Assembly: GCF_014199445.1 (NCBI RefSeq)
Contig: NZ_JACIJS010000001.1
Span: 506,940-570,939, forward strand
Direction: 5' to 3'
DNA from: Rubricella aquisinus
GTDB taxonomy: Bacteria > Pseudomonadota > Alphaproteobacteria > Rhodobacterales > Rhodobacteraceae
DNA: 64,000 bases
The stretch's first letter is position 1. Every line of letters begins with the position of its first letter. Shown here one piece after another: positions 1-64,000 of the stretch. Both the position numbers and the translations under genes were made by a program. Under the pieces are notes generated by a model, which did no database searches, was not told the DNA's origin, and worked only from the letters and a program-made list of their open reading frames with translations.

Positions 1-794
1 CCACCATACATCGCCGATCGGTCAAGATTTTCGCGAATGATGTCGTGTGTCCGCTCATTCGTGTGCGTGACACCGCAGGCGATCTGGCGTGCCTCCGGTG
101 CCTTGTTCAGAAACGAAAAGAGCACCGGGTCATCATCACCCGGCTGCATATCCACCTTTGACCAATCGATTGTCTTGCCGTTGAGCCGTGGCGGCGTCCC
201 GGTTTTCAGCCGCCCCAGAGGGAGGCCAAGGCTGTCGATCCGTTCCGCCAAAGCGATAGACGCGTTCTCTCCCATCCGACCACCTGCGTGGGATTTGTCG
301 CCAATATGGATCACACCGCGCAAAAACGTGCCCGTGGTTAACACGACGGCCTGCGCCCGCACCTCGGACCCGTCGCGCAGGATCACGCCTTTTGCAGCGC
401 CGTCGATGACGCGCAGATCGGTCACCTCGCCTTCAATCACCGTCAAATTGTCATAACGCCGAAATTCTGCCTGCATCGCGGCGCGATAAATTGCGCGATC
501 TGCCTGACATCGTGGCCCCTGAACAGCAGGCCCCTTACGGCGGTTAAGCAGCCTGAATTGAATACCGGCAGCATCCGCCACGCGGCCCATTACGCCATCG
601 AGCGCATCAATTTCACGGACCAGATGCCCTTTACCGAGCCCGCCAATCGCGGGATTGCAGGACATTTCGCCAATCTTGGCGAATTGATGGGTCACCAAAG
701 CGGTGCGCACGCCCATCCGCGCCGCGGCCTGCGCAGCCTCCGAACCGGCATGACCGCCGCCAATCACCACCACGTCAAAATCAGAATGTTTCAC
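1..794 (-). CDS. mnmG: MnmG (GidA), tRNA uridine-5-carboxymethylaminomethyl modification enzyme, N-terminal part
   Basis: FAD-binding subunit of the MnmEG complex that modifies U34 of certain tRNAs in the cytoplasm. About 264 N-terminal residues are present and the gene runs off the left edge. The protein opens [20 protein letters not shown], with the dinucleotide-binding GGGHAG, followed by the family signatures [20 protein letters not shown] and [11 protein letters not shown]. The start is a GTG at 794-792, preceded by GAGGA about 8 bases upstream. Only 11 bases separate it from the mnmE stop, so the two are co-transcribed. The start codon lies inside a parS-like palindrome. The usual downstream neighbours (rsmG, parA, parB) would lie beyond the edge. 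Confidence 0.95.
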
Positions 795-802
795 GTGAAA
801 CG
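787..802. promoter_or_regulatory. parS centromere-like site (ParB binding)
   Basis: The plus strand reads TGTTTCACGTGAAACG. This contains a perfect 14-base palindrome, GTTTCACGTGAAAC, and differs from the widely conserved bacterial parS consensus (TGTTTCACGTGAAACA) only at the last base. The GTG start of mnmG is the complement of the CAC in the centre of the palindrome, so the site lies across a translation start. parS sites near gidA-parAB and oriC are known in Alphaproteobacteria, and an origin-like region lies 3.3 kb away. ParB binding here is inferred. Confidence 0.85.
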
Positions 803-805
803 TCC

Positions 806-2098
806 TCACTTGCCCAAACAAAAGCTAGAGAAAATCTCGTCCAGCACATGCTCCACATCAACCCGACCCAAAACGGAATCAAGCGCACGCACCGCACGCC
901 GCAATTCCTCAGCCGCCAGATCAACGAAATCCTGACCACCCCTTACATGAATTTCCGCCGAGTCTAAAGCGGCAACCGCTTCGTTCATCGCAATCAAGTG
1001 CCGCTCCCGAATGGCAGAGGACGCGCCGCGCGCCCGATCGCTCAAAATCTCACCAACCCGGCTGATAAGCGCATCAAGCCCAGCCCCCGTAACACCCGAC
1101 ACACCCCGGCCCGTCACATCCGCTTTCCCCGAAACCACGATATCCGCAGAAAGCCGCTCTGGCACCGGATCAGGCTCCGACTGCCCCGGCTCAAGTAGGA
1201 AAATGCGCAAATCCGCATCCCGTGCCCGCGCCCGTGCCCGGTCAACACCGATCGCCTCAACCGCGTCCTCCGTTTCCCGCAACCCAGCAGTATCAAGCAG
1301 CGTGACCGGCAATCCCGCCAAATCCATCCGCACCTCAATCACATCACGGGTCGTCCCCGCGATATCAGACGTGATCGCCGCATCACGCCCCGCAAGCGCG
1401 TTCAGCAATGTCGACTTTCCCGCATTCGGGCGCCCAACAATCGCCACCTCAAATCCATCGCGTATACGCTCCGCCATGGCAGCACCCGCGATCTCCGCTC
1501 TCAGTGAAATTCGTGTTTTCTCAATCAGATCAAGCACTTCTTCAGAGACATCTTGTGGTACTTCCTCATCCGCGAAATCAATCGTTGCTTCCGTCAACGC
1601 CATCGCCCGCACCAGATCGGTACGCCAATCATCCGTTTTTTTGCTTAACGCGCCACGCATGATTTGCATCGCCTGACGATGCTGCGCTTCGGTTTCCGCC
1701 TCGATCAGATCGCCCAAACCCTCGATCTGCGCCAAATCCATCCGGCCATTCTCAAGCGCCCTTCGCGAAAATTCCCCCGGCTCGGCCAGCCGAAATCCAT
1801 CCATGCCACTCAGCACCCGCAGGACGGAGGATACCACCGCGCCCGAGCCATGCAGCTGATACTCCGCAACCCGCTCACCCGTGAAACTCGCCTTTTCCTC
1901 AAACAGCAGCACGAGCGCCTCGTCCAACACGGCGCCATCCATCGGATCACGCAGAGTTCGCAACGCCGCCCGTCGCGCCACAGGCACCCGCGCCCCAAAC
2001 ACCTCAACCGACCGCCACGCGCCCGGTCCCGACACCCGCACAACCGCAACACCGGCCCGACCCCGCGCCGTTGCCAAGGCAAAAATCGTGTCCGCCAT
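806..2098 (-). CDS. mnmE: MnmE (TrmE), tRNA modification GTPase
   Basis: 430-residue GTPase partner of MnmG in U34 tRNA modification. It has an N-terminal tetrahydrofolate-binding domain (from [13 protein letters not shown]), a helical domain with an inserted G domain, and the C-terminal FCLGK motif carrying the catalytic cysteine. The P-loop GRPNAGKST is near residue 222, the switch motif [10 protein letters not shown] follows, and DTAG is the G3 motif. G4 reads SGKAD where NKxD is usual, a small departure. The start chosen is the ATG at 2098, preceded by GGAGG six bases upstream. A longer in-frame start at 2134 would run into a hairpin and lacks a ribosome site. mnmG follows 11 bases later. 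Confidence 0.96.
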
Positions 2099-2107
2099 CC
2101 GCACCTC

Positions 2108-2149
2108 CAAAAGCAAACGGCCCCGGCAGGACAATCCTGACCGGAGCCG
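2108..2149 (-). terminator. Hairpin between rho and mnmE, probable terminator or attenuator
   Basis: Between the rho stop and the mnmE start, a long inverted repeat pairs CGGCTCCGG...TCCT with AGGA...CCGGGGCCG (2118-2149) around a three-base loop, with a few mismatches. On the minus strand it is followed by TTTGCTTTT. It could end rho transcription or attenuate read-through into mnmE-mnmG. Confidence 0.55.
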
Positions 2150-2171
2150 CCTTAAGCCAATCCAACCCCGA

Positions 2172-3443
2172 TCAGGTGTTCATCGAGTCGAAGAAATCCG
2201 AATTCGTCTTGGTCTGTTTCAGCTTCGACAACAGGAACTCGATCGCATCCGTCGTCCCCATCGGGTTCAGGATCCGGCGCAAAACGAACATCTTGGTCAG
2301 GTCGGACTTGTCGACCAGCAGATCCTCTTTCCGGGTGCCGGATTTCAGAATGTCCATCGCCGGGAACACGCGCTTATCCGCAACCTTCCGATCCAGGACG
2401 AGTTCGGAGTTACCCGTGCCCTTAAATTCTTCAAAGATCACTTCATCCATCCGGCTGCCGGTGTCGATCAAGGCCGTCGCGATGATCGTCAGCGATCCGC
2501 CCTCTTCGATGTTCCGTGCCGCACCGAAGAACCGCTTTGGCCGCTGCAACGCATTCGCGTCCACACCACCCGTCAGAACCTTACCCGAGGAGGGCACAAC
2601 CGTGTTGAACGCCCGGCCAAGCCGCGTAATGGAATCCAGCAGGATCACAACATCCCGCTTGTGCTCAACCAGCCGCTTCGCCTTGTCGATCACCATTTCG
2701 GACACCGCAACGTGCCGCGTCGCCGGTTCATCAAATGTGGAGGCAATCACCTCCCCCTTGACCGAACGTTGCATGTCCGTCACTTCCTCCGGCCGTTCGT
2801 CGATCAGCAAAACGATCAGATAGCATTCCGGGTGATTGCGCTCGATCGAGTGGGCAATGTTCTGCAAAAGCACCGTCTTACCCGTGCGCGGCGGGGCGAC
2901 GATCAGGCAGCGTTGCCCTTTCCCAATAGGAGCGACAAGGTCGATCACACGCGCGGACCGATCCTTCACCGTCGGATCATCCACTTCCATGATCAGCCGC
3001 TCATCTGGGTAGAGCGGTGTGAGGTTATCGAAATTCACCTTATGGCGAGATTTTTCAGGATCCTCGAAATTGATCGCGGATACCTTGACCAATCCGAAAT
3101 ACCGCTCGCCCTCTTTCGGGGCACGGATCACACCCTCAATCGTATCTCCCGTCCGAAGGGAGAATTTGCGGATCTGGTTTGGGCTGACGTAAATATCATC
3201 CGGGCCTGGCAAATAGTTCGCCTCGGGTGAGCGCAGGAACCCAAACCCATCCATCAAAACCTCCAGCACTCCATCGCCAGAGATTTCGCAGCCTTCCTCG
3301 GCCATTTCCTTGAGAATGGCGAACATGATCTCGCCCTTGCGCATCGACGGCGCGTTCTCGATCTCAAGATCCTCGGCCATGCGCACGAGTTCAGCCGGGC
3401 TTTTCGCCTTCAGCTCAGCAAGAGAGAGTTTTTCAATATCCAT
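2172..3443 (-). CDS. rho: Transcription termination factor Rho
   Basis: 423-residue hexameric RNA helicase/ATPase that terminates transcription at C-rich RNA. It starts [16 protein letters not shown], the Rho N-terminal helical domain. A cold-shock-like RNA-binding domain with the signature [20 protein letters not shown] follows. The ATPase core has Walker A APPRTGKT, Walker [16 protein letters not shown] and the Q/R-loop region [11 protein letters not shown]. Length is normal. It lies between hemJ and mnmE in the order common to Rhodobacterales near the origin. Confidence 0.98.
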
Positions 3444-3581
3444 GAAGTCGCCTGATAGAATAGACCACAGGTGAAGCCAGAAACGGTGTCACATGTGCAA
3501 TGTCTGTCTTCGGAAAAATCGCCCCAGAACAGCGGCGTATGTAGCCCATATGGATTTAAAGGGCGCTTTTGTCAATGCGGC

Positions 3582-4034
3582 CTAGATCGGTTTCACGATC
3601 ACCATGATCACGATCACCAGCATCAGAACGGTCGGCACCTCATTCATCAGGCGGTAATGTCGACCTGTCACGCTGTTCTGATCCGCAACAAAATCCTTCC
3701 GCCGCTGACCAAGCCAATGATGAAACCACGTCATTCCTAACACGCAGGCGAACTTGACGTAGAACCACCCTGATCCCCAATCGACCACACCCGGAATACC
3801 CACCAGGATCAGGCCCAGAACCCATGTCATGATCATCGACGGGTTCATGATGAGACGATACAATTTCGCCTCCATCACTTTCAATGTTTCTGAGAATTCA
3901 GACCCAACAGAAGCCCGTTCCGTATGGTAAACATACAGTCTAGGTAAGTAAAAAAGCCCCGCCATCCATGCAATTACTGCCATCAGGTGGAATGCTTTGA
4001 TCCATGGATAAGCAGTGATCAGTATATCAATCAT
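3582..4034 (-). CDS. hemJ: HemJ-type protoporphyrinogen IX oxidase
   Basis: 150-residue inner-membrane protein of the UPF0093/HemJ family, which oxidises protoporphyrinogen IX to protoporphyrin IX for heme (and bacteriochlorophyll) synthesis. It begins MIDILITAYPWIKAFHLMAV and has about four hydrophobic membrane segments. Characteristic histidines are visible in KAFHLMAVIAWMAG and MTWFHHWLGQRRKDF. The start is the ATG at 4034, with GAGGG about nine bases upstream. A longer frame to 4079 lacks support. It is the last leftward gene before the origin-like intergenic region. Confidence 0.92.
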   Translation of the reverse strand: MIDILITAYPWIKAFHLMAVIAWMAGLFYLPRLYVYHTERASVGSEFSETLKVMEAKLYRLIMNPSMIMTWVLGLILVGIPGVVDWGSGWFYVKFACVLGMTWFHHWLGQRRKDFVADQNSVTGRHYRLMNEVPTVLMLVIVIMVIVKPI

Positions 4035-4424
4035 AAGGACCCTCTGTTTCCCTATTTTTACGGGAGGTTCGCCATCCATTCAATCCGTTACAGACAGGCT
4101 TCCTATATAAATAATATCGAAGATATTTTTTATGATGGTGTAGAGCCTGTGAATCCTGTGGATGAATATCCCATCGTATTTCGCACACAGATTTATCCAC
4201 AACGCCCAAGCCCGGTCAAACCAACTCTGCTTGGGGAATCCGGCGCCGCGTCCAAGTTATCATTCCCCACCCTGAGCCTGCCTGTGGACGGGATGGTTTC
4301 GGCACAAAAACGCTGAAACAGGGTGCTGTGTCGATGAAACGGCATGCGTCCTTCTATTGATCCCCGCACGTCGCCCCGCCATACACGACTTATCCCCAGA
4401 GTTAAGCGCAGGGTGAGGCAGCCG
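4035..4424. other. Probable chromosomal replication origin (oriC)
   Basis: 390-base non-coding region between divergent hemJ and the DUF299 regulator gene. It holds one perfect DnaA box (TTATCCACA, 4193-4201), two one-mismatch boxes (TGTGGATGA at 4157-4165, TTATCCCCA at 4390-4398) and a two-mismatch box (TGTGGACGG at 4283-4291). An A/T-rich stretch, including TATATAAATAATATC and ATATTTTTTATG, lies at about 4101-4135, suitable for unwinding. Two GANTC methylation sites (4151-4155, 4236-4240) are present. In Caulobacter, oriC is flanked by the DUF299 gene (RP001), as here. Transcription diverges from this point and a parS site is 3.3 kb away. No CtrA-type TTAA-N7-TTAA box was seen. Confidence 0.82.
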
Positions 4425-5249
4425 ATGGCATCGAAATTCGACATTCACATCCTCTCTGATTCGACCGGAGAGACGGGATTTGCCGCCGTGCGCGCCGCGC
4501 TCGCGCTCTTTGATGATAAGCCGTTTACGCAGCACCGGCATGTTTTTATCCGTTCCACCAGTCAGCTTGAGGCAATCCTCGCTGGCTTGCCGCCCACGCC
4601 CTGCCTGATTGTCTATACCTTGGCCGATCCCGCCCTGATCGGGCTCTTGGAGGACGAAGCGGGGCGCCGCAACATAACGCTCGTGCCCCTTCTCAATCCC
4701 CTGATCGACGCGGTGGCCGATTTGACGGATCAGGTGCCGAACCCGCGCTCCGGCAATCAGCACACGGTGGATGATCAATATCTTGAGCGGGTCAACGCGA
4801 TTGATTTTGCCATGAGCCATGATGACGGGATCAGCGCGGATTACCTTTTATCCGCAGATGTGATCCTTGTTGGTGTCAGCCGCACGTCCAAAACGCCAAC
4901 CTGTATTTATCTCGCCTATCAGGGGGTGAAGGCCGCGAATGTGCCGCTTGTCCCGGGTCAGCCGCAGCCGCCCGCTTTGCTGGAGGCGATCCGCGCAGGT
5001 GCCGCCGTGATCGGCCTGATCGCAACGCCCAATCGGCTGGCACAGGTGCGCAAGAACAGGCTCAAGACACTCGGCGGTACGCATCAGGTGGATTATGCTG
5101 ACCTCGCCACCATTCAGGAAGAAGTCGCAGAGGCGCGCCTGTTCTTCGACCGGCACTCCCTGCCAGTGATCGACGTCACCCGCCGCTCCATCGAGGAAAC
5201 CGCCGCTGCCGTGCAGCTAGAGATGCGAAAGAAAGCAGCCAAACCGTGA
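4425..5249 (+). CDS. Pyruvate,phosphate dikinase / PEP synthase regulatory protein (DUF299)
   Basis: 274-residue bifunctional kinase/pyrophosphorylase that uses ADP to inactivate, and phosphate to reactivate, PPDK or PEP synthase, controlling the pyruvate-PEP step. The N-terminus MASKFDIHILSDSTGETG is typical of the family. The P-loop is GVSRTSKTP at residues 150-158, and the C-terminal helix is DVTRRSIEETAA. The ATG at 4425 is preceded by GAGG. An upstream in-frame ATG at 4344 would extend into the origin region and is not favoured. It overlaps the next gene by GTGA. Confidence 0.93.
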   Translation: MASKFDIHILSDSTGETGFAAVRAALALFDDKPFTQHRHVFIRSTSQLEAILAGLPPTPCLIVYTLADPALIGLLEDEAGRRNITLVPLLNPLIDAVADLTDQVPNPRSGNQHTVDDQYLERVNAIDFAMSHDDGISADYLLSADVILVGVSRTSKTPTCIYLAYQGVKAANVPLVPGQPQPPALLEAIRAGAAVIGLIATPNRLAQVRKNRLKTLGGTHQVDYADLATIQEEVAEARLFFDRHSLPVIDVTRRSIEETAAAVQLEMRKKAAKP

Positions 5250-5845
5250 CACAGCCCGTTATTCTAGCCTCCGGTTCCAAAATCCGGGCCGAAAGCCTGC
5301 GCAATGCCGGTGTAACCTTTGAGGTCGATGTGCCCCGCGTCGATGAGGCGAGCATCAAGGCCGCGATGCTCGCGGAGGAGGCCCCGCCGCGCGACATTGC
5401 CGACAAACTGGCGGAGTTGAAGTCCCTGCGCATCTCAGCCCGGCACCCGGAGGCGTTGACGCTTGGTTGCGATCAGGTGCTTGTGCATAAAGGCCGCCTG
5501 TTCGACAAACCCGCCAACCGGGCGGAGGCCGCGGAGCATTTGCGCCACCTCAACGGATCAAGCCATGAGCTTTTGTCCGCCGCCGTCATCAGTGAGGCAG
5601 GTCGCCCTGTCTGGCGGCATATCGGGCGGGCGCAACTGGTGATGCGACCCTTCTCAGACGCATTTCTGGAGGATTATCTCGATGCGGAGGGTGATGAAAT
5701 CCTCCATTGCGTCGGAGCCTACAGGCTGGAAGGACGCGGGGCGCAGCTTTTCTCTCGGGTGCAGGGGGATTATTTCAGCGTCCTCGGCTTGCCCTTGCTT
5801 GAAGTGTTGGGTTTTCTGAGGGCACGAAAGGTGTTGATCGAATGA
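5246..5845 (+). CDS. maf: Maf family nucleoside triphosphate pyrophosphatase
   Basis: 199-residue Maf/HAM1-fold hydrolase that removes pyrophosphate from non-canonical or excess nucleoside triphosphates. Family marks are the N-terminal ILASGSKIRAESLRNAGV, the catalytic region LTLGCDQVL and the C-terminal VGAYRLEGRG followed by GDYFSVLGLPL. The start is a GTG whose last two bases begin the stop of the upstream regulator, so translation is probably coupled. aroE follows with an ATGA overlap. Substrate choice between Maf and YceF/YhdE types cannot be told from sequence alone. Confidence 0.9.
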   Translation: MTQPVILASGSKIRAESLRNAGVTFEVDVPRVDEASIKAAMLAEEAPPRDIADKLAELKSLRISARHPEALTLGCDQVLVHKGRLFDKPANRAEAAEHLRHLNGSSHELLSAAVISEAGRPVWRHIGRAQLVMRPFSDAFLEDYLDAEGDEILHCVGAYRLEGRGAQLFSRVQGDYFSVLGLPLLEVLGFLRARKVLIE

Positions 5846-6675
5846 GCCAAGCCCCCCTCCTCGCCGGTGTTGTCGGCAACCCGATCGGTCACAGCCGGTC
5901 GCCCGCGCTGCATGGCCACTGGTTGCGGCGCTATGGCATTGCAGGTCACTACATCCCCATCGAATTGCGGCCAGAGCATTTTGAAACGGGCATCCGCGCC
6001 CTGCCTAAGCTCGGCTTTCGCGGGATCAATGTGACCATTCCCTATAAGGAAACCATCCTGTCCATGGCCGATCAGGTGAGCGATCGCGCGTCGTTGATCG
6101 GCGCGGCCAACACCATCATGTTTCGCGAAGATGGCGGAATTTATGCCGACAATACAGACGGTTATGGGTTCATTTCCAATCTTGAACATCACGCGCCTGC
6201 TTGGTCCGCGAAATCCGGGCCAGCGCTTGTGCTGGGGGCGGGGGGCGCGGCAAAGGCGATTGTTGCCGCGATGGTTCAGGCAGGCGCGCCAGAGATCCGC
6301 ATCGCCAACCGCACCCGCAACCGTGCGGAGGCCCTGCGCGAACGGTTCGGGGCGCGGGTCACAGTGGTCGATTGGAATATGGCCGCCGGGGCGATGGCCG
6401 ACACCGCAACGATCATCAACACCACATCGCTGGGCATGGACGGCCAGCCGCCATTGAACCTGACCTTTGAGGCAGCCCCCAAATCGGCGCTTGCCACCGA
6501 TATTGTCTATGCCCCGCTTATCACGCCCTTCCTGTCCCGCGCGGCGGAGGCCGGGTTGGTGACCGTGGATGGGCTTGGCATGTTGCTTCATCAGGCAGCG
6601 CCCGGTTTTCAGCATTGGTTCGGTGTGCGGCCCGATGTGGATGATGATCTGCGCGCGGCGGTCCTGTCGGCATGA
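5842..6675 (+). CDS. aroE: Shikimate dehydrogenase
   Basis: 277-residue NADPH-dependent enzyme reducing 3-dehydroshikimate to shikimate in aromatic amino acid synthesis. The shikimate site is seen in GHSRSPALHGHWLRRYGI and GINVTIPYKE, which carries the catalytic lysine. NTDGYGF and the nucleotide-binding GAGGAAKAIVAAMV follow, then NTTSLGM. Length is standard. It overlaps maf and coaE by ATGA at each end, inside a rightward run of five tightly packed genes from the origin. Confidence 0.96.
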   Translation: MSQAPLLAGVVGNPIGHSRSPALHGHWLRRYGIAGHYIPIELRPEHFETGIRALPKLGFRGINVTIPYKETILSMADQVSDRASLIGAANTIMFREDGGIYADNTDGYGFISNLEHHAPAWSAKSGPALVLGAGGAAKAIVAAMVQAGAPEIRIANRTRNRAEALRERFGARVTVVDWNMAAGAMADTATIINTTSLGMDGQPPLNLTFEAAPKSALATDIVYAPLITPFLSRAAEAGLVTVDGLGMLLHQAAPGFQHWFGVRPDVDDDLRAAVLSA

Positions 6676-7268
6676 GCATCAATATCGGTCTGACCGGCTC
6701 CATCGGCATGGGCAAAAGCACCACGGCTGGCTTCTTCCGCGATGCAGGCGTGCCTGTCTGGGATGCGGATGCCGCCGTGCATCAGCTTTACGCACCGGGT
6801 GGCGGTGGCGCGCGGGCAATCGCAGTACTTTGCCCCGATGCGGTCACGGACGAGGGCGTTGACCGCGCGAAGCTGCGCGCCGCAATCATGGCCGATGAAA
6901 GCCTCATGCCCCGGATCGAAGCGGCCATTCACCCGCTTGTCGCCCAAGACCGGGCGGATTTTATTGCAGGTACGCCGGACGCCCCGCTCCGGCTGTTTGA
7001 CATACCGCTTCTGTTTGAAACCGGCGCGGATGGCTGGCTTGATCATATCGTTGTGGTGACGGCCCCGACGGAGGTGCAGCGCAGCCGCGTTCTGGCCCGC
7101 CCCGGCATGACCGAAGAGGCGTTTCATGGTATCCTCGCCCGCCAGACCCCCGATGCGGACAAACGCGCGCGGGCCGATACGGTGATCGACACCTCCCATG
7201 GGATTGAGGCCGCGCGCGCGGCAGTGCACACTCTGATCGCACGGCTGACAGGGGTGCCACATGCGTGA
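6672..7268 (+). CDS. coaE: Dephospho-CoA kinase
   Basis: 198-residue P-loop kinase that phosphorylates the 3'-hydroxyl of dephospho-CoA, the last step of CoA synthesis. The P-loop GLTGSIGMGKST is at the N-terminus, followed by the conserved WDADAAVHQLY. DIPLLFETG and the lid region VLARPGMTEEAF are also present. It overlaps aroE by ATGA and dnaQ by eight bases. Confidence 0.95.
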   Translation: MSINIGLTGSIGMGKSTTAGFFRDAGVPVWDADAAVHQLYAPGGGGARAIAVLCPDAVTDEGVDRAKLRAAIMADESLMPRIEAAIHPLVAQDRADFIAGTPDAPLRLFDIPLLFETGADGWLDHIVVVTAPTEVQRSRVLARPGMTEEAFHGILARQTPDADKRARADTVIDTSHGIEAARAAVHTLIARLTGVPHA

Positions 7269-7947
7269 GATTGTTTGGGATACGGAAACCACCGGGTTCA
7301 AACCGGAAGAGGGGCACAGGCTCGTCGAAATCGGTGCGATCGAGTTGGTCAACCACCTGCCGACAGAGAATGTATTTCACGAATACATCAATCCCGAACG
7401 CGACATACCCGAGGAGGCATTTAACGTACACGGGTTGAGCATCGACTTTCTCAAAGACAAACCCGTCTTTGCCCAGATCGCCCAGAAATTCGTGGATTTC
7501 GTCGGGGATGCGACGCTCGTGGCGCATAATGCCAGCTTCGACATGCATTTCATCAATTACCAGCTCAAGGAACTGGGGTTCGAGCCGATCCCCATGTCCC
7601 GGTCGCTGGATACACTGGCCATTGCGCGCAAGAAGTTTCCCGGCGCGCAAAACTCCCTCGATGCCCTGTGCCGCAGGTTTGGCGTCGATAATTCCGCGCG
7701 CGAAAAACATGGTGCGCTGCTGGATAGTGAGATCCTTGCGGAAGTGTATCTGGAGCTGATCGGCGGGCGGCAGCCGGATTTCGGGTTGTCGGGCGCGCAA
7801 CAGTTGACAACCACGGCCAATCCCACCGGGGATTGGACACCACCGGCCCGGCCGCGCCCGCTCCCCTCGCGCCTGACAGAGGCGGAGAAGGCGGCGCATG
7901 ACGCGTTTGTCGATGCGCTGGGGGAAAAGGCGTTCTGGCGCGCATGA
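7261..7947 (+). CDS. dnaQ: DNA polymerase III epsilon subunit (3'-5' proofreading exonuclease)
   Basis: 228-residue DEDDh exonuclease giving proofreading to the replicative polymerase. Exo I is WDTETTGFKPEEGHRLVEIG (acidic D and E), Exo II is LVAHNASFDMHFINYQL, and Exo III with its histidine is HGALLDSEILAEVYLEL. The C-terminal tail after residue 185 is proline-rich and would contact the alpha subunit. It is the last gene of the rightward origin-proximal operon and is followed by a strong terminator. Confidence 0.95.
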   Translation: MREIVWDTETTGFKPEEGHRLVEIGAIELVNHLPTENVFHEYINPERDIPEEAFNVHGLSIDFLKDKPVFAQIAQKFVDFVGDATLVAHNASFDMHFINYQLKELGFEPIPMSRSLDTLAIARKKFPGAQNSLDALCRRFGVDNSAREKHGALLDSEILAEVYLELIGGRQPDFGLSGAQQLTTTANPTGDWTPPARPRPLPSRLTEAEKAAHDAFVDALGEKAFWRA

Positions 7948-7976
7948 AAAAGGGCGGCACATTGGCCGCCCTTCTC
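7947..7976. terminator. Bidirectional terminator between dnaQ and secB
   Basis: Perfect GC stem GGGCGGC / GCCGCCC (7952-7958 with 7965-7971) around ACATTG. It is flanked by AAAAA on the left, so the minus strand reads into TTTTT, and by TTCT on the right. It lies between convergent dnaQ and secB and can serve both, better for the secB side. Confidence 0.85.
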
Positions 7977-7996
7977 CAAATACGTTCGGGATGCGT

Positions 7997-8494
7997 TTAC
8001 GCAGTGCCTTCTGGCTGTGCGGCTTGCGCAGCCTGACGGCGCGCGATCTCGTTGCGATAGAGTTGCAGAAAGTCGATATTGTCCACATTCACCGGCGGGA
8101 AGCCCCCGTCGCGGGTCACGTCCGACACGATCCGGCGCACATAGGGGAACAACATGCGCGGGCATTCGATCATCAGATAGGGATGAAGCTGCTCGTTCGG
8201 CACATTCTCAATCGTGAAGATGCCAGCATAGTCCATTTCCAGAAGGAACATCGGCTCAGTCGCGGCGGTCGCCTTTACCTCGATATGCATGACGACCTCG
8301 AATGTGCCGTCCTCCAGCTTTTTGCCGTCAAGGTTGACGCCCACTTTCACATCGGGTGCGCCGGTCGGTGCCTTGTATTTCTGGGCGATCACGTTCTCGA
8401 ACGAGATGTCCTTGATATACTGGGTGCGCACCTGCATGCGCGGGGGTTGCGGTTGCGCCTGCGCGCCGTTTGCGGCGGGGGTTTCCTCTGCCAT
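7997..8494 (-). CDS. secB: Protein-export chaperone SecB
   Basis: 165-residue cytoplasmic tetrameric chaperone that keeps preproteins unfolded and hands them to SecA. Family marks are the motif QYIKDISFENV and the C-terminal ENVPNEQLHPYLMIECPRML and GGFPPVNVDNIDFLQLY. A Pro/Gln/Ala-rich N-terminal extension of about 20 residues and an Ala-rich tail are common in Rhodobacteraceae. The ATG at 8494 is preceded by GGAGAG. Confidence 0.96.
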   Translation of the reverse strand: MAEETPAANGAQAQPQPPRMQVRTQYIKDISFENVIAQKYKAPTGAPDVKVGVNLDGKKLEDGTFEVVMHIEVKATAATEPMFLLEMDYAGIFTIENVPNEQLHPYLMIECPRMLFPYVRRIVSDVTRDGGFPPVNVDNIDFLQLYRNEIARRQAAQAAQPEGTA

Positions 8495-8567
8495 GTGTCT
8501 CTCCTGAATGTGTGTATCTGACTGTTGGCCGCAGGCTTATCAGGTTGGCCCAAGGCCGACAACAGGG

Positions 8568-9062
8568 TCAGTCCCGGCGGGTCCAGCCGGAACTGCCGCG
8601 CGGGCCATCATCGGGAATATCCTCTGGCTCAACCCGGTAATCCCCGTCGATGATGTCCTCCGATGCGGGCGGATGCCGGTCCGCTGTCGCGGCACCAGCC
8701 TGCATGTGTATGTTTGAGGTAATCCGCTTGGCCAGATAACTGATCACCGCACTGCGCACCGGCGGCACCAAAAGGGCAAAGCCAATCGCATCGGTGAAAA
8801 AGCCGGGTGTCAGCAGAACGATCCCTGCCACGAGGATCAACGCCCCATGCGCCAATGGCCCGCGCGGATCGCGGCCTTCGTTCAGGCTGGCCTGAAGTTT
8901 TGCAAGCTCGCCCATCCCCTGCTGCCGCAACAGCGCCGCCCCCAGAACAGCGGTCAAGATCACCGTCACCAGCGTTGGAAACAGGCCGATCCACCCACCA
9001 ACTTGGATGAACAATCCGATCTCAATCAATGGCACAACGATCAGCGCCACGAAAATCCACAT
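8568..9062 (-). CDS. fxsA: FxsA family inner-membrane protein
   Basis: 164-residue membrane protein of the FxsA family (in E. coli, overexpression relieves F-plasmid exclusion of phage T7). It begins MWIFVALIVVPLIEIGLFIQ, with the conserved glutamate in the first membrane segment. Further hydrophobic segments follow around residues 25-45 and 75-100, and an acidic, proline-rich cytoplasmic tail ends it. The molecular role is not established. It lies just upstream of secB on the same strand. Confidence 0.88.
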   Translation of the reverse strand: MWIFVALIVVPLIEIGLFIQVGGWIGLFPTLVTVILTAVLGAALLRQQGMGELAKLQASLNEGRDPRGPLAHGALILVAGIVLLTPGFFTDAIGFALLVPPVRSAVISYLAKRITSNIHMQAGAATADRHPPASEDIIDGDYRVEPEDIPDDGPRGSSGWTRRD

Positions 9063-9189
9063 GATTCCTCACAATCTGACAGCCCGCCGCACCCACCAAA
9101 CATGGACTTAACCGCCTCGCGACCTTAGATAGGGATGAACAGGCGCTGTGAGAAGCGCGCAAGCGGTTTTTGGCGAAAGGCTAAAAGAG

Positions 9190-9867
9190 ATGGATGGGGT
9201 TATGGTTCAACTGATGGTGCTTGCGGGCGTGGCCATTTTTCTTGTGCTGCGGTTGCGTTCGCTTCTGGGAACACGGACGGGCTATGAGCAAAATCCCGAT
9301 GAATTGCGCACGCGCGCTCCGGCCTCTGACCGGGGGGATGGCTCCGCTCCGTTCGAGGTGATCGAAGGCGGCGGCGTGGATCAGGACATTGCCGATCACG
9401 TCGATCCCGACAGCGACGATGGTAAGGCGCTTGCCGCGATGAAGCGGGTGGAGCCGTCTTTCCATGTGTCTGATTTCCTCGGCGGGGCGCGCGGGGCCTA
9501 TGAAATGATCCTGATGGCTTATGAAAACGGTGATCTCGACACGCTTGAGCAATTCCTTGCTCCCGACGTCTATGCCGGGTTCCGCGCCGCTGTTGACGCA
9601 CGGGAGGAGCAGGGGCTTGAGGTCGAAGCGCAGTTTATCGGCGTCAGCGAAGTGACGCTGAAGAAGGCGCAATTCGACGAGATGGACAATGTGGGCGACC
9701 TGACCATCCGGTTCGTGGGCGAAATGACGACCGTGGTGCGCGACAGCGATGGCAACATCGTCGAAGGCGACCCGAATACCGTGAAAAAGCAAAAAGACCT
9801 CTGGACCTTCTCCCGCGTTATGGGGTCGGACAATCCCAACTGGCTTTTGGTTGCGACGGGCGAGTAA
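9190..9867 (+). CDS. Tim44/TimA-domain membrane-anchored protein
   Basis: 225-residue protein with one N-terminal membrane segment (VQLMVLAGVAIFLVLRLRSLLG), an acidic linker, and a C-terminal Tim44-like domain from about residue 85 (FLGGARGAYEMILMAYENGD, then FRAAVDAREEQGL and LWTFSRVMGS). Bacterial Tim44-like proteins are associated with the inner membrane, with a suggested role in protein insertion or assembly. The chosen ATG has a modest ribosome site. The ATG at 9202 is an alternative. It is three bases from mltA and divergent from fxsA, and this gene order recurs in Rhodobacterales. Confidence 0.82.
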   Translation: MDGVMVQLMVLAGVAIFLVLRLRSLLGTRTGYEQNPDELRTRAPASDRGDGSAPFEVIEGGGVDQDIADHVDPDSDDGKALAAMKRVEPSFHVSDFLGGARGAYEMILMAYENGDLDTLEQFLAPDVYAGFRAAVDAREEQGLEVEAQFIGVSEVTLKKAQFDEMDNVGDLTIRFVGEMTTVVRDSDGNIVEGDPNTVKKQKDLWTFSRVMGSDNPNWLLVATGE

Positions 9868-9870
9868 TTC

Positions 9871-10923
9871 ATGCGTTTGCGCGGCCTGCATACGACGCTG
9901 GCCGCGCTGGCGTTTCTGATCGCACCCCATGCCAGCATGGCGGAAACGGTGCGATACGAACCCTTGCGGTTTTCCGAGATTCTGGGCTGGGGTCAGGATG
10001 ACCATGCCGCGGCACTGGACACCTTCCGCAAAAGCTGTGGTCTGACCCCGCGCAACAGCCTTGTCACTGATATGGAATGGCGCGGTGTCTGTAAGGCTGC
10101 CGAATATGCGTTCGACGCGCGCACTTTCTTTGAAGCGGCCTTTCGCCCGGTTGTCATAACGGATGGGTCAGACCCGCTGTTTACCGCTTATTTCGAGCCG
10201 GAACTGATCGCCAGCCCGGTCCGGACAGGAGAGTTTCAGCACCCGATCTATCGCCCGCCGCCTGAGTTGAACCAGCCATGGCTGACCCGCGCGCAGATTG
10301 AGAATGGCGTTCTCGCGGGTCGGGGGCTGGAGATCGCATGGCTGGCCGATCCGGTTGATGCGTTCTTTTTGCATGTACAGGGCTCCGGGCGGCTTGCGAT
10401 GACCGATGGCAGCGTAAAGCGTGTCGGGTTTGCGGATCGGAACGGGCATCCCTACCGCTCTGTCGGGCGGCATATGGCGCAGCTTGGCATCTTTTCGATC
10501 CATCAGGCGAGTGCGGCGAATATTCGTGCATGGGTCCAGCGCAACCCCCGCGATGGCCGCCGGATTTTGCAGCATAACCCGTCCTATATCTTTTTCCGGG
10601 AGGTCACGAACCTCGCGCCGGAGGATGGGCCGATTGGCGCGATGAGCCTGCCTGTCACCGCGCGGCGCAGTGCTGCGGTTGATCCGGCCTACACCCCGCT
10701 TGGTGCACCTGTCTGGATCGAGACAAACATCAGCACCGGCCCATGGGCGCAACTGATGATCGCGCAGGATGTGGGCAGCGCGATCAAGGGCGCGCAGCGC
10801 GCTGATCTGTTTCTTGGCTCTGGCGCGGCGGCGGGTGAGTTGGCCGGGCGGGTCAAGGGGGATGGCCGCATGATCACCCTTTTGCCGGTGGCAACCGCAG
10901 ACCGCCTTCTGCGCGGGAATTGA
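9871..10923 (+). CDS. mltA: Membrane-bound lytic murein transglycosylase A (MltA family)
   Basis: 350-residue periplasmic enzyme that cleaves peptidoglycan to 1,6-anhydromuropeptides. A signal peptide (MRLRGLHTTLAALAFLIAPH, cut near ASMA) is followed by the MltA barrel domain with FTAYFEPEL and VQGSGRLAM. The C-terminal 3D domain contains AQDVGSAIKGAQRADLFLG, where the catalytic aspartate is expected. No lipobox cysteine is seen, so it is probably soluble periplasmic rather than a lipoprotein. Confidence 0.92.
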   Translation: MRLRGLHTTLAALAFLIAPHASMAETVRYEPLRFSEILGWGQDDHAAALDTFRKSCGLTPRNSLVTDMEWRGVCKAAEYAFDARTFFEAAFRPVVITDGSDPLFTAYFEPELIASPVRTGEFQHPIYRPPPELNQPWLTRAQIENGVLAGRGLEIAWLADPVDAFFLHVQGSGRLAMTDGSVKRVGFADRNGHPYRSVGRHMAQLGIFSIHQASAANIRAWVQRNPRDGRRILQHNPSYIFFREVTNLAPEDGPIGAMSLPVTARRSAAVDPAYTPLGAPVWIETNISTGPWAQLMIAQDVGSAIKGAQRADLFLGSGAAAGELAGRVKGDGRMITLLPVATADRLLRGN

Positions 10924-10926
10924 GCG

Positions 10927-11559
10927 GTGTCCCGGCGCGGAAAACGGCGCGGCCTCACGGAGGAGGAGCGCGCGCTTTGGTCCACCGTCGCCAAAACGCT
11001 CAAACCCATGCCGATGCATCAGGATGGCGCGCCGAAATCCTTTCCCAGCAGACCGCAGCCGAAAACCGAGACGGCCCTGCCCCCGTCACCCCCCCCGCCG
11101 ATCCCGAAACCGCAATCCAAGGTGCTCCGCCCCTCCCCTCACCGCTCCAGCGGTGCGCGGATCACGTTTGACCTCGCTCCCGACCCGATAGAGGCGACAG
11201 CCAGCCCTGATCCCGGCATGGATCGGCGCCTGTTCGACAAATTGCGCAAGGGCAAGCTGATCCCCGATGCGCGCATCGACCTGCACGGGATGACCGCCGA
11301 TCGGGCAAAAGCAGAGCTGACCGGCTTCATCTTTGCCGCGCGGCATCGCGGAAACCGTGTGGTTCTGGTCATCACCGGGAAGGGGCGCAAGGGCGGCGAT
11401 TCCATCGCGCCCGATCGACAAGGCGTGCTGCGCCATGCCGTGCCACAATGGTTGCGCGCCGCGCCGCTTGGCCCGATGGTGTTGCAGGTTACACCGGCCC
11501 ATCGGAAGGATGGTGGAACGGGGGCCTATTACGTCTATCTGCGGCGTGTTCGGGGCTAA
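10927..11559 (+). CDS. Smr domain protein
   Basis: 210-residue protein with a basic, proline-rich N-terminal half and a C-terminal Smr (small MutS-related) domain. The domain is marked by IDLHGMTADRAKAELTGF (the DLHG motif), VLVITGKGRKGG (the TGxG motif) and a carboxyl part ending GAYYVYLRR. Smr domains are nucleases or nucleic-acid-binding modules. In other bacteria some cleave mRNA during ribosome rescue. The start is a GTG three bases after the mltA stop, so it is in the same operon. Confidence 0.88.
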   Translation: MSRRGKRRGLTEEERALWSTVAKTLKPMPMHQDGAPKSFPSRPQPKTETALPPSPPPPIPKPQSKVLRPSPHRSSGARITFDLAPDPIEATASPDPGMDRRLFDKLRKGKLIPDARIDLHGMTADRAKAELTGFIFAARHRGNRVVLVITGKGRKGGDSIAPDRQGVLRHAVPQWLRAAPLGPMVLQVTPAHRKDGGTGAYYVYLRRVRG

Positions 11560-11597
11560 CACTCGCTTTTCCGGGCAGGGTGCCTATCTGTCACGGA

Positions 11598-13433
<1,836 letters not shown>

Positions 13434-13465
13434 CCAAGCCTTCTGCCCCATGGCAGAGTGCGCCC

Positions 13466-14227
13466 ATGGCCAGCCCGTTCGATCCCAAATCAGCCTCCCT
13501 TACGGTCATTGATGGCCCGTCCCCATTCGCCCGCCGCGCGCATATGGAGGCGCTGTTGGATGGTCTGTCCCTGACCGCAGATTTCACCGATGGCGCCACT
13601 GGCGCGCATCATGCGGAAGCCTGCGCGCGGGCTCATTTGGGTGCGCTGGGCGGGCCATTGCCTCAGATCGTGCTGGAAAACGATCTGGCGCTCACGGGCG
13701 ATGGGATCGCCCTGCCGCCGTTGCCCAAGGACGCCGATATCATCTATCTTGGCGTCAGCCCGTTTGGGGCACTGTCGCCTTCGCCCGCGCATCTGGAGCA
13801 GGTGGGGCGGCGGGTGATCCATGGCCTGACGCTTGCCAGTGTTCAGGATGCGGATTGGCTGCGCGTGCATTCCATGAGCGGGGCCATCGCGATCCTTTAT
13901 GTGTCCGAGAGGGGGCGCGCCCGGTGGGCCGATGCCGCGCGGGAGGCAATCGAGACCGGGCTCGCCTTTGACACATGCTGCGCCTATGCGATGCGGGATG
14001 TTGTCGTTTATGCCCCGCATTTGCCGGTGTTCTATGAGGCGCGGCACCTTCAGCGGCGGCTCAAACGCGTAACGCCCGCGCAGCGCGAAGCTTGGACCCG
14101 CAGGCCGATCCGCCCGGTTGTCGAGGGCGATATCCGGGTCGGGAACCTTGGCTGGGGACGGATCATGGCGCAGGCCGTGCCGGGGGGCAGCGGGCTGGAA
14201 TGGAAGCTCCTCAGCGGCCCGTCATAG
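13466..14227 (+). CDS. Glycosyltransferase family 25-like protein, function unassigned
   Basis: 253 residues, no signal peptide or membrane segment. The layout resembles GT25 LPS glycosyltransferases: an early VIDGPSPFARRAHMEALLDGL, then ACARAHLGALGG followed by IVLENDLAL where GT25 has SHL and LEDDV. A glycine/serine-rich MSGAIAILYVSERG resembles the usual toggling motif, and a late DTCCAYAMRDVVVYAPHLPVFYEA follows. The acidic pair is E-N-D rather than E-D-D, so catalysis is uncertain. It follows the ABC exporter on the same strand and overlaps the convergent lysE gene by six bases. I infer a transferase fold but not a substrate. Confidence 0.55.
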   Translation: MASPFDPKSASLTVIDGPSPFARRAHMEALLDGLSLTADFTDGATGAHHAEACARAHLGALGGPLPQIVLENDLALTGDGIALPPLPKDADIIYLGVSPFGALSPSPAHLEQVGRRVIHGLTLASVQDADWLRVHSMSGAIAILYVSERGRARWADAAREAIETGLAFDTCCAYAMRDVVVYAPHLPVFYEARHLQRRLKRVTPAQREAWTRRPIRPVVEGDIRVGNLGWGRIMAQAVPGGSGLEWKLLSGPS

Positions 14228-14806
14228 GAAGATCAACGCTGCCGAACAGGCCATCAGGCTCGCCATGACGGTCATGAAAATGCGCCACAGCCGCTCATCC
14301 GCCAGAAGCCGACCAAGGAGGTGCCCCGCACTCGACCAGAACAGGCAGACGCACAGATTGATCCCGGCAAAAGCAACGGCCAACGCGGCACCCGCGCCAA
14401 TCGGCCCCTGATCCGCCACGAACGCGGACGCGGCAAAGGCGACGGCCCAGACCTTTGGATTGACCCATTGGAACAGCACCGCCTCGATGAAGGTGAAAGG
14501 CTTATCTCCCGCCTCCTGCCGCTTGGTCCTCGTGGAGCGGAAAAGTTTATAGGCCAGCCACAGGATCCACCCTGCCGCGATGACCTGAAGCACCAGCTTC
14601 AGCACGGGCATCGCCTGCAACAACGCACCAAGGCCAAGGCCCGTCAGCCCTGCCGTGACACCCACGCCAACGGCCACGCCCAGCACATGCGGCACCGTTG
14701 GCCGAAACCCGAACCGCGCCCCAGAGGCAGTGAGCAGGATCACATTCGGCCCGGGGCTGAACAACCCGGCAAAGACGAACAGCAAAAGTTCAAGCGTCAG
14801 GATCAT
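14222..14806 (-). CDS. LysE family translocator (second of a pair)
   Basis: 194-residue inner-membrane exporter of the LysE/RhtB superfamily, which expels amino acids or related metabolites. Six hydrophobic segments are seen, plus the hallmark N-terminal LFSPGPNVILLTASGARFGF and GVAVGVGVTAGLTGLGLG. The start overlaps the stop of the upstream paralogue by ATGA, so the two are probably translated together. Substrate cannot be assigned. Confidence 0.88.
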   Translation of the reverse strand: MILTLELLLFVFAGLFSPGPNVILLTASGARFGFRPTVPHVLGVAVGVGVTAGLTGLGLGALLQAMPVLKLVLQVIAAGWILWLAYKLFRSTRTKRQEAGDKPFTFIEAVLFQWVNPKVWAVAFAASAFVADQGPIGAGAALAVAFAGINLCVCLFWSSAGHLLGRLLADERLWRIFMTVMASLMACSAALIFL

Positions 14807-15411
14807 GCCGTCAAATCCGCAAACATCAGGCCATAGACCGTCATCAGGATCAGGGCCGCCATCACGCCGTTAAAGGCGCGCAGCCGGATCGGTGTTGACA
14901 AGAACCGTTGCAGGGCCGCGCCAAATCCGGCCCAACCATGGGCCGATGACAACCCGGCCAGCAGATAGGCCCCCGCGCAAAGTGCTGCTTCAAGCAGCGG
15001 TGCCGTTCCGGTCACGAAGACCGAGATCACGCTGATCGCCATGATCCATGCTTTCGGATTGATCCATTGAAACGCAGCCGCCTCGATAAAGCGCCATGGC
15101 CGCCCTTTGCCCTTTTGGGTGCCGGGGGCGGGGGCGTTGAACACTTTCCACGCGAGCCAGATCAGCAGCGCCGCGCCGATCCAGCGCAGCACCTCCCCGA
15201 TCAGCGGGACCGCCCGAAAAACCTCACCAAGGCCAAGCGCCGTGGCAAACACCATCACTGGAAAACCAATCGCAACGCCAAGCGCATGGGGGATGGTCGC
15301 CCGAAAACCGTAGCGCGCGCCGGATGACGCCAACAGCGCGTTGTTCGGCCCCGGCGTCCATACCGTGCCAAGCGCCAAGGCAAACAGCGCGATCAACGCT
15401 TCTGGTGTCAC
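14803..15411 (-). CDS. LysE family translocator (first of a pair)
   Basis: 202-residue paralogue of the next gene, with the same N-terminal signature (TVWTPGPNNALLASSGARYG) and WINPKAWIMAISV in the middle. Start is a GTG preceded by GGGGAG. The pair differs enough in sequence to suggest different substrates or a heteromeric exporter rather than a fresh duplication. Confidence 0.88.
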   Translation of the reverse strand: MTPEALIALFALALGTVWTPGPNNALLASSGARYGFRATIPHALGVAIGFPVMVFATALGLGEVFRAVPLIGEVLRWIGAALLIWLAWKVFNAPAPGTQKGKGRPWRFIEAAAFQWINPKAWIMAISVISVFVTGTAPLLEAALCAGAYLLAGLSSAHGWAGFGAALQRFLSTPIRLRAFNGVMAALILMTVYGLMFADLTA

Positions 15412-15483
15412 GGAAATCTCCCCGGGTTAGGTCATTGCATTTGACCTTTATCTATGACCTGCACCGTGACCGGGCCAAAGGGG

Positions 15484-16644
15484 TTAGTCAAGCGGGCGGG
15501 AGCCGGTTTCGCCTGTCTGAAACGATGACAGCAGCGCCGCGCGGGAGGGCCGGAAATCCCCGGCGATCCAGGCCTCCTCGATCTCGCGCAGTGCCGTGCC
15601 CAGCGCGGGGCCGGGGGCGATCCGGTCCATCAGGTCAGCGGCTGTGACGGGCATTTGAGCCGCTGCCCCGCGCGCAATCTCCGCCTCCAGATCGGGGCGG
15701 GTGGCCCGCTTCAGGAGGGCCGCCTCCATCGTTGCGGCGGTTCGGGCGGCAAGCGGGCCGAACCGATAGGCCCGCTCCGCCGGACCTGCCGAACGCGCCA
15801 GCGCGGCGCGCATCGCGTCCAACGCCTTGCGATCCTCTTTCGACAGGCGCAACCGCTCCAGGCGTCCGCCCAAAGCAAAAAGCCGCGCCCGCCAGTCCGG
15901 CACGGTCTCAGCCTCGCAAAACGCGGGCATCATGCGCTGATCGCATTGCGGCAGCACATGCGCCAACACGCCATCCTCGGCCATTGCCATCAGGGCCGTC
16001 AGGGGCGCCGGGGCGGATAGCAGTTTTTGCAGTTCTGCCGTGATCCGCTCTGCCGAGAGGTCGTCAATCCCGCGTGCCAATTTCCGACAGGCGGCGCGCC
16101 CCGCCCCATCAGCCTCCCCCGCACCATACCAAGCAAAGAAGCGGTAAAAGCGGAGGATGCGAAGGTGGTCCTCCTCAATGCGGGCCGTGGCATCCCCGAT
16201 GAAGCGCACCCGCCGCGCGGTCAGATCGGCTAGCCCGCCCAGAGGATCAAGGATCGTGCCATCCGCGCGGGCATAGAGCGCGTTCATCGTGAAATCGCGG
16301 CGCTGGGCATCGTCGGTCGTGTCACGACTGAACCGGACCGTGGCGTGCCGCCCATCCGTTTCCACATCCCGCCGGAAGGTCGTCACTTCGAACGCCTGAC
16401 CATCGGCAAGGATGGTGACTGTGCCATGGTCGATCCCGGTCGGAATGGCGCGCAGGCCCGCGGCCTCAGCGGCGGCGATGACGGTGTCTGGATGGGCATC
16501 GGTGGCAATGTCGATATCCGTCGCGACCCCGCCAATCAGCGCATTGCGCACGCAGCCCCCCACGAACAGCGCCTGATGATCCGCAAGGGCGGCCATTACG
16601 GCGCGGGTGGCGGGCGCGCTGACCCAATCGGCCGTGATCCTCAT
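15484..16644 (-). CDS. CCA tRNA nucleotidyltransferase / poly(A) polymerase family
   Basis: 386-residue class II nucleotidyltransferase that builds or repairs the CCA end of tRNAs. The head domain has ALFVGGCVRNALIGG, the catalytic DIDIATDA (two aspartates) and RRDFTMNALYA. The neck includes EDHLRILRFYRFFAWYG, the RNA-binding helix. Length is normal. It overlaps the Nudix gene upstream by ATGA, so the two form one operon. Confidence 0.92.
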   Translation of the reverse strand: MRITADWVSAPATRAVMAALADHQALFVGGCVRNALIGGVATDIDIATDAHPDTVIAAAEAAGLRAIPTGIDHGTVTILADGQAFEVTTFRRDVETDGRHATVRFSRDTTDDAQRRDFTMNALYARADGTILDPLGGLADLTARRVRFIGDATARIEEDHLRILRFYRFFAWYGAGEADGAGRAACRKLARGIDDLSAERITAELQKLLSAPAPLTALMAMAEDGVLAHVLPQCDQRMMPAFCEAETVPDWRARLFALGGRLERLRLSKEDRKALDAMRAALARSAGPAERAYRFGPLAARTAATMEAALLKRATRPDLEAEIARGAAAQMPVTAADLMDRIAPGPALGTALREIEEAWIAGDFRPSRAALLSSFQTGETGSRPLD

Positions 16645-17243
16645 GCCAGCCGGTCCGCCAGTTGCCGCAGCATCCGCGCGGTCGCCCCCCAGATGTAATA
16701 GGGACCATAGGGTACGACATAGAAATGCCGGTCCACGCCGCGCCAGCGGCGGCGGCGGATATGGAAATGCGACCGGTCCGCGAGAAAGGCGAGCGGTACT
16801 TCAAACACTTCCTCCACTTCCCCCGGTTCGGGGATCGGAGCGAATGGCGTGGTCATGGCAAGGATCGGTGTCACCGTGAAGCCCGTCACCGTTTCATGCG
16901 GCGGCAACGGCCCGAGGATTTCGACCTGTGCCGGGTCCAGCCCAACCTCCTCGCGCGCTTCGCGCAATGCTGCGGCGGCAGCGTCGGGGTCCGTCGGATC
17001 AAGCTTACCCCCCGGAAAGGCGATTTGACCGGGATGGTGGCGCAGGGCAGAGGAGCGGCGCGTCAACACCACGGTCGGCCCGTCCTCCCGCTCCACCACG
17101 GCGATCAGAACCGCTGCTGCCCGCAGCTTTCGCCCTTTGGGCAGCATGTCCAGCACGTCCGGGTTCAGATCATAGTCCGAGGACGGATGCGTATCGACCC
17201 GCAAGGCGGCGGTCAGGCGCGCTTTATCGAAATGGTTCTCCAT
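16641..17243 (-). CDS. Nudix hydrolase, CoA pyrophosphatase type
   Basis: 200-residue Nudix enzyme resembling NudL, which splits CoA to phosphopantetheine and adenosine 3',5'-bisphosphate. The region LRHHPGQIAFPGGKLDPTD matches the NudL/UPF0035 signature, and the Nudix box continues as ALREAREEVGL with the metal-binding glutamates. The ATG at 17243 is preferred; a GTG at 17252 in frame is possible. It is translationally coupled to the CCA transferase. Confidence 0.88.
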   Translation of the reverse strand: MENHFDKARLTAALRVDTHPSSDYDLNPDVLDMLPKGRKLRAAAVLIAVVEREDGPTVVLTRRSSALRHHPGQIAFPGGKLDPTDPDAAAAALREAREEVGLDPAQVEILGPLPPHETVTGFTVTPILAMTTPFAPIPEPGEVEEVFEVPLAFLADRSHFHIRRRRWRGVDRHFYVVPYGPYYIWGATARMLRQLADRLA

Positions 17244-17297
17244 TCTTCTCACATGGCCTAAGCTGCCCCTTGGAACAAGGCCAGAGGCGGGTAACTA

Positions 17298-17840
17298 ATG
17301 ATAAGAGTATTCCTAGGCGCAGCCCTTCTGTTTGCCACGGCGGCATGGGCGCAGGACGATGATGCGGAATTTCTGGCGATCCAGCATGACCTTGCCACCG
17401 AAATACTGAACGACCTGCAACCCGCCAGTTTTGCCGAGAATGTGGAGTTTTGCGGCTATATCGGGTTTGAGGGGGACAGCGAGTACCTCTCCATCACGGA
17501 AATCGGGCGCGGGGATGCGACATCCTGCGAATTACCCGAATTGCCCGATGATTTTGAGCCAACGGCCTCTTTCCACACCCATGCCGCGTTTGACCCCGAT
17601 CAGGAAAGCGAGGTGCCTTCGATCGACGATATGATCGGGGATCTGGAATTTGGCGTCGATGGCTATATCGCCACGCCGGGCGGGCGGTTGTGGTTTCTCG
17701 ATGTGGTGGAGGAGCGGGCAAAGCTGTTATGCGGCCCCTATTGCATGCTGACCGATCCCAATCATGACGAGGATGTCTATTACGGGCTCCGGGACAGCTT
17801 CACCCTGCCCGAACTCTACCGCTTTTTTGATGAGGAGTGA
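17298..17840 (+). CDS. Secreted DUF4329-like protein with JAMM-type residues (paralogue A)
   Basis: 180 residues with a signal peptide (MIRVFLGAALLFATAAWA, cut after AWA). The mature part resembles the JAB/MPN metalloprotease fold: EFCG at 50-53 where MPN domains have ExxG, HTH at 93-95, and S-I-D-D at 108-111 matching SxxD. The HxH-to-S spacing (12) is longer than the usual 7-10. Four or so cysteines suggest disulfides. The next gene is a paralogue four bases downstream. Family function is not established; a secreted metallopeptidase is inferred. Confidence 0.7.
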   Translation: MIRVFLGAALLFATAAWAQDDDAEFLAIQHDLATEILNDLQPASFAENVEFCGYIGFEGDSEYLSITEIGRGDATSCELPELPDDFEPTASFHTHAAFDPDQESEVPSIDDMIGDLEFGVDGYIATPGGRLWFLDVVEERAKLLCGPYCMLTDPNHDEDVYYGLRDSFTLPELYRFFDEE

Positions 17841-17844
17841 GCGG

Positions 17845-18372
17845 ATGCGTTACGCGATCTTGGTGCTCATCGCGCTGGCCTGTGCCTCACCGGCGGCGGC
17901 GCAGCTATCGGGGGATGTGAAAGTGTTGCACCGCATGGCGCTGAAAATCCTCAACCAGTTGCAAAAGTCATCCTTCGCGCAGAACCGCGAATTATGCGGC
18001 GTGTTCTACAAGCGGTCGGATGGGCATATCTATGCCTCCCGCGTTGTGACCGGGATGGAGGCCACCTGTGCCCCGCCGCGGGAGGTTGCCCCGGGCAGCG
18101 AAGTGATTGCGACGTTCCACACCCATGGGCCGCATTCGCCCTCCTATGATGCCGAAGTGCCGTCCTTGCAGGATCTGCAAGGGGATATTGCAGGCGGGAC
18201 GTATGGGTATGTTTCCACGCCGGGGGGGCGGGTTTGGTTCATTCATCCCATTCGGGAAACGGCGGAATTGTTGTGTGATGTGGGCTGCGTTCATGCCGAC
18301 CCCCGCTATGATCCGCGCGACACCCGGCAGATCGCGCGCCGCTATTCGGTGGGTAAGCTGGCGGCGCGGTGA
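17845..18372 (+). CDS. Secreted DUF4329-like protein with JAMM-type residues (paralogue B)
   Basis: 175 residues with a signal peptide (MRYAILVLIALACASPAAA, cut before QLSG). It keeps the same pattern as its neighbour: RELCG near 48-52, HTHG at 92-95, SLQD at 107-110, then YVSTPGGRVWF, shared with ATPGGRLWF of paralogue A. The two are clearly a tandem duplication with divergence. An ATG at 17764 in frame lies inside gene A and is not favoured. It converges on the solute-binding gene with a nine-base gap. Confidence 0.7.
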   Translation: MRYAILVLIALACASPAAAQLSGDVKVLHRMALKILNQLQKSSFAQNRELCGVFYKRSDGHIYASRVVTGMEATCAPPREVAPGSEVIATFHTHGPHSPSYDAEVPSLQDLQGDIAGGTYGYVSTPGGRVWFIHPIRETAELLCDVGCVHADPRYDPRDTRQIARRYSVGKLAAR

Positions 18373-18381
18373 CGGGCCGCG

Positions 18382-19407
18382 CTATCGCTGCTCCATCGCG
18401 TCCTCCCATTCGGTCAGGAAGGTGCGCCGATTGAGCGGATCAAGATACACCATCAACGCGGGGCCAAGCCGGATCGGCCCATATTCCGGCGCCTCCCCCG
18501 GCCCGGCGGAATTGAGCGGCGGCAGGGGCCATTGCCCGGCATCCTCTCGCAGACCAAGCCGCGCGAGCATGTCGATCAGCGCGCCAGCCGCCTCCCGTTC
18601 CGTCGCGGTTTTGGGGATGATTGCGGTGCGCAGCATGACATTCGCGAAATCCTGCATCCTGAGGATCTGCACCCGCCCGCCACTGTCGCGCGCCATCCGC
18701 TCCGCCGCATAAGAGCCGAGCACGTTATAGGCCAGCGCCAGCCGCCCCTCCGTCACGTCGTCGATCATCTGGCCCGAGCAGCAGTAAAGCTGTGGATCAA
18801 GCCGGCCCATCACTTCCGACAGCCGCCAAAACGCATCGGTCGAGCGGGATTCTTGGGTGGCGAACAGATAGCCAAGCCCGCTTTCGCGCACGTCATAGGT
18901 GCCGACTGCCCCCGCGAAGTCCGCTGCATTCTCACGCAAAAGCGTGATGAGTTCCTGACGGGTTGTCGGGATCTCCAGCCCCTCGAACCGATCTGTCGAG
19001 AGCACCACCACCGCTGGCTCGGCAGTGAAGGCAAACACCAGATCGCGCCACCGCGCCCAATCCGGCAGCGCCTGCGTGTCGTCCGACCGATAGCTTTGCG
19101 CAAACCCATCATTGGCCAGCCGAAACTGAAGGTCCATCGCAGAGGACAGCGCAAGGTCAAAGGACGCGCCATCGGTGATTGCGCGGTGTAACTCAGCCGA
19201 GGACACGACGGAATAGTCGATGGTGACGGCGGGTTGCTCCGCCTGAAACGCCAGCAGATACGGCTCAAACACCTCAAGATCGGCGGTCGACAGAATGCGC
19301 AACGTCACATCTCCCGTGCCGGGGTAAAGCCGGTGATCCTCAATCGTCAGCGCATGGGCCATGGTGGCCCAAAGGGTCAGGATAATGGCAAGACCAGCGT
19401 GATACAT
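18382..19407 (-). CDS. Periplasmic solute-binding protein linked to TctDE-type two-component system
   Basis: 341-residue type 2 periplasmic binding protein with a signal peptide (MYHAGLAIILTLWATMAHA). The body includes VTLRILSTADLEVFEPYLLAF and SFDLALSSAMDLQ, typical of iron/spermidine-type binding proteins. No permease or ATPase gene is next to it. Its start lies 31 bases inside the sensor kinase gene, so it is the third gene of the regulator-kinase operon. I infer a role as periplasmic co-receptor for the kinase rather than part of a transporter. Confidence 0.8.
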   Translation of the reverse strand: MYHAGLAIILTLWATMAHALTIEDHRLYPGTGDVTLRILSTADLEVFEPYLLAFQAEQPAVTIDYSVVSSAELHRAITDGASFDLALSSAMDLQFRLANDGFAQSYRSDDTQALPDWARWRDLVFAFTAEPAVVVLSTDRFEGLEIPTTRQELITLLRENAADFAGAVGTYDVRESGLGYLFATQESRSTDAFWRLSEVMGRLDPQLYCCSGQMIDDVTEGRLALAYNVLGSYAAERMARDSGGRVQILRMQDFANVMLRTAIIPKTATEREAAGALIDMLARLGLREDAGQWPLPPLNSAGPGEAPEYGPIRLGPALMVYLDPLNRRTFLTEWEDAMEQR

Positions 19408-20747
19408 GCGCCGCGTTCTCCTTCTCTTGTGTGGAGTTCGAGCCGCCCGCCATGCGCGGACAACACATCCTCAACGATTGTCAGGCCAAGGCCGGAGCCG
19501 ACGATATCGCCCGTATTGCTGCCCCGGCGGAACCGTTCGGTCAGCGCGCGCACCGGCCCATCGCCAAGGCCGGGGCCTTCATCTGTGACGGTGATCCGCA
19601 CCTCGCGCCCCTCTGTCGTGATGGCAAGCACCACCTCGGTATCCTCGGGCGAGTATTTGATCGCATTGTCCAGAACGTTGCGCAGCGCGTTGTCCAACAA
19701 CACCGGATCGCCCATGATCTGCGCGGGCATGGTGTTGCGCGTGAGCGTGATGTCTTTCATCGCTGCCGTGGGTTCAAGTGCGGCACTGGTCTGCTCCACG
19801 AGGGTCGCCAGATCGACGGGCGCGCGCGTGAGATCATCCGCCCGGTAGGTCACCGTCGCATGATCAAGGAGTTGCCCCGCCGAGCGGGAGCTTTCATCGA
19901 CCGCCCGGATGATCCCGCGCAACCTGCGCTTTTCCGCTTCATCCTCGACGGAGCGGAGCGCGATTTCCGCCTGAGTGCGGACCACGGCCAATGGCGTGCG
20001 CACCCGGTGGGCGGCTTCGGCGATGAAATCCTCTGACCGGCGGATGGACTGGCCAAGCCGCTCCATCAACCGGTTGAGTGATGTCATCAAGGGGGCCAAT
20101 TCGGCGGGCGCGTCCCGCTTGAGGGGCCGCAGATCGGATGGCCCGCGCCGGGACACGGCCGCCGCGATCTCGTTCAATGGCCTGAGGGAGGCGCGCGCGG
20201 CAAAGAAGGACAGGATCACCGCCACCCCGAAAAACGCGACCGCCATGACCGCCGCGAGCCGCGACAACTCAGCAGAAATCGTGCTGACCCCATTGCCGGT
20301 CTGCGCCATGGTCACCGTCACAGGCAGCGGCTGCGCCCCCGCCAGCACCAGCCGGGAGACGGACGCCATGCGGATCGTCTCCCCGCTATAGGTGCCGGTG
20401 TCAAACCGCACCTGCCCCGGTGGGGGCGGATCCGACAGAGCGGGCAGATCGGCATATCCGGTCAGCAATTCGTCACCCGCCATGACGCGGTAAAACACCC
20501 GGTCCTCACCAATCGCGCCCAGCATGGCAAAGGCGGAATAGGGCAGTTCCAGCCGCACCTCCCCCTGCTCAGAGCGGAGGGTTTCCGCAATCGCGGTTGC
20601 CGATGCGGCAAGCACGTTATCCTGTGTCCGCTCGGCGGCTTCCCGTGCGAGCCCGGTGACCATCCACCAACTGAGCACCGACAAAAGGGCTGCGACACCG
20701 GCAAGCAGGAACGTCAATCGACGCCCGATGGAGCCAGTGCCGATCAC
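19377..20747 (-). CDS. tctE: Sensor histidine kinase, TctE type
   Basis: 456-residue inner-membrane kinase. Membrane segments are at about 8-30 and 165-187, around a periplasmic domain of the 2CSK type. A HAMP-like linker is followed by the phosphoacceptor AEAAHRVRTPLAVVR and the ATPase with N box NALRNVLDNAIKYS and G boxes DEGPGLG and GSGLGLTIV. Start is a GTG overlapping the regulator stop as GTGA. Divergent tctCBA is the obvious target, so citrate or a related tricarboxylate is the likely signal. Confidence 0.9.
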   Translation of the reverse strand: MIGTGSIGRRLTFLLAGVAALLSVLSWWMVTGLAREAAERTQDNVLAASATAIAETLRSEQGEVRLELPYSAFAMLGAIGEDRVFYRVMAGDELLTGYADLPALSDPPPPGQVRFDTGTYSGETIRMASVSRLVLAGAQPLPVTVTMAQTGNGVSTISAELSRLAAVMAVAFFGVAVILSFFAARASLRPLNEIAAAVSRRGPSDLRPLKRDAPAELAPLMTSLNRLMERLGQSIRRSEDFIAEAAHRVRTPLAVVRTQAEIALRSVEDEAEKRRLRGIIRAVDESSRSAGQLLDHATVTYRADDLTRAPVDLATLVEQTSAALEPTAAMKDITLTRNTMPAQIMGDPVLLDNALRNVLDNAIKYSPEDTEVVLAITTEGREVRITVTDEGPGLGDGPVRALTERFRRGSNTGDIVGSGLGLTIVEDVLSAHGGRLELHTREGERGACITLVLPLS

Positions 20748-21412
20748 GGCTGGGATGTCTCCATCCGGTAGCCCAGCCCGCGCACCGTTTCGATGCGCAC
20801 ACCGCTGCCTTCGATCCGGCGGCGCAGGCGCCCGACATATACCTCGATGGCGTTCTCCGTCACTTCGGCATCATAGGAAAACATCCGGTCCATCAGGTGG
20901 CTCTTGGACAGGATTTGTCCCTGATGCCGGGCGAACACCTCAAGAAGCCGGATTTCCCGGTTGCGCAGGTCGATGGTTTGGCTGCCGTGGCGGAGCGTCC
21001 CCGCCAGAGGATCGAAAACCGCCTGCCCAAGCGCGATGTCATTTCGCGCAACACCGCCCCTTCGCCGCAGCACTGCACGGCAGCGGGCCTCTAGCTCGGA
21101 AAAATCGAACGGTTTGGTGATGTAGTCATCGGCCCCCTGATCCAGCGCGCCGACACGGTCCGACACATGCGACCGGGCGGTGAGCACGATCACCGGGGTT
21201 TCAAGATGCGCACGGCTGCGCGCCAGAAACTCCCGCCCATCCCCATCGGGCAACATCACGTCCAAGAGGATCAGATCGTATTTCGCGGATGCAAGGCAAT
21301 CCTCCGCATCCGCCAGGCAGGCCGCATGATCGACAGCGTGCCCATCCAGCACCAGCCGACTGACCACCGCGTCCGCCAATTCGACGTTATCCTCCACTAA
21401 AAGGTATCGCAC
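20744..21412 (-). CDS. tctD: Response regulator, OmpR/TctD type
   Basis: 222-residue regulator with an N-terminal receiver (VRYLLVEDN start, phospho-acceptor in LILLDVMLPDGDG, lysine in YITKPFDF) and a C-terminal winged helix (RNREIRLLEVFARHQGQI, then VYVGRLRRRIE and TVRGLGYRM). The GTG at 21412 begins the domain. The frame is open far upstream, but the extension has no regulator sequence. It is divergent from tctC across 101 bases containing repeated TGTCAG half-sites. Confidence 0.92.
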   Translation of the reverse strand: MRYLLVEDNVELADAVVSRLVLDGHAVDHAACLADAEDCLASAKYDLILLDVMLPDGDGREFLARSRAHLETPVIVLTARSHVSDRVGALDQGADDYITKPFDFSELEARCRAVLRRRGGVARNDIALGQAVFDPLAGTLRHGSQTIDLRNREIRLLEVFARHQGQILSKSHLMDRMFSYDAEVTENAIEVYVGRLRRRIEGSGVRIETVRGLGYRMETSQP

Positions 21413-21433
21413 CCGTTTCCCCCGATTGTCCCG

Positions 21434-21450
21434 TGTCAGGCTTCTGTCAG
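21434..21450. promoter_or_regulatory. Tandem TGTCAG half-sites, candidate TctD operator
   Basis: TGTCAG occurs at 21434-21439 and again at 21445-21450, exactly 11 bases apart, each followed within one base by CTT. OmpR-type regulators bind tandem repeats one helical turn apart. The site lies between tctD and tctC. Confidence 0.5.
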
Positions 21451-21513
21451 CTTTGTGTGGTGATCTACGACCATGGGCGGCAGACGATCGCCTGTCAAAT
21501 GGGAGGATACAGT

Positions 21514-22497
21514 ATGAAAATGACCATGACTCGCCGCGCCGTGATGGCGGCGGCGGCAACCGTAATCGCGCTTTCCGGGGCTGGCCATGCCGGGGGCCAT
21601 CAGGTGCTCGACCAATTGCATTTCGTGATTCCGGGCGGCGCTGGCGGCGGCTGGGACGGCACGGCGCGTGGCACGGGTGAGGCGCTGACCGGCGCTGGGC
21701 TTGTCGGATCGGCAAGCTATGAGAACATGTCCGGCGGCGGCGGCGGTAAGGCGATTGCCTATATGATCGAAAACGCCGAGAGCCTCGATAACACGTTGAT
21801 GGTGAATTCCACCCCGATCGTGATCCGCTCCCTGACCGGGGTGTTCCCGCAAAGCTTCCGGGATTTGACCTTGGTTGCGGGCACCATCGGGGATTACGCG
21901 GCGCTCGTGGTGCCGGCAGACAGTTCCGTTGCCGATATGGCGGGCCTGCTGGACGCCTATCGCGCGCAGGGACCGGATTTCGCAGTGGGCGGCGGTTCCG
22001 TCCCCGGTGGGATGGACCACCTTGTCGCCGCGATGGTGATGCAGGCGGCGGGCGAAGACCCGATTGCCGTGAACTACATCCCCTATGACGCGGGTGGTGA
22101 GGCAATGGCCGGGCTTCTGTCCGGTGAGATCGACGCGCTGTCCACCGGCTTCTCCGAAGCCATCGCATTGGCTGAGCAGGGCGAGGTTCGCATCCTTGGC
22201 GTGACCGCGCCCGAGCGTGTGCCTGCCTATGACGCTGCCCCGACCTTCATGGAGCAGGGCATTGACACGACCTTTGTGAACTGGCGCGGGTTCTTTGCCG
22301 CACCGGGCACCTCTGATGAGAAGGTCGCGCAATACATCGCTGCCCTTGAGGCGATGTATGACACCGAAGCTTGGGAAGTTGTCCGCGCCCGCAACGGCTG
22401 GGTGAACATCTGGAACCCCGGTGATGATTTCCGTGCCTTCCTTGAAGCGCAGGAAACCGAAATCGGTGATCTGATGCGCACTTTGGGCTTCCTCTAA
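21514..22497 (+). CDS. tctC: Tripartite tricarboxylate transporter, periplasmic binding protein TctC
   Basis: 327-residue extracytoplasmic binding protein of the TTT family. A twin-arginine-like signal (MTRRAVMAAAATVIAL) precedes the mature domain. The body has the TctC marks DQLHFVIPGGAGGGWDGTARG, AVGGGSVPGGMDH and VNWRGFFAAPGTS. Start is the ATG at 21514 with GGGAGGA nine bases upstream. It heads the tctCBA operon and is followed by two hairpins before tctB. Confidence 0.93.
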   Translation: MKMTMTRRAVMAAAATVIALSGAGHAGGHQVLDQLHFVIPGGAGGGWDGTARGTGEALTGAGLVGSASYENMSGGGGGKAIAYMIENAESLDNTLMVNSTPIVIRSLTGVFPQSFRDLTLVAGTIGDYAALVVPADSSVADMAGLLDAYRAQGPDFAVGGGSVPGGMDHLVAAMVMQAAGEDPIAVNYIPYDAGGEAMAGLLSGEIDALSTGFSEAIALAEQGEVRILGVTAPERVPAYDAAPTFMEQGIDTTFVNWRGFFAAPGTSDEKVAQYIAALEAMYDTEAWEVVRARNGWVNIWNPGDDFRAFLEAQETEIGDLMRTLGFL

Positions 22498-22511
22498 GAG
22501 GACGACCTTTC

Positions 22512-22586
22512 GCACCCGGCGCCACAACGCCACGCATAAGGCGCGCCGGGTGCCCTTTCAGGCATCGCCCATCCGTGGGCGGTGCC
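22512..22586 (+). terminator. Two hairpins between tctC and tctB, probable attenuation / mRNA stabiliser
   Basis: The first is an 11-base perfect stem, GCACCCGGCGC / GCGCCGGGTGC (22512-22522 with 22543-22553), with a 20-base loop. The second is GGCATCGCCCA / TGGGCGGTGCC (22561-22571 with 22576-22586) with a TCCG loop and one wobble. Little or no T-run follows. Such hairpins after a binding-protein gene usually keep its expression above that of the membrane genes. Confidence 0.65.
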
Positions 22587-22621
22587 ATGAGATCAGCCTT
22601 TATCCTGGGGAGGACACCGCC

Positions 22622-23116
22622 ATGGCGCTTGACCGCTGGCTGGCACTTATCTTTATCGCGTTCTGTTGCGCCTATGGCTATCTGGCCTTTTTCACGATGG
22701 ATCAGCTTTTGCCGCCTTTCATGCAGCGCAATCCGGTGTGGCCGTCCACCTTCCCGAAAATCCTGTCGGTGTTGGGCGTGGTCGTCGGGCTGATCGTTGT
22801 GCTCGGGCTTGAGAAACCGACCGAACAGGGAGAGCCATCCGCGACGGATATCAACCTCAGCCGGTTGCACGAATACAAGCTCGGTCAGGCGGTGATGCTG
22901 CTCGCGCTGATGGTGGCCTATGCGCTGGCGCTGCGGCCCATCGGATTTTTGCTTGCCACGACGCTGTTCCTTGCGGGTGGCAGTGCCATTCTGGGGGAGC
23001 GTAAGTGGTACATCATGATCCCCGTCTCCGTGCTGGCGGCGGGCTGTGTCTGGTATCTCGTGCAGGAGGTGCTTGGCATTTTCCTGCGGCCTTATCCGTT
23101 CTTCATGGGGAATTAA
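22622..23116 (+). CDS. tctB: Tripartite tricarboxylate transporter small membrane subunit TctB
   Basis: 164 residues with four predicted membrane segments (about 7-24, 45-65, 88-125 and 128-150). It forms the small permease subunit with TctA. The ATG at 22622 follows GGGGAGGA. An earlier in-frame ATG at 22550 lies in the hairpin region. tctA begins three bases after the stop. Confidence 0.9.
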   Translation: MALDRWLALIFIAFCCAYGYLAFFTMDQLLPPFMQRNPVWPSTFPKILSVLGVVVGLIVVLGLEKPTEQGEPSATDINLSRLHEYKLGQAVMLLALMVAYALALRPIGFLLATTLFLAGGSAILGERKWYIMIPVSVLAAGCVWYLVQEVLGIFLRPYPFFMGN

Positions 23117-23119
23117 GCG

Positions 23120-24643
23120 ATGCTTGAAGGTATTATGATTGGCCTGACGGCCGCGTTCTCTCTCCAGAACCTGTTGATGGTTGTTGCCGGGTGCCTGATC
23201 GGCACGTTTATCGGGATGCTGCCGGGGCTGGGGCCGATGTCGATCATCGCGATCATGATCCCGGTCGCGATCACGCTGGGCGATCCGACCGCCGCGCTGA
23301 TCCTATTGGCCGGTGTCTATTACGGTGCGATCTTTGGCGGGTCCACGTCCTCCATCCTCCTGAACGCCCCCGGTGTAGCCGGTACGGTCGCGACCAGTTT
23401 CGACGGCTATCCGATGGCGCGCAAAGGGCAGGCTGGGAAGGCGCTGACCATCGCCGCCGTGGCCAGCTTTGCCGGGGGGACAATCGGGGCGATCCTGTTG
23501 ATGATCTTTGCCCCGGCGCTGTCCTCTGTCGCGCTGCTGTTCCATTCGGCGGAGTATTTCGCGCTGATGGTGGTGGGCCTGTCGGCCATCGCCGCGTTTG
23601 CCGGCACGGGGCAGGTGGCCAAGGCGCTGATGATGACCATCCTTGGCCTGATCCTCGCCACGGTGGGGGAAGGCGCGCTGTTCAACATGCCCCGCTTCAC
23701 CCTTGGGATGATGGATTTGCAATCGGGTATTTCCTTCATCACGCTCGCCATGGCGATGTTTGCACTGCCGGAGGCGCTGATGCTGGTGCTCAATCCCGCG
23801 CGGGGGTCGAATGCCGATGGCAGCTCGTCGAACAAGATCACCAATCTGCGCTTCTCCCGCGAGGAAGCCAAAGCGATGGCGCCCGTGATCGGGCGGCAAT
23901 CCGTGCAGGGCTTTTTCATCGGGGTGCTGCCGGGGGCCGGGGCGACGATTGCCTCCTTCCTTGGCTACGCGGTGGAGCGCAACATCGCCAAGGGGGAGGA
24001 GCAGGCGGAATTCGGTAAAGGCTCGGTCAAGGGGCTTGCCGCCCCTGAAAGTGCGAATAATGCCGCCTGTACCGGCTCTTTCGTGCCGCTTTTGACGCTT
24101 GGCATTCCCGGCTCGGGCACCACGGCGATCCTTTTGGGCGCGCTGATCGCGCTCAACGTGACACCCGGCCCGCGCCTGATGACGGACACGCCAGAGGTAT
24201 TCTGGGCTGTCATCATCTCCATGTTCATCGGCAACCTTGTGCTGTTGATCCTGAACCTGCCGCTGATCCCCTATATCGCCAAGGTTCTGGCCATTCCGCG
24301 CAATTACCTGATCCCCTTCATCCTCTTTTTCACGCTGATGGGGGCCTATATCGGGCAGAACAACGCGACCGAACTTTTGATGCTGGTCGGTCTGGGTGTG
24401 ATGGCGACGATCCTGCGGTTTGCGGATTATCCTCTGGCACCGCTCCTGATCGGCTTCATCCTTGGCACCATGCTGGAGGACAACTTCGCCCGGTCGATGC
24501 AGCTTTACCGTGGGCTTGATTTCATTATCGAGCGGCCGATGACGCTGGGCCTGTTGGTGCTGGCGCTGGTTCTGGTGTTGCTGCCCAGCTTCCGGGCGCG
24601 GCGTGCGCGCAAGCGGGCAGAGGGCGTGGCGGATGGGGACTGA
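23120..24643 (+). CDS. tctA: Tripartite tricarboxylate transporter large membrane subunit TctA
   Basis: 507-residue permease with about 11-12 membrane segments, driven by ion gradient. Family hallmarks are GTFIGMLPGLGPMS near residue 32, YYGAIFGGSTSSILLN, and the repeat-related FFIGVLPGAGATIASFLGY and TLGIPGSGTTAILLGAL in the second half. It is followed by a CoA-transferase gene that starts within its last 11 bases. Confidence 0.95.
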   Translation: MLEGIMIGLTAAFSLQNLLMVVAGCLIGTFIGMLPGLGPMSIIAIMIPVAITLGDPTAALILLAGVYYGAIFGGSTSSILLNAPGVAGTVATSFDGYPMARKGQAGKALTIAAVASFAGGTIGAILLMIFAPALSSVALLFHSAEYFALMVVGLSAIAAFAGTGQVAKALMMTILGLILATVGEGALFNMPRFTLGMMDLQSGISFITLAMAMFALPEALMLVLNPARGSNADGSSSNKITNLRFSREEAKAMAPVIGRQSVQGFFIGVLPGAGATIASFLGYAVERNIAKGEEQAEFGKGSVKGLAAPESANNAACTGSFVPLLTLGIPGSGTTAILLGALIALNVTPGPRLMTDTPEVFWAVIISMFIGNLVLLILNLPLIPYIAKVLAIPRNYLIPFILFFTLMGAYIGQNNATELLMLVGLGVMATILRFADYPLAPLLIGFILGTMLEDNFARSMQLYRGLDFIIERPMTLGLLVLALVLVLLPSFRARRARKRAEGVADGD

Positions 24644-25841
24644 GCCGCGCCCCGCGCCGCTGGCCGGAATCCGCGTTCTTGACCTGACCAATGTGCTCGC
24701 AGGCCCGTTCGCCTGTCACCAGCTTGTCCATCTGGGCGCTGAGGTGATCAAGGTGGAGGCCGTGGGGTGCGGTGATCTGGCGCGCAACCTTGGTGCCGAT
24801 CCGGCCCTGTCGGCCAAGGGGATGGGGATCAGCTTTCTGGCGCAGAATGCCGGGAAAGCGTCCCTCACCCTTAATCTGAAAGACCCACGGGGAAAGGCGC
24901 TCTTGAAACGGTTGGTGGAGACCGCCGATGTGCTGGTAGAGAATTTCCGCCCCGGCGTGATGGATCGGCTCGGCCTCGGTTACGACGTGCTCAAGGCGGT
25001 GAAACCCGATCTCGTCTATTGTGCGATTTCGGGTTTCGGCCAAAGCGGCCCGTGGAAAGACCGCCCGGCCTATGACCAGATCGTGCAAGGCGTGTCCGGC
25101 GTCATGTCCATCACCGGGAGCGCGGACAGCGCCCCGTTGCGCGTTGGCTATCCTTTGGCCGACACGATCGGCGGATTGACCGCGGCCATGGCGATCAGCG
25201 CCGCCCTGAATGCCAAACCGCGCGGGACATTCATCGACGTCTCGATGCTGGAGGCGGTTTTGGCGACGATGGGATGGGTCGTGTCCAACCACCTTGTGGG
25301 CGGGGTAGCGCCGCGCGCCAATGGCAACGAAAATCCCACATCCGCCCCCTCTGGCGCGTTCCAATGCGCAGATGGGCTGATCAACATTGCCGCCAACAAG
25401 AATGAGCAATGGCAGCTTTTGGCGACGCATCTGAACCGGGCGGACCTCCTGACCCGCCCCGAATTTGCGACCCGGCAGGACCGTATCGCCCATCGCCTGC
25501 CCCTAAAGGCAGAGCTTGAAACGGTATTGACCACGCGGCCCGCGCGCGACTGGGCGCGGGAGTTGAATGCGCTTGGCGTGCCCGCTGGTGCCGTGATGAC
25601 CGTGCCGGAGGTCTTGGCCCATCCGCAGATCACGGGGCGGGATTTTGTCCGTCGATTTGAGGATGTGCCGGGCGTGGCGCGTGATATTGATCTTGTGTCC
25701 ATCGGTGCGATGCTTGACGGGCAGCGCCCCGCCGTGGACGCGCCACCCCCTGAACTGGGACAGGACACCGCGCGCCTGCTCGCAACGCTGGGCGTGACGG
25801 AAGATGAGCGCCAGACCCTGGCAGATGAAGGTGTGATATGA
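24633..25841 (+). CDS. Class III (CaiB/BaiF) acyl-CoA transferase
   Basis: 402-residue enzyme moving CoA between carboxylic acids. It begins PLAGIRVLDLTNVLAGPFA, and LVENFRPGVMDRLGLGYD is the usual CaiB motif. The catalytic aspartate is expected in GTFIDVSMLEA. The ATG at 24633 overlaps the tctA stop. Placement between a tricarboxylate permease and a citrate-synthase-fold lyase suggests it activates the imported acid as a CoA thioester, for example citrate to citryl-CoA. The acid itself is inferred. Confidence 0.85.
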   Translation: MGTEPRPAPLAGIRVLDLTNVLAGPFACHQLVHLGAEVIKVEAVGCGDLARNLGADPALSAKGMGISFLAQNAGKASLTLNLKDPRGKALLKRLVETADVLVENFRPGVMDRLGLGYDVLKAVKPDLVYCAISGFGQSGPWKDRPAYDQIVQGVSGVMSITGSADSAPLRVGYPLADTIGGLTAAMAISAALNAKPRGTFIDVSMLEAVLATMGWVVSNHLVGGVAPRANGNENPTSAPSGAFQCADGLINIAANKNEQWQLLATHLNRADLLTRPEFATRQDRIAHRLPLKAELETVLTTRPARDWARELNALGVPAGAVMTVPEVLAHPQITGRDFVRRFEDVPGVARDIDLVSIGAMLDGQRPAVDAPPPELGQDTARLLATLGVTEDERQTLADEGVI

Positions 25842-26617
25842 CGGTCCGAAACGATGTATCCGACTGGTGGCGCACCCGCATCATCGACATGGAGCCGGGT
25901 CGGATCCATCTGCGCGGAAAACCCGTGCAGGATTTGATCGGGAACACTGGTTTTGCGGAAATGATCTGGCTCCTCGTGATGGGGGAGGAGATTTCTGGCC
26001 CGCGGGCGGCCCTGTTTGAGGCCGCTCTCGTGTCTGCCGTAGATCATGGCCCGCAAGCGCCCTCCATCGGTGCAGCGCGGATGGCAGCGACCTGCGGGAT
26101 TGGGTTGCAATCGGTGATGGCCACGGGGCTGAACATGCTCGGTGACGTGCATGGCGGCGCGGGGGAGCAGGCGATCACGCTCTACCGCCAATGCGAGGCC
26201 GCCGGGCCGGATGGGCTTCCGCCCACGCTTAACGCATGGCGTGCCGATCATGGCCGTTTCATCCCCGGTTTTGGCCACCGGTTTCACAAACCCGTTGATC
26301 CCCGCGCCCCGCGCCTGCTTGCGCTCGTTGATGCGGCGGCGGAGGCTGGTGCGGTGTCGGGTGCCTATGCCGGGATCGGACGTGCGATAGAGAGCCACCT
26401 TGCCAAAGAACGCGGCAAACCGGTGCCGATGAATATCGACGGGGCCACGGCGGTGATCTATGCCGAGTTGGGCTGCCCTGCCCCATTGGCACGCGGCTTT
26501 TTCGGATTGTCCCGCTCTGTCGGTATTCTGGCCCATGGATGGGAACAGATGGAGCAGGGGGGCCGCAACAAGGGGCCAACCCCACCAGAGTATAGATGGA
26601 CCTATGACGGCGATTGA
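25838..26617 (+). CDS. Citryl-CoA lyase-like protein (citrate synthase fold)
   Basis: 259-residue, short citrate-synthase-family protein. The catalytic residues are kept: histidines in GDVHGGAGEQ and GFGHRFHKPVDPRAPRL, and an aspartate in MNIDGATAVI. At 259 residues it is much shorter than citrate synthase (about 430), as in stand-alone citryl-CoA lyases, which split citryl-CoA to acetyl-CoA and oxaloacetate. It overlaps the CoA-transferase by ATGA, so the two probably act in sequence. Other 3-hydroxy-3-carboxyacyl-CoAs are possible substrates. Confidence 0.8.
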   Translation: MTVRNDVSDWWRTRIIDMEPGRIHLRGKPVQDLIGNTGFAEMIWLLVMGEEISGPRAALFEAALVSAVDHGPQAPSIGAARMAATCGIGLQSVMATGLNMLGDVHGGAGEQAITLYRQCEAAGPDGLPPTLNAWRADHGRFIPGFGHRFHKPVDPRAPRLLALVDAAAEAGAVSGAYAGIGRAIESHLAKERGKPVPMNIDGATAVIYAELGCPAPLARGFFGLSRSVGILAHGWEQMEQGGRNKGPTPPEYRWTYDGD

Positions 26618-27638
26618 AACGATGTGGCGGGAGACGGTCCCGACGCTGCTGATCGGTGCGGCGGGGGCCGCTCTGTTTTGGCTGATCGGCTTTCCTGTCG
26701 CTGTGCTGACCGGGCCTGCGGTGGCAGTGTCGGTCGCGTCGCTCTTGGGCCTGCGCATGTCCCTGCCACCCTTGCTGCGTGACACGGTTTTTCTGGTGCT
26801 GGGCGTGCAGATCGGCAGCACGGTCACGCCGGAGGTGATCTCCACTGCGCTGACATGGCCATTATCGCTGGCCGTTTTGTCCGTCTCGCTCATTTTTGTG
26901 CTGCTGATCGGCAAGGCGGTTTTGATGCGGGGCTTTGGCTATGACCGGATGACGGCCCTGCTTGCCGCAACGCCGGGGCATCTGAGCTATGTGCTGGGCC
27001 TGTCGGCGGAGGTGCGGGCGGATGTGCCGAAACTGGCGCTTGTGCAGACGATGCGCGTGCTGATGCTGACGGTCTGCGTACCGGTTCTGATCGCGTTTTG
27101 GGGGGTGGAGGGCACGGCGACCCTTGCCGATCAGCAGACCATCTTGCCGCTGACGCTTCTCATGGTGTTTCCGGTCGCGTTGGCGCTTGGGCTGGTGTTC
27201 AAGCGGTTGGGAATTCCCGCGCCGATCCTGCTGGGCGCGATGTTTGTGTCGGCAGTGGGGCATGGTGCCGATCTGACGCCCGGCGTGATGCCATCTTGGC
27301 TGACCCTGACGGCATTCGTGGCGATGGGCACGCTCATCGGCACACGGTTTCACGGGATTGAGCGCAAAGGGCTTGGTCAGGCGTTTCTCGCGGGGATCGT
27401 CACCACGGTTGTGGCCTGTCTGGTGGCGGCGGTGGGGGCGTGGCTCGCCGCCGGACTGGTCGGGTTGCCCCCTGCGGTGCTGCTGTTGGCCTTTGCCCCC
27501 GGTGGGGTCGAGGTGATGGCCGCGATTGCCGTGGAAACCGGGCTGGAGCCCGCATTTGTCGCCGCTCACCATGTGTTTCGTCTGATCGTGCTGAGCCTGC
27601 TGCTGCCGCTCATCATCGTGCGCGCCAGATCGGCCTAA
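26604..27638 (+). CDS. AbrB family membrane protein
   Basis: 344-residue integral membrane protein with about 10 hydrophobic segments in two repeats (PVAVLTGPAVAVSVASLLGL and, later, PAPILLGAMFVSAVGHG). This is the AbrB/ammonia-monooxygenase-like family, often next to TTT transporters. The ATG overlaps the stop of the lyase gene by 14 bases, putting it in the same operon. It may be an extra permease or exporter. Exact role unknown. Confidence 0.82.
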   Translation: MTAIETMWRETVPTLLIGAAGAALFWLIGFPVAVLTGPAVAVSVASLLGLRMSLPPLLRDTVFLVLGVQIGSTVTPEVISTALTWPLSLAVLSVSLIFVLLIGKAVLMRGFGYDRMTALLAATPGHLSYVLGLSAEVRADVPKLALVQTMRVLMLTVCVPVLIAFWGVEGTATLADQQTILPLTLLMVFPVALALGLVFKRLGIPAPILLGAMFVSAVGHGADLTPGVMPSWLTLTAFVAMGTLIGTRFHGIERKGLGQAFLAGIVTTVVACLVAAVGAWLAAGLVGLPPAVLLLAFAPGGVEVMAAIAVETGLEPAFVAAHHVFRLIVLSLLLPLIIVRARSA

Positions 27639-27639
27639 C

Positions 27640-28503
27640 CTAAAGATGCGCGGCCAGATGATCGAAAACCAACCTGATCCGGCGGCTGGTGCGCAATTCG
27701 GTATGAGTGACAAGCCATGTCGGCACGGTGAACGGCTCTGCCTCTGAGAAAACGCCCGTGAGGTCGGGCATTTCTGCGGCGACCCGTTTGGGCAGGATGA
27801 TCATGCCCATGCCGCGCCGCGCCATTTCACAGGCGACGCATTGGGAGGATGTGGACAGACGAAACTGGTCCGCGCTGACGGCAAATCCGGCTGGGCTGAG
27901 ATAGCCGATCATCTGATCCACTTCGGCATAGCTGATGATGTGATGCCCGGACAGGTCCGTCATCTCGGGTATCCCGCACCGATCAAGGTATGGCGCGCTG
28001 GCATAAAACCGCATTTCCAGATCGCGCAAGCGCCGCGCGATCAGGTTCGGTTGCTCGGGGCGGCTGTGGCGGATGGCGATATCTGCTTCGCGCCGGGTGA
28101 GATCCCGGACCGAGTTGTCGGTGACAAGCTCCACCTTCAGGCGCGGGGCGATCTCCGCCATGGTGCCTAGGATGGGTGGTAGGATATAGGCCGACATCAC
28201 TTCGGATGCGGTGACCCTGACTTGCCCCTCAATGGATTGGGACTGGCCCGATGCCGCAAGCGCGACCATATCCGCCCCCGCCGCCATCGTTCGGACATGG
28301 TCCAACAGCTCAACCCCTGCTGCCGTCAGGTGAACCGCCCGTCCCGTCCGCTCAAACAATGTGATGTCGAGCGCCTCCTCCAAAGCTGAAATCTGGCGGC
28401 TGACCGTTGGCTGCGTCTGACCAAGCACACGCGCCGCGGCGGATAGGGAGCCTTCGTCGACCACGGCGACAAAGGCTTTTGCATGGTTCCAGTCGAAGGA
28501 CAT
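27640..28503 (-). CDS. LysR family transcriptional regulator
   Basis: 287-residue regulator with an N-terminal winged helix (WNHAKAFVAVVDEGSLSAAA, then LGQTQPTVSRQISALEEAL) and a C-terminal inducer-binding domain. The ATG at 28503 has GGAG eight bases upstream. It is divergent from the oxidoreductase gene across 120 bases, so autoregulation and control of that gene are likely. One base separates its stop from the stop of the convergent abrB gene. Confidence 0.9.
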   Translation of the reverse strand: MSFDWNHAKAFVAVVDEGSLSAAARVLGQTQPTVSRQISALEEALDITLFERTGRAVHLTAAGVELLDHVRTMAAGADMVALAASGQSQSIEGQVRVTASEVMSAYILPPILGTMAEIAPRLKVELVTDNSVRDLTRREADIAIRHSRPEQPNLIARRLRDLEMRFYASAPYLDRCGIPEMTDLSGHHIISYAEVDQMIGYLSPAGFAVSADQFRLSTSSQCVACEMARRGMGMIILPKRVAAEMPDLTGVFSEAEPFTVPTWLVTHTELRTSRRIRLVFDHLAAHL

Positions 28504-28623
28504 GACCGCTCCAGTCATCGGTTTATGTATGCTCATCCTGCAAATTCCCTCAATTTACCAGCGAAAAACGCATGGATACACCATGGATGCGGGCAAAAAC
28601 CCGGTAAGCTGCAAGGGGCTGCG

Positions 28624-29259
28624 ATGATGATGGACGGAACGAAGCATGTGCTGGTGTTGGGTGCGAATGGGCAGACGGGCGCGCATGTGGTCGACTACGC
28701 GCTGGACGCCGGGGCGCGGGTAACGGCGGTTGTGCGGTCGCACGCAAAACAGCCAGCGACACACCATCCGCGCCTGACCGTACGGGTCGGTGATCCCTGC
28801 GATCCCGCGTTTCTGGCCGAAGTCGCACAGGGGCATGACGTCATCATTTCCACGCTTGGGGGGCGTCGCCCGACGCAAAAGGCGCTTTCGGTATATCCGC
28901 GATCCGCGCGGTCGATCATTCGGGCGGTCGAAGGGGCTGGGATCAGCACCGTCATTGTCACCTCAAGTGCGCTGCTGTTTCCGCCCGCGCGCCTTCTCGA
29001 TCGGGTGTTGCGGACGCTTGTGTTTCGCGTGGTGCAAAATGCGGCGCGGATGGAGCAATCCTTGTCCACTTGCCCCTGCACCGTGATTGTCGCCCGGTGC
29101 GGCTTCCTCAATGATTTGGATGAGCGGCCCTATCGCACGTCAAAAGACGCGCTGCCCCCCAACGGATCAACCATCAGCCGCAAGACCCTTGCCCGATTTC
29201 TGGTGGAGCGCGGCCTTGCTCCCTCGCCGGTATCGGGCGTGTTTGGCGTCGCGAATTAG
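28624..29259 (+). CDS. NAD(P)-binding oxidoreductase (NmrA/SDR type)
   Basis: 211-residue Rossmann protein opening HVLVLGANGQTGAHVVDYAL, the GxxGxxG motif of the atypical short-chain dehydrogenase (NAD(P)H-binding) family. VIISTLGG and VTSSALLFPP follow. The usual YxxxK catalytic pair is not evident, so it may be a redox sensor or reductase rather than a dehydrogenase. Start at 28624 with AAGGGG upstream; ATG at 28627 is equally possible. The stop overlaps phnM's stop as TTAG. Confidence 0.78.
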   Translation: MMMDGTKHVLVLGANGQTGAHVVDYALDAGARVTAVVRSHAKQPATHHPRLTVRVGDPCDPAFLAEVAQGHDVIISTLGGRRPTQKALSVYPRSARSIIRAVEGAGISTVIVTSSALLFPPARLLDRVLRTLVFRVVQNAARMEQSLSTCPCTVIVARCGFLNDLDERPYRTSKDALPPNGSTISRKTLARFLVERGLAPSPVSGVFGVAN

Positions 29260-30401
29260 GCGACCTTGTGCCCGTCCACCCACACGCCGCGCGGCACGGG
29301 AACGTCGCCCATCAGCCGGAAGCGCAGCAGATCGGCGCGCTGGCCGATGGCCAATGTCGCACGGTCCGTGAGGCCCGCGGCCTCCGCCGGAGCATGGGTC
29401 ACGGTGCCGATCCCGCGCGCCATATCCCCCCATGCCTGCCCCAACATAACCGCACCGAGCAACAGAGAGGACGGAACATAATCGGACGACAGGATATCGA
29501 GCAGACCGCGCTCCGCCAAATCCATCGCGGCCACATTGCCTGAATGGGAGCCGCCGCGCACAAGGTTCGGACCCCCCATGATGATGGCGATCCCGGCCTC
29601 GCGGCAGGCCTCCGCCGCCTCAATCGTTGTGGGGAACTCCGCAAGTCGAATGCCCTGATCGCGGGACGTCGAGACCTGCGCGCGCGTCGTGTCGTCATGG
29701 CTTGCAAGCGTCGCGCCGAACCGCTGCGCCGCGTTGATCGCGGCGGCCTCATGCGCCGCACCGACACGGGCGCGCAGGTCGATCAGAAAGGCGCAATAGG
29801 GATCAAATTCCGCCTTGGGCATGTTGTGCTTGCCGCAGACATATTCCTCAAATTTGGAGATATCGCGAAATTGCCGTTGGCCGGGTGTGTGATCCATCAG
29901 CGACAGGATGCCGATGTCATCCTCTGGCCCGAATTCCGCCAACTCCTCCGGCAGCGTTTCCGAGCATATTTCTGCCCGCAGGTGCAAATGATGCGTGATC
30001 TTGAAGGCGCCCGCACGGCGCATCTGCGCGATCTGATCAGCAATTTCGCGCGCATATTTGCCGTAGTGCCTTGTGGCCCGATCACTGATGGAGCCGACGC
30101 GGATCGCGTCATAAACCGAAGTAATGCCGACACTGGCCAATTCCGCGTCATGCGCCGCGATGGCGGGCAGGTGCGGCCAGTGCACGCCGGGGCGTGGGCG
30201 CAGATGTCGCTCCAGCGTGTCGGTGTGCAACTCGATCAGACCCGGACAGAGGAAATCCCCGTCACAATCCACCGCCCCGGCAGGCACGGAGCCGCCCTGA
30301 TCAAGTGCGGTGATCCGACCCCCCTCAACCCGGATGGAGCCGTGCACAACCTCATCGCGCAACACAAGTCGCGCATTGGCGAAGGTTTCAGGCTCTGACA
30401 T
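29256..30401 (-). CDS. phnM: PhnM, alpha-D-ribose 1-methylphosphonate 5-triphosphate diphosphatase
   Basis: 381-residue amidohydrolase-fold enzyme of the C-P lyase pathway. It removes pyrophosphate from ribose 1-methylphosphonate 5-triphosphate. Typical marks are the metal site LIELHTDTLERHLRPRPGV, LMDHTPGQRQF, SHDDTT and EFPTTIEAA, then ILSSDYVP. Length is normal. Divergent from the DUF1045 gene with 31 bases between starts. The rest of the C-P lyase core is not in this window. Confidence 0.94.
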   Translation of the reverse strand: MSEPETFANARLVLRDEVVHGSIRVEGGRITALDQGGSVPAGAVDCDGDFLCPGLIELHTDTLERHLRPRPGVHWPHLPAIAAHDAELASVGITSVYDAIRVGSISDRATRHYGKYAREIADQIAQMRRAGAFKITHHLHLRAEICSETLPEELAEFGPEDDIGILSLMDHTPGQRQFRDISKFEEYVCGKHNMPKAEFDPYCAFLIDLRARVGAAHEAAAINAAQRFGATLASHDDTTRAQVSTSRDQGIRLAEFPTTIEAAEACREAGIAIIMGGPNLVRGGSHSGNVAAMDLAERGLLDILSSDYVPSSLLLGAVMLGQAWGDMARGIGTVTHAPAEAAGLTDRATLAIGQRADLLRFRLMGDVPVPRGVWVDGHKVA

Positions 30402-30432
30402 GCTGCGCTCCGTAACCAGTGAGGGGGTCTTT

Positions 30433-31098
30433 GTGCGTTATACCCGCTATGCCGTCTATGTCATGCCAGAACCAGCCGAATTCGCAGCCGCGGGGGCGGC
30501 GTGGCTGGGCTGGGACGCCCGCGCCGGGCGGGATGTCGCTCAACCAGATGTGCCCCAGATTTCCGATATCACGGCGCGGCCCCGGAAATATGGGTTTCAC
30601 GCGACGATCAAGGCACCGTTTCGCCTTGCCGATCCGTATGATGAGGCCGATCTGCGCGCGGCCCTCACCCGGTTTTGTGCCGGGAGGACGCCTGTCGCCT
30701 TTGATATCGGGATTGCGCGGATCGGGAATTTTTTCGCCTTCACACCTCAGCAGGAGGAACCCGATCTGAGCGACATGGCGGCGGATACGGTGCGTCACCT
30801 CGACAAATTTCGCGCCCCCCTGACGGACGAAGATCGCGCCCGCCGTCGCCCGGATCGGCTCAGCCCTGCCTTGCGCCAGAACCTTGAGCAATGGGGATAC
30901 CCGCATGTTTTGGAGGCGTTCCGGTTCCACATCACGCTGACCGGGCCGGTATCGGATAATCGTCATTTGACGGCTTTACAGACGCATTTTGCCGAAAAAA
31001 CCCCGAAAACCCTTAAAGTTTCGAGCCTCAGCCTCATGGGTGAGCGACCCGATGGGAGATTTGTCGAATGTCTTAGATGCAACTTCCGTCACGAATGA
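30433..31098 (+). CDS. DUF1045 phosphonate-metabolism protein (2H phosphoesterase fold)
   Basis: 221 residues. Two H-x-T motifs, FHATIKAPF near residue 55 and FHITLTGPV near residue 162, mark the 2H phosphoesterase fold. This family is usually found in phn loci and is thought to act on a cyclic phosphate made in phosphonate breakdown. The GTG at 30433 follows GAGGGGG at five bases spacing. An ATG at 30400 without such a site would overlap the phnM start region. Confidence 0.85.
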   Translation: MRYTRYAVYVMPEPAEFAAAGAAWLGWDARAGRDVAQPDVPQISDITARPRKYGFHATIKAPFRLADPYDEADLRAALTRFCAGRTPVAFDIGIARIGNFFAFTPQQEEPDLSDMAADTVRHLDKFRAPLTDEDRARRRPDRLSPALRQNLEQWGYPHVLEAFRFHITLTGPVSDNRHLTALQTHFAEKTPKTLKVSSLSLMGERPDGRFVECLRCNFRHE

Positions 31099-31120
31099 TG
31101 CTCACGTTTTCTTGATTGAC

Positions 31121-31132
31121 GACAAATTTGTC
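31121..31132. promoter_or_regulatory. Palindrome upstream of phnF, candidate operator
   Basis: GACAAATTTGTC is a perfect 12-base palindrome in the 120-base gap between DUF1045 and phnF. A second TAGACAA half-site lies near 31187. GntR/HutC regulators bind short palindromes of this kind, and PhnF autoregulation is plausible. Confidence 0.45.
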
Positions 31133-31218
31133 TAATTAGGATTGCAGGAGTTAGCATTTTTAAACTAAGCTGGTTAATGTAACAACTAGACAACATATCT
31201 TTATCTTTCTAAGTATCC

Positions 31219-31938
31219 ATGACCATACAAACACAACCCATCTGGCAGGTGATCCGGTCCGAATTGACCGGGGAGATCGCCGACGGCCTGCACCTTCCCG
31301 GTGACAAGCTCCCGACCGAGGCGGACCTGTCGCGTCGCTTTGATGTGAACCGGCACACCGTGCGCCGTGCGCTGGCGGAAATGGCCAAGGATGGGCTGGT
31401 TTATTCCCGGCGCGGTTCGGGCGTTTTTGTGACTGCCTCCCCGACGGAATACCCATTGGGCAAGCGGGTCCGGTATCACCAGAACCTTGCCGCCGCGGGG
31501 CAGATGCCCGCTAGGGAGATATTGCAGCTCATCACCCGCCGCCCGACGCCGATCGAGGCGGAGGTGCTCAACATCAGCGCCACCACGCAGGTGCATTGTT
31601 TTGAGGCGCTGTCGCTGGGCAATGGCGTGCCGATTGCCCTAACGCATAGCGTGTTTCCCGCAGACCGGTTTCCCGGCCTTATCGACGCGATCGAACTGTC
31701 ACGGTCCGTGACGAAGGCTCTCGCGATCTGTGGTTTGAAGGATTATACCCGCATTTCCACGCGTCTGACGGCGAAAACGGCGAATGTCACGCAGGCTCGT
31801 CATTTGCGGCTCACACCCGGTGCGCCGATCCTGCGCACGGTCAGCGTGAACGCCGATCTCGACGGCACGCCAGTGGAATTTGGCACCACGCATTTCGCCG
31901 GGGATCGGGTAACGTTGACCCTGACGGATATGAGTTAG
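31219..31938 (+). CDS. phnF: GntR/HutC family regulator, PhnF-like
   Basis: 239 residues. N-terminal winged helix (IWQVIRSELTGEIADGLHL, LPTEADLSRRFDVNRHTVRR ALAEM) and C-terminal UTRA ligand domain. It matches PhnF of phosphonate loci. The ATG at 31219 has only a weak ribosome site, but no better start is seen. It is 120 bases from DUF1045 on the same strand. C-P lyase genes phnGHIJKL, which usually follow or surround it, are missing; a HAD gene converges instead with a four-base TTAG overlap. Confidence 0.85.
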   Translation: MTIQTQPIWQVIRSELTGEIADGLHLPGDKLPTEADLSRRFDVNRHTVRRALAEMAKDGLVYSRRGSGVFVTASPTEYPLGKRVRYHQNLAAAGQMPAREILQLITRRPTPIEAEVLNISATTQVHCFEALSLGNGVPIALTHSVFPADRFPGLIDAIELSRSVTKALAICGLKDYTRISTRLTAKTANVTQARHLRLTPGAPILRTVSVNADLDGTPVEFGTTHFAGDRVTLTLTDMS

Positions 31939-32537
31939 AGCAATCCGAGTGCGGACAGCTCCTGCCGCAAACCGGGTGCGTCGGTGAACAGATGCCCATG
32001 CCAGCCGCGCGCGCGGGCCGCATCAATATTCTCCGCCCGGTCATCGGTGAAGAACAGCTCATCCCCGCGCAGTCCGGTTGCGTCCTCCACCGCGGCATAA
32101 ATCGCCGGATCAGGCTTTGCCATCATCATGCGGCCTGAGATGAACTCACGGTCGAACCCTTGCAGGATCGGGAACGCCTCTTTCGTCCATTCATAGTTTT
32201 CCGCCGCGAAATTCGAGAGCGCGAAGATAGGCACGCCGCGCGCACGCAGATCCGCCATGATCTCTGCCATGCCGCCAATCACAGGCCCGCACAGATCAAG
32301 CCAATGATCGACCCAGGCGTGGATCATGTCGGCAAAATCCGGGTGGTTGGCCGCGTGTGCGCGGATGGTTTCGCTAAAGGGTGCTCCGGCATCGGTGCGA
32401 AAATGCACTTCCACGATCCCGGTTTCCTCCAGAAATCGCGATGTCCGCTCCGCCCCGAAGCGGGCGCGCATATAGGGTTCGTAATTCCATTCAATCAGCA
32501 CATTGCCGATGTCGAACACGACAGCTTGAGGGGTCAT
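31935..32537 (-). CDS. HAD family hydrolase
   Basis: 200-residue phosphatase-like protein. Motif I is VFDIGNVLIEW, motif II is ALSNFAAENY (S/N), motif III lysine is in MAKPDPAIYA and motif IV is FFTDDRAENIDAARA. The DxGxV form of motif I, where most HAD phosphatases have DxDxT, is seen in the YihX/epoxide-hydrolase-N group. The ATG overlaps the nitroreductase stop by ATGA. Confidence 0.85.
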   Translation of the reverse strand: MTPQAVVFDIGNVLIEWNYEPYMRARFGAERTSRFLEETGIVEVHFRTDAGAPFSETIRAHAANHPDFADMIHAWVDHWLDLCGPVIGGMAEIMADLRARGVPIFALSNFAAENYEWTKEAFPILQGFDREFISGRMMMAKPDPAIYAAVEDATGLRGDELFFTDDRAENIDAARARGWHGHLFTDAPGLRQELSALGLL

Positions 32538-33199
32538 AGGATCGTCAGCCATTCATCCAGAGGAGCGCGGGTGGTGCGCAGGTCATTCACGGGATGCGCC
32601 CGGTCCTCATATCCGATGGCAAGGCCACAGAACAGCATCTGATCCTCCGGCGCGTTGCAAAACCGCGCCACAGCACTGTGATGCATCGCCCATGCCTCCT
32701 GCGGGCAGGAGGCCAATCCCTCCTCCACCAGCAGCAGCATCAGGGATTGCAGAAACATGCCAAGGTCGGACCACTGCGCCGCTCCCATTTCGCGCCCGAC
32801 AAACAGGAACAGCCCGGCGGGCGCGTCAAAGAATTGCCAGTTGCGGGCAAACCAGTCGAGCCGCTTTGCCTTATCCTCGCGCGGGATGCCAAGGCGGGCA
32901 TACATATCCTCCCCGACCTTGAAACGGCGGGAGCGGTACGGCTCCCCCAGTTTTGCGGGATAGACCGGGTATTCGGGCGTATCGGCCTGCCCATCCGCGA
33001 TGCGGGTCTGCATCAACGCGCGAAACTCCGTCATCCGCTCCCCTGCCAACAGATAGACATGCCATGGCTGCACATTTCCACCCGATGGTGCGCGGGCAGC
33101 CGCCCCGATCAGCGCGGTGAGCCGCACTATATCCACCGGCTCATCGGTAAAGGCCCGGACGGACCGCCGCGCCTCCAGAAGTGATTTCAGATCGGACAA
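32534..33199 (-). CDS. Nitroreductase family protein
   Basis: 221-residue FMN-dependent oxidoreductase. It has the N-terminal LLEARRSVRAFTDEPVD flavin-binding motif, AARAPSGGNVQPWHVYLL and a C-terminal CGLAIGYEDRAHPVND. The start is a TTG at 33199 preceded by GGGGGAG four bases upstream; no ATG or GTG in the right place fits. Earlier in-frame starts lie inside the region divergent to the EamA gene. Substrate unknown. Confidence 0.85.
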   Translation of the reverse strand: MSDLKSLLEARRSVRAFTDEPVDIVRLTALIGAAARAPSGGNVQPWHVYLLAGERMTEFRALMQTRIADGQADTPEYPVYPAKLGEPYRSRRFKVGEDMYARLGIPREDKAKRLDWFARNWQFFDAPAGLFLFVGREMGAAQWSDLGMFLQSLMLLLVEEGLASCPQEAWAMHHSAVARFCNAPEDQMLFCGLAIGYEDRAHPVNDLRTTRAPLDEWLTIL

Positions 33200-33257
33200 G
33201 ACACTCCCCCATCCCCATGATAAGCCCGGCTCGTTTCGCGGGGTAGAAGGACACGGA

Positions 33258-34124
33258 ATGAGCATTCGCGCAATCCTTATGGGCGTGGCTTTTGTGACGA
33301 TGTGGGCGTCTGCCTTCACCTCGGCCAAGATCGCGGTGGCTTATGCGCCGCCTCTCATGATCCTTGGCGTGCGGTTCCTGATTTCCGGCGCGCTGGGCGT
33401 CGGGATAGCCTATCTGATGGGGCAACGCATCCGGTTGAGCCGCGCGCAATGGGTCGCGGTCGTGGTGTTCGGGATTTGCCAGAACACGATTTATCTGGGG
33501 CTGAACTTCGCCGCCGTCCAGACCATTGACGCCTCTATCGCGGTGATCATCGCGTCTGCCCTGCCGATCACCGTGGCGTTTGCGTCCTTCCTCGTGTTTC
33601 GCGAGCGGCTGCCGCTTTTGGGTGTTGTCGGGATGGTCGCGGGCCTTGCCGGGGTGCTGGTCGTGATGGGGGACCGCCTGTCGGGCGGGGCCGATCCGAT
33701 TGGCATCGCGATGTGCGTCGGGGGGTTGGCGGCCCTCACCATGGCGACGCTGACCCTGCGGGGGATGAACCCGGGCGACAATGTGCTGATGATCGTCGGG
33801 CTGCAAATGCTGGTGGGGTCGGCCACGTTGTTGCCCCTATCACTCCTGTTGGAGACATGGGTGGTCAACTGGAGCCTGCCGCTGATACTCGCCTTCACCT
33901 ACACCACGCTGGTGCCGGGATTGCTGGCGACGGTGACGTGGTTCTTTCTTGTGCGCGAAGTAGGCGCGACGCGGGCGGCGACCTTCCATTTCCTCAATCC
34001 GTTCATCGGCGTCGCCATCGCGGCCCTGATCCTGGCGGAGGCTTTGCAGGTGCGGGATCTGATCGGGGTTGTCATCATCATGGCGGGCATTCTCGCGGTG
34101 CAGATCGCGAAAGCGCGCGCTTAG
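33258..34124 (+). CDS. DMT superfamily permease (EamA type)
   Basis: 288-residue inner-membrane transporter with 10 hydrophobic segments in two EamA repeats, opening MSIRAILMGVAFVTMWASAF. Family members export amino acids, nucleotide precursors or other small metabolites. ATG at 33258 with AGGACA upstream. The stop overlaps the convergent lysozyme-like gene as TTAG. Confidence 0.87.
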   Translation: MSIRAILMGVAFVTMWASAFTSAKIAVAYAPPLMILGVRFLISGALGVGIAYLMGQRIRLSRAQWVAVVVFGICQNTIYLGLNFAAVQTIDASIAVIIASALPITVAFASFLVFRERLPLLGVVGMVAGLAGVLVVMGDRLSGGADPIGIAMCVGGLAALTMATLTLRGMNPGDNVLMIVGLQMLVGSATLLPLSLLLETWVVNWSLPLILAFTYTTLVPGLLATVTWFFLVREVGATRAATFHFLNPFIGVAIAALILAEALQVRDLIGVVIIMAGILAVQIAKARA

Positions 34125-34771
34125 CCGAGGATCGCGGCCACCCTCGCGCGATACTCCGCACGGCTCATCAGCGCCTTGTTCCGTCCCACCCCGTGATAGG
34201 CTGACCGCCCGTCGCGCATCGGCAGCGCTGCCCAAACCTGCGCAAGCTGATCGAGGAAAAGGTCGTTGCTGATCCGCCCGAAGCTCACCTCCCCCGCGCC
34301 CGCCTGATGCAGAAGGATATCCGCGAACCGATCCTGTAACGCGGGGGAGAACCGCGCAGACAATGGCGTTTTTGTCCGCCGCACCAAATAGTCGAGCGTG
34401 GTGGGGATGAACTGATACCGCCCGATTGCGTGGTTCTGGCCCGGTGTCGCGTCGATCCATGCAAAGACGTCGCGCAGGGTCATCTCCGTCGGGCGCTTTG
34501 GCGGTTTGATGACGGCACTCAACACCACCGCGTTATAGCCCGCAGGCCCCGCCTCGACCTCCGCCACCAGATCGCGCAGACCGCGCAACACCATCGGATC
34601 GGCCTGCCCCGGCCCCGCATCGCGGGTGAGGATCGAGCCAAGGAACGCGGGCGGGCGCTGCGACGCGAATTGCAGGCTCCCCTGCCCGGCCAGCGATCCG
34701 GTCGTGCCGACAAAATTCTGCGCCAGCGCCAGACCGGGTATCAACAGGCAAAAAAGCAACACGCGTTTCAT
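34121..34771 (-). CDS. Secreted lysozyme-like protein
   Basis: 216 residues with a signal peptide (MKRVLLFCLLIPGLALA, cut before QNF). The middle resembles the lysozyme-like domain of phage/bacterial muramidases: EAGPAGYNAVV, with a candidate catalytic glutamate, then NHAIGRYQFIPTTL. The C-terminal third has no recognised motif. It probably acts on peptidoglycan in the periplasm, or is exported. Confidence in the fold is moderate. Confidence 0.65.
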   Translation of the reverse strand: MKRVLLFCLLIPGLALAQNFVGTTGSLAGQGSLQFASQRPPAFLGSILTRDAGPGQADPMVLRGLRDLVAEVEAGPAGYNAVVLSAVIKPPKRPTEMTLRDVFAWIDATPGQNHAIGRYQFIPTTLDYLVRRTKTPLSARFSPALQDRFADILLHQAGAGEVSFGRISNDLFLDQLAQVWAALPMRDGRSAYHGVGRNKALMSRAEYRARVAAILG

Positions 34772-34843
34772 GGCGCGAGCCTACCGCCCCTTGCCACGGA
34801 TTGCATCCCGCCACATCATCCCCCCGGTGACAGGGAGGTTCTG

Positions 34844-36271
34844 ATGACATTCGATCTGGTTGTGCGTGGCGGGGAGGTCGTGACGGCACAGGGCCGGTTC
34901 ATGGCCGATATCGCCGTGACGGATGGAAAGATTACCGCGATTGGCACGGGGCTTGAGGGTCAGAGGGTGCTCGATGCCACGGGCCGCATGGTCATGCCCG
35001 GCGGTGTCGATCCCCATTGCCATATCGAACAGATGTCGGGCATGGGCCAAATGAATGCCGACACGTTCGAGACTGCGACACGCTCCGCCGCGATGGGTGG
35101 GACGACCAGCGTCATCTCCTTTGCCGCGCAGCATAAGGGGATGCGGATGCGCGATGTGGTGGCCGATTACAGCGCGCGGGCGGCGCGGGGCGCGTTGGTG
35201 GATTACGCGTTCCACATGATCGCCTCCGATGTGGAGGCGCCGGATTTTGCCGATGACCTTGCCGCGATGATTGACGCGGGCCACCGCTCGATCAAGCTCT
35301 TTACGACCTACAACATTGCGGTGAGTGACCGCGCCATTCTGGATGTGATGACCATCGCGAAGGCGCGCGGCGCGCTGGTTTGCGTTCATGCCGAAAATGA
35401 CGGCCTGATCGGCTGGACAAAGGACCGGCTGATCGTTGCTGGCCGGACGGAGCCCGCGGCCCACGCTCTCTCCCATCCCCGATTGGCGGAGGTCGAAGCG
35501 GTGGAGCGGATGTGCCGCTTTGCCGAATTCCTCGACCAGCCGGTGATGCTGTTCCATATCTCCACCGTTGAAGGGGCGGCTGCCGTGCGTGCGGCGCGGG
35601 GGCGCGGCGTGCCCGTCTGGGCGGAGACATGCCCGCATTACCTTTTCATGGAAGAGACGGTGCTTGACCACCCGGATGGCGGCAAATGGATGTGCTCCCC
35701 ACCCCAGCGGCAGACGGCAGATCAAGCGGCCCTTTGGCAGGCGCTGCGGCTTGGCGATTTGCAGGTGGTGAGTTCCGATCACGCGCCCTACCGGTATGAC
35801 GAGACCGGAAAGCTGTCGCAGGGGGCGGATGCGCCGTTCCACAAAATCTCCAACGGTTTGCCGGGTCTGGAGGTCCGCCAACCATTGATGTTTGACGCGA
35901 TGGTCAGCCATGGCACCCTTGGCCCGGAAAAGTTTGTGGAGGTGACGTCAACGGCCCCCGCCGCGCTTTATGGGCTGGAGAATAAAGGCGCGCTCGATCC
36001 CGGTAAGGACGCGGATATCGTGATCTGGGATCCGACGCGCAGCCATACCTACGGCGCGGACGATCTGCATGACAATGTGGGCTATAACCCGTGGGACGGG
36101 CGGCGCGTCACCGGATGGCCCGAAACGGTGCTGTTGCGCGGTGAGGTGATCGTGTCCGACGGGGCTTGCCACGCGGCCCCCGGCTCTGGCCACTTCCTGC
36201 ACCGCGCCCGCACCGGGGCGCAGCCCCTTGGCACACCCGCGCGCGAAGCCCGCGCCGTATTAGGAGACTGA
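34844..36271 (+). CDS. Dihydropyrimidinase / D-hydantoinase
   Basis: 475-residue cyclic amidohydrolase that opens dihydropyrimidine or hydantoin rings to carbamoyl acids. Metal ligands are HCH at 58-60, the carbamylated lysine is K151 in HRSIKLFTTYN, and further histidines are in VHAENDG and HISTVEGA; an aspartate is in SSDHAPYRYDE. Start ATG at 34844 with AGGGAGG. It leads a co-directional group with a VOC protein, a racemase and an aldolase. Confidence 0.9.
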   Translation: MTFDLVVRGGEVVTAQGRFMADIAVTDGKITAIGTGLEGQRVLDATGRMVMPGGVDPHCHIEQMSGMGQMNADTFETATRSAAMGGTTSVISFAAQHKGMRMRDVVADYSARAARGALVDYAFHMIASDVEAPDFADDLAAMIDAGHRSIKLFTTYNIAVSDRAILDVMTIAKARGALVCVHAENDGLIGWTKDRLIVAGRTEPAAHALSHPRLAEVEAVERMCRFAEFLDQPVMLFHISTVEGAAAVRAARGRGVPVWAETCPHYLFMEETVLDHPDGGKWMCSPPQRQTADQAALWQALRLGDLQVVSSDHAPYRYDETGKLSQGADAPFHKISNGLPGLEVRQPLMFDAMVSHGTLGPEKFVEVTSTAPAALYGLENKGALDPGKDADIVIWDPTRSHTYGADDLHDNVGYNPWDGRRVTGWPETVLLRGEVIVSDGACHAAPGSGHFLHRARTGAQPLGTPAREARAVLGD

Positions 36272-36273
36272 CC

Positions 36274-36666
36274 ATGGCACAACGCCCCGAAGGTGACGTC
36301 CAACTCACCATTACATTCTGGTATTACAAGGATTTGGCGCGGGCTGAGGCGTTCTATCGCGATGTGATGGGCTTTACGCTCGCCATTGATCAGGGCTGGG
36401 CCAAGATCATGCATATCGGCGGCGGCGCGCATGTCGGCCTCGTCGATGAAACCAAAGGGATGCACAATTCCGAGCCGATCAAGCCCGTGCAGTTGTGTAT
36501 CCGCGTGCCGGATGTGGATGCGTGGTATGCCTATGTGCAGGAGGTCGGCGTCGATGGCCTGTCGGAACTGTTCGTGAATGATGAGATCGGCATCCGCGCC
36601 TTCGTGTTCAACGATCCCGAAGGCTGGCAGATCGAGGTACAGACGGCAACACGGCCCGGCGCATGA
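36274..36666 (+). CDS. VOC (glyoxalase/bleomycin resistance) family protein
   Basis: 130 residues with two betaalphabetabetabeta repeats: TFWYYKDLARAEAFYRDVMG at the start and VPDVDAWYAYVQEVG then FVFNDPEGWQIEVQT later. VOC proteins bind a divalent metal through H/E residues; here E in EVQT is a candidate. It is two bases from the hydantoinase stop and overlaps the racemase by ATGA, so it belongs to this catabolic operon. Reaction unknown. Confidence 0.82.
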   Translation: MAQRPEGDVQLTITFWYYKDLARAEAFYRDVMGFTLAIDQGWAKIMHIGGGAHVGLVDETKGMHNSEPIKPVQLCIRVPDVDAWYAYVQEVGVDGLSELFVNDEIGIRAFVFNDPEGWQIEVQTATRPGA

Positions 36667-37322
36667 AACCCATCATCCTCCTCAATCCCAACTCCTCAGA
36701 ACAGGTGACAGAAGGGATCGACGCGGCGGTCGATCCCTTGCGTGCGCTGGGCGTGCCGATCCAATGCGTGACACTTAAGGACGGCCCACCGGGGATTGAG
36801 ACGCAGGCGCAGGCAGACCGGGTCATCGCCCCGATGCTCGACTTGGCGGCGGGGATTGAGGCATCCGCCTTTGTCGTGGCCTGTTTCGGAGATCCGGGTC
36901 TGCATGCGATGCGGGATGAGATGACCGTGCCCGTTCTGGGCATTCAGGAATGCGCGGTGATGCAGGCACTGACCGTGGGCCAACGGTTTGGCGTGATTGC
37001 GATCCTTGAGCGGTCGGTGCCGCGCCATTATCGGGCGTTCGGGGCGATGGGCGTGCTGGACCGGCTGGTCGGGGATTACCCGCTGGATTTGACCGTGGCC
37101 GAATTGGCCGACGCGGATCGCACCGTGGCCCGCATGGCGGAGGTCGGGCAAAGGCTGCGCGCGGATGGCGCGAACAGCATCATCATGGGATGCGCCGGAA
37201 TGGCCCGGTATCGCGCCCAGCTTGAACAGGATATTGGCCTGCCGGTGATTGAGCCGTGTCAGGCCGCAGTTGGCATGGCGATCACGCGTGTGACGCTGAT
37301 GGGAGGAGTTCAGAATGCTTGA
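36663..37322 (+). CDS. Aspartate/glutamate (hydantoin) racemase family
   Basis: 219-residue cofactor-independent racemase with MKPIILLNPNSSEQVTEGID and the two cysteine signatures VVACFGDPGLHAM and GCAGMARY. The family includes hydantoin racemase, Asp/Glu racemase and arylmalonate decarboxylase. Next to a hydantoinase it would interconvert 5-substituted hydantoin enantiomers. It overlaps the VOC gene by ATGA and the DapA-like gene by eight bases. Confidence 0.87.
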   Translation: MKPIILLNPNSSEQVTEGIDAAVDPLRALGVPIQCVTLKDGPPGIETQAQADRVIAPMLDLAAGIEASAFVVACFGDPGLHAMRDEMTVPVLGIQECAVMQALTVGQRFGVIAILERSVPRHYRAFGAMGVLDRLVGDYPLDLTVAELADADRTVARMAEVGQRLRADGANSIIMGCAGMARYRAQLEQDIGLPVIEPCQAAVGMAITRVTLMGGVQNA

Positions 37323-38229
37323 TGAAACTGCAAAGGGCGTATTTACCATCGCCGTGACCCCGTTCACATCCGATGGTGCGCTGGATCTGGATAGCGTGGA
37401 TCGGATGACCGATTTCTATCTGGAAAAGGGCGCGACCGGGCTCACTGTGCTTGGCATGATGGGCGAAGCGGGGAAGCTGACGGCAGAGGAATCGCTGAGC
37501 GTGGTCAAGCGCGTGGTCGCGCGCGCAGACGTTCCGGTCGTGGTGGGCGTGTCCTCCCCCGGGTTTGCGTCGATGACGGCCCTGTCGGACTCGGTGATGG
37601 AGGTAGGTGCGGCTGGCGTCATGATCGCCCCGCCCGGCAGCGTCCGCACCGATGATCAGATTGTCACGTACTACCAGAACGCGGCAAAGGCCGTGGGCGA
37701 TGCCCCATGGGTGTTGCAGGATTTCCCGCTTGTCACCGGCGTGCAGATCGCGCCGAAAGTGATCCTGAAAATCGTGGAGGAGTGTCCGAAATGCGTGATG
37801 CTCAAACATGAGGATTGGCCCGGTCTGGAAAAGATCAGCGCCCTGCGCAAAGCCTCGGATGAGGGCGCGCGCCGCATCTCCATTTTGTGTGGCAATGGCG
37901 CGCTGTTCCTGCCCGAAGAGATGGCGCGCGGCGCGGATGGCGCGATGACCGGCTTTGCCTATCCTGAGATGATGGCGCAGATCGTCGAGGCTGCGAATGC
38001 GGGCGATATGGACCGCGCGCGGGATATCTTTGACGCGTATCTGCCGATGGTCCGGTATGAAAGCCAGCCGGGTCTGGGCCTTGCGATTCGCAAATATACG
38101 CTGGCCAAACGGGGCGCGATTGCAGATGGCGCGCTGCGCGCACCGGGGCCGAAACTCTCCGCCGCCACAATCGCGGAGATCGAGGCGCTGGCCACGCGGC
38201 AGGAGCGGGCCTTGGCGCGGTTGGGGTAG
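37315..38229 (+). CDS. Dihydrodipicolinate synthase (DapA) family aldolase
   Basis: 304-residue (beta/alpha)8 protein with a candidate Schiff-base lysine, K164 in VMLKHEDWPG. GTTGE of true DHDPS is GMMGE at 47-51, and the YNxP tyrosine motif is LQDFP at 134-138, with no tyrosine. It is therefore probably not lysine biosynthesis but a catabolic aldolase, dehydratase or lyase of the family, as its operon suggests. Substrate not assignable. Confidence 0.82.
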   Translation: MLDETAKGVFTIAVTPFTSDGALDLDSVDRMTDFYLEKGATGLTVLGMMGEAGKLTAEESLSVVKRVVARADVPVVVGVSSPGFASMTALSDSVMEVGAAGVMIAPPGSVRTDDQIVTYYQNAAKAVGDAPWVLQDFPLVTGVQIAPKVILKIVEECPKCVMLKHEDWPGLEKISALRKASDEGARRISILCGNGALFLPEEMARGADGAMTGFAYPEMMAQIVEAANAGDMDRARDIFDAYLPMVRYESQPGLGLAIRKYTLAKRGAIADGALRAPGPKLSAATIAEIEALATRQERALARLG

Positions 38230-38310
38230 CGCGGAAACCGCTCCAAGCGGGCGGATTGCATACGCGTGCAAAATTGGCTTACGCTTCCCAAAAACACCGG
38301 GGAGCGTATC

Positions 38311-39063
38311 ATGACCACGAATGCCGAATTCAAAACCAAAGTCACAAGCGGCGTGCCGGTCATCGGGGCGTTCATCAAAACCCCTCATCCGATCATTATC
38401 GAGGTGATGGCGCTCGCCGGGTACGACTTTCTGGTGCTGGATGCGGAACATGCGCCGTTTGACCGCACAACACTGGATACATGCCTGATTGCGGGCCGTG
38501 CGGCGGGTATTCCGTGCATCGTGCGGGTGCCGGTGGGGCAGACGCCATGGATTCTCAACACGCTGGATGCGGGGGCTGCGGGGATCATGGTGCCGCATGT
38601 CGTGACCGCCGATCAAGCAGAGGCGCTGGTGCGGGAGGTCCGGTATGGCCCCGGCGGGCGCGGTTTTGCCGGAACAACCCGCGCGGCGGAATATGCCACG
38701 CGATCCCTCACGGCGCATAAGGACAGCCCCCTCGCGGAAGTCACGTTGATGGCCCAGATCGAAGACCCCGAAGGGGTCGATAATCACGCGGCGATTGCAG
38801 CGGTTGAGGGTATTGATGCGCTGTTCGTGGGGCGGGCCGATCTGGCGGTTTCCTATGAGTATGACGACTTCTTCGCACCCGAAGTTGGCGATATGACGGA
38901 AACGATTCTAGGGGCCAATGGGGCCGCGACGGGCCTTTATTGTGCGCCGGGTGAGGATACCAGCCGCTGGCGCCGTGCTGGGGCAAACGTGTTTGTTGTG
39001 GGGTCGGAGCATACGTTGATCGCATCCGCTGGCAGCGCTTTAACCAAAGAATTCAAAGGCTAA
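38311..39063 (+). CDS. HpcH/HpaI-type aldolase
   Basis: 250-residue class II pyruvate aldolase related to 2,4-dihydroxyhept-2-enedioate aldolase. Marks are GAFIKTPHPIIIEVMALAGYD, LVLDAEHAPFD and AAGIMVPHVV, with MAQIEDPEGVDN and GRADLAVS (metal ligand E). The ATG at 38311 with GGGGAG upstream is preferred over one at 38266. It is 81 bases from the DapA-like gene, so may be transcribed with the cluster or on its own. Confidence 0.85.
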   Translation: MTTNAEFKTKVTSGVPVIGAFIKTPHPIIIEVMALAGYDFLVLDAEHAPFDRTTLDTCLIAGRAAGIPCIVRVPVGQTPWILNTLDAGAAGIMVPHVVTADQAEALVREVRYGPGGRGFAGTTRAAEYATRSLTAHKDSPLAEVTLMAQIEDPEGVDNHAAIAAVEGIDALFVGRADLAVSYEYDDFFAPEVGDMTETILGANGAATGLYCAPGEDTSRWRRAGANVFVVGSEHTLIASAGSALTKEFKG

Positions 39064-39137
39064 GAACACATCTTCCTGCACTGGGGATAGATGCGCGATC
39101 AATCAAGGTCGCGCATGGAAACGATGTGTTTCCTTGA

Positions 39138-39191
39138 TAAACTAAACCGTACAGTTCATATATGAACGGCGAACCAAACGGTTCAGTTTAA
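39138..39191. promoter_or_regulatory. Two opposed TetR-type operator repeats before the secreted mini-protein
   Basis: TAAACTAAACCGT runs from 39138. The minus strand from 39191 reads TTAAACTGAACCGTT, a near copy in the opposite direction. Between them lies a perfect palindrome, GTTCATATATGAAC (39154-39167). A related copy is found before tetR (39507-39529). A promoter-like TTGATA at 39134 overlaps. Confidence 0.55.
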
Positions 39192-39207
39192 CAAAAGGAG
39201 ATACCCC

Positions 39208-39414
39208 ATGACTTCCCTTTCCAAAGCGACTGCAATCCTTGCCACGGCTGCCTTTGCCGCCACTCTTGTTCCCTCCATCGCAAGCGCACAGGCCATGGGC
39301 CGGGACTCAGCGAGCTGCACACAGTTGGAGATGTCCGTGCAGGTGACCGGCGCGGAGTGCGGGACGCTTTCCCTTGCGGAACTCGCAGCACGCAAGATCG
39401 CACTCGACAACTGA
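39208..39414 (+). CDS. Small secreted protein, unknown
   Basis: 68 residues. A signal peptide (about 27 residues, VPSIASAQA near the cut) leaves a mature chain of some 40 residues with two cysteines, in SASCTQLEMS and GAECGTLSL. AAAGGAG precedes the ATG at seven bases. It is followed by a clear terminator and flanked by operator-like repeats that also sit before a tetR gene. I do not recognise the family. Two cysteines could form a disulfide. Confidence 0.65.
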   Translation: MTSLSKATAILATAAFAATLVPSIASAQAMGRDSASCTQLEMSVQVTGAECGTLSLAELAARKIALDN

Positions 39415-39448
39415 TCTCGATCTGCTTCCCAACCGACTATCCGACCCA

Positions 39449-39477
39449 GCCGGGCGCCTGACGGTGCCCGGCCTTTT
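39449..39477 (+). terminator. Rho-independent terminator of the mini-protein gene
   Basis: Ten-base stem GCCGGGCGCC / GGTGCCCGGC with a TGAC loop (39449-39472), one wobble pair, followed by CTTTT. Confidence 0.85.
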
Positions 39478-39506
39478 CATGAGGTGGGAGAAGGCTTGCC
39501 CCATGC

Positions 39507-39529
39507 TGAACTGAACAGTACGGTGTTCA
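39507..39529. promoter_or_regulatory. Operator-like repeat before tetR
   Basis: TGAACTGAACAGTACGGT matches, with few changes, the TAAACTRAACCGT repeats found before the secreted mini-protein. It lies 44 bases before the tetR start. Together they suggest one TetR protein controls both. Confidence 0.5.
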
Positions 39530-39573
39530 CCTAGGCGTGATCGCGTCAGCCCAAGCAACAAATTCCAAAGGCC

Positions 39574-40203
39574 ATGACCGCAACCGACACCGATATCGAA
39601 AAGCCAAAAGGCCGCAAACACGATCAGGTGATTGCCGGCGCGCGTCAGGTGTTCATGGAGCAGGGGTTCGAGGGTGCCAGCGTCGATGACATCGCGCGGG
39701 TCGCCAATGTGTCCAAGGCCACGCTATACAGCTATTTCCCGGATAAACGCCTGTTGTTCATCGCAGTGCTGAAGGAGGAATGCGCCCGGCAGGCGCAACT
39801 GACCTTTGCCGTGGATGACAACGTGAAACCGTCTGCCGCCCTGTTGCAGGAGGCAAAACGCTTCGTCCGGTTTCTGGCTTCCCCCATCGCGCTCAATATG
39901 TTTCGGGTGGTGATCGCGGAAAGCCAGCGTTTTCCCGAGATCGGACATGAGTTCTACAGATCCGGCCCGGGCCGATCCCGCCAGCGGATGATCGAATATT
40001 TCGACGCCGCGATAGAGCGTGGGGAGTTAGCGATTGACGATTGTGCCGTCGCGGCAGACCAGTTTGCCGAGCTTTGCAAATCCGATTGCTTCTACAAGAT
40101 CATGCTCAACATGAGCGATGGCATGACAGAGGTCGAAATGGACCAGATCGCCCATGAGGCGGTCAAAACGTTTCTGGCACGCTACGGCACGGACCTGTCG
40201 TAG
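39574..40203 (+). CDS. TetR/AcrR family transcriptional regulator
   Basis: 209 residues. The N-terminal helix-turn-helix is in GARQVFMEQGFEGASVDDIA and ANVSKATLYSYFPDKRLLF. The C-terminal half resembles TetR proteins of the AefR type (RVVIAESQRFPEIGHEFYRS). No permease or enzyme target lies next to it, only the 68-residue secreted protein, whose upstream region has matching repeats. Ligand unknown. Confidence 0.9.
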   Translation: MTATDTDIEKPKGRKHDQVIAGARQVFMEQGFEGASVDDIARVANVSKATLYSYFPDKRLLFIAVLKEECARQAQLTFAVDDNVKPSAALLQEAKRFVRFLASPIALNMFRVVIAESQRFPEIGHEFYRSGPGRSRQRMIEYFDAAIERGELAIDDCAVAADQFAELCKSDCFYKIMLNMSDGMTEVEMDQIAHEAVKTFLARYGTDLS

Positions 40204-40307
40204 CTTTAACGCTTTATTCACTCATAACTCACGGCACCCAAGCGGCCCCATAGCCTAGGCTCGTGGCGCGCGACCGTCGCGCTGACCCACAAGAAGGAGC
40301 GTTTGTT

Positions 40308-40625
40308 ATGGGAAGTGTGAGTTTCACGATTGATGCCAGAAATTCTGGCGGTGTCGAGGTGTCGTTCAGGTCAAACACCTCGTCCGGTACGTTGTATTTC
40401 GACGGGATGGCCAGCCCCGGCAATCCGGCCAACTACACCAATAATGAGCTGCCCTCTGGCCCCTATGCCTTCCAGATCCGCAATCAGGATGGGTTTCAGA
40501 ATATCAGCACCCATGTCAGCCCCAACAGCCTGACGGTGGACGGCAAGCCCGTTGAGTTTCAATTCGTCACCCATGCCGAGGATGAGGACCATTTCGATCA
40601 GATGGTCCTGTATTTCGACCTTTAG
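40308..40625 (+). CDS. Unrecognised 105-residue protein
   Basis: No family recognised. No signal peptide or membrane segment. The sequence has alternating polar/hydrophobic stretches and glycines/asparagines (VSFTIDARNSGGVEVSFRS, PSGPYAFQIRNQDGF, VEFQFVTHAED), suggesting a beta-sandwich fold. GAAGGAG precedes the ATG at 40308 by about 8 bases. Located between tetR and the formaldehyde dehydrogenase gene, with over 100 bases to each. An in-frame ATG-less extension to 40263 is possible but lacks support. Confidence 0.6.
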   Translation: MGSVSFTIDARNSGGVEVSFRSNTSSGTLYFDGMASPGNPANYTNNELPSGPYAFQIRNQDGFQNISTHVSPNSLTVDGKPVEFQFVTHAEDEDHFDQMVLYFDL

Positions 40626-40734
40626 CATCGCAAGCATCAGGGTGGCGGGAATGGCTCGTGACCCTGATCGCCGCTTGCGCCATGCGCGCAAATCCCCCAC
40701 GCTACATTCAAAAGTGACTTAGGGGAGACGATCC

Positions 40735-41847
40735 ATGCGTACACGCGCCGCCGTGGCCTATCAGGCCGGAAAACCGCTTGAAGTGACCGAAGTGAACCTT
40801 GACGGCCCGCGCGCCGGTGAGGTGCTGGTCGAGATTATGGCGACGGGTATCTGTCACACGGATGAATTCACCCGCTCTGGCGCTGACCCGGAAGGGCTGT
40901 TTCCTGCGATCCTTGGTCATGAGGGTGCGGGCATCGTGCGGGAGGTCGGCCCCGGTGTGACCTCCCTTGAGGTGGGTGATCACGTTATTCCGCTCTATAC
41001 GCCTGAATGTCGGGAATGCGATTACTGCCTGCATCCCAAAACGAACCTCTGCCAATCGATCCGGGAGACGCAGGGCAAAGGCGTGATGCCCGATGGCACC
41101 AGCCGCTTTACCACGCTCGATGGTGATCCGATCCACCACTATATGGGCACCTCCACCTTCTCCAACTTTACGGTGATGCCAGAGATTGCTGCGGCCAAGA
41201 TTCGCAAGGACGCGCCGTTTGATATGGTCTGCTATATCGGTTGCGGTGTGACGACCGGGATCGGTGCAGTGATCAACACCGCCAAGGTCGAAATCGGCAG
41301 CCGTGCGATTGTATTCGGGCTGGGCGGTATTGGCCTCAACGTCATTCAGGGCCTGCGCCTTGCAGGTGCGGATCAGATCGTCGGCGTGGACATCAATCCC
41401 GGCAAGGTTGAGATGGCGACACGCTTTGGCATGACCGATTACGTCAACCCGACGGAAGTAGAGGGCGATCTGGTGCCCTACCTCGTGGCGCTGACGAAAG
41501 GGGGCGCGGATTACACGTTCGACGCGACGGGCAATGTGCAGGTGATGCGCGCGGCCCTCGAATCCGCACATAAGGGCTGGGGCGAATCGATCATCATCGG
41601 CGTGGCGCCAGCCGGGGCGGAAATCAGCACGCGCCCCTTCCAGCTTGTCACCGGGCGAAGCTGGCGCGGCACGGCCTTTGGCGGCGCGCGGGGCCGGACG
41701 GACGTGCCAAAGATCGTGGATTGGTACATGGACGGCAAGATTGAGATTGATCCGATGATCACCCACAAGCTCAAGCTGGAGGAGATCAACACCGGCTTTG
41801 ATCTGATGCATGAGGGCAAATCCATCCGCGCAGTCGTGGAGTTCTGA
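40735..41847 (+). CDS. frmA: S-(hydroxymethyl)glutathione dehydrogenase (class III alcohol dehydrogenase)
   Basis: 370-residue zinc enzyme oxidising S-hydroxymethylglutathione (formaldehyde adduct) to S-formylglutathione, and also acting on S-nitrosoglutathione. Catalytic zinc ligands are in TGICHTDEF and GHEGAGIV; the structural zinc has the four-cysteine run PECRECDYCLHPKTNLC. The NAD domain contains VFGLGGIGLNVIQGLRLAGA. Length matches the family. GGGGAGA upstream of the ATG. Confidence 0.95.
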   Translation: MRTRAAVAYQAGKPLEVTEVNLDGPRAGEVLVEIMATGICHTDEFTRSGADPEGLFPAILGHEGAGIVREVGPGVTSLEVGDHVIPLYTPECRECDYCLHPKTNLCQSIRETQGKGVMPDGTSRFTTLDGDPIHHYMGTSTFSNFTVMPEIAAAKIRKDAPFDMVCYIGCGVTTGIGAVINTAKVEIGSRAIVFGLGGIGLNVIQGLRLAGADQIVGVDINPGKVEMATRFGMTDYVNPTEVEGDLVPYLVALTKGGADYTFDATGNVQVMRAALESAHKGWGESIIIGVAPAGAEISTRPFQLVTGRSWRGTAFGGARGRTDVPKIVDWYMDGKIEIDPMITHKLKLEEINTGFDLMHEGKSIRAVVEF

Positions 41848-41869
41848 TGCGGCAAAAGCAGCCCTCCCG

Positions 41870-42604
41870 ATGACCACCGCCTATGCCATTGGCGATGTCC
41901 ATGGCCACCTTGATAAGCTGCGCGCGGCCCATGACCTGATCGCGGCGGACCGGGATCGGACGGGCAATGATGCGCCCGTGATCCATCTGGGCGATCTGGT
42001 GGATCGCGGGCCGCACAGTGCCGAGGTGATGGATTACGTCATCGAAACCGTGGCCCGCGATCCGCGCAATCGGGTGATCCTTGGCAATCATGACCGGATG
42101 TTCGCGTGGTTTCTGGAGGATCAGCCGCGCCATGATCCGAAGCTTTTCGAGGGCCTTTCATGGCTGCACCAGCGGCTTGGCGGTCAGATGACCCTTGCTT
42201 CCTATGGCATTGATCCGACCGGTCCGCCGGAAGATGTGCACCGGGAGGCGCGGGCGCGCGTTCCCCAGTCTCATGTGAACTTCATCCGTGAGCGCCCCCT
42301 GACGCAGGCCATGGGAGAGCTTTTCTTTGTCCATGCCGGGTTGCGGTCGGGTGTGCCGATCCCGGAGCAGACGGTCGAGGATATGCTCTGGATCAGGGAG
42401 GATTTCCTGATGGACACCCATGATCATGGGCCGGTCGTGGTGCATGGGCATACACCTGTGGAGGAGGTTGTGCACCATGGCACGCGCATCGGGCTTGATA
42501 CCGGGGCGGCGTTTGGCGGGCCGCTCAGTCCCGTGGTGTTTGAAGGTCGGGCTGCGTTTCTGCTGACCCCGACAGGTCGGGCGCCGGTTCCGTCTGCGCG
42601 TTAG
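41870..42604 (+). CDS. Metallophosphoesterase (Ser/Thr phosphatase / ApaH-like)
   Basis: 244-residue calcineurin-like phosphoesterase with all family motifs: GDVHGHLDKL, GDLVDRGP, LGNHDRM, VHAGLR and VHGHTP. Close to bacterial PrpA/ApaH type enzymes acting on phosphoproteins or dinucleotide polyphosphates. The ATG at 41870 is 22 bases after frmA. Its last 80 bases overlap the 3' end of the convergent yihY gene. Confidence 0.85.
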   Translation: MTTAYAIGDVHGHLDKLRAAHDLIAADRDRTGNDAPVIHLGDLVDRGPHSAEVMDYVIETVARDPRNRVILGNHDRMFAWFLEDQPRHDPKLFEGLSWLHQRLGGQMTLASYGIDPTGPPEDVHREARARVPQSHVNFIRERPLTQAMGELFFVHAGLRSGVPIPEQTVEDMLWIREDFLMDTHDHGPVVVHGHTPVEEVVHHGTRIGLDTGAAFGGPLSPVVFEGRAAFLLTPTGRAPVPSAR

Positions 42605-43469
42605 ATTTGCGCACCGTTGCAATCTCCACGTCCAGAGCCGCGCCCAGCAACACGGCAAACGCGCTGACGAAAAACCACATGATGAGCGCGATAACCGCCC
42701 CGAGAGAGCCGTAAACCTCGTTATAATTCCCGAAATTCGACAGGTATTGCGAAAACGCGATGGAGCCCGCGATCCAAAGCAGGCTCGCCATGACCGCGCC
42801 ATGGGTGATCCACACATCTGAGGCACGATGCGCGCGGCGCGGTCCGAACTGGTAGAGCGCCCCGATCCCCACGATGATCGCCGTGATCGCGACGGCCCAG
42901 CGCACCAATTGCACCGCCAATTCCGCAAACGGGCCAAGTGCGAGAAAGGCCAGAACCGCAGGCGTGATCACAACAGCGGCCAAGGCGATCAGCACCACGC
43001 CGACCAACAGCCCTGTGAGCATAAACGCGATGGCCAGATGCGCGAAAAAGTGGCGTCGCTCCGCCCCGCCATGGACAATCGCCACCCCGTCGATCAGCGC
43101 GGCCACACCCGCCCTTGCGGACCACATCGCAAAGGCCAGACCAATCAGCCCGGCCAGCCCGGAATTCCCCTGCTCGCTCAGCAGGATGCGCACCATCTGC
43201 GCGGTCAGGAGATCATGCACCTCCTCCGGCACGAACGCGGCGAGCATCGCGATATGATCAAGGATCACCGCCGGATCCGCCACATAGCTGTAGATCGCGA
43301 TCACGGCACCGATTGCGGGAAACACCGCGAGCATCGCGAAAAAGGCGATCCCGGCAGAGATCAGGTTGAGCCTGTTCTGCCCGATGGACGCCGCGACGCG
43401 GGCGATCACCACCCGCCATTCGCGCCACCCTAATCCAGCCAGTGGTTCAGGCCGCGGCATGGTCCGCAA
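42525..43469 (-). CDS. YihY/BrkB family membrane protein
   Basis: 314 residues with about six hydrophobic segments (first near 30-60), opening in the conserved GLGWREWRVVIARVAASIGQ and NLISAGIAFFAMLAVFPAIG. Role of YihY proteins is not settled (first described as RNase BN by mistake). Its start overlaps the argE stop by 23 bases and its 3' end overlaps the metallophosphoesterase gene by 80 bases on the opposite strand. The C-terminal tail is polar and low-complexity. Confidence 0.86.
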   Translation of the reverse strand: MRTMPRPEPLAGLGWREWRVVIARVAASIGQNRLNLISAGIAFFAMLAVFPAIGAVIAIYSYVADPAVILDHIAMLAAFVPEEVHDLLTAQMVRILLSEQGNSGLAGLIGLAFAMWSARAGVAALIDGVAIVHGGAERRHFFAHLAIAFMLTGLLVGVVLIALAAVVITPAVLAFLALGPFAELAVQLVRWAVAITAIIVGIGALYQFGPRRAHRASDVWITHGAVMASLLWIAGSIAFSQYLSNFGNYNEVYGSLGAVIALIMWFFVSAFAVLLGAALDVEIATVRKSNAQTEPAPDLSGSAETQPDLQTPRD

Positions 43470-44613
43470 TCAGACGCCGGATAAACGTCTCTCCCGCATC
43501 AAGCTGAGATATCTCTATGAATTCGTTGGGCTGGTGGGCCTGTGCGATATCGCCCGGGCCGCAGACCACGGTCGAAAAGCCCCGCTCCTGAAATTGCCCG
43601 GCTTCGGTGCCATAGGCGACGCGGGTGTCAGTGTTATCCCCCGTGAGCCGCCGGGCGAGTGGCTCCGCCGCGCCGTTTTCTTCGGGCGCGCAGCCCTCGA
43701 CCATGGCGACGATATCGACGTCGATGCGGGCCTCTGGGCGGATAGCTTGAATCTCGGCCTCCATCCGGGCGACTTCTGCCTGATAACGCATCAGCCAATC
43801 GGACAGCCGCTCTGACGGGACGGTGCGAATGTCGGTCATGAATTCGCAGTGTTTCGCGGTGATGTTATGCGCCGTGCCGCCCGCGATCGTGCCTGCGTGC
43901 AGCGTGGTGTAGGGCGGAATGAACCCCTCATTGCGGGCATCGAACGGCGCGGCGCGGTTTTCCGCCATTCGCGCATCAAGCCAGCAGATCAGCTTTGCCG
44001 CGACCATGACCGCCGGCACGCCCTGATCCACCATCGACGAATGGACCTCATATCCATGCACCGTGGTGTTGACCGCTAAACAGCCCTTATGCCCTGTCAC
44101 AACCTTCATCATCGTCGGCTCCCCAACGATACAAGCGGCGGCGGGCGGTAATTGTTCCCTCATATGGTCGATCATCGGCGGTGCGCCGGTGCAGCCGACC
44201 TCCTCATCATAGGAAATCGCGATCTGGATCGGGCGTTTCAGACCGGCCTTAAGCATGTCAGGGACGAGCGCGAGGGCGGTGGCGACAAAGCCTTTCATGT
44301 CGCAAGAGCCACGGCCATAGAGCCGCCCATCCCGCTCAACCAAGGTCCATGGATCGGTGTCCCATGCCTGTCCTTCGACGGGCACGACATCGGAATGCCC
44401 TGACAGAATCGTCCCGCCCGCGACATCCGGCCCGATATGGGCGTAGAGGTTCGCTTTGTCCTCCGTCGGGTGGGGCACACGCGTTGCGGTGATGCCATGA
44501 TCCGCCAGATAGCTTTCCACGAATTCAATCAGCGGCAGGTTCGTCTGATCCGAGACGGTCGGAAAAGAGACCAGTTTTTCAAGCATTTCTTTTGGTGTGT
44601 AGGCCGTGGGCAT
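43447..44613 (-). CDS. argE: Acetylornithine deacetylase (ArgE) family, M20 peptidase fold
   Basis: 388-residue dinuclear-zinc deacylase that hydrolyses N2-acetylornithine to ornithine. Metal/catalytic motifs: LSGHSDVVPVEGQAWDTDPW, RGSCDMKGFVA and SYDEEVGCTGAPP. VAYGTEAGQFQERG is near the end. The ATG at 44613 (GAGGAGC upstream) begins the conserved sequence; a longer open frame upstream to 44844 is not coding. Divergent from the dpp transporter genes. Confidence 0.88.
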   Translation of the reverse strand: MPTAYTPKEMLEKLVSFPTVSDQTNLPLIEFVESYLADHGITATRVPHPTEDKANLYAHIGPDVAGGTILSGHSDVVPVEGQAWDTDPWTLVERDGRLYGRGSCDMKGFVATALALVPDMLKAGLKRPIQIAISYDEEVGCTGAPPMIDHMREQLPPAAACIVGEPTMMKVVTGHKGCLAVNTTVHGYEVHSSMVDQGVPAVMVAAKLICWLDARMAENRAAPFDARNEGFIPPYTTLHAGTIAGGTAHNITAKHCEFMTDIRTVPSERLSDWLMRYQAEVARMEAEIQAIRPEARIDVDIVAMVEGCAPEENGAAEPLARRLTGDNTDTRVAYGTEAGQFQERGFSTVVCGPGDIAQAHQPNEFIEISQLDAGETFIRRLIADHAAA

Positions 44614-44766
44614 CTTGCGCGCTCCTCGCGTTGATCTGATGCCAAGCTGCCCCCATGCGCGACGTAAGGTCAACGCCCGTTTACAGATTGCCAGAGGGAT
44701 AAGAGCCGTGTTTACTGATTTTAACAAACGGTCAAAAACGACCTGGCGTTCGACAGGGACGATTAT

Positions 44767-45762
44767 ATGCGCGATGAGATCGCTCCACTTCTTGATGTTG
44801 TGGATTTGCACACTGTGTTTCAGACCCGTGGCGGGGATGTCCACGCGGTCAATTCTGTGAGTTTTAGCGTGGCACCGGGCGAGTTGCTTGGCGTTGTGGG
44901 CGAAAGTGGCTCAGGGAAATCTGTGACGATGATGTCGCTGATGGGGCTTTTGCCCAGTTCGGCACGGGTCGAGGCGCAAGCGGTCAATTTCGAGGGGCGC
45001 AATATTCGCGATATGTCCGACGACGCGCTGCGTGTGCTGCGCGGGCGGGATGTGGGATTTGTGTTTCAGGATCCGATGACATCGCTCAATCCGGTGTTCA
45101 CGGTTGGGTATCAGTTGACCGAAGCGCTGCGCACGCATCTGGGGAAATCAAAGAAAGAGGCCCGCGCCCGCGCGGCAGAAATGCTGTCGCTGGTCGGTAT
45201 TCCCGATGCGAAAGCGCGGCTCAATGATTACCCACACCAGTTTTCGGGCGGGATGCGGCAGCGGGTGATGATCGCGATGGCGCTTGCCTGTGATCCGAAA
45301 CTCCTGATCGCGGATGAGCCGACGACCGCGCTGGATGTGACGATCCAGGCGCAAATTCTGGAATTGGTGAAGGGCCTTCGCCAGAAAATGGGCATGGGCA
45401 TCGTCTGGATCACCCATGACCTTGGCGTGGTGGCCGGGATCGCGGATCGGGTGATGGTGATGTATGGCGGGCAGATCGTGGAGCAGGCACCGGTCAAGGA
45501 GCTGTTCGCAAACCCACAGCATCCCTACACCATTGCGCTTTTGGAAACCCTGCCGAGCCTCACGGGAGAGCGGCCGGAGCGTCTGCGCTCCATCGACGGG
45601 CAACCGCCCATTTTGGGTGCAAAGCTGACCTCCTGCCCGTTTGCCGCGCGCTGCCGTCAGGTGATGGACCGTTGCCACCGCGAAAACCCCACCCGCCGGG
45701 AGGTGAAAGCAGGCCATGACGTCGCCTGCTGGTGGGACGCGACACAGGGGGGGGCTGCCTGA
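44767..45762 (+). CDS. dppD: Dipeptide/oligopeptide ABC transporter ATPase DppD/OppD
   Basis: 331-residue ATPase with Walker [15 protein letters not shown]-loop [12 protein letters not shown], signature [15 protein letters not shown], Walker [13 protein letters not shown] and a C-terminal oligopeptide-transport extension carrying cysteines ([14 protein letters not shown]) that is typical for DppD/OppD. First gene of the transporter operon and 153 bases from divergent argE. Next gene begins within its stop (TGATG). Confidence 0.93.
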
Positions 45763-46754
45763 TGCGCGACGATGTAGAGGGCAAACCGCTCGTTGAGGTG
45801 CGAAACCTCAAGATGTATTTTCCGATCTATAAAGGCATCCTGCGCCGTCAGGTCGGTCAGGTAAAAGCCGTCGATGACGTGAGTTTCACCGTGCATGAGG
45901 GGGAGACCCTTGGCCTTGTCGGCGAGTCTGGTTGTGGGAAGTCCACTTGCGGGCGGGCGATCCTGCGGCTTTATGATCCGACGGATGGGTCGGTGATCCT
46001 TGATGGGACGGACATTGCGTCGCTCAACACAGATGATCTGCGCCAGATGCGGACAGATATGCAGATGATCTTTCAGGATCCGCAGGCCTCGTTGAACCCG
46101 AAAATGACGGTGGAGCGGATCATCTCCGAGCCATTGATCGAACACCGCAAGGGCATGTCGGCCAAAGAGCGGTCCGATCGGGTGGGGGAGTTGATGGATG
46201 CGGTGGGCCTGAACCGGACCTTCGCCAATCGCTATCCGCATGAATTTTCCGGCGGGCAGCGTCAGCGGATCGGCATTGCCCGCGCGCTGGCCCTGTCGCC
46301 CCGGTTTATCGTCTGTGATGAGCCGATTGCGGCCCTTGACGTGTCCATTCAGGCGCAGGTCGTGAATCTGTTGGAGGATTTGCAGCAAAAGATGGGGCTG
46401 ACCTATCTGTTCATCTCCCATGATCTGAGCATGGTGCGCCATTTGGCGACGCGGGTCGCGGTGATGTATCTGGGGCAGATCATGGAATTGGCGCCGTCCG
46501 GCCAACTCTATTCCGACCCGAAACACCCCTATACCAAGGCGCTGCTGTCCGCCGTGCCAGAGCCGGACCCGCGAGAGGAATCGCGCCGCGACCGCATCAT
46601 CCTTCAGGGCGACGTGCCAAGCCCGGCAAACCCGCCCACAGGCTGCAATTTCTGCACCCGTTGCCCGGTGGCGCAGCCCCTGTGCCACCAAGTGTCCCCC
46701 GACTGGCGAGAGATCGAACCGGGGCGGTTTGTGTCCTGCCATTTCGCTGAATAA
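45762..46754 (+). CDS. dppF: Dipeptide/oligopeptide ABC transporter ATPase DppF/OppF
   Basis: 330-residue second ATPase of the transporter. Walker [13 protein letters not shown], signature [15 protein letters not shown], Walker [13 protein letters not shown], and the C-terminal cysteine region [16 protein letters not shown]. It forms a heterodimer with DppD. ATG at 45762 uses the last base of the dppD stop codon. Confidence 0.93.
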
Positions 46755-46804
46755 CCACCAGAGGCGCAAAAGCGTCCAAACCTATCCAACAAGGAGAGTA
46801 AAAA

Positions 46805-48499
46805 ATGAAACTTCGAAGCATTCTGATTGGGGCGACCGCCCTTGTCGCTGCGACGTCGGCCCATGCCGAGCGTGCCAGCGATGGTCAGCTCAACATCATC
46901 TATTGGCAGGCCCCGTCCCTGCTGAACCCGTATCTGTCGGGCGGCACCAAAGAACTGGAAGCCGCGTCGCTCGTGATTGAGCCGCTCGCGCGCTATAACG
47001 AAGTGGGCCAGATGGTGCCGTTCCTCGTTGATGAGATCCCGACCGTGGAAAACGGCGGCGTGTCCGAGGATTTGACGACGATCACCTGGAAAATCTCCGA
47101 TGGCATCACGTGGTCCGACGGCACGCCGCTGACGGCTGAGGATGCGATCTTCACGTGGCAGTATTGTACGCATCCCGAAGGCGGCTGCGCGCAGGCCACC
47201 AATTTCTCCGACGTTGAGAGCATGGAAGCGCTGGACAGCCAGACGCTGAAAATCACATTCTCCGTCCCCAAACCATTCCCCTATGGCCCGTTTGTCGGCG
47301 CGCAGTCCCCGATTATCCAGAAAGCACAGTTTGAAAACTGCGTCGGCACGCTGGCCGTGACCTGCTCGGATGAGAATTTCGCGCCCATTGGCACCGGCCC
47401 CTTTGTCGTCACCGATTTCAAGGCGAACGATGTCGCGACCTTTGCCGCGAATGAAAACTACCGCGATCCGAACAAGCCCGCCTTCGCGACCGTGAATTTC
47501 AAGGGTGGCGGCGATGCGGCATCGGCTGCGCGCTCCGTTCTGGAAACGGGTGAGTTTGACTATGCGTGGAACCTTCAGGTCGAGCCTGAGATCCTGACCG
47601 CGATGGAAGCCGCAGGCCGGGGGGAGATCATCTCCGCATTCGGCACCTCGGTGGAACGTCTTATGGTGAACTTCACCAATCCTGACCCGGCGCTGGGCGA
47701 TGAGCGCGCGACCGTGGCGCATCCACATCCGTTCCTGACGGACACGGCTGTGACCCGCGCGATGTCCATCGCGATTGACCGCGAAATCCTCGTGATCGCG
47801 GGCTATGGCTCTGCCGGGCAGGAAACCTGCAACGTGCTCCCGGCACCTGCGGCGTTTGCCTCCCCCAACAACGAATGGTGCAAGAATTACGACCCGGATG
47901 AGGCAAACCGCATCCTTGATGAGGCCGGTTGGGAAATGCAGTCCGATGGCGTGCGCGCCAAGGACGGCGTGCGCCTGAGCGTGCTCTATCAGACCTCCAC
48001 CAACTCTGTGCGTCAGGGCACACAGGCGTTGATCAAGCAGATGTGGGAAGCCATCGGGATCGAAACCGAATTGCGCAACATCGACGCGTCCGTGTTCTTT
48101 GGTGGGGATCAGTCCAGCCCGGACACGTTCCAGAAGTTCTTTGCCGATATCGAAATGTATACCAACAATTTCGATGGAACGGACCCAGAGGCCTATATGG
48201 GCAACTGGACCTGCGCCGAAATTCCCAGCCCGGATAACGCATGGCTTGGCATGAACATGCCGCGCTTCTGCTCCGAGGAATATGACGCGCTGGCCGCCGA
48301 ATTGTCCGGCACCGCTGCACTGGAGGAGCGTGCGCGCATCGCCATCGCGATGAACGATATGCTGATGAACGCAGGCGCGATCATTCCGCTTATTCACCGG
48401 GGTGGTGTGTCTGCCCGGGCAAACTCCCTTGAGGGTGTTTTGATGAACGAGTGGGACAGCGAGCTGTGGAACGCCGCCGATTGGACCCGCTCCAACTAA
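46805..48499 (+). CDS. dppA: Peptide ABC transporter substrate-binding protein (DppA/OppA type)
   Basis: 564-residue periplasmic binding protein (SBP family 5). Signal peptide MKLRSILIGATALVAATSAHA, then mature ERASDGQLN. The family core has WKISDGITWSDGTPLTAEDA and FTWQYCTHP, a variant with extra cysteines (CTHPEGGC, CVGTLAVTC), suggesting disulfides. AAGGAGAG precedes the ATG by six bases. It is the middle gene of the operon and followed by a hairpin that would favour its expression over dppB-dppC. Confidence 0.9.
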   Translation: MKLRSILIGATALVAATSAHAERASDGQLNIIYWQAPSLLNPYLSGGTKELEAASLVIEPLARYNEVGQMVPFLVDEIPTVENGGVSEDLTTITWKISDGITWSDGTPLTAEDAIFTWQYCTHPEGGCAQATNFSDVESMEALDSQTLKITFSVPKPFPYGPFVGAQSPIIQKAQFENCVGTLAVTCSDENFAPIGTGPFVVTDFKANDVATFAANENYRDPNKPAFATVNFKGGGDAASAARSVLETGEFDYAWNLQVEPEILTAMEAAGRGEIISAFGTSVERLMVNFTNPDPALGDERATVAHPHPFLTDTAVTRAMSIAIDREILVIAGYGSAGQETCNVLPAPAAFASPNNEWCKNYDPDEANRILDEAGWEMQSDGVRAKDGVRLSVLYQTSTNSVRQGTQALIKQMWEAIGIETELRNIDASVFFGGDQSSPDTFQKFFADIEMYTNNFDGTDPEAYMGNWTCAEIPSPDNAWLGMNMPRFCSEEYDALAAELSGTAALEERARIAIAMNDMLMNAGAIIPLIHRGGVSARANSLEGVLMNEWDSELWNAADWTRSN

Positions 48500-48509
48500 T
48501 CTGACATTT

Positions 48510-48536
48510 GGGGTGGCGTTCGCGCCGCCCCATTTT
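48510..48536 (+). terminator. Hairpin after dppA, partial terminator
   Basis: Nine-base stem GGGGTGGCG / CGCCGCCCC with a TTCG loop (48510-48531), then ATTTTC. Placed 38 bases before dppB, so it probably only attenuates transcription of the permease genes. Confidence 0.75.
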
Positions 48537-48568
48537 CGTTGCAAGACTGCTAACCCGAGGCGCCACCC

Positions 48569-49579
48569 ATGCTGAATTTCACGATCCGACGATTGATGTT
48601 CGCGATCCCGACGCTTCTGGTAATCAGTTTCATCATTTTTGCCATTCTCGATCTGGCACCCGGTGATCCGACGGCCTCCCTCCCGATGACCGTGCCGCCC
48701 GAAGTGCGTGCACAGATCCGCTCGACCCTTGGCTTGGATGAGCCGTTCATCATCCGCTATTTCCTGTGGCTCAAGCAGTTCATGATTACCGAGCCGTTGA
48801 ACCTCATAGAGAGCAGTTTTGGCATCACCATCGGGGAGGGCGACCGGCTGCGGCTGACAAGCTGGGCCACCCGTTCGCCGGTGGTGGACCTGATCGCGGA
48901 GCGGATGCCGCAAACGCTCTGGGTCGTGGGGATGAGCCAGATCATCGCTGTGCTGATCGCGGTGCCGATTGGCGTGATCTCCGCCTATAAGCAGTATTCG
49001 TGGATCGACCAGCTTGGCACTCTGTTTTCCATGATCGGGTTTTCGGTGCCGACGTTTTTCACCGGGCTTTTGTTCATCGTGATCTTTTCCGTCAATTTGG
49101 GCTGGTTCCCGTCGATCTATGACACCAATCATGTGGTTGAGGATTGGGACAGTTTCGTGTTCCAGATCAAACAGATGATCATGCCCACGATGGTGCTGGC
49201 TCTGTTCACGGCAGCCCAGATCAGCCGGTATATGCGCGCCTCCATGCTCGATAACCTGAACCAGGATTATGTGCGTACTGCCCGTGCCAAGGGGCTCAAG
49301 GAGCAGACGGTTCTGCTGGTTCATGTGCTGCGCAATTCGATGATCCCGGTCGTGACCGTGATCGCGCTGAACATCCCGACCATTTTCGGCGGTGCGATCA
49401 TCACCGAGCAGATTTTCCGGGTGAACGGCATCGGGCAACTTCTGATCACCGGGATCGTGGGGGCGGATATTCCGCTGGTGCAGACGCTGACATTCATCTT
49501 TGCCGCGCTGATTGTGCTGTTCAACCTGATTGCCGATATCCTCTACGGCATGCTTGATCCGAGGATCCGCTATGAGTGA
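48569..49579 (+). CDS. dppB: Peptide ABC transporter permease DppB/OppB
   Basis: 336-residue inner-membrane permease with six membrane segments and the EAA-type loop (VRTARAKGLKEQTVLLVHVL). Opens MLNFTIRRLMFAIPTLLVIS, typical DppB. It has an insertion around residues 75-120 in the periplasmic loop that is common in this subgroup. Overlaps dppC by eight bases. Confidence 0.92.
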   Translation: MLNFTIRRLMFAIPTLLVISFIIFAILDLAPGDPTASLPMTVPPEVRAQIRSTLGLDEPFIIRYFLWLKQFMITEPLNLIESSFGITIGEGDRLRLTSWATRSPVVDLIAERMPQTLWVVGMSQIIAVLIAVPIGVISAYKQYSWIDQLGTLFSMIGFSVPTFFTGLLFIVIFSVNLGWFPSIYDTNHVVEDWDSFVFQIKQMIMPTMVLALFTAAQISRYMRASMLDNLNQDYVRTARAKGLKEQTVLLVHVLRNSMIPVVTVIALNIPTIFGGAIITEQIFRVNGIGQLLITGIVGADIPLVQTLTFIFAALIVLFNLIADILYGMLDPRIRYE

Positions 49580-50480
49580 CACCTCCCTTCAGGAAATGCC
49601 GAAAGCATCCTCGCTGTCGCGTGATGTGTGGAACCAGTTTCGCGTGCATCGCGGGGCGATGGCGGGGCTGGTCATCTTTACCCTTATCGTGCTGGCGGTC
49701 ATTTTCGGCCCGATGATCCACACGGTCGATCCGGGTTTCATGAATATCCGATTGCGCAACGCGCCGCCCAGTTGGGCCAATCCGATGGGGACCGATAACC
49801 TTGGCCGCGATATCTTTGCGCAAGTGTTGCAGGGCGGGCGTGTCAGTCTTGCCGTGGGGATCACGGCGATGCTTCTGGCGCTGTTTCTGGGGGCGCTGAT
49901 CGGGGTGCTGGCGGGGTATTATAAGCGGCTTGATGGGCCGCTGATGCGGTTTACCGATCTGTTTCTAGCGTTGCCCCTATTGCCGCTGCTGCTGGTCATC
50001 ATCATGCTGTTTCGCGACACGTTGCGGCAGGCTTTTGGGCCGGAGACGGGGATATTCTTTCTCATCGTGTTCATCATCGGCATCACGTCGTGGATGCAGA
50101 CCGCGCGCATCGTGCGCGGTGATGTGTTGGCGCTGAAAGAGCGGGAATTCGTGCTCGCAGCCCGATCCATCGGCACGCCATCGCGGCGGATCATTCTGCG
50201 GCATATCCTGCCAAACGTGATCTCTCCGATCATGGTGTCCGCGACGCTGGGCGTGGCGAATGCGATCATCACGGAAAGCGCGCTGAGTTTCCTTGGCCTC
50301 GGTTTTCCGCCCGATTTTCCGACATGGGGGCGGCTGTTGTTTGACGGCAAGGATTTCCTGACGCTGACGCCAGAGCGGGTGTTCTGGCCGGGGCTTGCCA
50401 TCTCACTGACGGTTTTGTCGGTGAACTATATCGGTGACGGGCTGCGCGATGCGCTCGATCCTCATATCCGCGGGCGGTGA
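49572..50480 (+). CDS. dppC: Peptide ABC transporter permease DppC/OppC
   Basis: 302-residue permease with six membrane segments. Marks are NPMGTDNLGRDIFAQVLQGG and the EAA loop VLAARSIGTPSRRIILRHIL. ATG at 49572 (ATGAGTGA) lies inside the dppB 3' end. Last gene of the transporter operon; a GC-rich inverted repeat follows. Confidence 0.93.
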   Translation: MSDTSLQEMPKASSLSRDVWNQFRVHRGAMAGLVIFTLIVLAVIFGPMIHTVDPGFMNIRLRNAPPSWANPMGTDNLGRDIFAQVLQGGRVSLAVGITAMLLALFLGALIGVLAGYYKRLDGPLMRFTDLFLALPLLPLLLVIIMLFRDTLRQAFGPETGIFFLIVFIIGITSWMQTARIVRGDVLALKEREFVLAARSIGTPSRRIILRHILPNVISPIMVSATLGVANAIITESALSFLGLGFPPDFPTWGRLLFDGKDFLTLTPERVFWPGLAISLTVLSVNYIGDGLRDALDPHIRGR

Positions 50481-50489
50481 TCCGCTGTG

Positions 50490-50527
50490 GCCGGAGGCGC
50501 GCTTGACTGAGTGCGGAAGCCTCCGGC
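50490..50527. repeat. Inverted repeat / REP-like element between dppC and the M32 gene
   Basis: GCCGGAGGC (50490-50498) and GCCTCCGGC (50519-50527) form a perfect nine-base stem with a 20-base loop, followed by GGGGTATATTTGG. I recall similar GCCTCCGGCGGGG-type elements as frequent in Rhodobacteraceae intergenic regions. It sits between convergent genes and may act as a terminator. Confidence 0.6.
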
Positions 50528-50555
50528 GGGGTATATTTGGAGAAAGTGAATTGCC

Positions 50556-52046
50556 TTACAGGTCGTAAAGGTCGGTGAACTTTCGCTCCAGATACGCGAC
50601 AAGGGGTGCTGAGCTTGGCGCATGGCCGACCGCCCGTTCGATGAGGTCACGCGGCATGTAACGCCGGGAGGGATGGTGGATTTTCTCCTTCATCCATCCG
50701 ACAAAATGGGACATGTTGCCCCCCGCCACCTGGCTATCGAGATCGGGGATGTCCTGCCGGAGCGTTGCGACCAGTTCACCCGCATAGATATTGCCCAAGG
50801 AATAGGTCGGGAAATAGCCGAACAAGCCATGCGCCCAATGCACATCTTGCAACACGCCGCGCCGCGCATCGGGGGGCGTGACGCCGAAATCGGCGGTGAA
50901 GCGGTCGTTCCATGCCGCCTCCAGATCAGCGACATCGAGATCGCCTGAGATCAGCGCGCGTTCCAGATCGAAGCGCATCATGACATGCAGGTTGTAATGC
51001 ACCTCATCGGCCTCGGTGCGGATAAAGCCGGTCTCTACCGCGTTGAGTTGCAGGTAAAGCGCCTCCGGGTCAGCCGCGCCGAAATCGCCAAAGGCGTCGC
51101 GCATTTTCGGGAACAGATATTCGGCAAACGCGCGGCTGCGGCCGATCTGATTTTCGAAACTGCGGGATTGGCTTTCATGGACGCCCATCCCGGCATCCTC
51201 CCCTGCGGGCTGGAACATCAGCGCCGGGTCAAGGTTTTGGGAATAGACCGCATGGCCAACCTCATGGATCGTGGAATAGAGGCAGCCGAACGGCTCCTCC
51301 TCCGTCACGCGGGTGGTGATGCGCACATCGCCATTGTTGCCGGATGAGAACGGATGCACCGCAAAATCCAGCCGCCCCGCGGACCAGTCATAGCCGAAAG
51401 CGGTCGCCAACTCGCGGGACAGGGCGATCTGGGCCTCCTTGGCGAAGGGGCCTTTGAGCGGTGGCGCTTTGACCGGGCTGTCCGCGATGCGCGCGCGCAG
51501 ATCCGCGAGGGCCGGGCGCAGATCGCCAAAGATGCGGGACAGCTCCCGCTCGCTCATGCCCGGCTCATAATCCTGTATCAGGGCGTCATACGCACTTTCA
51601 TCCGCGTCGCGGAGCGCCTGACCAGCCTCCCGCTTTAGCGCGACCATCTGGCTGAGTGTTGGCGCATAGGCCGCGAAATCGGATCGCGCCCGCGCATCGG
51701 CCCAGATCCCTTGCGCATGGGCGGACAGCCGGGCGGTTTCCTCGGCCAAGCGGGCAGGAATGCGGGTGGCGCGATGGTGGCGATGCTCGGCCTCCGTCAC
51801 GTTTTTGGCCTGCACCGGATCAAGCGCGGCGCGGTCAATCACGGCGAGCCAATCGCCAATCCTCGGATCGGTCAGCTTTTGGTGGCTGATCCCTTCGAGC
51901 ACGCCAAGCTGTTCTGCCCGCTGGGTGACGCCCCGCTCCGGCATGGTGGTTTCCTGATCCCAGCCCAGCACCATCGCCGCCTGCCCGAGGGCCGCGATTT
52001 CACGGAAATGGGACATAAGGGCTGCATAAGCATCGGTGCTGGTCAT
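50556..52046 (-). CDS. M32 family metallocarboxypeptidase (thermostable carboxypeptidase 1)
   Basis: 496-residue zinc carboxypeptidase. The active-site motif TIHEVGHAVYSQNL contains HEXXH with H-E-V-G-H, and a downstream glutamate is in MGVHESQSRSFENQIGR (as in M32 enzymes). Opens MTSTDAYAALMSHFREIA, with WDQETTMPERG typical of the family. ATG at 52046 is preferred to the preceding GTG. It probably trims peptides brought in by the adjacent Dpp system. Confidence 0.93.
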   Translation of the reverse strand: MTSTDAYAALMSHFREIAALGQAAMVLGWDQETTMPERGVTQRAEQLGVLEGISHQKLTDPRIGDWLAVIDRAALDPVQAKNVTEAEHRHHRATRIPARLAEETARLSAHAQGIWADARARSDFAAYAPTLSQMVALKREAGQALRDADESAYDALIQDYEPGMSERELSRIFGDLRPALADLRARIADSPVKAPPLKGPFAKEAQIALSRELATAFGYDWSAGRLDFAVHPFSSGNNGDVRITTRVTEEEPFGCLYSTIHEVGHAVYSQNLDPALMFQPAGEDAGMGVHESQSRSFENQIGRSRAFAEYLFPKMRDAFGDFGAADPEALYLQLNAVETGFIRTEADEVHYNLHVMMRFDLERALISGDLDVADLEAAWNDRFTADFGVTPPDARRGVLQDVHWAHGLFGYFPTYSLGNIYAGELVATLRQDIPDLDSQVAGGNMSHFVGWMKEKIHHPSRRYMPRDLIERAVGHAPSSAPLVAYLERKFTDLYDL

Positions 52047-52115
52047 CACGGCATCCTTTGGAAAACTCGGTCAGGGGCCAAGATGGGGCAGCAGGCGGGC
52101 GGCTGCAAGCGGCGG

Positions 52116-53324
52116 TTAGTCCTTGCGCTGTTCTTCGGCGGTGGGGGTCAGTCCGTAGCGCGCGGCGACGGCCCAGACATGCGGGGGGACCATGTTCTTG
52201 ATCCGGGAGGGATGGGCGCGCCGCAGGTGCAGGATCGTCTCGATCGCTTTCATCTCCACCCGTGCGCGCGCAAACTCAAGGCCGCGTGGCCCTATGCGCG
52301 GCTGGAGGAAGGCAACAATGGGCCGAACCCAATCGGGCATCCGCCGCAGGGGTAGGCCACCGGCGGCAGCCTCCGTATTGGCGAGGAAGCCTTTGACCGC
52401 GCCGTCCCGCTTGCCCTTATTGGTGAACGGCATCTCGGCAAGGTCAGCGCGGATCATATCAAGCAATTCCTGCCCGCGATCATTGCGCACGATCAGCCAT
52501 TGATCGCCATCCCCGGCCATATAGCCCACGGTGATATCGGCAAGCCTGTTGGTGTAATCCACGCAGGTCTTGCAGGTCATGGGAAAGAAATCGGCAGGCA
52601 GGTCCGAAATAGGCAGCTTCAGGAAAGGGATCGTCCGGGCCGGGCGGCCATCGTCAAAGCGCAGCTCAAGCTGGTAGTCGGCGCGAAACTCAAGGTAGCT
52701 CACCGTGTCTGGCCGCTCGTCCAGCAGATTGAGGAACGTGTGGAAATTGGCGGTCGTCGTGTTGTCGGAACAGGGCGTGCCGATGACATAGAGCCGCTCA
52801 AACCCCCATTCTGCCTCCAGCGCGCGGAGGGCGTAGACCTGACAGGGTATCCCGATCACGGCGAGCCGGGTGTGGCCCGCTGCGCGCGCGGGCTCCATCA
52901 GCGCCAGAAGGGGCGCGTATCCCATGCGCATGCCACGGCAGTTCGCAAGGTCAGCAGGGTCGGTCACGATGACGGGCTGCGGTTTCCATCGGTCGTCCGG
53001 GTCGGGTGCCATGGTCAGGATCGCATCCACCCGCCCGGAGCGGAGCAGCTCAGCCGCGATATGCGTGGTGATGCCGGTCCATTGCGCGCCGGGATGGGGT
53101 GTTTTCAGCCGGGCGCGGTGCATTGACTTATGCGGGCCAAAGAATGGGTGGTCTGCGGTCGGCGCGTCAGTGGGCTGACCATGCGTGGCGCGTTCAAGCG
53201 TGGGATAGTCGGGCTGGATGAATTGGCAGGCGCGGCCACATGCCTTGCCATCCCCGATACGGGAAATGCCACAATCCGTGCAAAGGCCGGGGCGGGCTGC
53301 GCCGCTGATGTCAGGCGCGATCAT
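52116..53324 (-). CDS. bciB: BciB-like Fe-S flavoprotein (FrhB family), probable 3,8-divinyl chlorophyllide reductase
   Basis: 402 residues with two FeS-type cysteine groups in the N-terminus (C15, C18 in CTDCG; C29, C33 in ACGRAC) and others in VIGIPCQVYAL, GTPCSDNT and PMTCKTCVDY. The central region HPFFGPHKSMHRARLKTPH and GAQWTGITTHIA resembles the F420H2-dehydrogenase beta family and, by recalled similarity, cyanobacterial BciB, which reduces the 8-vinyl of divinyl chlorophyllide with ferredoxin. No photosynthesis genes are near. Function inferred; another FrhB-type reductase is possible. Confidence 0.65.
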   Translation of the reverse strand: MIAPDISGAARPGLCTDCGISRIGDGKACGRACQFIQPDYPTLERATHGQPTDAPTADHPFFGPHKSMHRARLKTPHPGAQWTGITTHIAAELLRSGRVDAILTMAPDPDDRWKPQPVIVTDPADLANCRGMRMGYAPLLALMEPARAAGHTRLAVIGIPCQVYALRALEAEWGFERLYVIGTPCSDNTTTANFHTFLNLLDERPDTVSYLEFRADYQLELRFDDGRPARTIPFLKLPISDLPADFFPMTCKTCVDYTNRLADITVGYMAGDGDQWLIVRNDRGQELLDMIRADLAEMPFTNKGKRDGAVKGFLANTEAAAGGLPLRRMPDWVRPIVAFLQPRIGPRGLEFARARVEMKAIETILHLRRAHPSRIKNMVPPHVWAVAARYGLTPTAEEQRKD

Positions 53325-53346
53325 TCTTGCGGACCTTCCAAAAATA

Positions 53347-53374
53347 AAAAAGGCGCACCGAAGCGCGCCTTTTT
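53347..53374. terminator. Terminator between yjbE-like gene and bciB
   Basis: Perfect stem AAAAAGGCGC / GCGCCTTTTT (53347-53356 with 53365-53374) with an eight-base loop. The A and T runs suit either strand. It lies immediately downstream of the Gly-Ala protein and upstream of bciB. Confidence 0.9.
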
Positions 53375-53393
53375 CAGAATATTGAACCCAACC

Positions 53394-53810
53394 TTAGTTG
53401 GTGGTGGTGGCGGCAGAGTTCTCTGCTTCCTGAGCAACCACTTGGGTCACAACAACGGAGGCAGCGGCGACGATACCGGGAACACCGATTGCACCAGCAA
53501 GGCCACCAAGTCCTGCACCAAGTCCTGCACCAATGCCTGCGCCTGCGCCGGCTGCCGCGCCTGCACCAGCTGCCGCACCTGCACCTGCGGCGCCTGCACC
53601 TGCACCAGCGCCTGCACCAGCCGCGCCGGCACCAGCACCGCCGCCCGCGCCTACACCAGCCGCTGGAGCAGGTGCCTGCATAAACAGGATGCTGTTCATG
53701 TCGAGCGCTGCGGTATCAATGAACTGATCCGGTGCGACAAAATCGTCTGCCGCGAATGCGGAGCCAGCGGTAAGAGCTGCTGCTGCAGCAATCGTGATAA
53801 AACGAGTCAT
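53394..53810 (-). CDS. Secreted Gly/Ala-rich repeat protein, YjbE/GfcA-like
   Basis: 138 residues. Signal peptide (MTRFITIAAAAALTAGSAFA) then a short acidic segment, then about 50 residues of Gly-Ala repeats (AGAGAAGAGAG pattern), a hydrophobic patch GVPGIVAAASVVVTQVVAQE and an ending SAATTTN. E. coli YjbE, first gene of the yjbEFGH exopolysaccharide operon, is also a short secreted Ala/Gly/Thr-rich protein. Position next to yjbF-yjbH homologues supports the match. Low sequence complexity limits certainty. Confidence 0.6.
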   Translation of the reverse strand: MTRFITIAAAAALTAGSAFAADDFVAPDQFIDTAALDMNSILFMQAPAPAAGVGAGGGAGAGAAGAGAGAGAGAAGAGAAAGAGAAAGAGAGIGAGLGAGLGGLAGAIGVPGIVAAASVVVTQVVAQEAENSAATTTN

Positions 53811-53947
53811 GTTTGGTTACTCCATATAACGTTAAGTCAGAAGATAGAGACCGCGATTATCCCTGTCAACGCGCCAGTGATCCGGTGAAAGCCCTTTTTT
53901 TGCAGGGATTGTCATCATATTGCCAAAAAAAGGTGCTGCGTCAGGCC

Positions 53948-54637
53948 CTACTGCTCGGCGTCCCGTGATAGTATTTGTATGGAGAGTGATCCTATTTGTG
54001 GAGAAATCCATTGTCTGGATTGCCAGATGAAGCCATCGCTGCGGTCGATCCAGTATAGATTCGTGATGGAAACGGTCTCATCCGCACAAATTTCGGTGAA
54101 TCGGATCGTGTCGCGGGGTGTGCCTAGAATACTGATGCCCGCATCACCGATTTTTTCCAACCCACAGACCAGCGCGGCCTCAGAAATCTTATTTTCACTG
54201 TCGAGATAAGAATAAACGCGTGAATAAGAGCCGCCATCACTTTCAGGCGTAAGGGTGGCGATTGCAGCCGATACATCCGCTACGAGAATATCGGCCCCGA
54301 ATCCGCGTGTGCCGATGATTTGACCGTCTCGCGTGGTCAGGCTGAACCCATCGGCGGACGCCCAGGTTTTCACGCCATTGGGCGCATCTTCGACGGGAAG
54401 GGTGGCAAGGGCACCCGATTCGTCCGCGCGCACCAGCATCAGATCATAGTCAATCGCCGCGATATCCGCCGGGGAGATGTTGAGCCGCATCGGCTCTGGC
54501 TCTGGCCCCCACATGTTCTGAAGGGCCGAGGTGAACACCGATTGCGTGATCTCAAAGCTGGAGCTGAGCGCCGTGTCCGTTCCACAGGCGCTGAGGCTCG
54601 CCACCGCCAGAAGCGGAAGAAGGGGTTTTATGCTCAT
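53948..54637 (-). CDS. yjbF: YjbF-type lipoprotein (group 4 capsule / exopolysaccharide)
   Basis: 229-residue lipoprotein of the YjbF/GfcB family (outer-membrane associated, polysaccharide export). Signal MSIKPLLPLLAVASLSAC with lipobox LSAC and conserved ITNLYWIDRSDGFIWQSRQW near the C-terminus, a region shared by family members. ATG at 54637 overlaps the yjbH stop by ATGA and has GGGAGG upstream. Gene order here runs 155-residue protein, yjbH, yjbF, yjbE-like. Confidence 0.82.
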   Translation of the reverse strand: MSIKPLLPLLAVASLSACGTDTALSSSFEITQSVFTSALQNMWGPEPEPMRLNISPADIAAIDYDLMLVRADESGALATLPVEDAPNGVKTWASADGFSLTTRDGQIIGTRGFGADILVADVSAAIATLTPESDGGSYSRVYSYLDSENKISEAALVCGLEKIGDAGISILGTPRDTIRFTEICADETVSITNLYWIDRSDGFIWQSRQWISPQIGSLSIQILSRDAEQ

Positions 54638-56823
54638 CGCCAGAACCTCCCCCATGTGTCAGATATGGGATCCGTCTGATAATCCTTGACCATGTCGTAG
54701 AGCCGGTTGTTCACGCTCAGGCGGGCACCGCCATCGCGGGTCAACGGGCGCAGGTCGAAATTGGCTTCGGTCCGGGTTGACCGGCCCGCCATCCAGCCAA
54801 GCGGCACGCGGAAGGTCAGGCCCTTGTCAAACGAGCCTTCGCCAAAATCGGCAAACGGCACATCCGTGAGCGTGAAGAAGGCCCCCACTTCCCAGCCGTT
54901 TCGGAAGGTCCGCTTCAGGGCAAAGGTCGCGCCAACATCCCCGGCAAGGTATTGCCCGGCATCCACCTGCCCCTCAAACCCATTGCCAAAATCGTAATAG
55001 GCCGAGGCGTGGCCGGTCACGACATCATAGCTCTGAAAGCCGAACATTCCGTCGAAATCCCGCTGCTGGACATAGTTCAGCTCAAATCCCAGCGCGAGCG
55101 GGTTGTCGGGCTGTTTCCACAGCACCTCCCCCGACACACCGCCATACATCCGCTCAAGATAGCCCACGGTGGCGCGCGTGTAGATATCGGTGAAGGGCCG
55201 ATCAAACTTGTCGAGCGTCAGGCGCAAAATCGCGGGATCGCCCTGGTTCTGGTATTGGGCGAAATCGCTGCGGACGGCAGGAAGGGCGGATGTGGTCGTC
55301 CGTGTCACCGTGCCCAGATTGCCCGCAATCGACTTGATGGCCGCGCCAGACAGGATCAGCCCGTCAGAGACCTCCACACTGCCGGCAAGGCGCGCGGATA
55401 GGCCCGCGCGAAACGGCGTGTCGGGATCAAACAGGCTGGCCGAGAAGGACGGCGACAATGACCATTCGGTGAGCGGATAAATCTCCGTCTCATTCGGGGC
55501 TTCGTCCGCGAAACTGAGCGGGCTGCCAAACATCGTGTTTGCCAACAGGCGCTCTGTCCCGTCGGGATCATATTCCAGCGTTTCGATATCGCTGCGGTCC
55601 ATCGCGGCGGCAATGGTCGGCATCCCCTTGATGACCGGGACGATCACGAACCGCTCCACACTCGGCGGCAGAACATCGGCAAGGATACGGGCCGCGCGCC
55701 CGATCGCCTGGGATTCGATGTCGTATTTTTCGTTGCGGAAATAGAGGACCGCGCGATCCTCCACCAGCGACAGGGATTCAAAGACCTGCTCGTCTGCCTC
55801 AAGGCGCCGCTTCACGTCCTCCTTGATCTGCGCGATCTCGTCAGGCGAGGCCATCCAGCGCGAGGTCCAGGAGGCGGGCGTCGCCTCCGGGTCCGCGCGT
55901 TGCGTGACCGGGGCAGGTGCGGGATCGATGCTCCCCCCTTGGAACGAGCGCAGCGGATTGAGCGCGAAGGACGCCTGAAGGCTCACCGCATCTCCGTGCA
56001 GATAGCTCGCGGCAAGACTGATCTCGTCGTCGATCCGGTAATGCGCACCAAGGTTGATCGGATGCCGCCGGTTAAAGCTGTTTCGGATCGCGGCCATGCG
56101 CGGATAGGCGTCCGAGGAATATTCGGCCTTGAGCGTCAGCTTGTCATTCACCGCATAGGACAGCCCGCCAAACGCGGCCGCTGGCCCCCGGAACCATTGA
56201 TTGAAGTTCGCAGTCCCGCCCCTGTTGGTGATAGAGCGCCCGGGGCGGGTATTGAACCGATCAGAAATGACGCTGAACGGATTGGTAAAGCTCTGATACG
56301 AGCCAAGCCGGCCCCAGCCAATACCACCCGAAATCGCCAGCCGCGGCCCGACCTGCTGTGTGGCCACGATATATTCGCTGGAATAAAGCCCGGTCCCGAT
56401 GAAATCCCGCAGGCCGATGGCAACGTCCGGCAAATAGCGCGAATTGTCGATGATCTGATAGGCGATGTCGAAGCTGCGGTCATAGTTAGTGCTACCAGCT
56501 GTAGCAGTCGGATTCTGGTAATTCTCGATTATGGTATAGCGGAAACTGCCCGACAGGCGCGGCGTGATCTGAAAGGTCAGGGTTGAGCGCGTCTCGCCCG
56601 CGAAGTTGGAAAATGTCGTGGTTAGTTCCCCATCGGGCTGTGTCTGTGCCGTTGGCATGTCAATCAGACCGGTCGTGCCATAGGTGCCAAGCGTCGGCAG
56701 GAACGGTTGCTCTGCCGCCAGTGCGGCACTGGAACAGCTCGCCGTCAGCAGCGCCACAACCGCAGCGCGCCGGACCAAATGCCACAACTGGGCTTTTCCA
56801 ACCGGGTCAGGATGCGGTGCCAT
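54634..56823 (-). CDS. yjbH: YjbH/GfcD family exopolysaccharide outer-membrane protein
   Basis: 729-residue secreted protein, beta-barrel-like, with signal VRRAAVVALLTASCSSAALA and GTYGTTGLIDMPTAQTQPDG, the usual YjbH opening. The C-terminus GWMAGRSTRTEANFDLRPLT then MVKDYQTDPISDTWGRFWR is characteristic. YjbH proteins are thought to help export of polysaccharide across the outer membrane. ATG at 56823 with AGGGGA is chosen; an ATG at 56874 would give an ATGA overlap with the upstream gene but lacks a ribosome site. Confidence 0.85.
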   Translation of the reverse strand: MAPHPDPVGKAQLWHLVRRAAVVALLTASCSSAALAAEQPFLPTLGTYGTTGLIDMPTAQTQPDGELTTTFSNFAGETRSTLTFQITPRLSGSFRYTIIENYQNPTATAGSTNYDRSFDIAYQIIDNSRYLPDVAIGLRDFIGTGLYSSEYIVATQQVGPRLAISGGIGWGRLGSYQSFTNPFSVISDRFNTRPGRSITNRGGTANFNQWFRGPAAAFGGLSYAVNDKLTLKAEYSSDAYPRMAAIRNSFNRRHPINLGAHYRIDDEISLAASYLHGDAVSLQASFALNPLRSFQGGSIDPAPAPVTQRADPEATPASWTSRWMASPDEIAQIKEDVKRRLEADEQVFESLSLVEDRAVLYFRNEKYDIESQAIGRAARILADVLPPSVERFVIVPVIKGMPTIAAAMDRSDIETLEYDPDGTERLLANTMFGSPLSFADEAPNETEIYPLTEWSLSPSFSASLFDPDTPFRAGLSARLAGSVEVSDGLILSGAAIKSIAGNLGTVTRTTTSALPAVRSDFAQYQNQGDPAILRLTLDKFDRPFTDIYTRATVGYLERMYGGVSGEVLWKQPDNPLALGFELNYVQQRDFDGMFGFQSYDVVTGHASAYYDFGNGFEGQVDAGQYLAGDVGATFALKRTFRNGWEVGAFFTLTDVPFADFGEGSFDKGLTFRVPLGWMAGRSTRTEANFDLRPLTRDGGARLSVNNRLYDMVKDYQTDPISDTWGRFWR

Positions 56824-56870
56824 GTGTCCCCTAATGCGTGGTCTGCGGCCACCATATGAGAGCAGGCCAG

Positions 56871-57338
56871 TCATTGCTTAAAACCGCAATACCCCAATGC
56901 CAACACCCCCGCAACGATCGCCTGACGGGCACTCGCGTCAAGCCCGACAGAGCGCCTTCGCCTCAGCGAGGGTGCTTGCCATTTGGGGGGCGCCATGTGG
57001 GCCGTGTTGACCGCATAGCCTTCATAGTGGGAGCGTCCGGCGGTGGTGGGCAGACCGGCCCAGATCGGTGCTGCGGGCGCGAAGTCGAGCCGGAGGGAAG
57101 GGGCAGGTGCTGCGCTGGTTTGGTCGCGATCTGCACCCTCCTGCGGCGCTGTTTCTCCCCACTGGAAAGACTGCAATCCGAAGTCGGAGGCGGACACAAA
57201 TTCCGGTGCGGTAAGCGGGGTCAGGGATGTGATCCGCTCCACCGAACTCCCCTGTCCGAGAGCCGGAGCGGGGATGCCGAGAACCCCGGTCAGGAGCGCT
57301 ACAGAGAGGGGCCGGAGCGTGCGTTGAGCGATGGTCAT
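56871..57338 (-). CDS. Hypothetical secreted protein preceding yjbH
   Basis: 155 residues with a signal peptide (LRPLSVALLTGVLGIPAPA, cut before LGQG). The rest is Pro/Ala-rich, with a Ser/Gln-rich patch and a hydrophobic ending VAGVLALGYCGFKQ containing one cysteine. It precedes yjbH directly and could be a short counterpart of YjbG (E. coli YjbG is 245 residues), but no similarity was recognised. The ATG at 57338 is chosen by its signal sequence; longer in-frame starts are doubtful. Confidence 0.5.
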   Translation of the reverse strand: MTIAQRTLRPLSVALLTGVLGIPAPALGQGSSVERITSLTPLTAPEFVSASDFGLQSFQWGETAPQEGADRDQTSAAPAPSLRLDFAPAAPIWAGLPTTAGRSHYEGYAVNTAHMAPPKWQAPSLRRRRSVGLDASARQAIVAGVLALGYCGFKQ

Positions 57339-57691
57339 GTCCCAAGGGTGCCGGATAAAAGGAGGGCCGTCCAGAGTCCTCAGATGGCTTTTGCAGCGGA
57401 TGAGGAAACTGCGTGGACGCCGTCGCAAAAGCGCCTGCCTCCACCCGCTGTGCCAGCGGTGATTTTGACGATGCTGCCGCAAATGACGGGAAGCGTCTTT
57501 GTGCCTCTGCGCGCCCCAAAGAAGTCTGATATTGTATGTCCCGGACCTCTGGTCCGGTCTAAGGGGTGACACCAACGCGGCAAGCCGCAATCAATGCTAA
57601 AGCATTGATTATAAACAGATTATATAGATATTTGCACAAAATTTGGTGGTACAGGAAATTTTCCTCATAATATCAGTATGTTAAAAGGCGT

Positions 57692-57724
57692 GGTCCACGC
57701 TTGGTCCACACTCGGTCCACGCTT
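57692..57724. repeat. Three tandem 11-base repeats (iteron-like)
   Basis: GGTCCACGCTT, GGTCCACACTC and GGTCCACGCTT follow each other without spacer. Copies one and three are identical; the middle copy differs at two positions. Preceded by TGGTCC/CGTGG sequence. Could be a protein-binding array or remnant of a plasmid iteron. Confidence 0.6.
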
Positions 57725-57734
57725 AACTTGGTAA

Positions 57735-57760
57735 AAAGGCCGCTCTTGAGAGCGGCCTTT
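57735..57760. terminator. Terminator beside the SSB-like gene
   Basis: Long stem AAAGGCCGCTCT / AGAGCGGCCTTT around TG, with A/T ends that read as a U-run on the minus strand, lying six bases beyond the SSB-like stop. Confidence 0.85.
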
Positions 57761-57766
57761 CGGGTG

Positions 57767-58099
57767 TCAGTTCCGCTTTTTGGCGTCGGCGTTGCGGACG
57801 GCGCGGGTGTAGTCGTCGAGGGTGTTTGCGGCGAGCGTGACCCCGTAGACCGTCTCCCCATTCTTCTCGTAAGCGGTCTCCCGGATGGTGCCCGTGGCCC
57901 GGACAAGATGGCCCTGTTTGACGTTGCCCTCGGCCCAGGTGATGGCTGCGTCGTTGAAGAGGGTGATGGTGTTCCAGTAGGTGTTCTGCTGGAAGTTCCC
58001 GTCCTGATCGCGGCGGCCATATTCGGCGGCGATGCTGATCTTGAGGACAGTCCCGGCTTTGGTGATTTTGCCAACGCGGCTGAGCCTTTTAAGATGCAT
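57767..58099 (-). CDS. Single-stranded DNA-binding-like OB-fold protein
   Basis: 110 residues with an OB-fold resembling the SSB core: LKISIAAEYGRRDQDGNFQQ, WNTITLFNDAAITWAEGNV and KQGHLVRATGTIRETAYEKNG. It is shorter than chromosomal SSB and lacks the acidic C-terminal tail, as in some phage or plasmid SSB paralogues. ATG at 58099 with GAAAG upstream; TTG at 58114 is an alternative. It is in an AT-richer strip near the surface-polysaccharide genes and may be a transferred gene. Confidence 0.72.
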   Translation of the reverse strand: MHLKRLSRVGKITKAGTVLKISIAAEYGRRDQDGNFQQNTYWNTITLFNDAAITWAEGNVKQGHLVRATGTIRETAYEKNGETVYGVTLAANTLDDYTRAVRNADAKKRN

Positions 58100-58218
58100 A
58101 GAGACTTTCAGCAATACTTATAATGTTTATTATGTTAAATATTACGGAAAATCCGGTAGGCCCGGCCCGTCTGGGGTGAGCAAGCTGCATCTGGGGAAAT
58201 TTATCTGCATGTCGAGTG

Positions 58219-58234
58219 CGTTCAATATTGAACG
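58219..58234. promoter_or_regulatory. 16-base palindrome just upstream of the MarR start, candidate operator
   Basis: CGTTCAATATTGAACG is a perfect 16-base palindrome ending two bases before the ATG at 58237. MarR proteins bind palindromes of 16-20 bases, often in their own promoter. Autorepression by blocking the translation-start region or promoter is plausible. Confidence 0.6.
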
Positions 58235-58236
58235 TA

Positions 58237-58647
58237 ATGTCAAGAGCGCGTAAAGAGCAGGAGATTGTTCAAAGGCGCCTTGTGTCCCCCCCTATGCCTC
58301 TTTCTTCTCAAGATGAAAAGACGTTTCGTCTGTTGCGCTTTCTGGAACGCGACCCGTCGCTGTCCCAGCGCGATCTGGCGCGCGAAACAGGCTGGAGTCT
58401 GGGCGCGGTGAATTACTGTCTGCAAGCGCTCGTGGCCAAGGGTGAGGTGAAGATCGAAAACTTTCGCACCTCCGACAACCGCATGAAATACATCTATGTG
58501 CTGACCCCCAAAGGCGTGCAAAAACGGCTCGCCCTGACGCGGGATTTCCTCAAGCGCAAGCAAGAAGAATATCACAGCATCAAAGCCGAAATCGAAGAGC
58601 TGGAGGCCGAAGAGGCCCTGCTCGATCAAGACCACATCAAACAGTGA
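58237..58647 (+). CDS. MarR family, EPS-associated transcriptional regulator
   Basis: 136-residue winged-helix regulator with LLRFLERDPSLSQRDLARET and GWSLGAVNYCLQALVAKGEV, then a C-terminal coiled-coil (KRKQEEYHSIKAEIEELEAE). This matches the EPS-associated MarR-type family that heads exopolysaccharide operons. The start may be ATG 58237 or 58294 (110 aa is nearer the family's usual size); the former is given since the upstream palindrome abuts it. It is seven bases from the first sugar-nucleotide gene. Confidence 0.78.
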   Translation: MSRARKEQEIVQRRLVSPPMPLSSQDEKTFRLLRFLERDPSLSQRDLARETGWSLGAVNYCLQALVAKGEVKIENFRTSDNRMKYIYVLTPKGVQKRLALTRDFLKRKQEEYHSIKAEIEELEAEEALLDQDHIKQ

Positions 58648-58654
58648 GAGGCAG

Positions 58655-59680
58655 ATGAGCGAGCAAACCACCCATAGGGTATTTATCACGGGCACCGCGG
58701 GCTTTATCGGCTTCCATCTGGCCCGGCTGTTGCTGGCAGAGGGGCATGTCGTGTGCGGCCTTGATGCGATGACCGATTATTACGACGTGCGCCTCAAACA
58801 GCGCCGCCATCAGATGCTGATGCAGAACCCCAATTTCAGCGCCCATGAGGTGCAGTTGGAAGATGCGGACGCGGTGATGCGCCTCATCGGGGATTTCAAG
58901 CCCACAGCGATTGTCCATCTCGCGGCCCAAGCGGGCGTGCGCTATTCCCTTGAGAACCCGCGCGCCTATCTCGACAGCAATCTTGTGGGCACCTTCAATG
59001 TGATGGAGGCCGCGCGGGAGCACAGCGTCGGGCATTTGTTGATGGCCTCCACCAGCTCGGTCTATGGCGCCAATACCGAAATGCCCTTTGACGAGCGCAA
59101 GAACACCGACACCCCCCTCACCTTCTATGCCGCCACCAAAAAGGCAAATGAGGCGATGGGCCATTCCTATGCCAATATCTACAACCTGCCCGTGACCATG
59201 TTCCGGTTCTTTACCGTCTATGGCCCATGGGGGCGGCCGGATATGGCGCTTTTCAAGTTCACCAAGGGTATTCTTGAGGGCACCCCGATCGACATCTACA
59301 ACCATGGTGAGATGTACCGCGACTTCACCTATGTGGAGGATCTGGTGCGCGGCATTCGCGGTCTGATTGACGCCGTGCCCGAGGCGCCCGCGGATGGCAT
59401 CGTGCCCGAGGGCGACAGCCTGTCGCCCGTGGCCCCGTGGCGGGTGGTCAATATCGGCAATTCCGACAAGGTGCGCCTGATGGATTTCATCGACGCGATC
59501 GAGGAGGAGCTGGGGCAAAAAGCCGTGCGCAATTACATGGAGATGCAGCTTGGTGACGTGCCCGCGACATGGGCCGATGCCTCCCTTCTGGAACGCCTCA
59601 CAGGCTACCGCCCGCAAACCGATATCCGTCAGGGTGTCGCCAATTTCGTCGCGTGGTATCGCGACTATTACGACTGTTGA
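58655..59680 (+). CDS. UDP-glucuronate 4-epimerase-like SDR
   Basis: 341-residue extended [22 protein letters not shown] is the NAD motif; catalytic YAATK with upstream [19 protein letters not shown] and [15 protein letters not shown] are close to UDP-GlcA 4-epimerase (LpsL/CapI type), which makes UDP-galacturonate. It heads the sugar-nucleotide operon after the MarR gene. Substrate could also be UDP-GlcNAcA given the downstream WbpA. Confidence 0.85.
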
Positions 59681-59688
59681 GAGTATTC

Positions 59689-62517
<2,829 letters not shown>

Positions 62518-62521
<4 letters not shown>

Positions 62522-63624
62522 TCCCTATTCTTGACCTTGGTGCACAGCAGGCGCGGTTGCGCGCGGATATTGATGCGCGCATTGCCCGCGTGCTCGACCA
62601 TGGCAAATATATCCTTGGCCCCGAAGTGGCCGAGTTGGAAGAGCGCCTTGCCGATTATACTGGGGCGGCCCATTGCATCACCTGCGCCAATGGCACGGAT
62701 GCATTGCAAATCGCGCTGATGGCGCTTGGCGTCGGGCCGGGCGATGAGGTCATCACGCCCGCCTTCTCCTATATCGCGACGGCAGAAACCGTGGCGGTTC
62801 TGGGGGCCACGCCCGTCTATGTGGATGTGGACCCAGCGACCTATACGCTCGACGTGTCCCAGCTTGAGAATGCGATCACCAAGCGCACCAAGGCGATCAT
62901 CCCCGTCTCGCTTTACGGGCAAGTGGCGGATTTCGGGGCGATCAATGCGGTGGCAGCCGCCCATAATCTGCCGGTGATCGAGGATGCCGCGCAAAGCTTC
63001 GGCGCGCGGGAGGCCGATGGCACCAAATCCTGCGCGCTGAGCACCATCGGCTCCACCAGCTTTTTCCCCTCCAAGCCCTTGGGCTGTTACGGGGATGGCG
63101 GGGCCTTGTTCACCAATGATCCCGATCTTGCGGTGATCTTGCGTCAGGTCGCGCGCCACGGGCAGGACCGGCGCTATCACCATATCCGGGTGGGCGTGAA
63201 TTCGCGCCTTGATACCATTCAGGCAGCGGTGCTGTTGGCCAAGATGGACATCCTTGATGATGAGATCGCAGGCCGGGACGCTGTGGCGGCGCGCTACACC
63301 GCGGCCTTTGCCGGATCGAATGCCGTGATCCCGCCCACCGTGCGTGAGGGCCGCCTGTCGGCCTGGGCGCAATATACGGTGCGTGTGCAGGATCGCGACC
63401 GGGTGCAAGCCACCCTGAAAGAGGCGGGCATCGCCACGGCGGTGCATTACCCATTGGCGCTGAACCGCCAACCGGCTGTGGCGAGCGACGCGCATGTGCT
63501 CGTCGGCGACAAGGCCGCGCAAGAAGTTCTGAGCCTGCCGATTTCTCCGTATCTCACGGCGGCAGACCAGACCCATATCATCGACACATTGAGCGCTGCG
63601 GCGCCCCAGACACAACAAGCATGA
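62518..63624 (+). CDS. wbpE: WbpE/WlbC-type PLP aminotransferase (DegT/DnrJ family)
   Basis: 368-residue PLP enzyme that aminates the 3-keto sugar nucleotide. The PLP lysine is in the [16 protein letters not shown] stretch (K in SKPLG); [10 protein letters not shown] carries the PLP-binding aspartate. Opening [20 protein letters not shown] is family typical. ATG overlaps wbpD by ATGA. A complete wbpABDE set supports synthesis of a 2,3-diacetamido-2,3-dideoxy uronic acid. Confidence 0.92.
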
Positions 63625-63635
63625 GAGGCTGACCC

Positions 63636-64000
63636 ATGGATATTCAAGGCAAGAACCTTCTGGTCATCGGCGGCGCCGGACTGATCGGGTCTCACACGGT
63701 GGACAAACTCCTCGCAGAGGATGTGGGCTCCGTCACGATCTATGACAACTTCACCCGTGGCCGGACCGAGAACCTGACCGACGCGTTCAAAGACCCGCGC
63801 GTCAGCGTCTATGAGGTCGGCGGCGACATCCTGCAAACCGACATCCTGAATGCTGCGATGAAAGATCGTAAGATCGACGGTGTGTTCCACTTTGCAGCCC
63901 TGTGGCTCTTGCAGTGCCACGACTACCCGCGCTCTGCGTTCAACACCAATGTGGCGGGCACCTTCAACGTGATGGAAGCCTGCGTGAAGAACGACATCAA
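63636..64000 (+). CDS. NAD-dependent epimerase/dehydratase, N-terminal part
   Basis: The first 121 residues are present; the gene runs off the right edge. NLLVIGGAGLIGSHTVDKLL is the Rossmann motif, then DNFTRGRTENL and FHFAALWLLQCHDYPRSAFN. It may be the UDP-sugar epimerase that completes the pathway. ATG at 63636 with GAGAGG upstream, 11 bases after wbpE. Confidence 0.85.
   Translation, partial: MDIQGKNLLVIGGAGLIGSHTVDKLLAEDVGSVTIYDNFTRGRTENLTDAFKDPRVSVYEVGGDILQTDILNAAMKDRKIDGVFHFAALWLLQCHDYPRSAFNTNVAGTFNVMEACVKNDI

Follow-up and report, generated by a model that had tools for sequence, protein, structure and literature searches.

A predicted chromosomal replication origin between hemJ and a ppsR/DUF299-family gene of Rubricella aquisinus, with a conserved core and G-phased triplets

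Does the non-coding gap between hemJ and a ppsR/DUF299-family gene in Rubricella aquisinus hold the origin of chromosome replication? The gap occupies positions 4035 to 4424 of the window, i.e., the whole 64,000-nucleotide stretch analyzed here (G000:C1:506940-570939), which belongs to a 3.24-Mb draft genome in 23 contigs. As a preliminary description of this DNA had proposed, transcription diverges at the gap: hemJ (3582 to 4034) lies to the left on the minus strand and the ppsR/DUF299-family gene (4425 to 5249) to the right on the plus strand, and both family assignments were confirmed with NCBIfam models over their cut-offs (TIGR00701, 2.6e-49, and NF003742, 3.1e-84, respectively). With the NCBIfam PpsR equivalog model NF049928, the right-hand protein stayed under the cut-off. 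The claim that DUF299 neighbors the gap as in Caulobacter while hemJ replaces hemE also proved correct, as no hemE directly adjoins the gap in the window, hemJ standing there instead, and hemE maps to C1:72046-73068, on the same contig but at a distance of about 438 kb. Since hemE adjoins only 4 of 42 family gaps, it was not treated as defining in the family. Left of the gap are rho and mnmE and, beyond the window, parA and parB, as well as genes that we take to be mnmG and rsmG from their translations. The gap separates a rho-hem side from a ppsR/maf-aroE-coaE-dnaQ side, as in alphaproteobacterial origins of the hem/ppsR type, and the gene order agrees with the alphaproteobacterial origin neighborhood given in the accessible text of a 2007 study (PMC1914354). 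The ppsR/DUF299 gene, searched with the window protein, was present in 3 of 37 same-family genomes, its own included, yet it flanks the gap in other families. The gap had further been described as the only long non-coding one in the first half of the window, which was not borne out: a crude ORF picker returned 12 non-coding stretches longer than 200 bp, seven of them in the first half, some of the 12 being artefacts of a tool that misses coaE, dnaQ, and others. Among those 12 stretches, a DnaA box with at most one mismatch occurs only in 4080 to 4343, inside the gap.

The DnaA boxes announced in the preliminary description were all recovered. The perfect box, TTATCCACA, lies at 4193 to 4201 on the plus strand, and the two single-mismatch boxes are TCATCCACA at 4157 to 4165 (minus strand) and TTATCCCCA at 4390 to 4398 (plus strand), the latter 26 bp before the ppsR start. 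A further weaker box is likewise present, e.g., TCATCGACA at 4329 to 4337 (minus strand, two mismatches), and several others carry three mismatches, including CCGTCCACA at 4283 to 4291 and GGATTCACA at 4148 to 4156, both on the minus strand. The last directly adjoins the box at 4157 to 4165, and the adjacent words TGTGAATCC-TGTGGATCA of this tandem pair recur at locus L064. The word TTTCGCACA at 4179 differs from the DnaA box at three positions, and a degenerate box position, TCGCACACA (4181 to 4189, plus strand, four mismatches), stands 12 bp before the perfect box. Over 41 gaps (the sample is described below), second boxes on the same strand as a near-perfect one were most often offset from it by 12 bp, in one direction or the other (13 of 118 and 9 of 110). 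The 390-bp gap contains three boxes with at most one mismatch against 0.06 expected from shuffles, or 0.059 at the density of its own genome (97 boxes in 644,854 bp), a cluster well beyond chance. Within these 644,854 bp, about 20% of the genome, a 400-bp stretch with three boxes was found in the gap only. The whole window has 16 such boxes against 6.15 expected, a count reached by 3 of 100 shuffles. The exact word TTATCCACA occurs at nine places in the genome and a reversed control pattern at 12, so a single exact box is uninformative and it is the cluster that counts.

The AT-rich, unwinding-like stretch that had been claimed for the gap was confirmed. The proposed DNA unwinding element (4103 to 4131, plus strand) has low stability, lies adjacent to the boxes, and aligns with an A-rich block of the relatives; the second least stable 30- and 40-bp stretches of the window both start at 4103, the longer one spanning 4103 to 4142, and among 200-bp stretches the least stable one begins at 3996. 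Other AT-rich islands of low stability, at 31123 to 31223 and 57588 to 58158, have no box with at most one mismatch. The GANTC sites also mentioned do exist (4151 and 4236, two against 0.24 at the density of the window), but their value as an origin mark did not hold: 76 sites were seen over 41 gaps against 62 expected from shuffles, so composition mostly explains the count, and this mark was dropped. The gap differs from Caulobacter-type origins in that it contains neither a full CtrA site (TTAA-N7-TTAA) nor an IHF consensus, and control of the gap by CtrA or IHF was rejected on that ground. Over the 41 gaps, there were four CtrA motifs (0.7 expected from shuffles) and eight IHF motifs (1.4 expected). 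A candidate stem-loop at about 4205 to 4235 was discarded as well, being no more stable than shuffles (z 0.28).

The corresponding gap was then compared across 42 loci, comprising the window, Pontivivens insulae, and 40 genomes of the same family whose rho regions were selected by position. On the left, 31 of the gaps adjoin hemJ, 7 rho, and 4 hemE; on the right, 32 adjoin maf, 7 ppsR, and 3 aroE. Together, the 42 gaps contain 119 near-perfect boxes against 4.86 expected, with at least one in 40 of the 42 (L092 and L101 have none). Three control gaps of the same loci, which we name fxsA-tim44, secB-fxsA, and rho-hemJ, the names secB, fxsA, and tim44 being our reading of the translations, had no box over a total of 12,223 bp (1.4 expected). 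Because boxes persist while the flanking genes vary over the 42 gaps, it is the gap rather than its neighbors that is conserved. The box at the right end recurs too: of 40 relatives, 23 have a plus-strand box with at most two mismatches in the terminal 55 bp of the gap, against 3.5 expected and 4 for the other strand. Gap length ranges from 276 to 555 bp in 41 of the loci. The remaining one, L091 (G082:C2), measures 2,251 bp between hemJ and aroE instead of the usual 0.4 kb or so, with maf and ppsR unmatched and a single near-perfect box, and its origin may have moved or been interrupted.

A sequence core could be recognized within these gaps. The first motif obtained by EM (27 bp) did not by itself single out the site, which scored 8.5 while at least five places in the organism's own sequence scored higher; a longer profile did. 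Built from 40 relatives without the window, an nhmmer profile matched 4098 to 4216 with an E value of 1.5e-9 in 644,854 bp, where the next best match had an E value of 0.11. A sequence-only model, R1 (39 relatives, again without the window), matched C1:511038-511156, i.e., 4099 to 4217, with an E value of 3.2e-9, and this was its only match in the whole genome at an E value of 10 or below. The motif and profile were built without the 2.25-kb locus L091, and alignment A1 and model R1 were made without L099 as well. The conserved core is accordingly placed at 4098 to 4217 on the plus strand; a shared core as a mark of the origin is a criterion proposed in the present analysis and taken from no paper. 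The R1 score of the window core is 37 bits, and that of the best family member is 75. R1 matched 275 of 296 family genomes, training genomes included, and 21 of the 296 had no core match at an E value of 0.01 or below under stricter filters. Among 289 genomes sampled from the class, it matched 152, and among 120 from the phylum, 26. Matches beyond the class numbered 18, none with an E value better than 1.2e-4, so the weak matches within the class include chance ones. The 25 best other-family loci, drawn from the 152 matching class genomes and with E values of 1.2e-6 or better, were fetched: 22 cores lie upstream of hemE and 2 upstream of rho, about 20 to 165 bp from the edge of the gene match and with the gene oriented as in the window, and 1 (L173) has no marker genes. 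Twenty further gaps were taken by their place beside rho, in genomes used for neither motif nor profile; in 5 of them no hem gene was matched and the end of the stretch served as the left bound. The profile matched all 20 (19 at E values of 1.3e-7 or below and one at 7e-4), and they contained 45 boxes against 2.0 expected. A chromosomal origin of a known kind, the alphaproteobacterial type, is well supported for the gap.

The common plan of the core consists of an AT-rich stretch, G-phased triplets, tandem DnaA boxes, and inverted boxes. In the window, the AT-rich stretch (4103 to 4131) is followed by the triplets ATG-ATG-GTG-TAG (4132 to 4143, plus strand), a DnaA-trio-like array with G at every third base, then by AGCC and the left-pointing boxes at 4148 to 4156 and 4157 to 4165. 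Rightward, the order continues with the degenerate box, the right-pointing perfect box at 4193 to 4201, the weak boxes, and the box before ppsR. The triplet zone of many relatives consists of GATGATGAT and then TTG-TAG-GG or similar; the word GATGATG occurs in 21 of 40 gaps against 0.8 expected, and always on this strand. Certain members of other families have GTAGTAGTAG-GG or GTTGTTGTTG-GG there, i.e., repeats of 3′-GAT-5′ or 3′-GTT-5′ when followed away from the box. DnaA-trios are given as 3′-GAT-5′ in the available sections of a study of the basal unwinding system (BUS; PMC8287927), and the other-family repeats resemble them.

The published trio rule, which fixes an adenine, nevertheless described these gaps poorly. 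With the pattern (.A.){3,} placed 0 to 16 bp from a box with at most two mismatches, the longest runs at the two left-pointing boxes of the window were one and two triplets, and the rule was rejected as a description of the gaps, since with this spacer it held in 23 of 41 gaps against 27.3 expected from shuffled flanks. When the spacer was 0 to 20 bp and at least three triplets were required, the adenine rule held in 29 of 40 family gaps (23.5 expected), 9 of 24 other-family sequences (10.2 expected), and 16 of the 20 further gaps (12.9 expected); for at least four triplets, the counts were 22 of 40 (10.6 expected), 5 of 24 (3.3 expected), and 8 of 20 (4.8 expected). At most, then, the adenine rule separates gaps from shuffles weakly, with a modest excess in the family. 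A second rule called for at least three [ATG][AT]G triplets ending no more than 20 bp from a box. It held in 15 of 40 family gaps against 2.0 expected and in 14 of 24 other-family sequences against 0.9 (L173, which lacks a marker gene, was left out of all counts on the 24), and the window passed it with four triplets and a 13-bp spacer. As this G rule had been framed after viewing the family and other-family sequences, window included, it was fixed and then tried on the 20 further gaps, of which it held in 11 against 1.0 expected, with 1 on the other strand. The G rule is thus better than the adenine rule at separating gaps from shuffles.

Features outside the gap were also considered. A parS-like site, TGTTTCACGTGAAACG, lies at 787 to 802 (one mismatch), and two perfect sites are found further left, outside the window (C1:505007 and C1:505815). 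These were the only three parS-like sites with at most one mismatch in the whole genome, all 3 to 6 kb from the gap and beside parA-parB. The GC skew, put forward earlier as a check, was fitted as well. A one-step fit over 356,850 contiguous bases of contig C1 (1-kb bins) placed the best step at window position 5,000, which 5 of 2,000 block permutations equaled; fits within 90% of the best extend from 3 to 24 kb, so the step is loosely placed, and the simple cumulative minimum falls at 21.4 kb, which, given the step fit, we judged to be noise. In G109, a relative with a closed genome, the syntenic gap (near 0.787 Mb) was taken as the origin; 16 of 20 samples of 20 kb had the expected sign, the exceptions being at 160 kb, 640 kb, 720 kb, and 1.92 Mb, and the skew seemingly switches to the left of the gap, at a distance of 0.15 to 0.3 Mb, making this weak support for the gap as origin. 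A denser-box region linked to dnaA had been named as one alternative. A single DnaA-domain gene was found, on a different contig (C4), and the 20 kb around it (C4:100001-120000) contain no 400-bp stretch with three boxes; a dnaA-linked origin was rejected, and the origin reading of the gap was not refuted.

With the box cluster, the core, the gene order, and the nearby parS sites all pointing the same way, the gap at 4035 to 4424 is very probably the chromosomal oriC, as the preliminary description had suggested. By analogy with studied origins, DnaA-ATP would bind at two places, the strong box (4193) and the tandem pair (4148 to 4165), and a DnaA oligomer would run leftwards over the triplets at 4132 to 4143 and open the AT-rich stretch at 4103 to 4131. 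The helicase would be loaded there and two forks would leave, while ParB at the three parS sites 3 to 6 kb away would segregate the new origins. The weak boxes at 4283 and 4329, like the one 26 bp before ppsR, may act as accessory sites.

The same boxes could instead belong to a divergent promoter through which DnaA regulates hemJ and ppsR, with the origin elsewhere, e.g., beside dnaA. The gap does lie between divergent genes, its right-hand box is close to the ppsR start, and DnaA also acts as a transcriptional regulator in Caulobacter, according to the portion of PMC3193534 at hand. A promoter alone, however, does not fit with a core that persists whether hemJ, rho, or hemE is on the left and ppsR or maf on the right, with parS, parAB, and the skew step converging at the gap, or with the lack of a box cluster in the 20 kb around dnaA, and we regard this explanation as improbable. 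It is less probable still, to the point of being hardly credible, that the conserved block serves the hem gene as a 5′ leader or regulatory RNA and is no origin. Such an RNA would account for the core lying so near the hemE match in 22 of the best 25 other-family loci and for hemJ or hemE adjoining 35 of 42 family gaps; it would not account for the rho neighbor in 7 of the 42 and in 2 of the best 25, Rfam gave no match in the gap at an E value of 1 or below, and what is conserved consists of DnaA-box sequence, present on both strands. An inactive relic of an ancestral origin that was replaced in this lineage would agree with the loosely placed skew step and with a core scoring 37 bits against 75 for the best family member. 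The gap is nonetheless still the sole model match in the genome, with one perfect box and parS sites clustered nearby, and we give a relic only the slightest chance.

If the gap is oriC, its closest described counterpart is Cori of Caulobacter crescentus, between hemE and COG1806/DUF299, likened here by published description. As far as the excerpted text of PMC1914354 goes, both have the ppsR-side neighbor, DnaA boxes, and an AT-rich stretch, whereas Cori has hemE where the window has hemJ; the strong box is TTATCCACA in the window and the G-box TGATCCACA in Cori (PMC4285127, in part). In the Rhodobacteraceae, 101 strains have been given an oriC with Ori-Finder by DnaA boxes, skew, and nearness to parAB, the kinds of evidence also examined for the window; the sections of that paper that were available (PMC6699656) describe no shared core or triplets, and the words hemE and DUF299 are absent from its main text. 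BUS elements with DnaA-trios, in the extracts of PMC8287927, combine triplets, a spacer, and tandem DnaA boxes as the window does. The 13-bp spacer to the better box in the window is the commonest length in that study, but its recurring base is adenine, (.A.){3,}, and that of the window is G. Among the matches listed for PMC titles and abstracts, a scope outside which most subscription papers fall, none concerned a hemJ-flanked origin or triplets in Rhodobacteraceae origins. The shared core and the G-phased triplets, both computational findings, go somewhat beyond the descriptions in the papers compared. The 2007 study, in its abstract, held that the ori sequences it described are similar only among closely related bacteria (PMC1914354); judging from the matches in other families, a short core may be shared more widely than that.

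We tentatively propose, at a little less than even confidence, that alphaproteobacterial origins share one homologous core across many families, which would have kept its position through exchanges of the flanking hemE, hemJ, ppsR, and maf, and that its unwinding module would be a DnaA-trio variant with G at every third base (5′-[ATG][AT]G-3′ repeats, partly 3′-GAT/GTT-5′) and not the published fixed adenine. An origin at the expected place is ordinary; the useful part is the core model, which locates the site by its sequence, independently of neighbor genes, in a draft genome with weak skew and few boxes. The triplets, in turn, yield a testable claim on which base DnaA reads in the single-stranded origin DNA of this class. 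As a minor observation, the second best profile match, at L131:5734-5762 on contig C10 of the same genome, consists of two DnaA-box-like words about 12 bp apart and is perhaps a DnaA-regulated promoter or the origin of another replicon.
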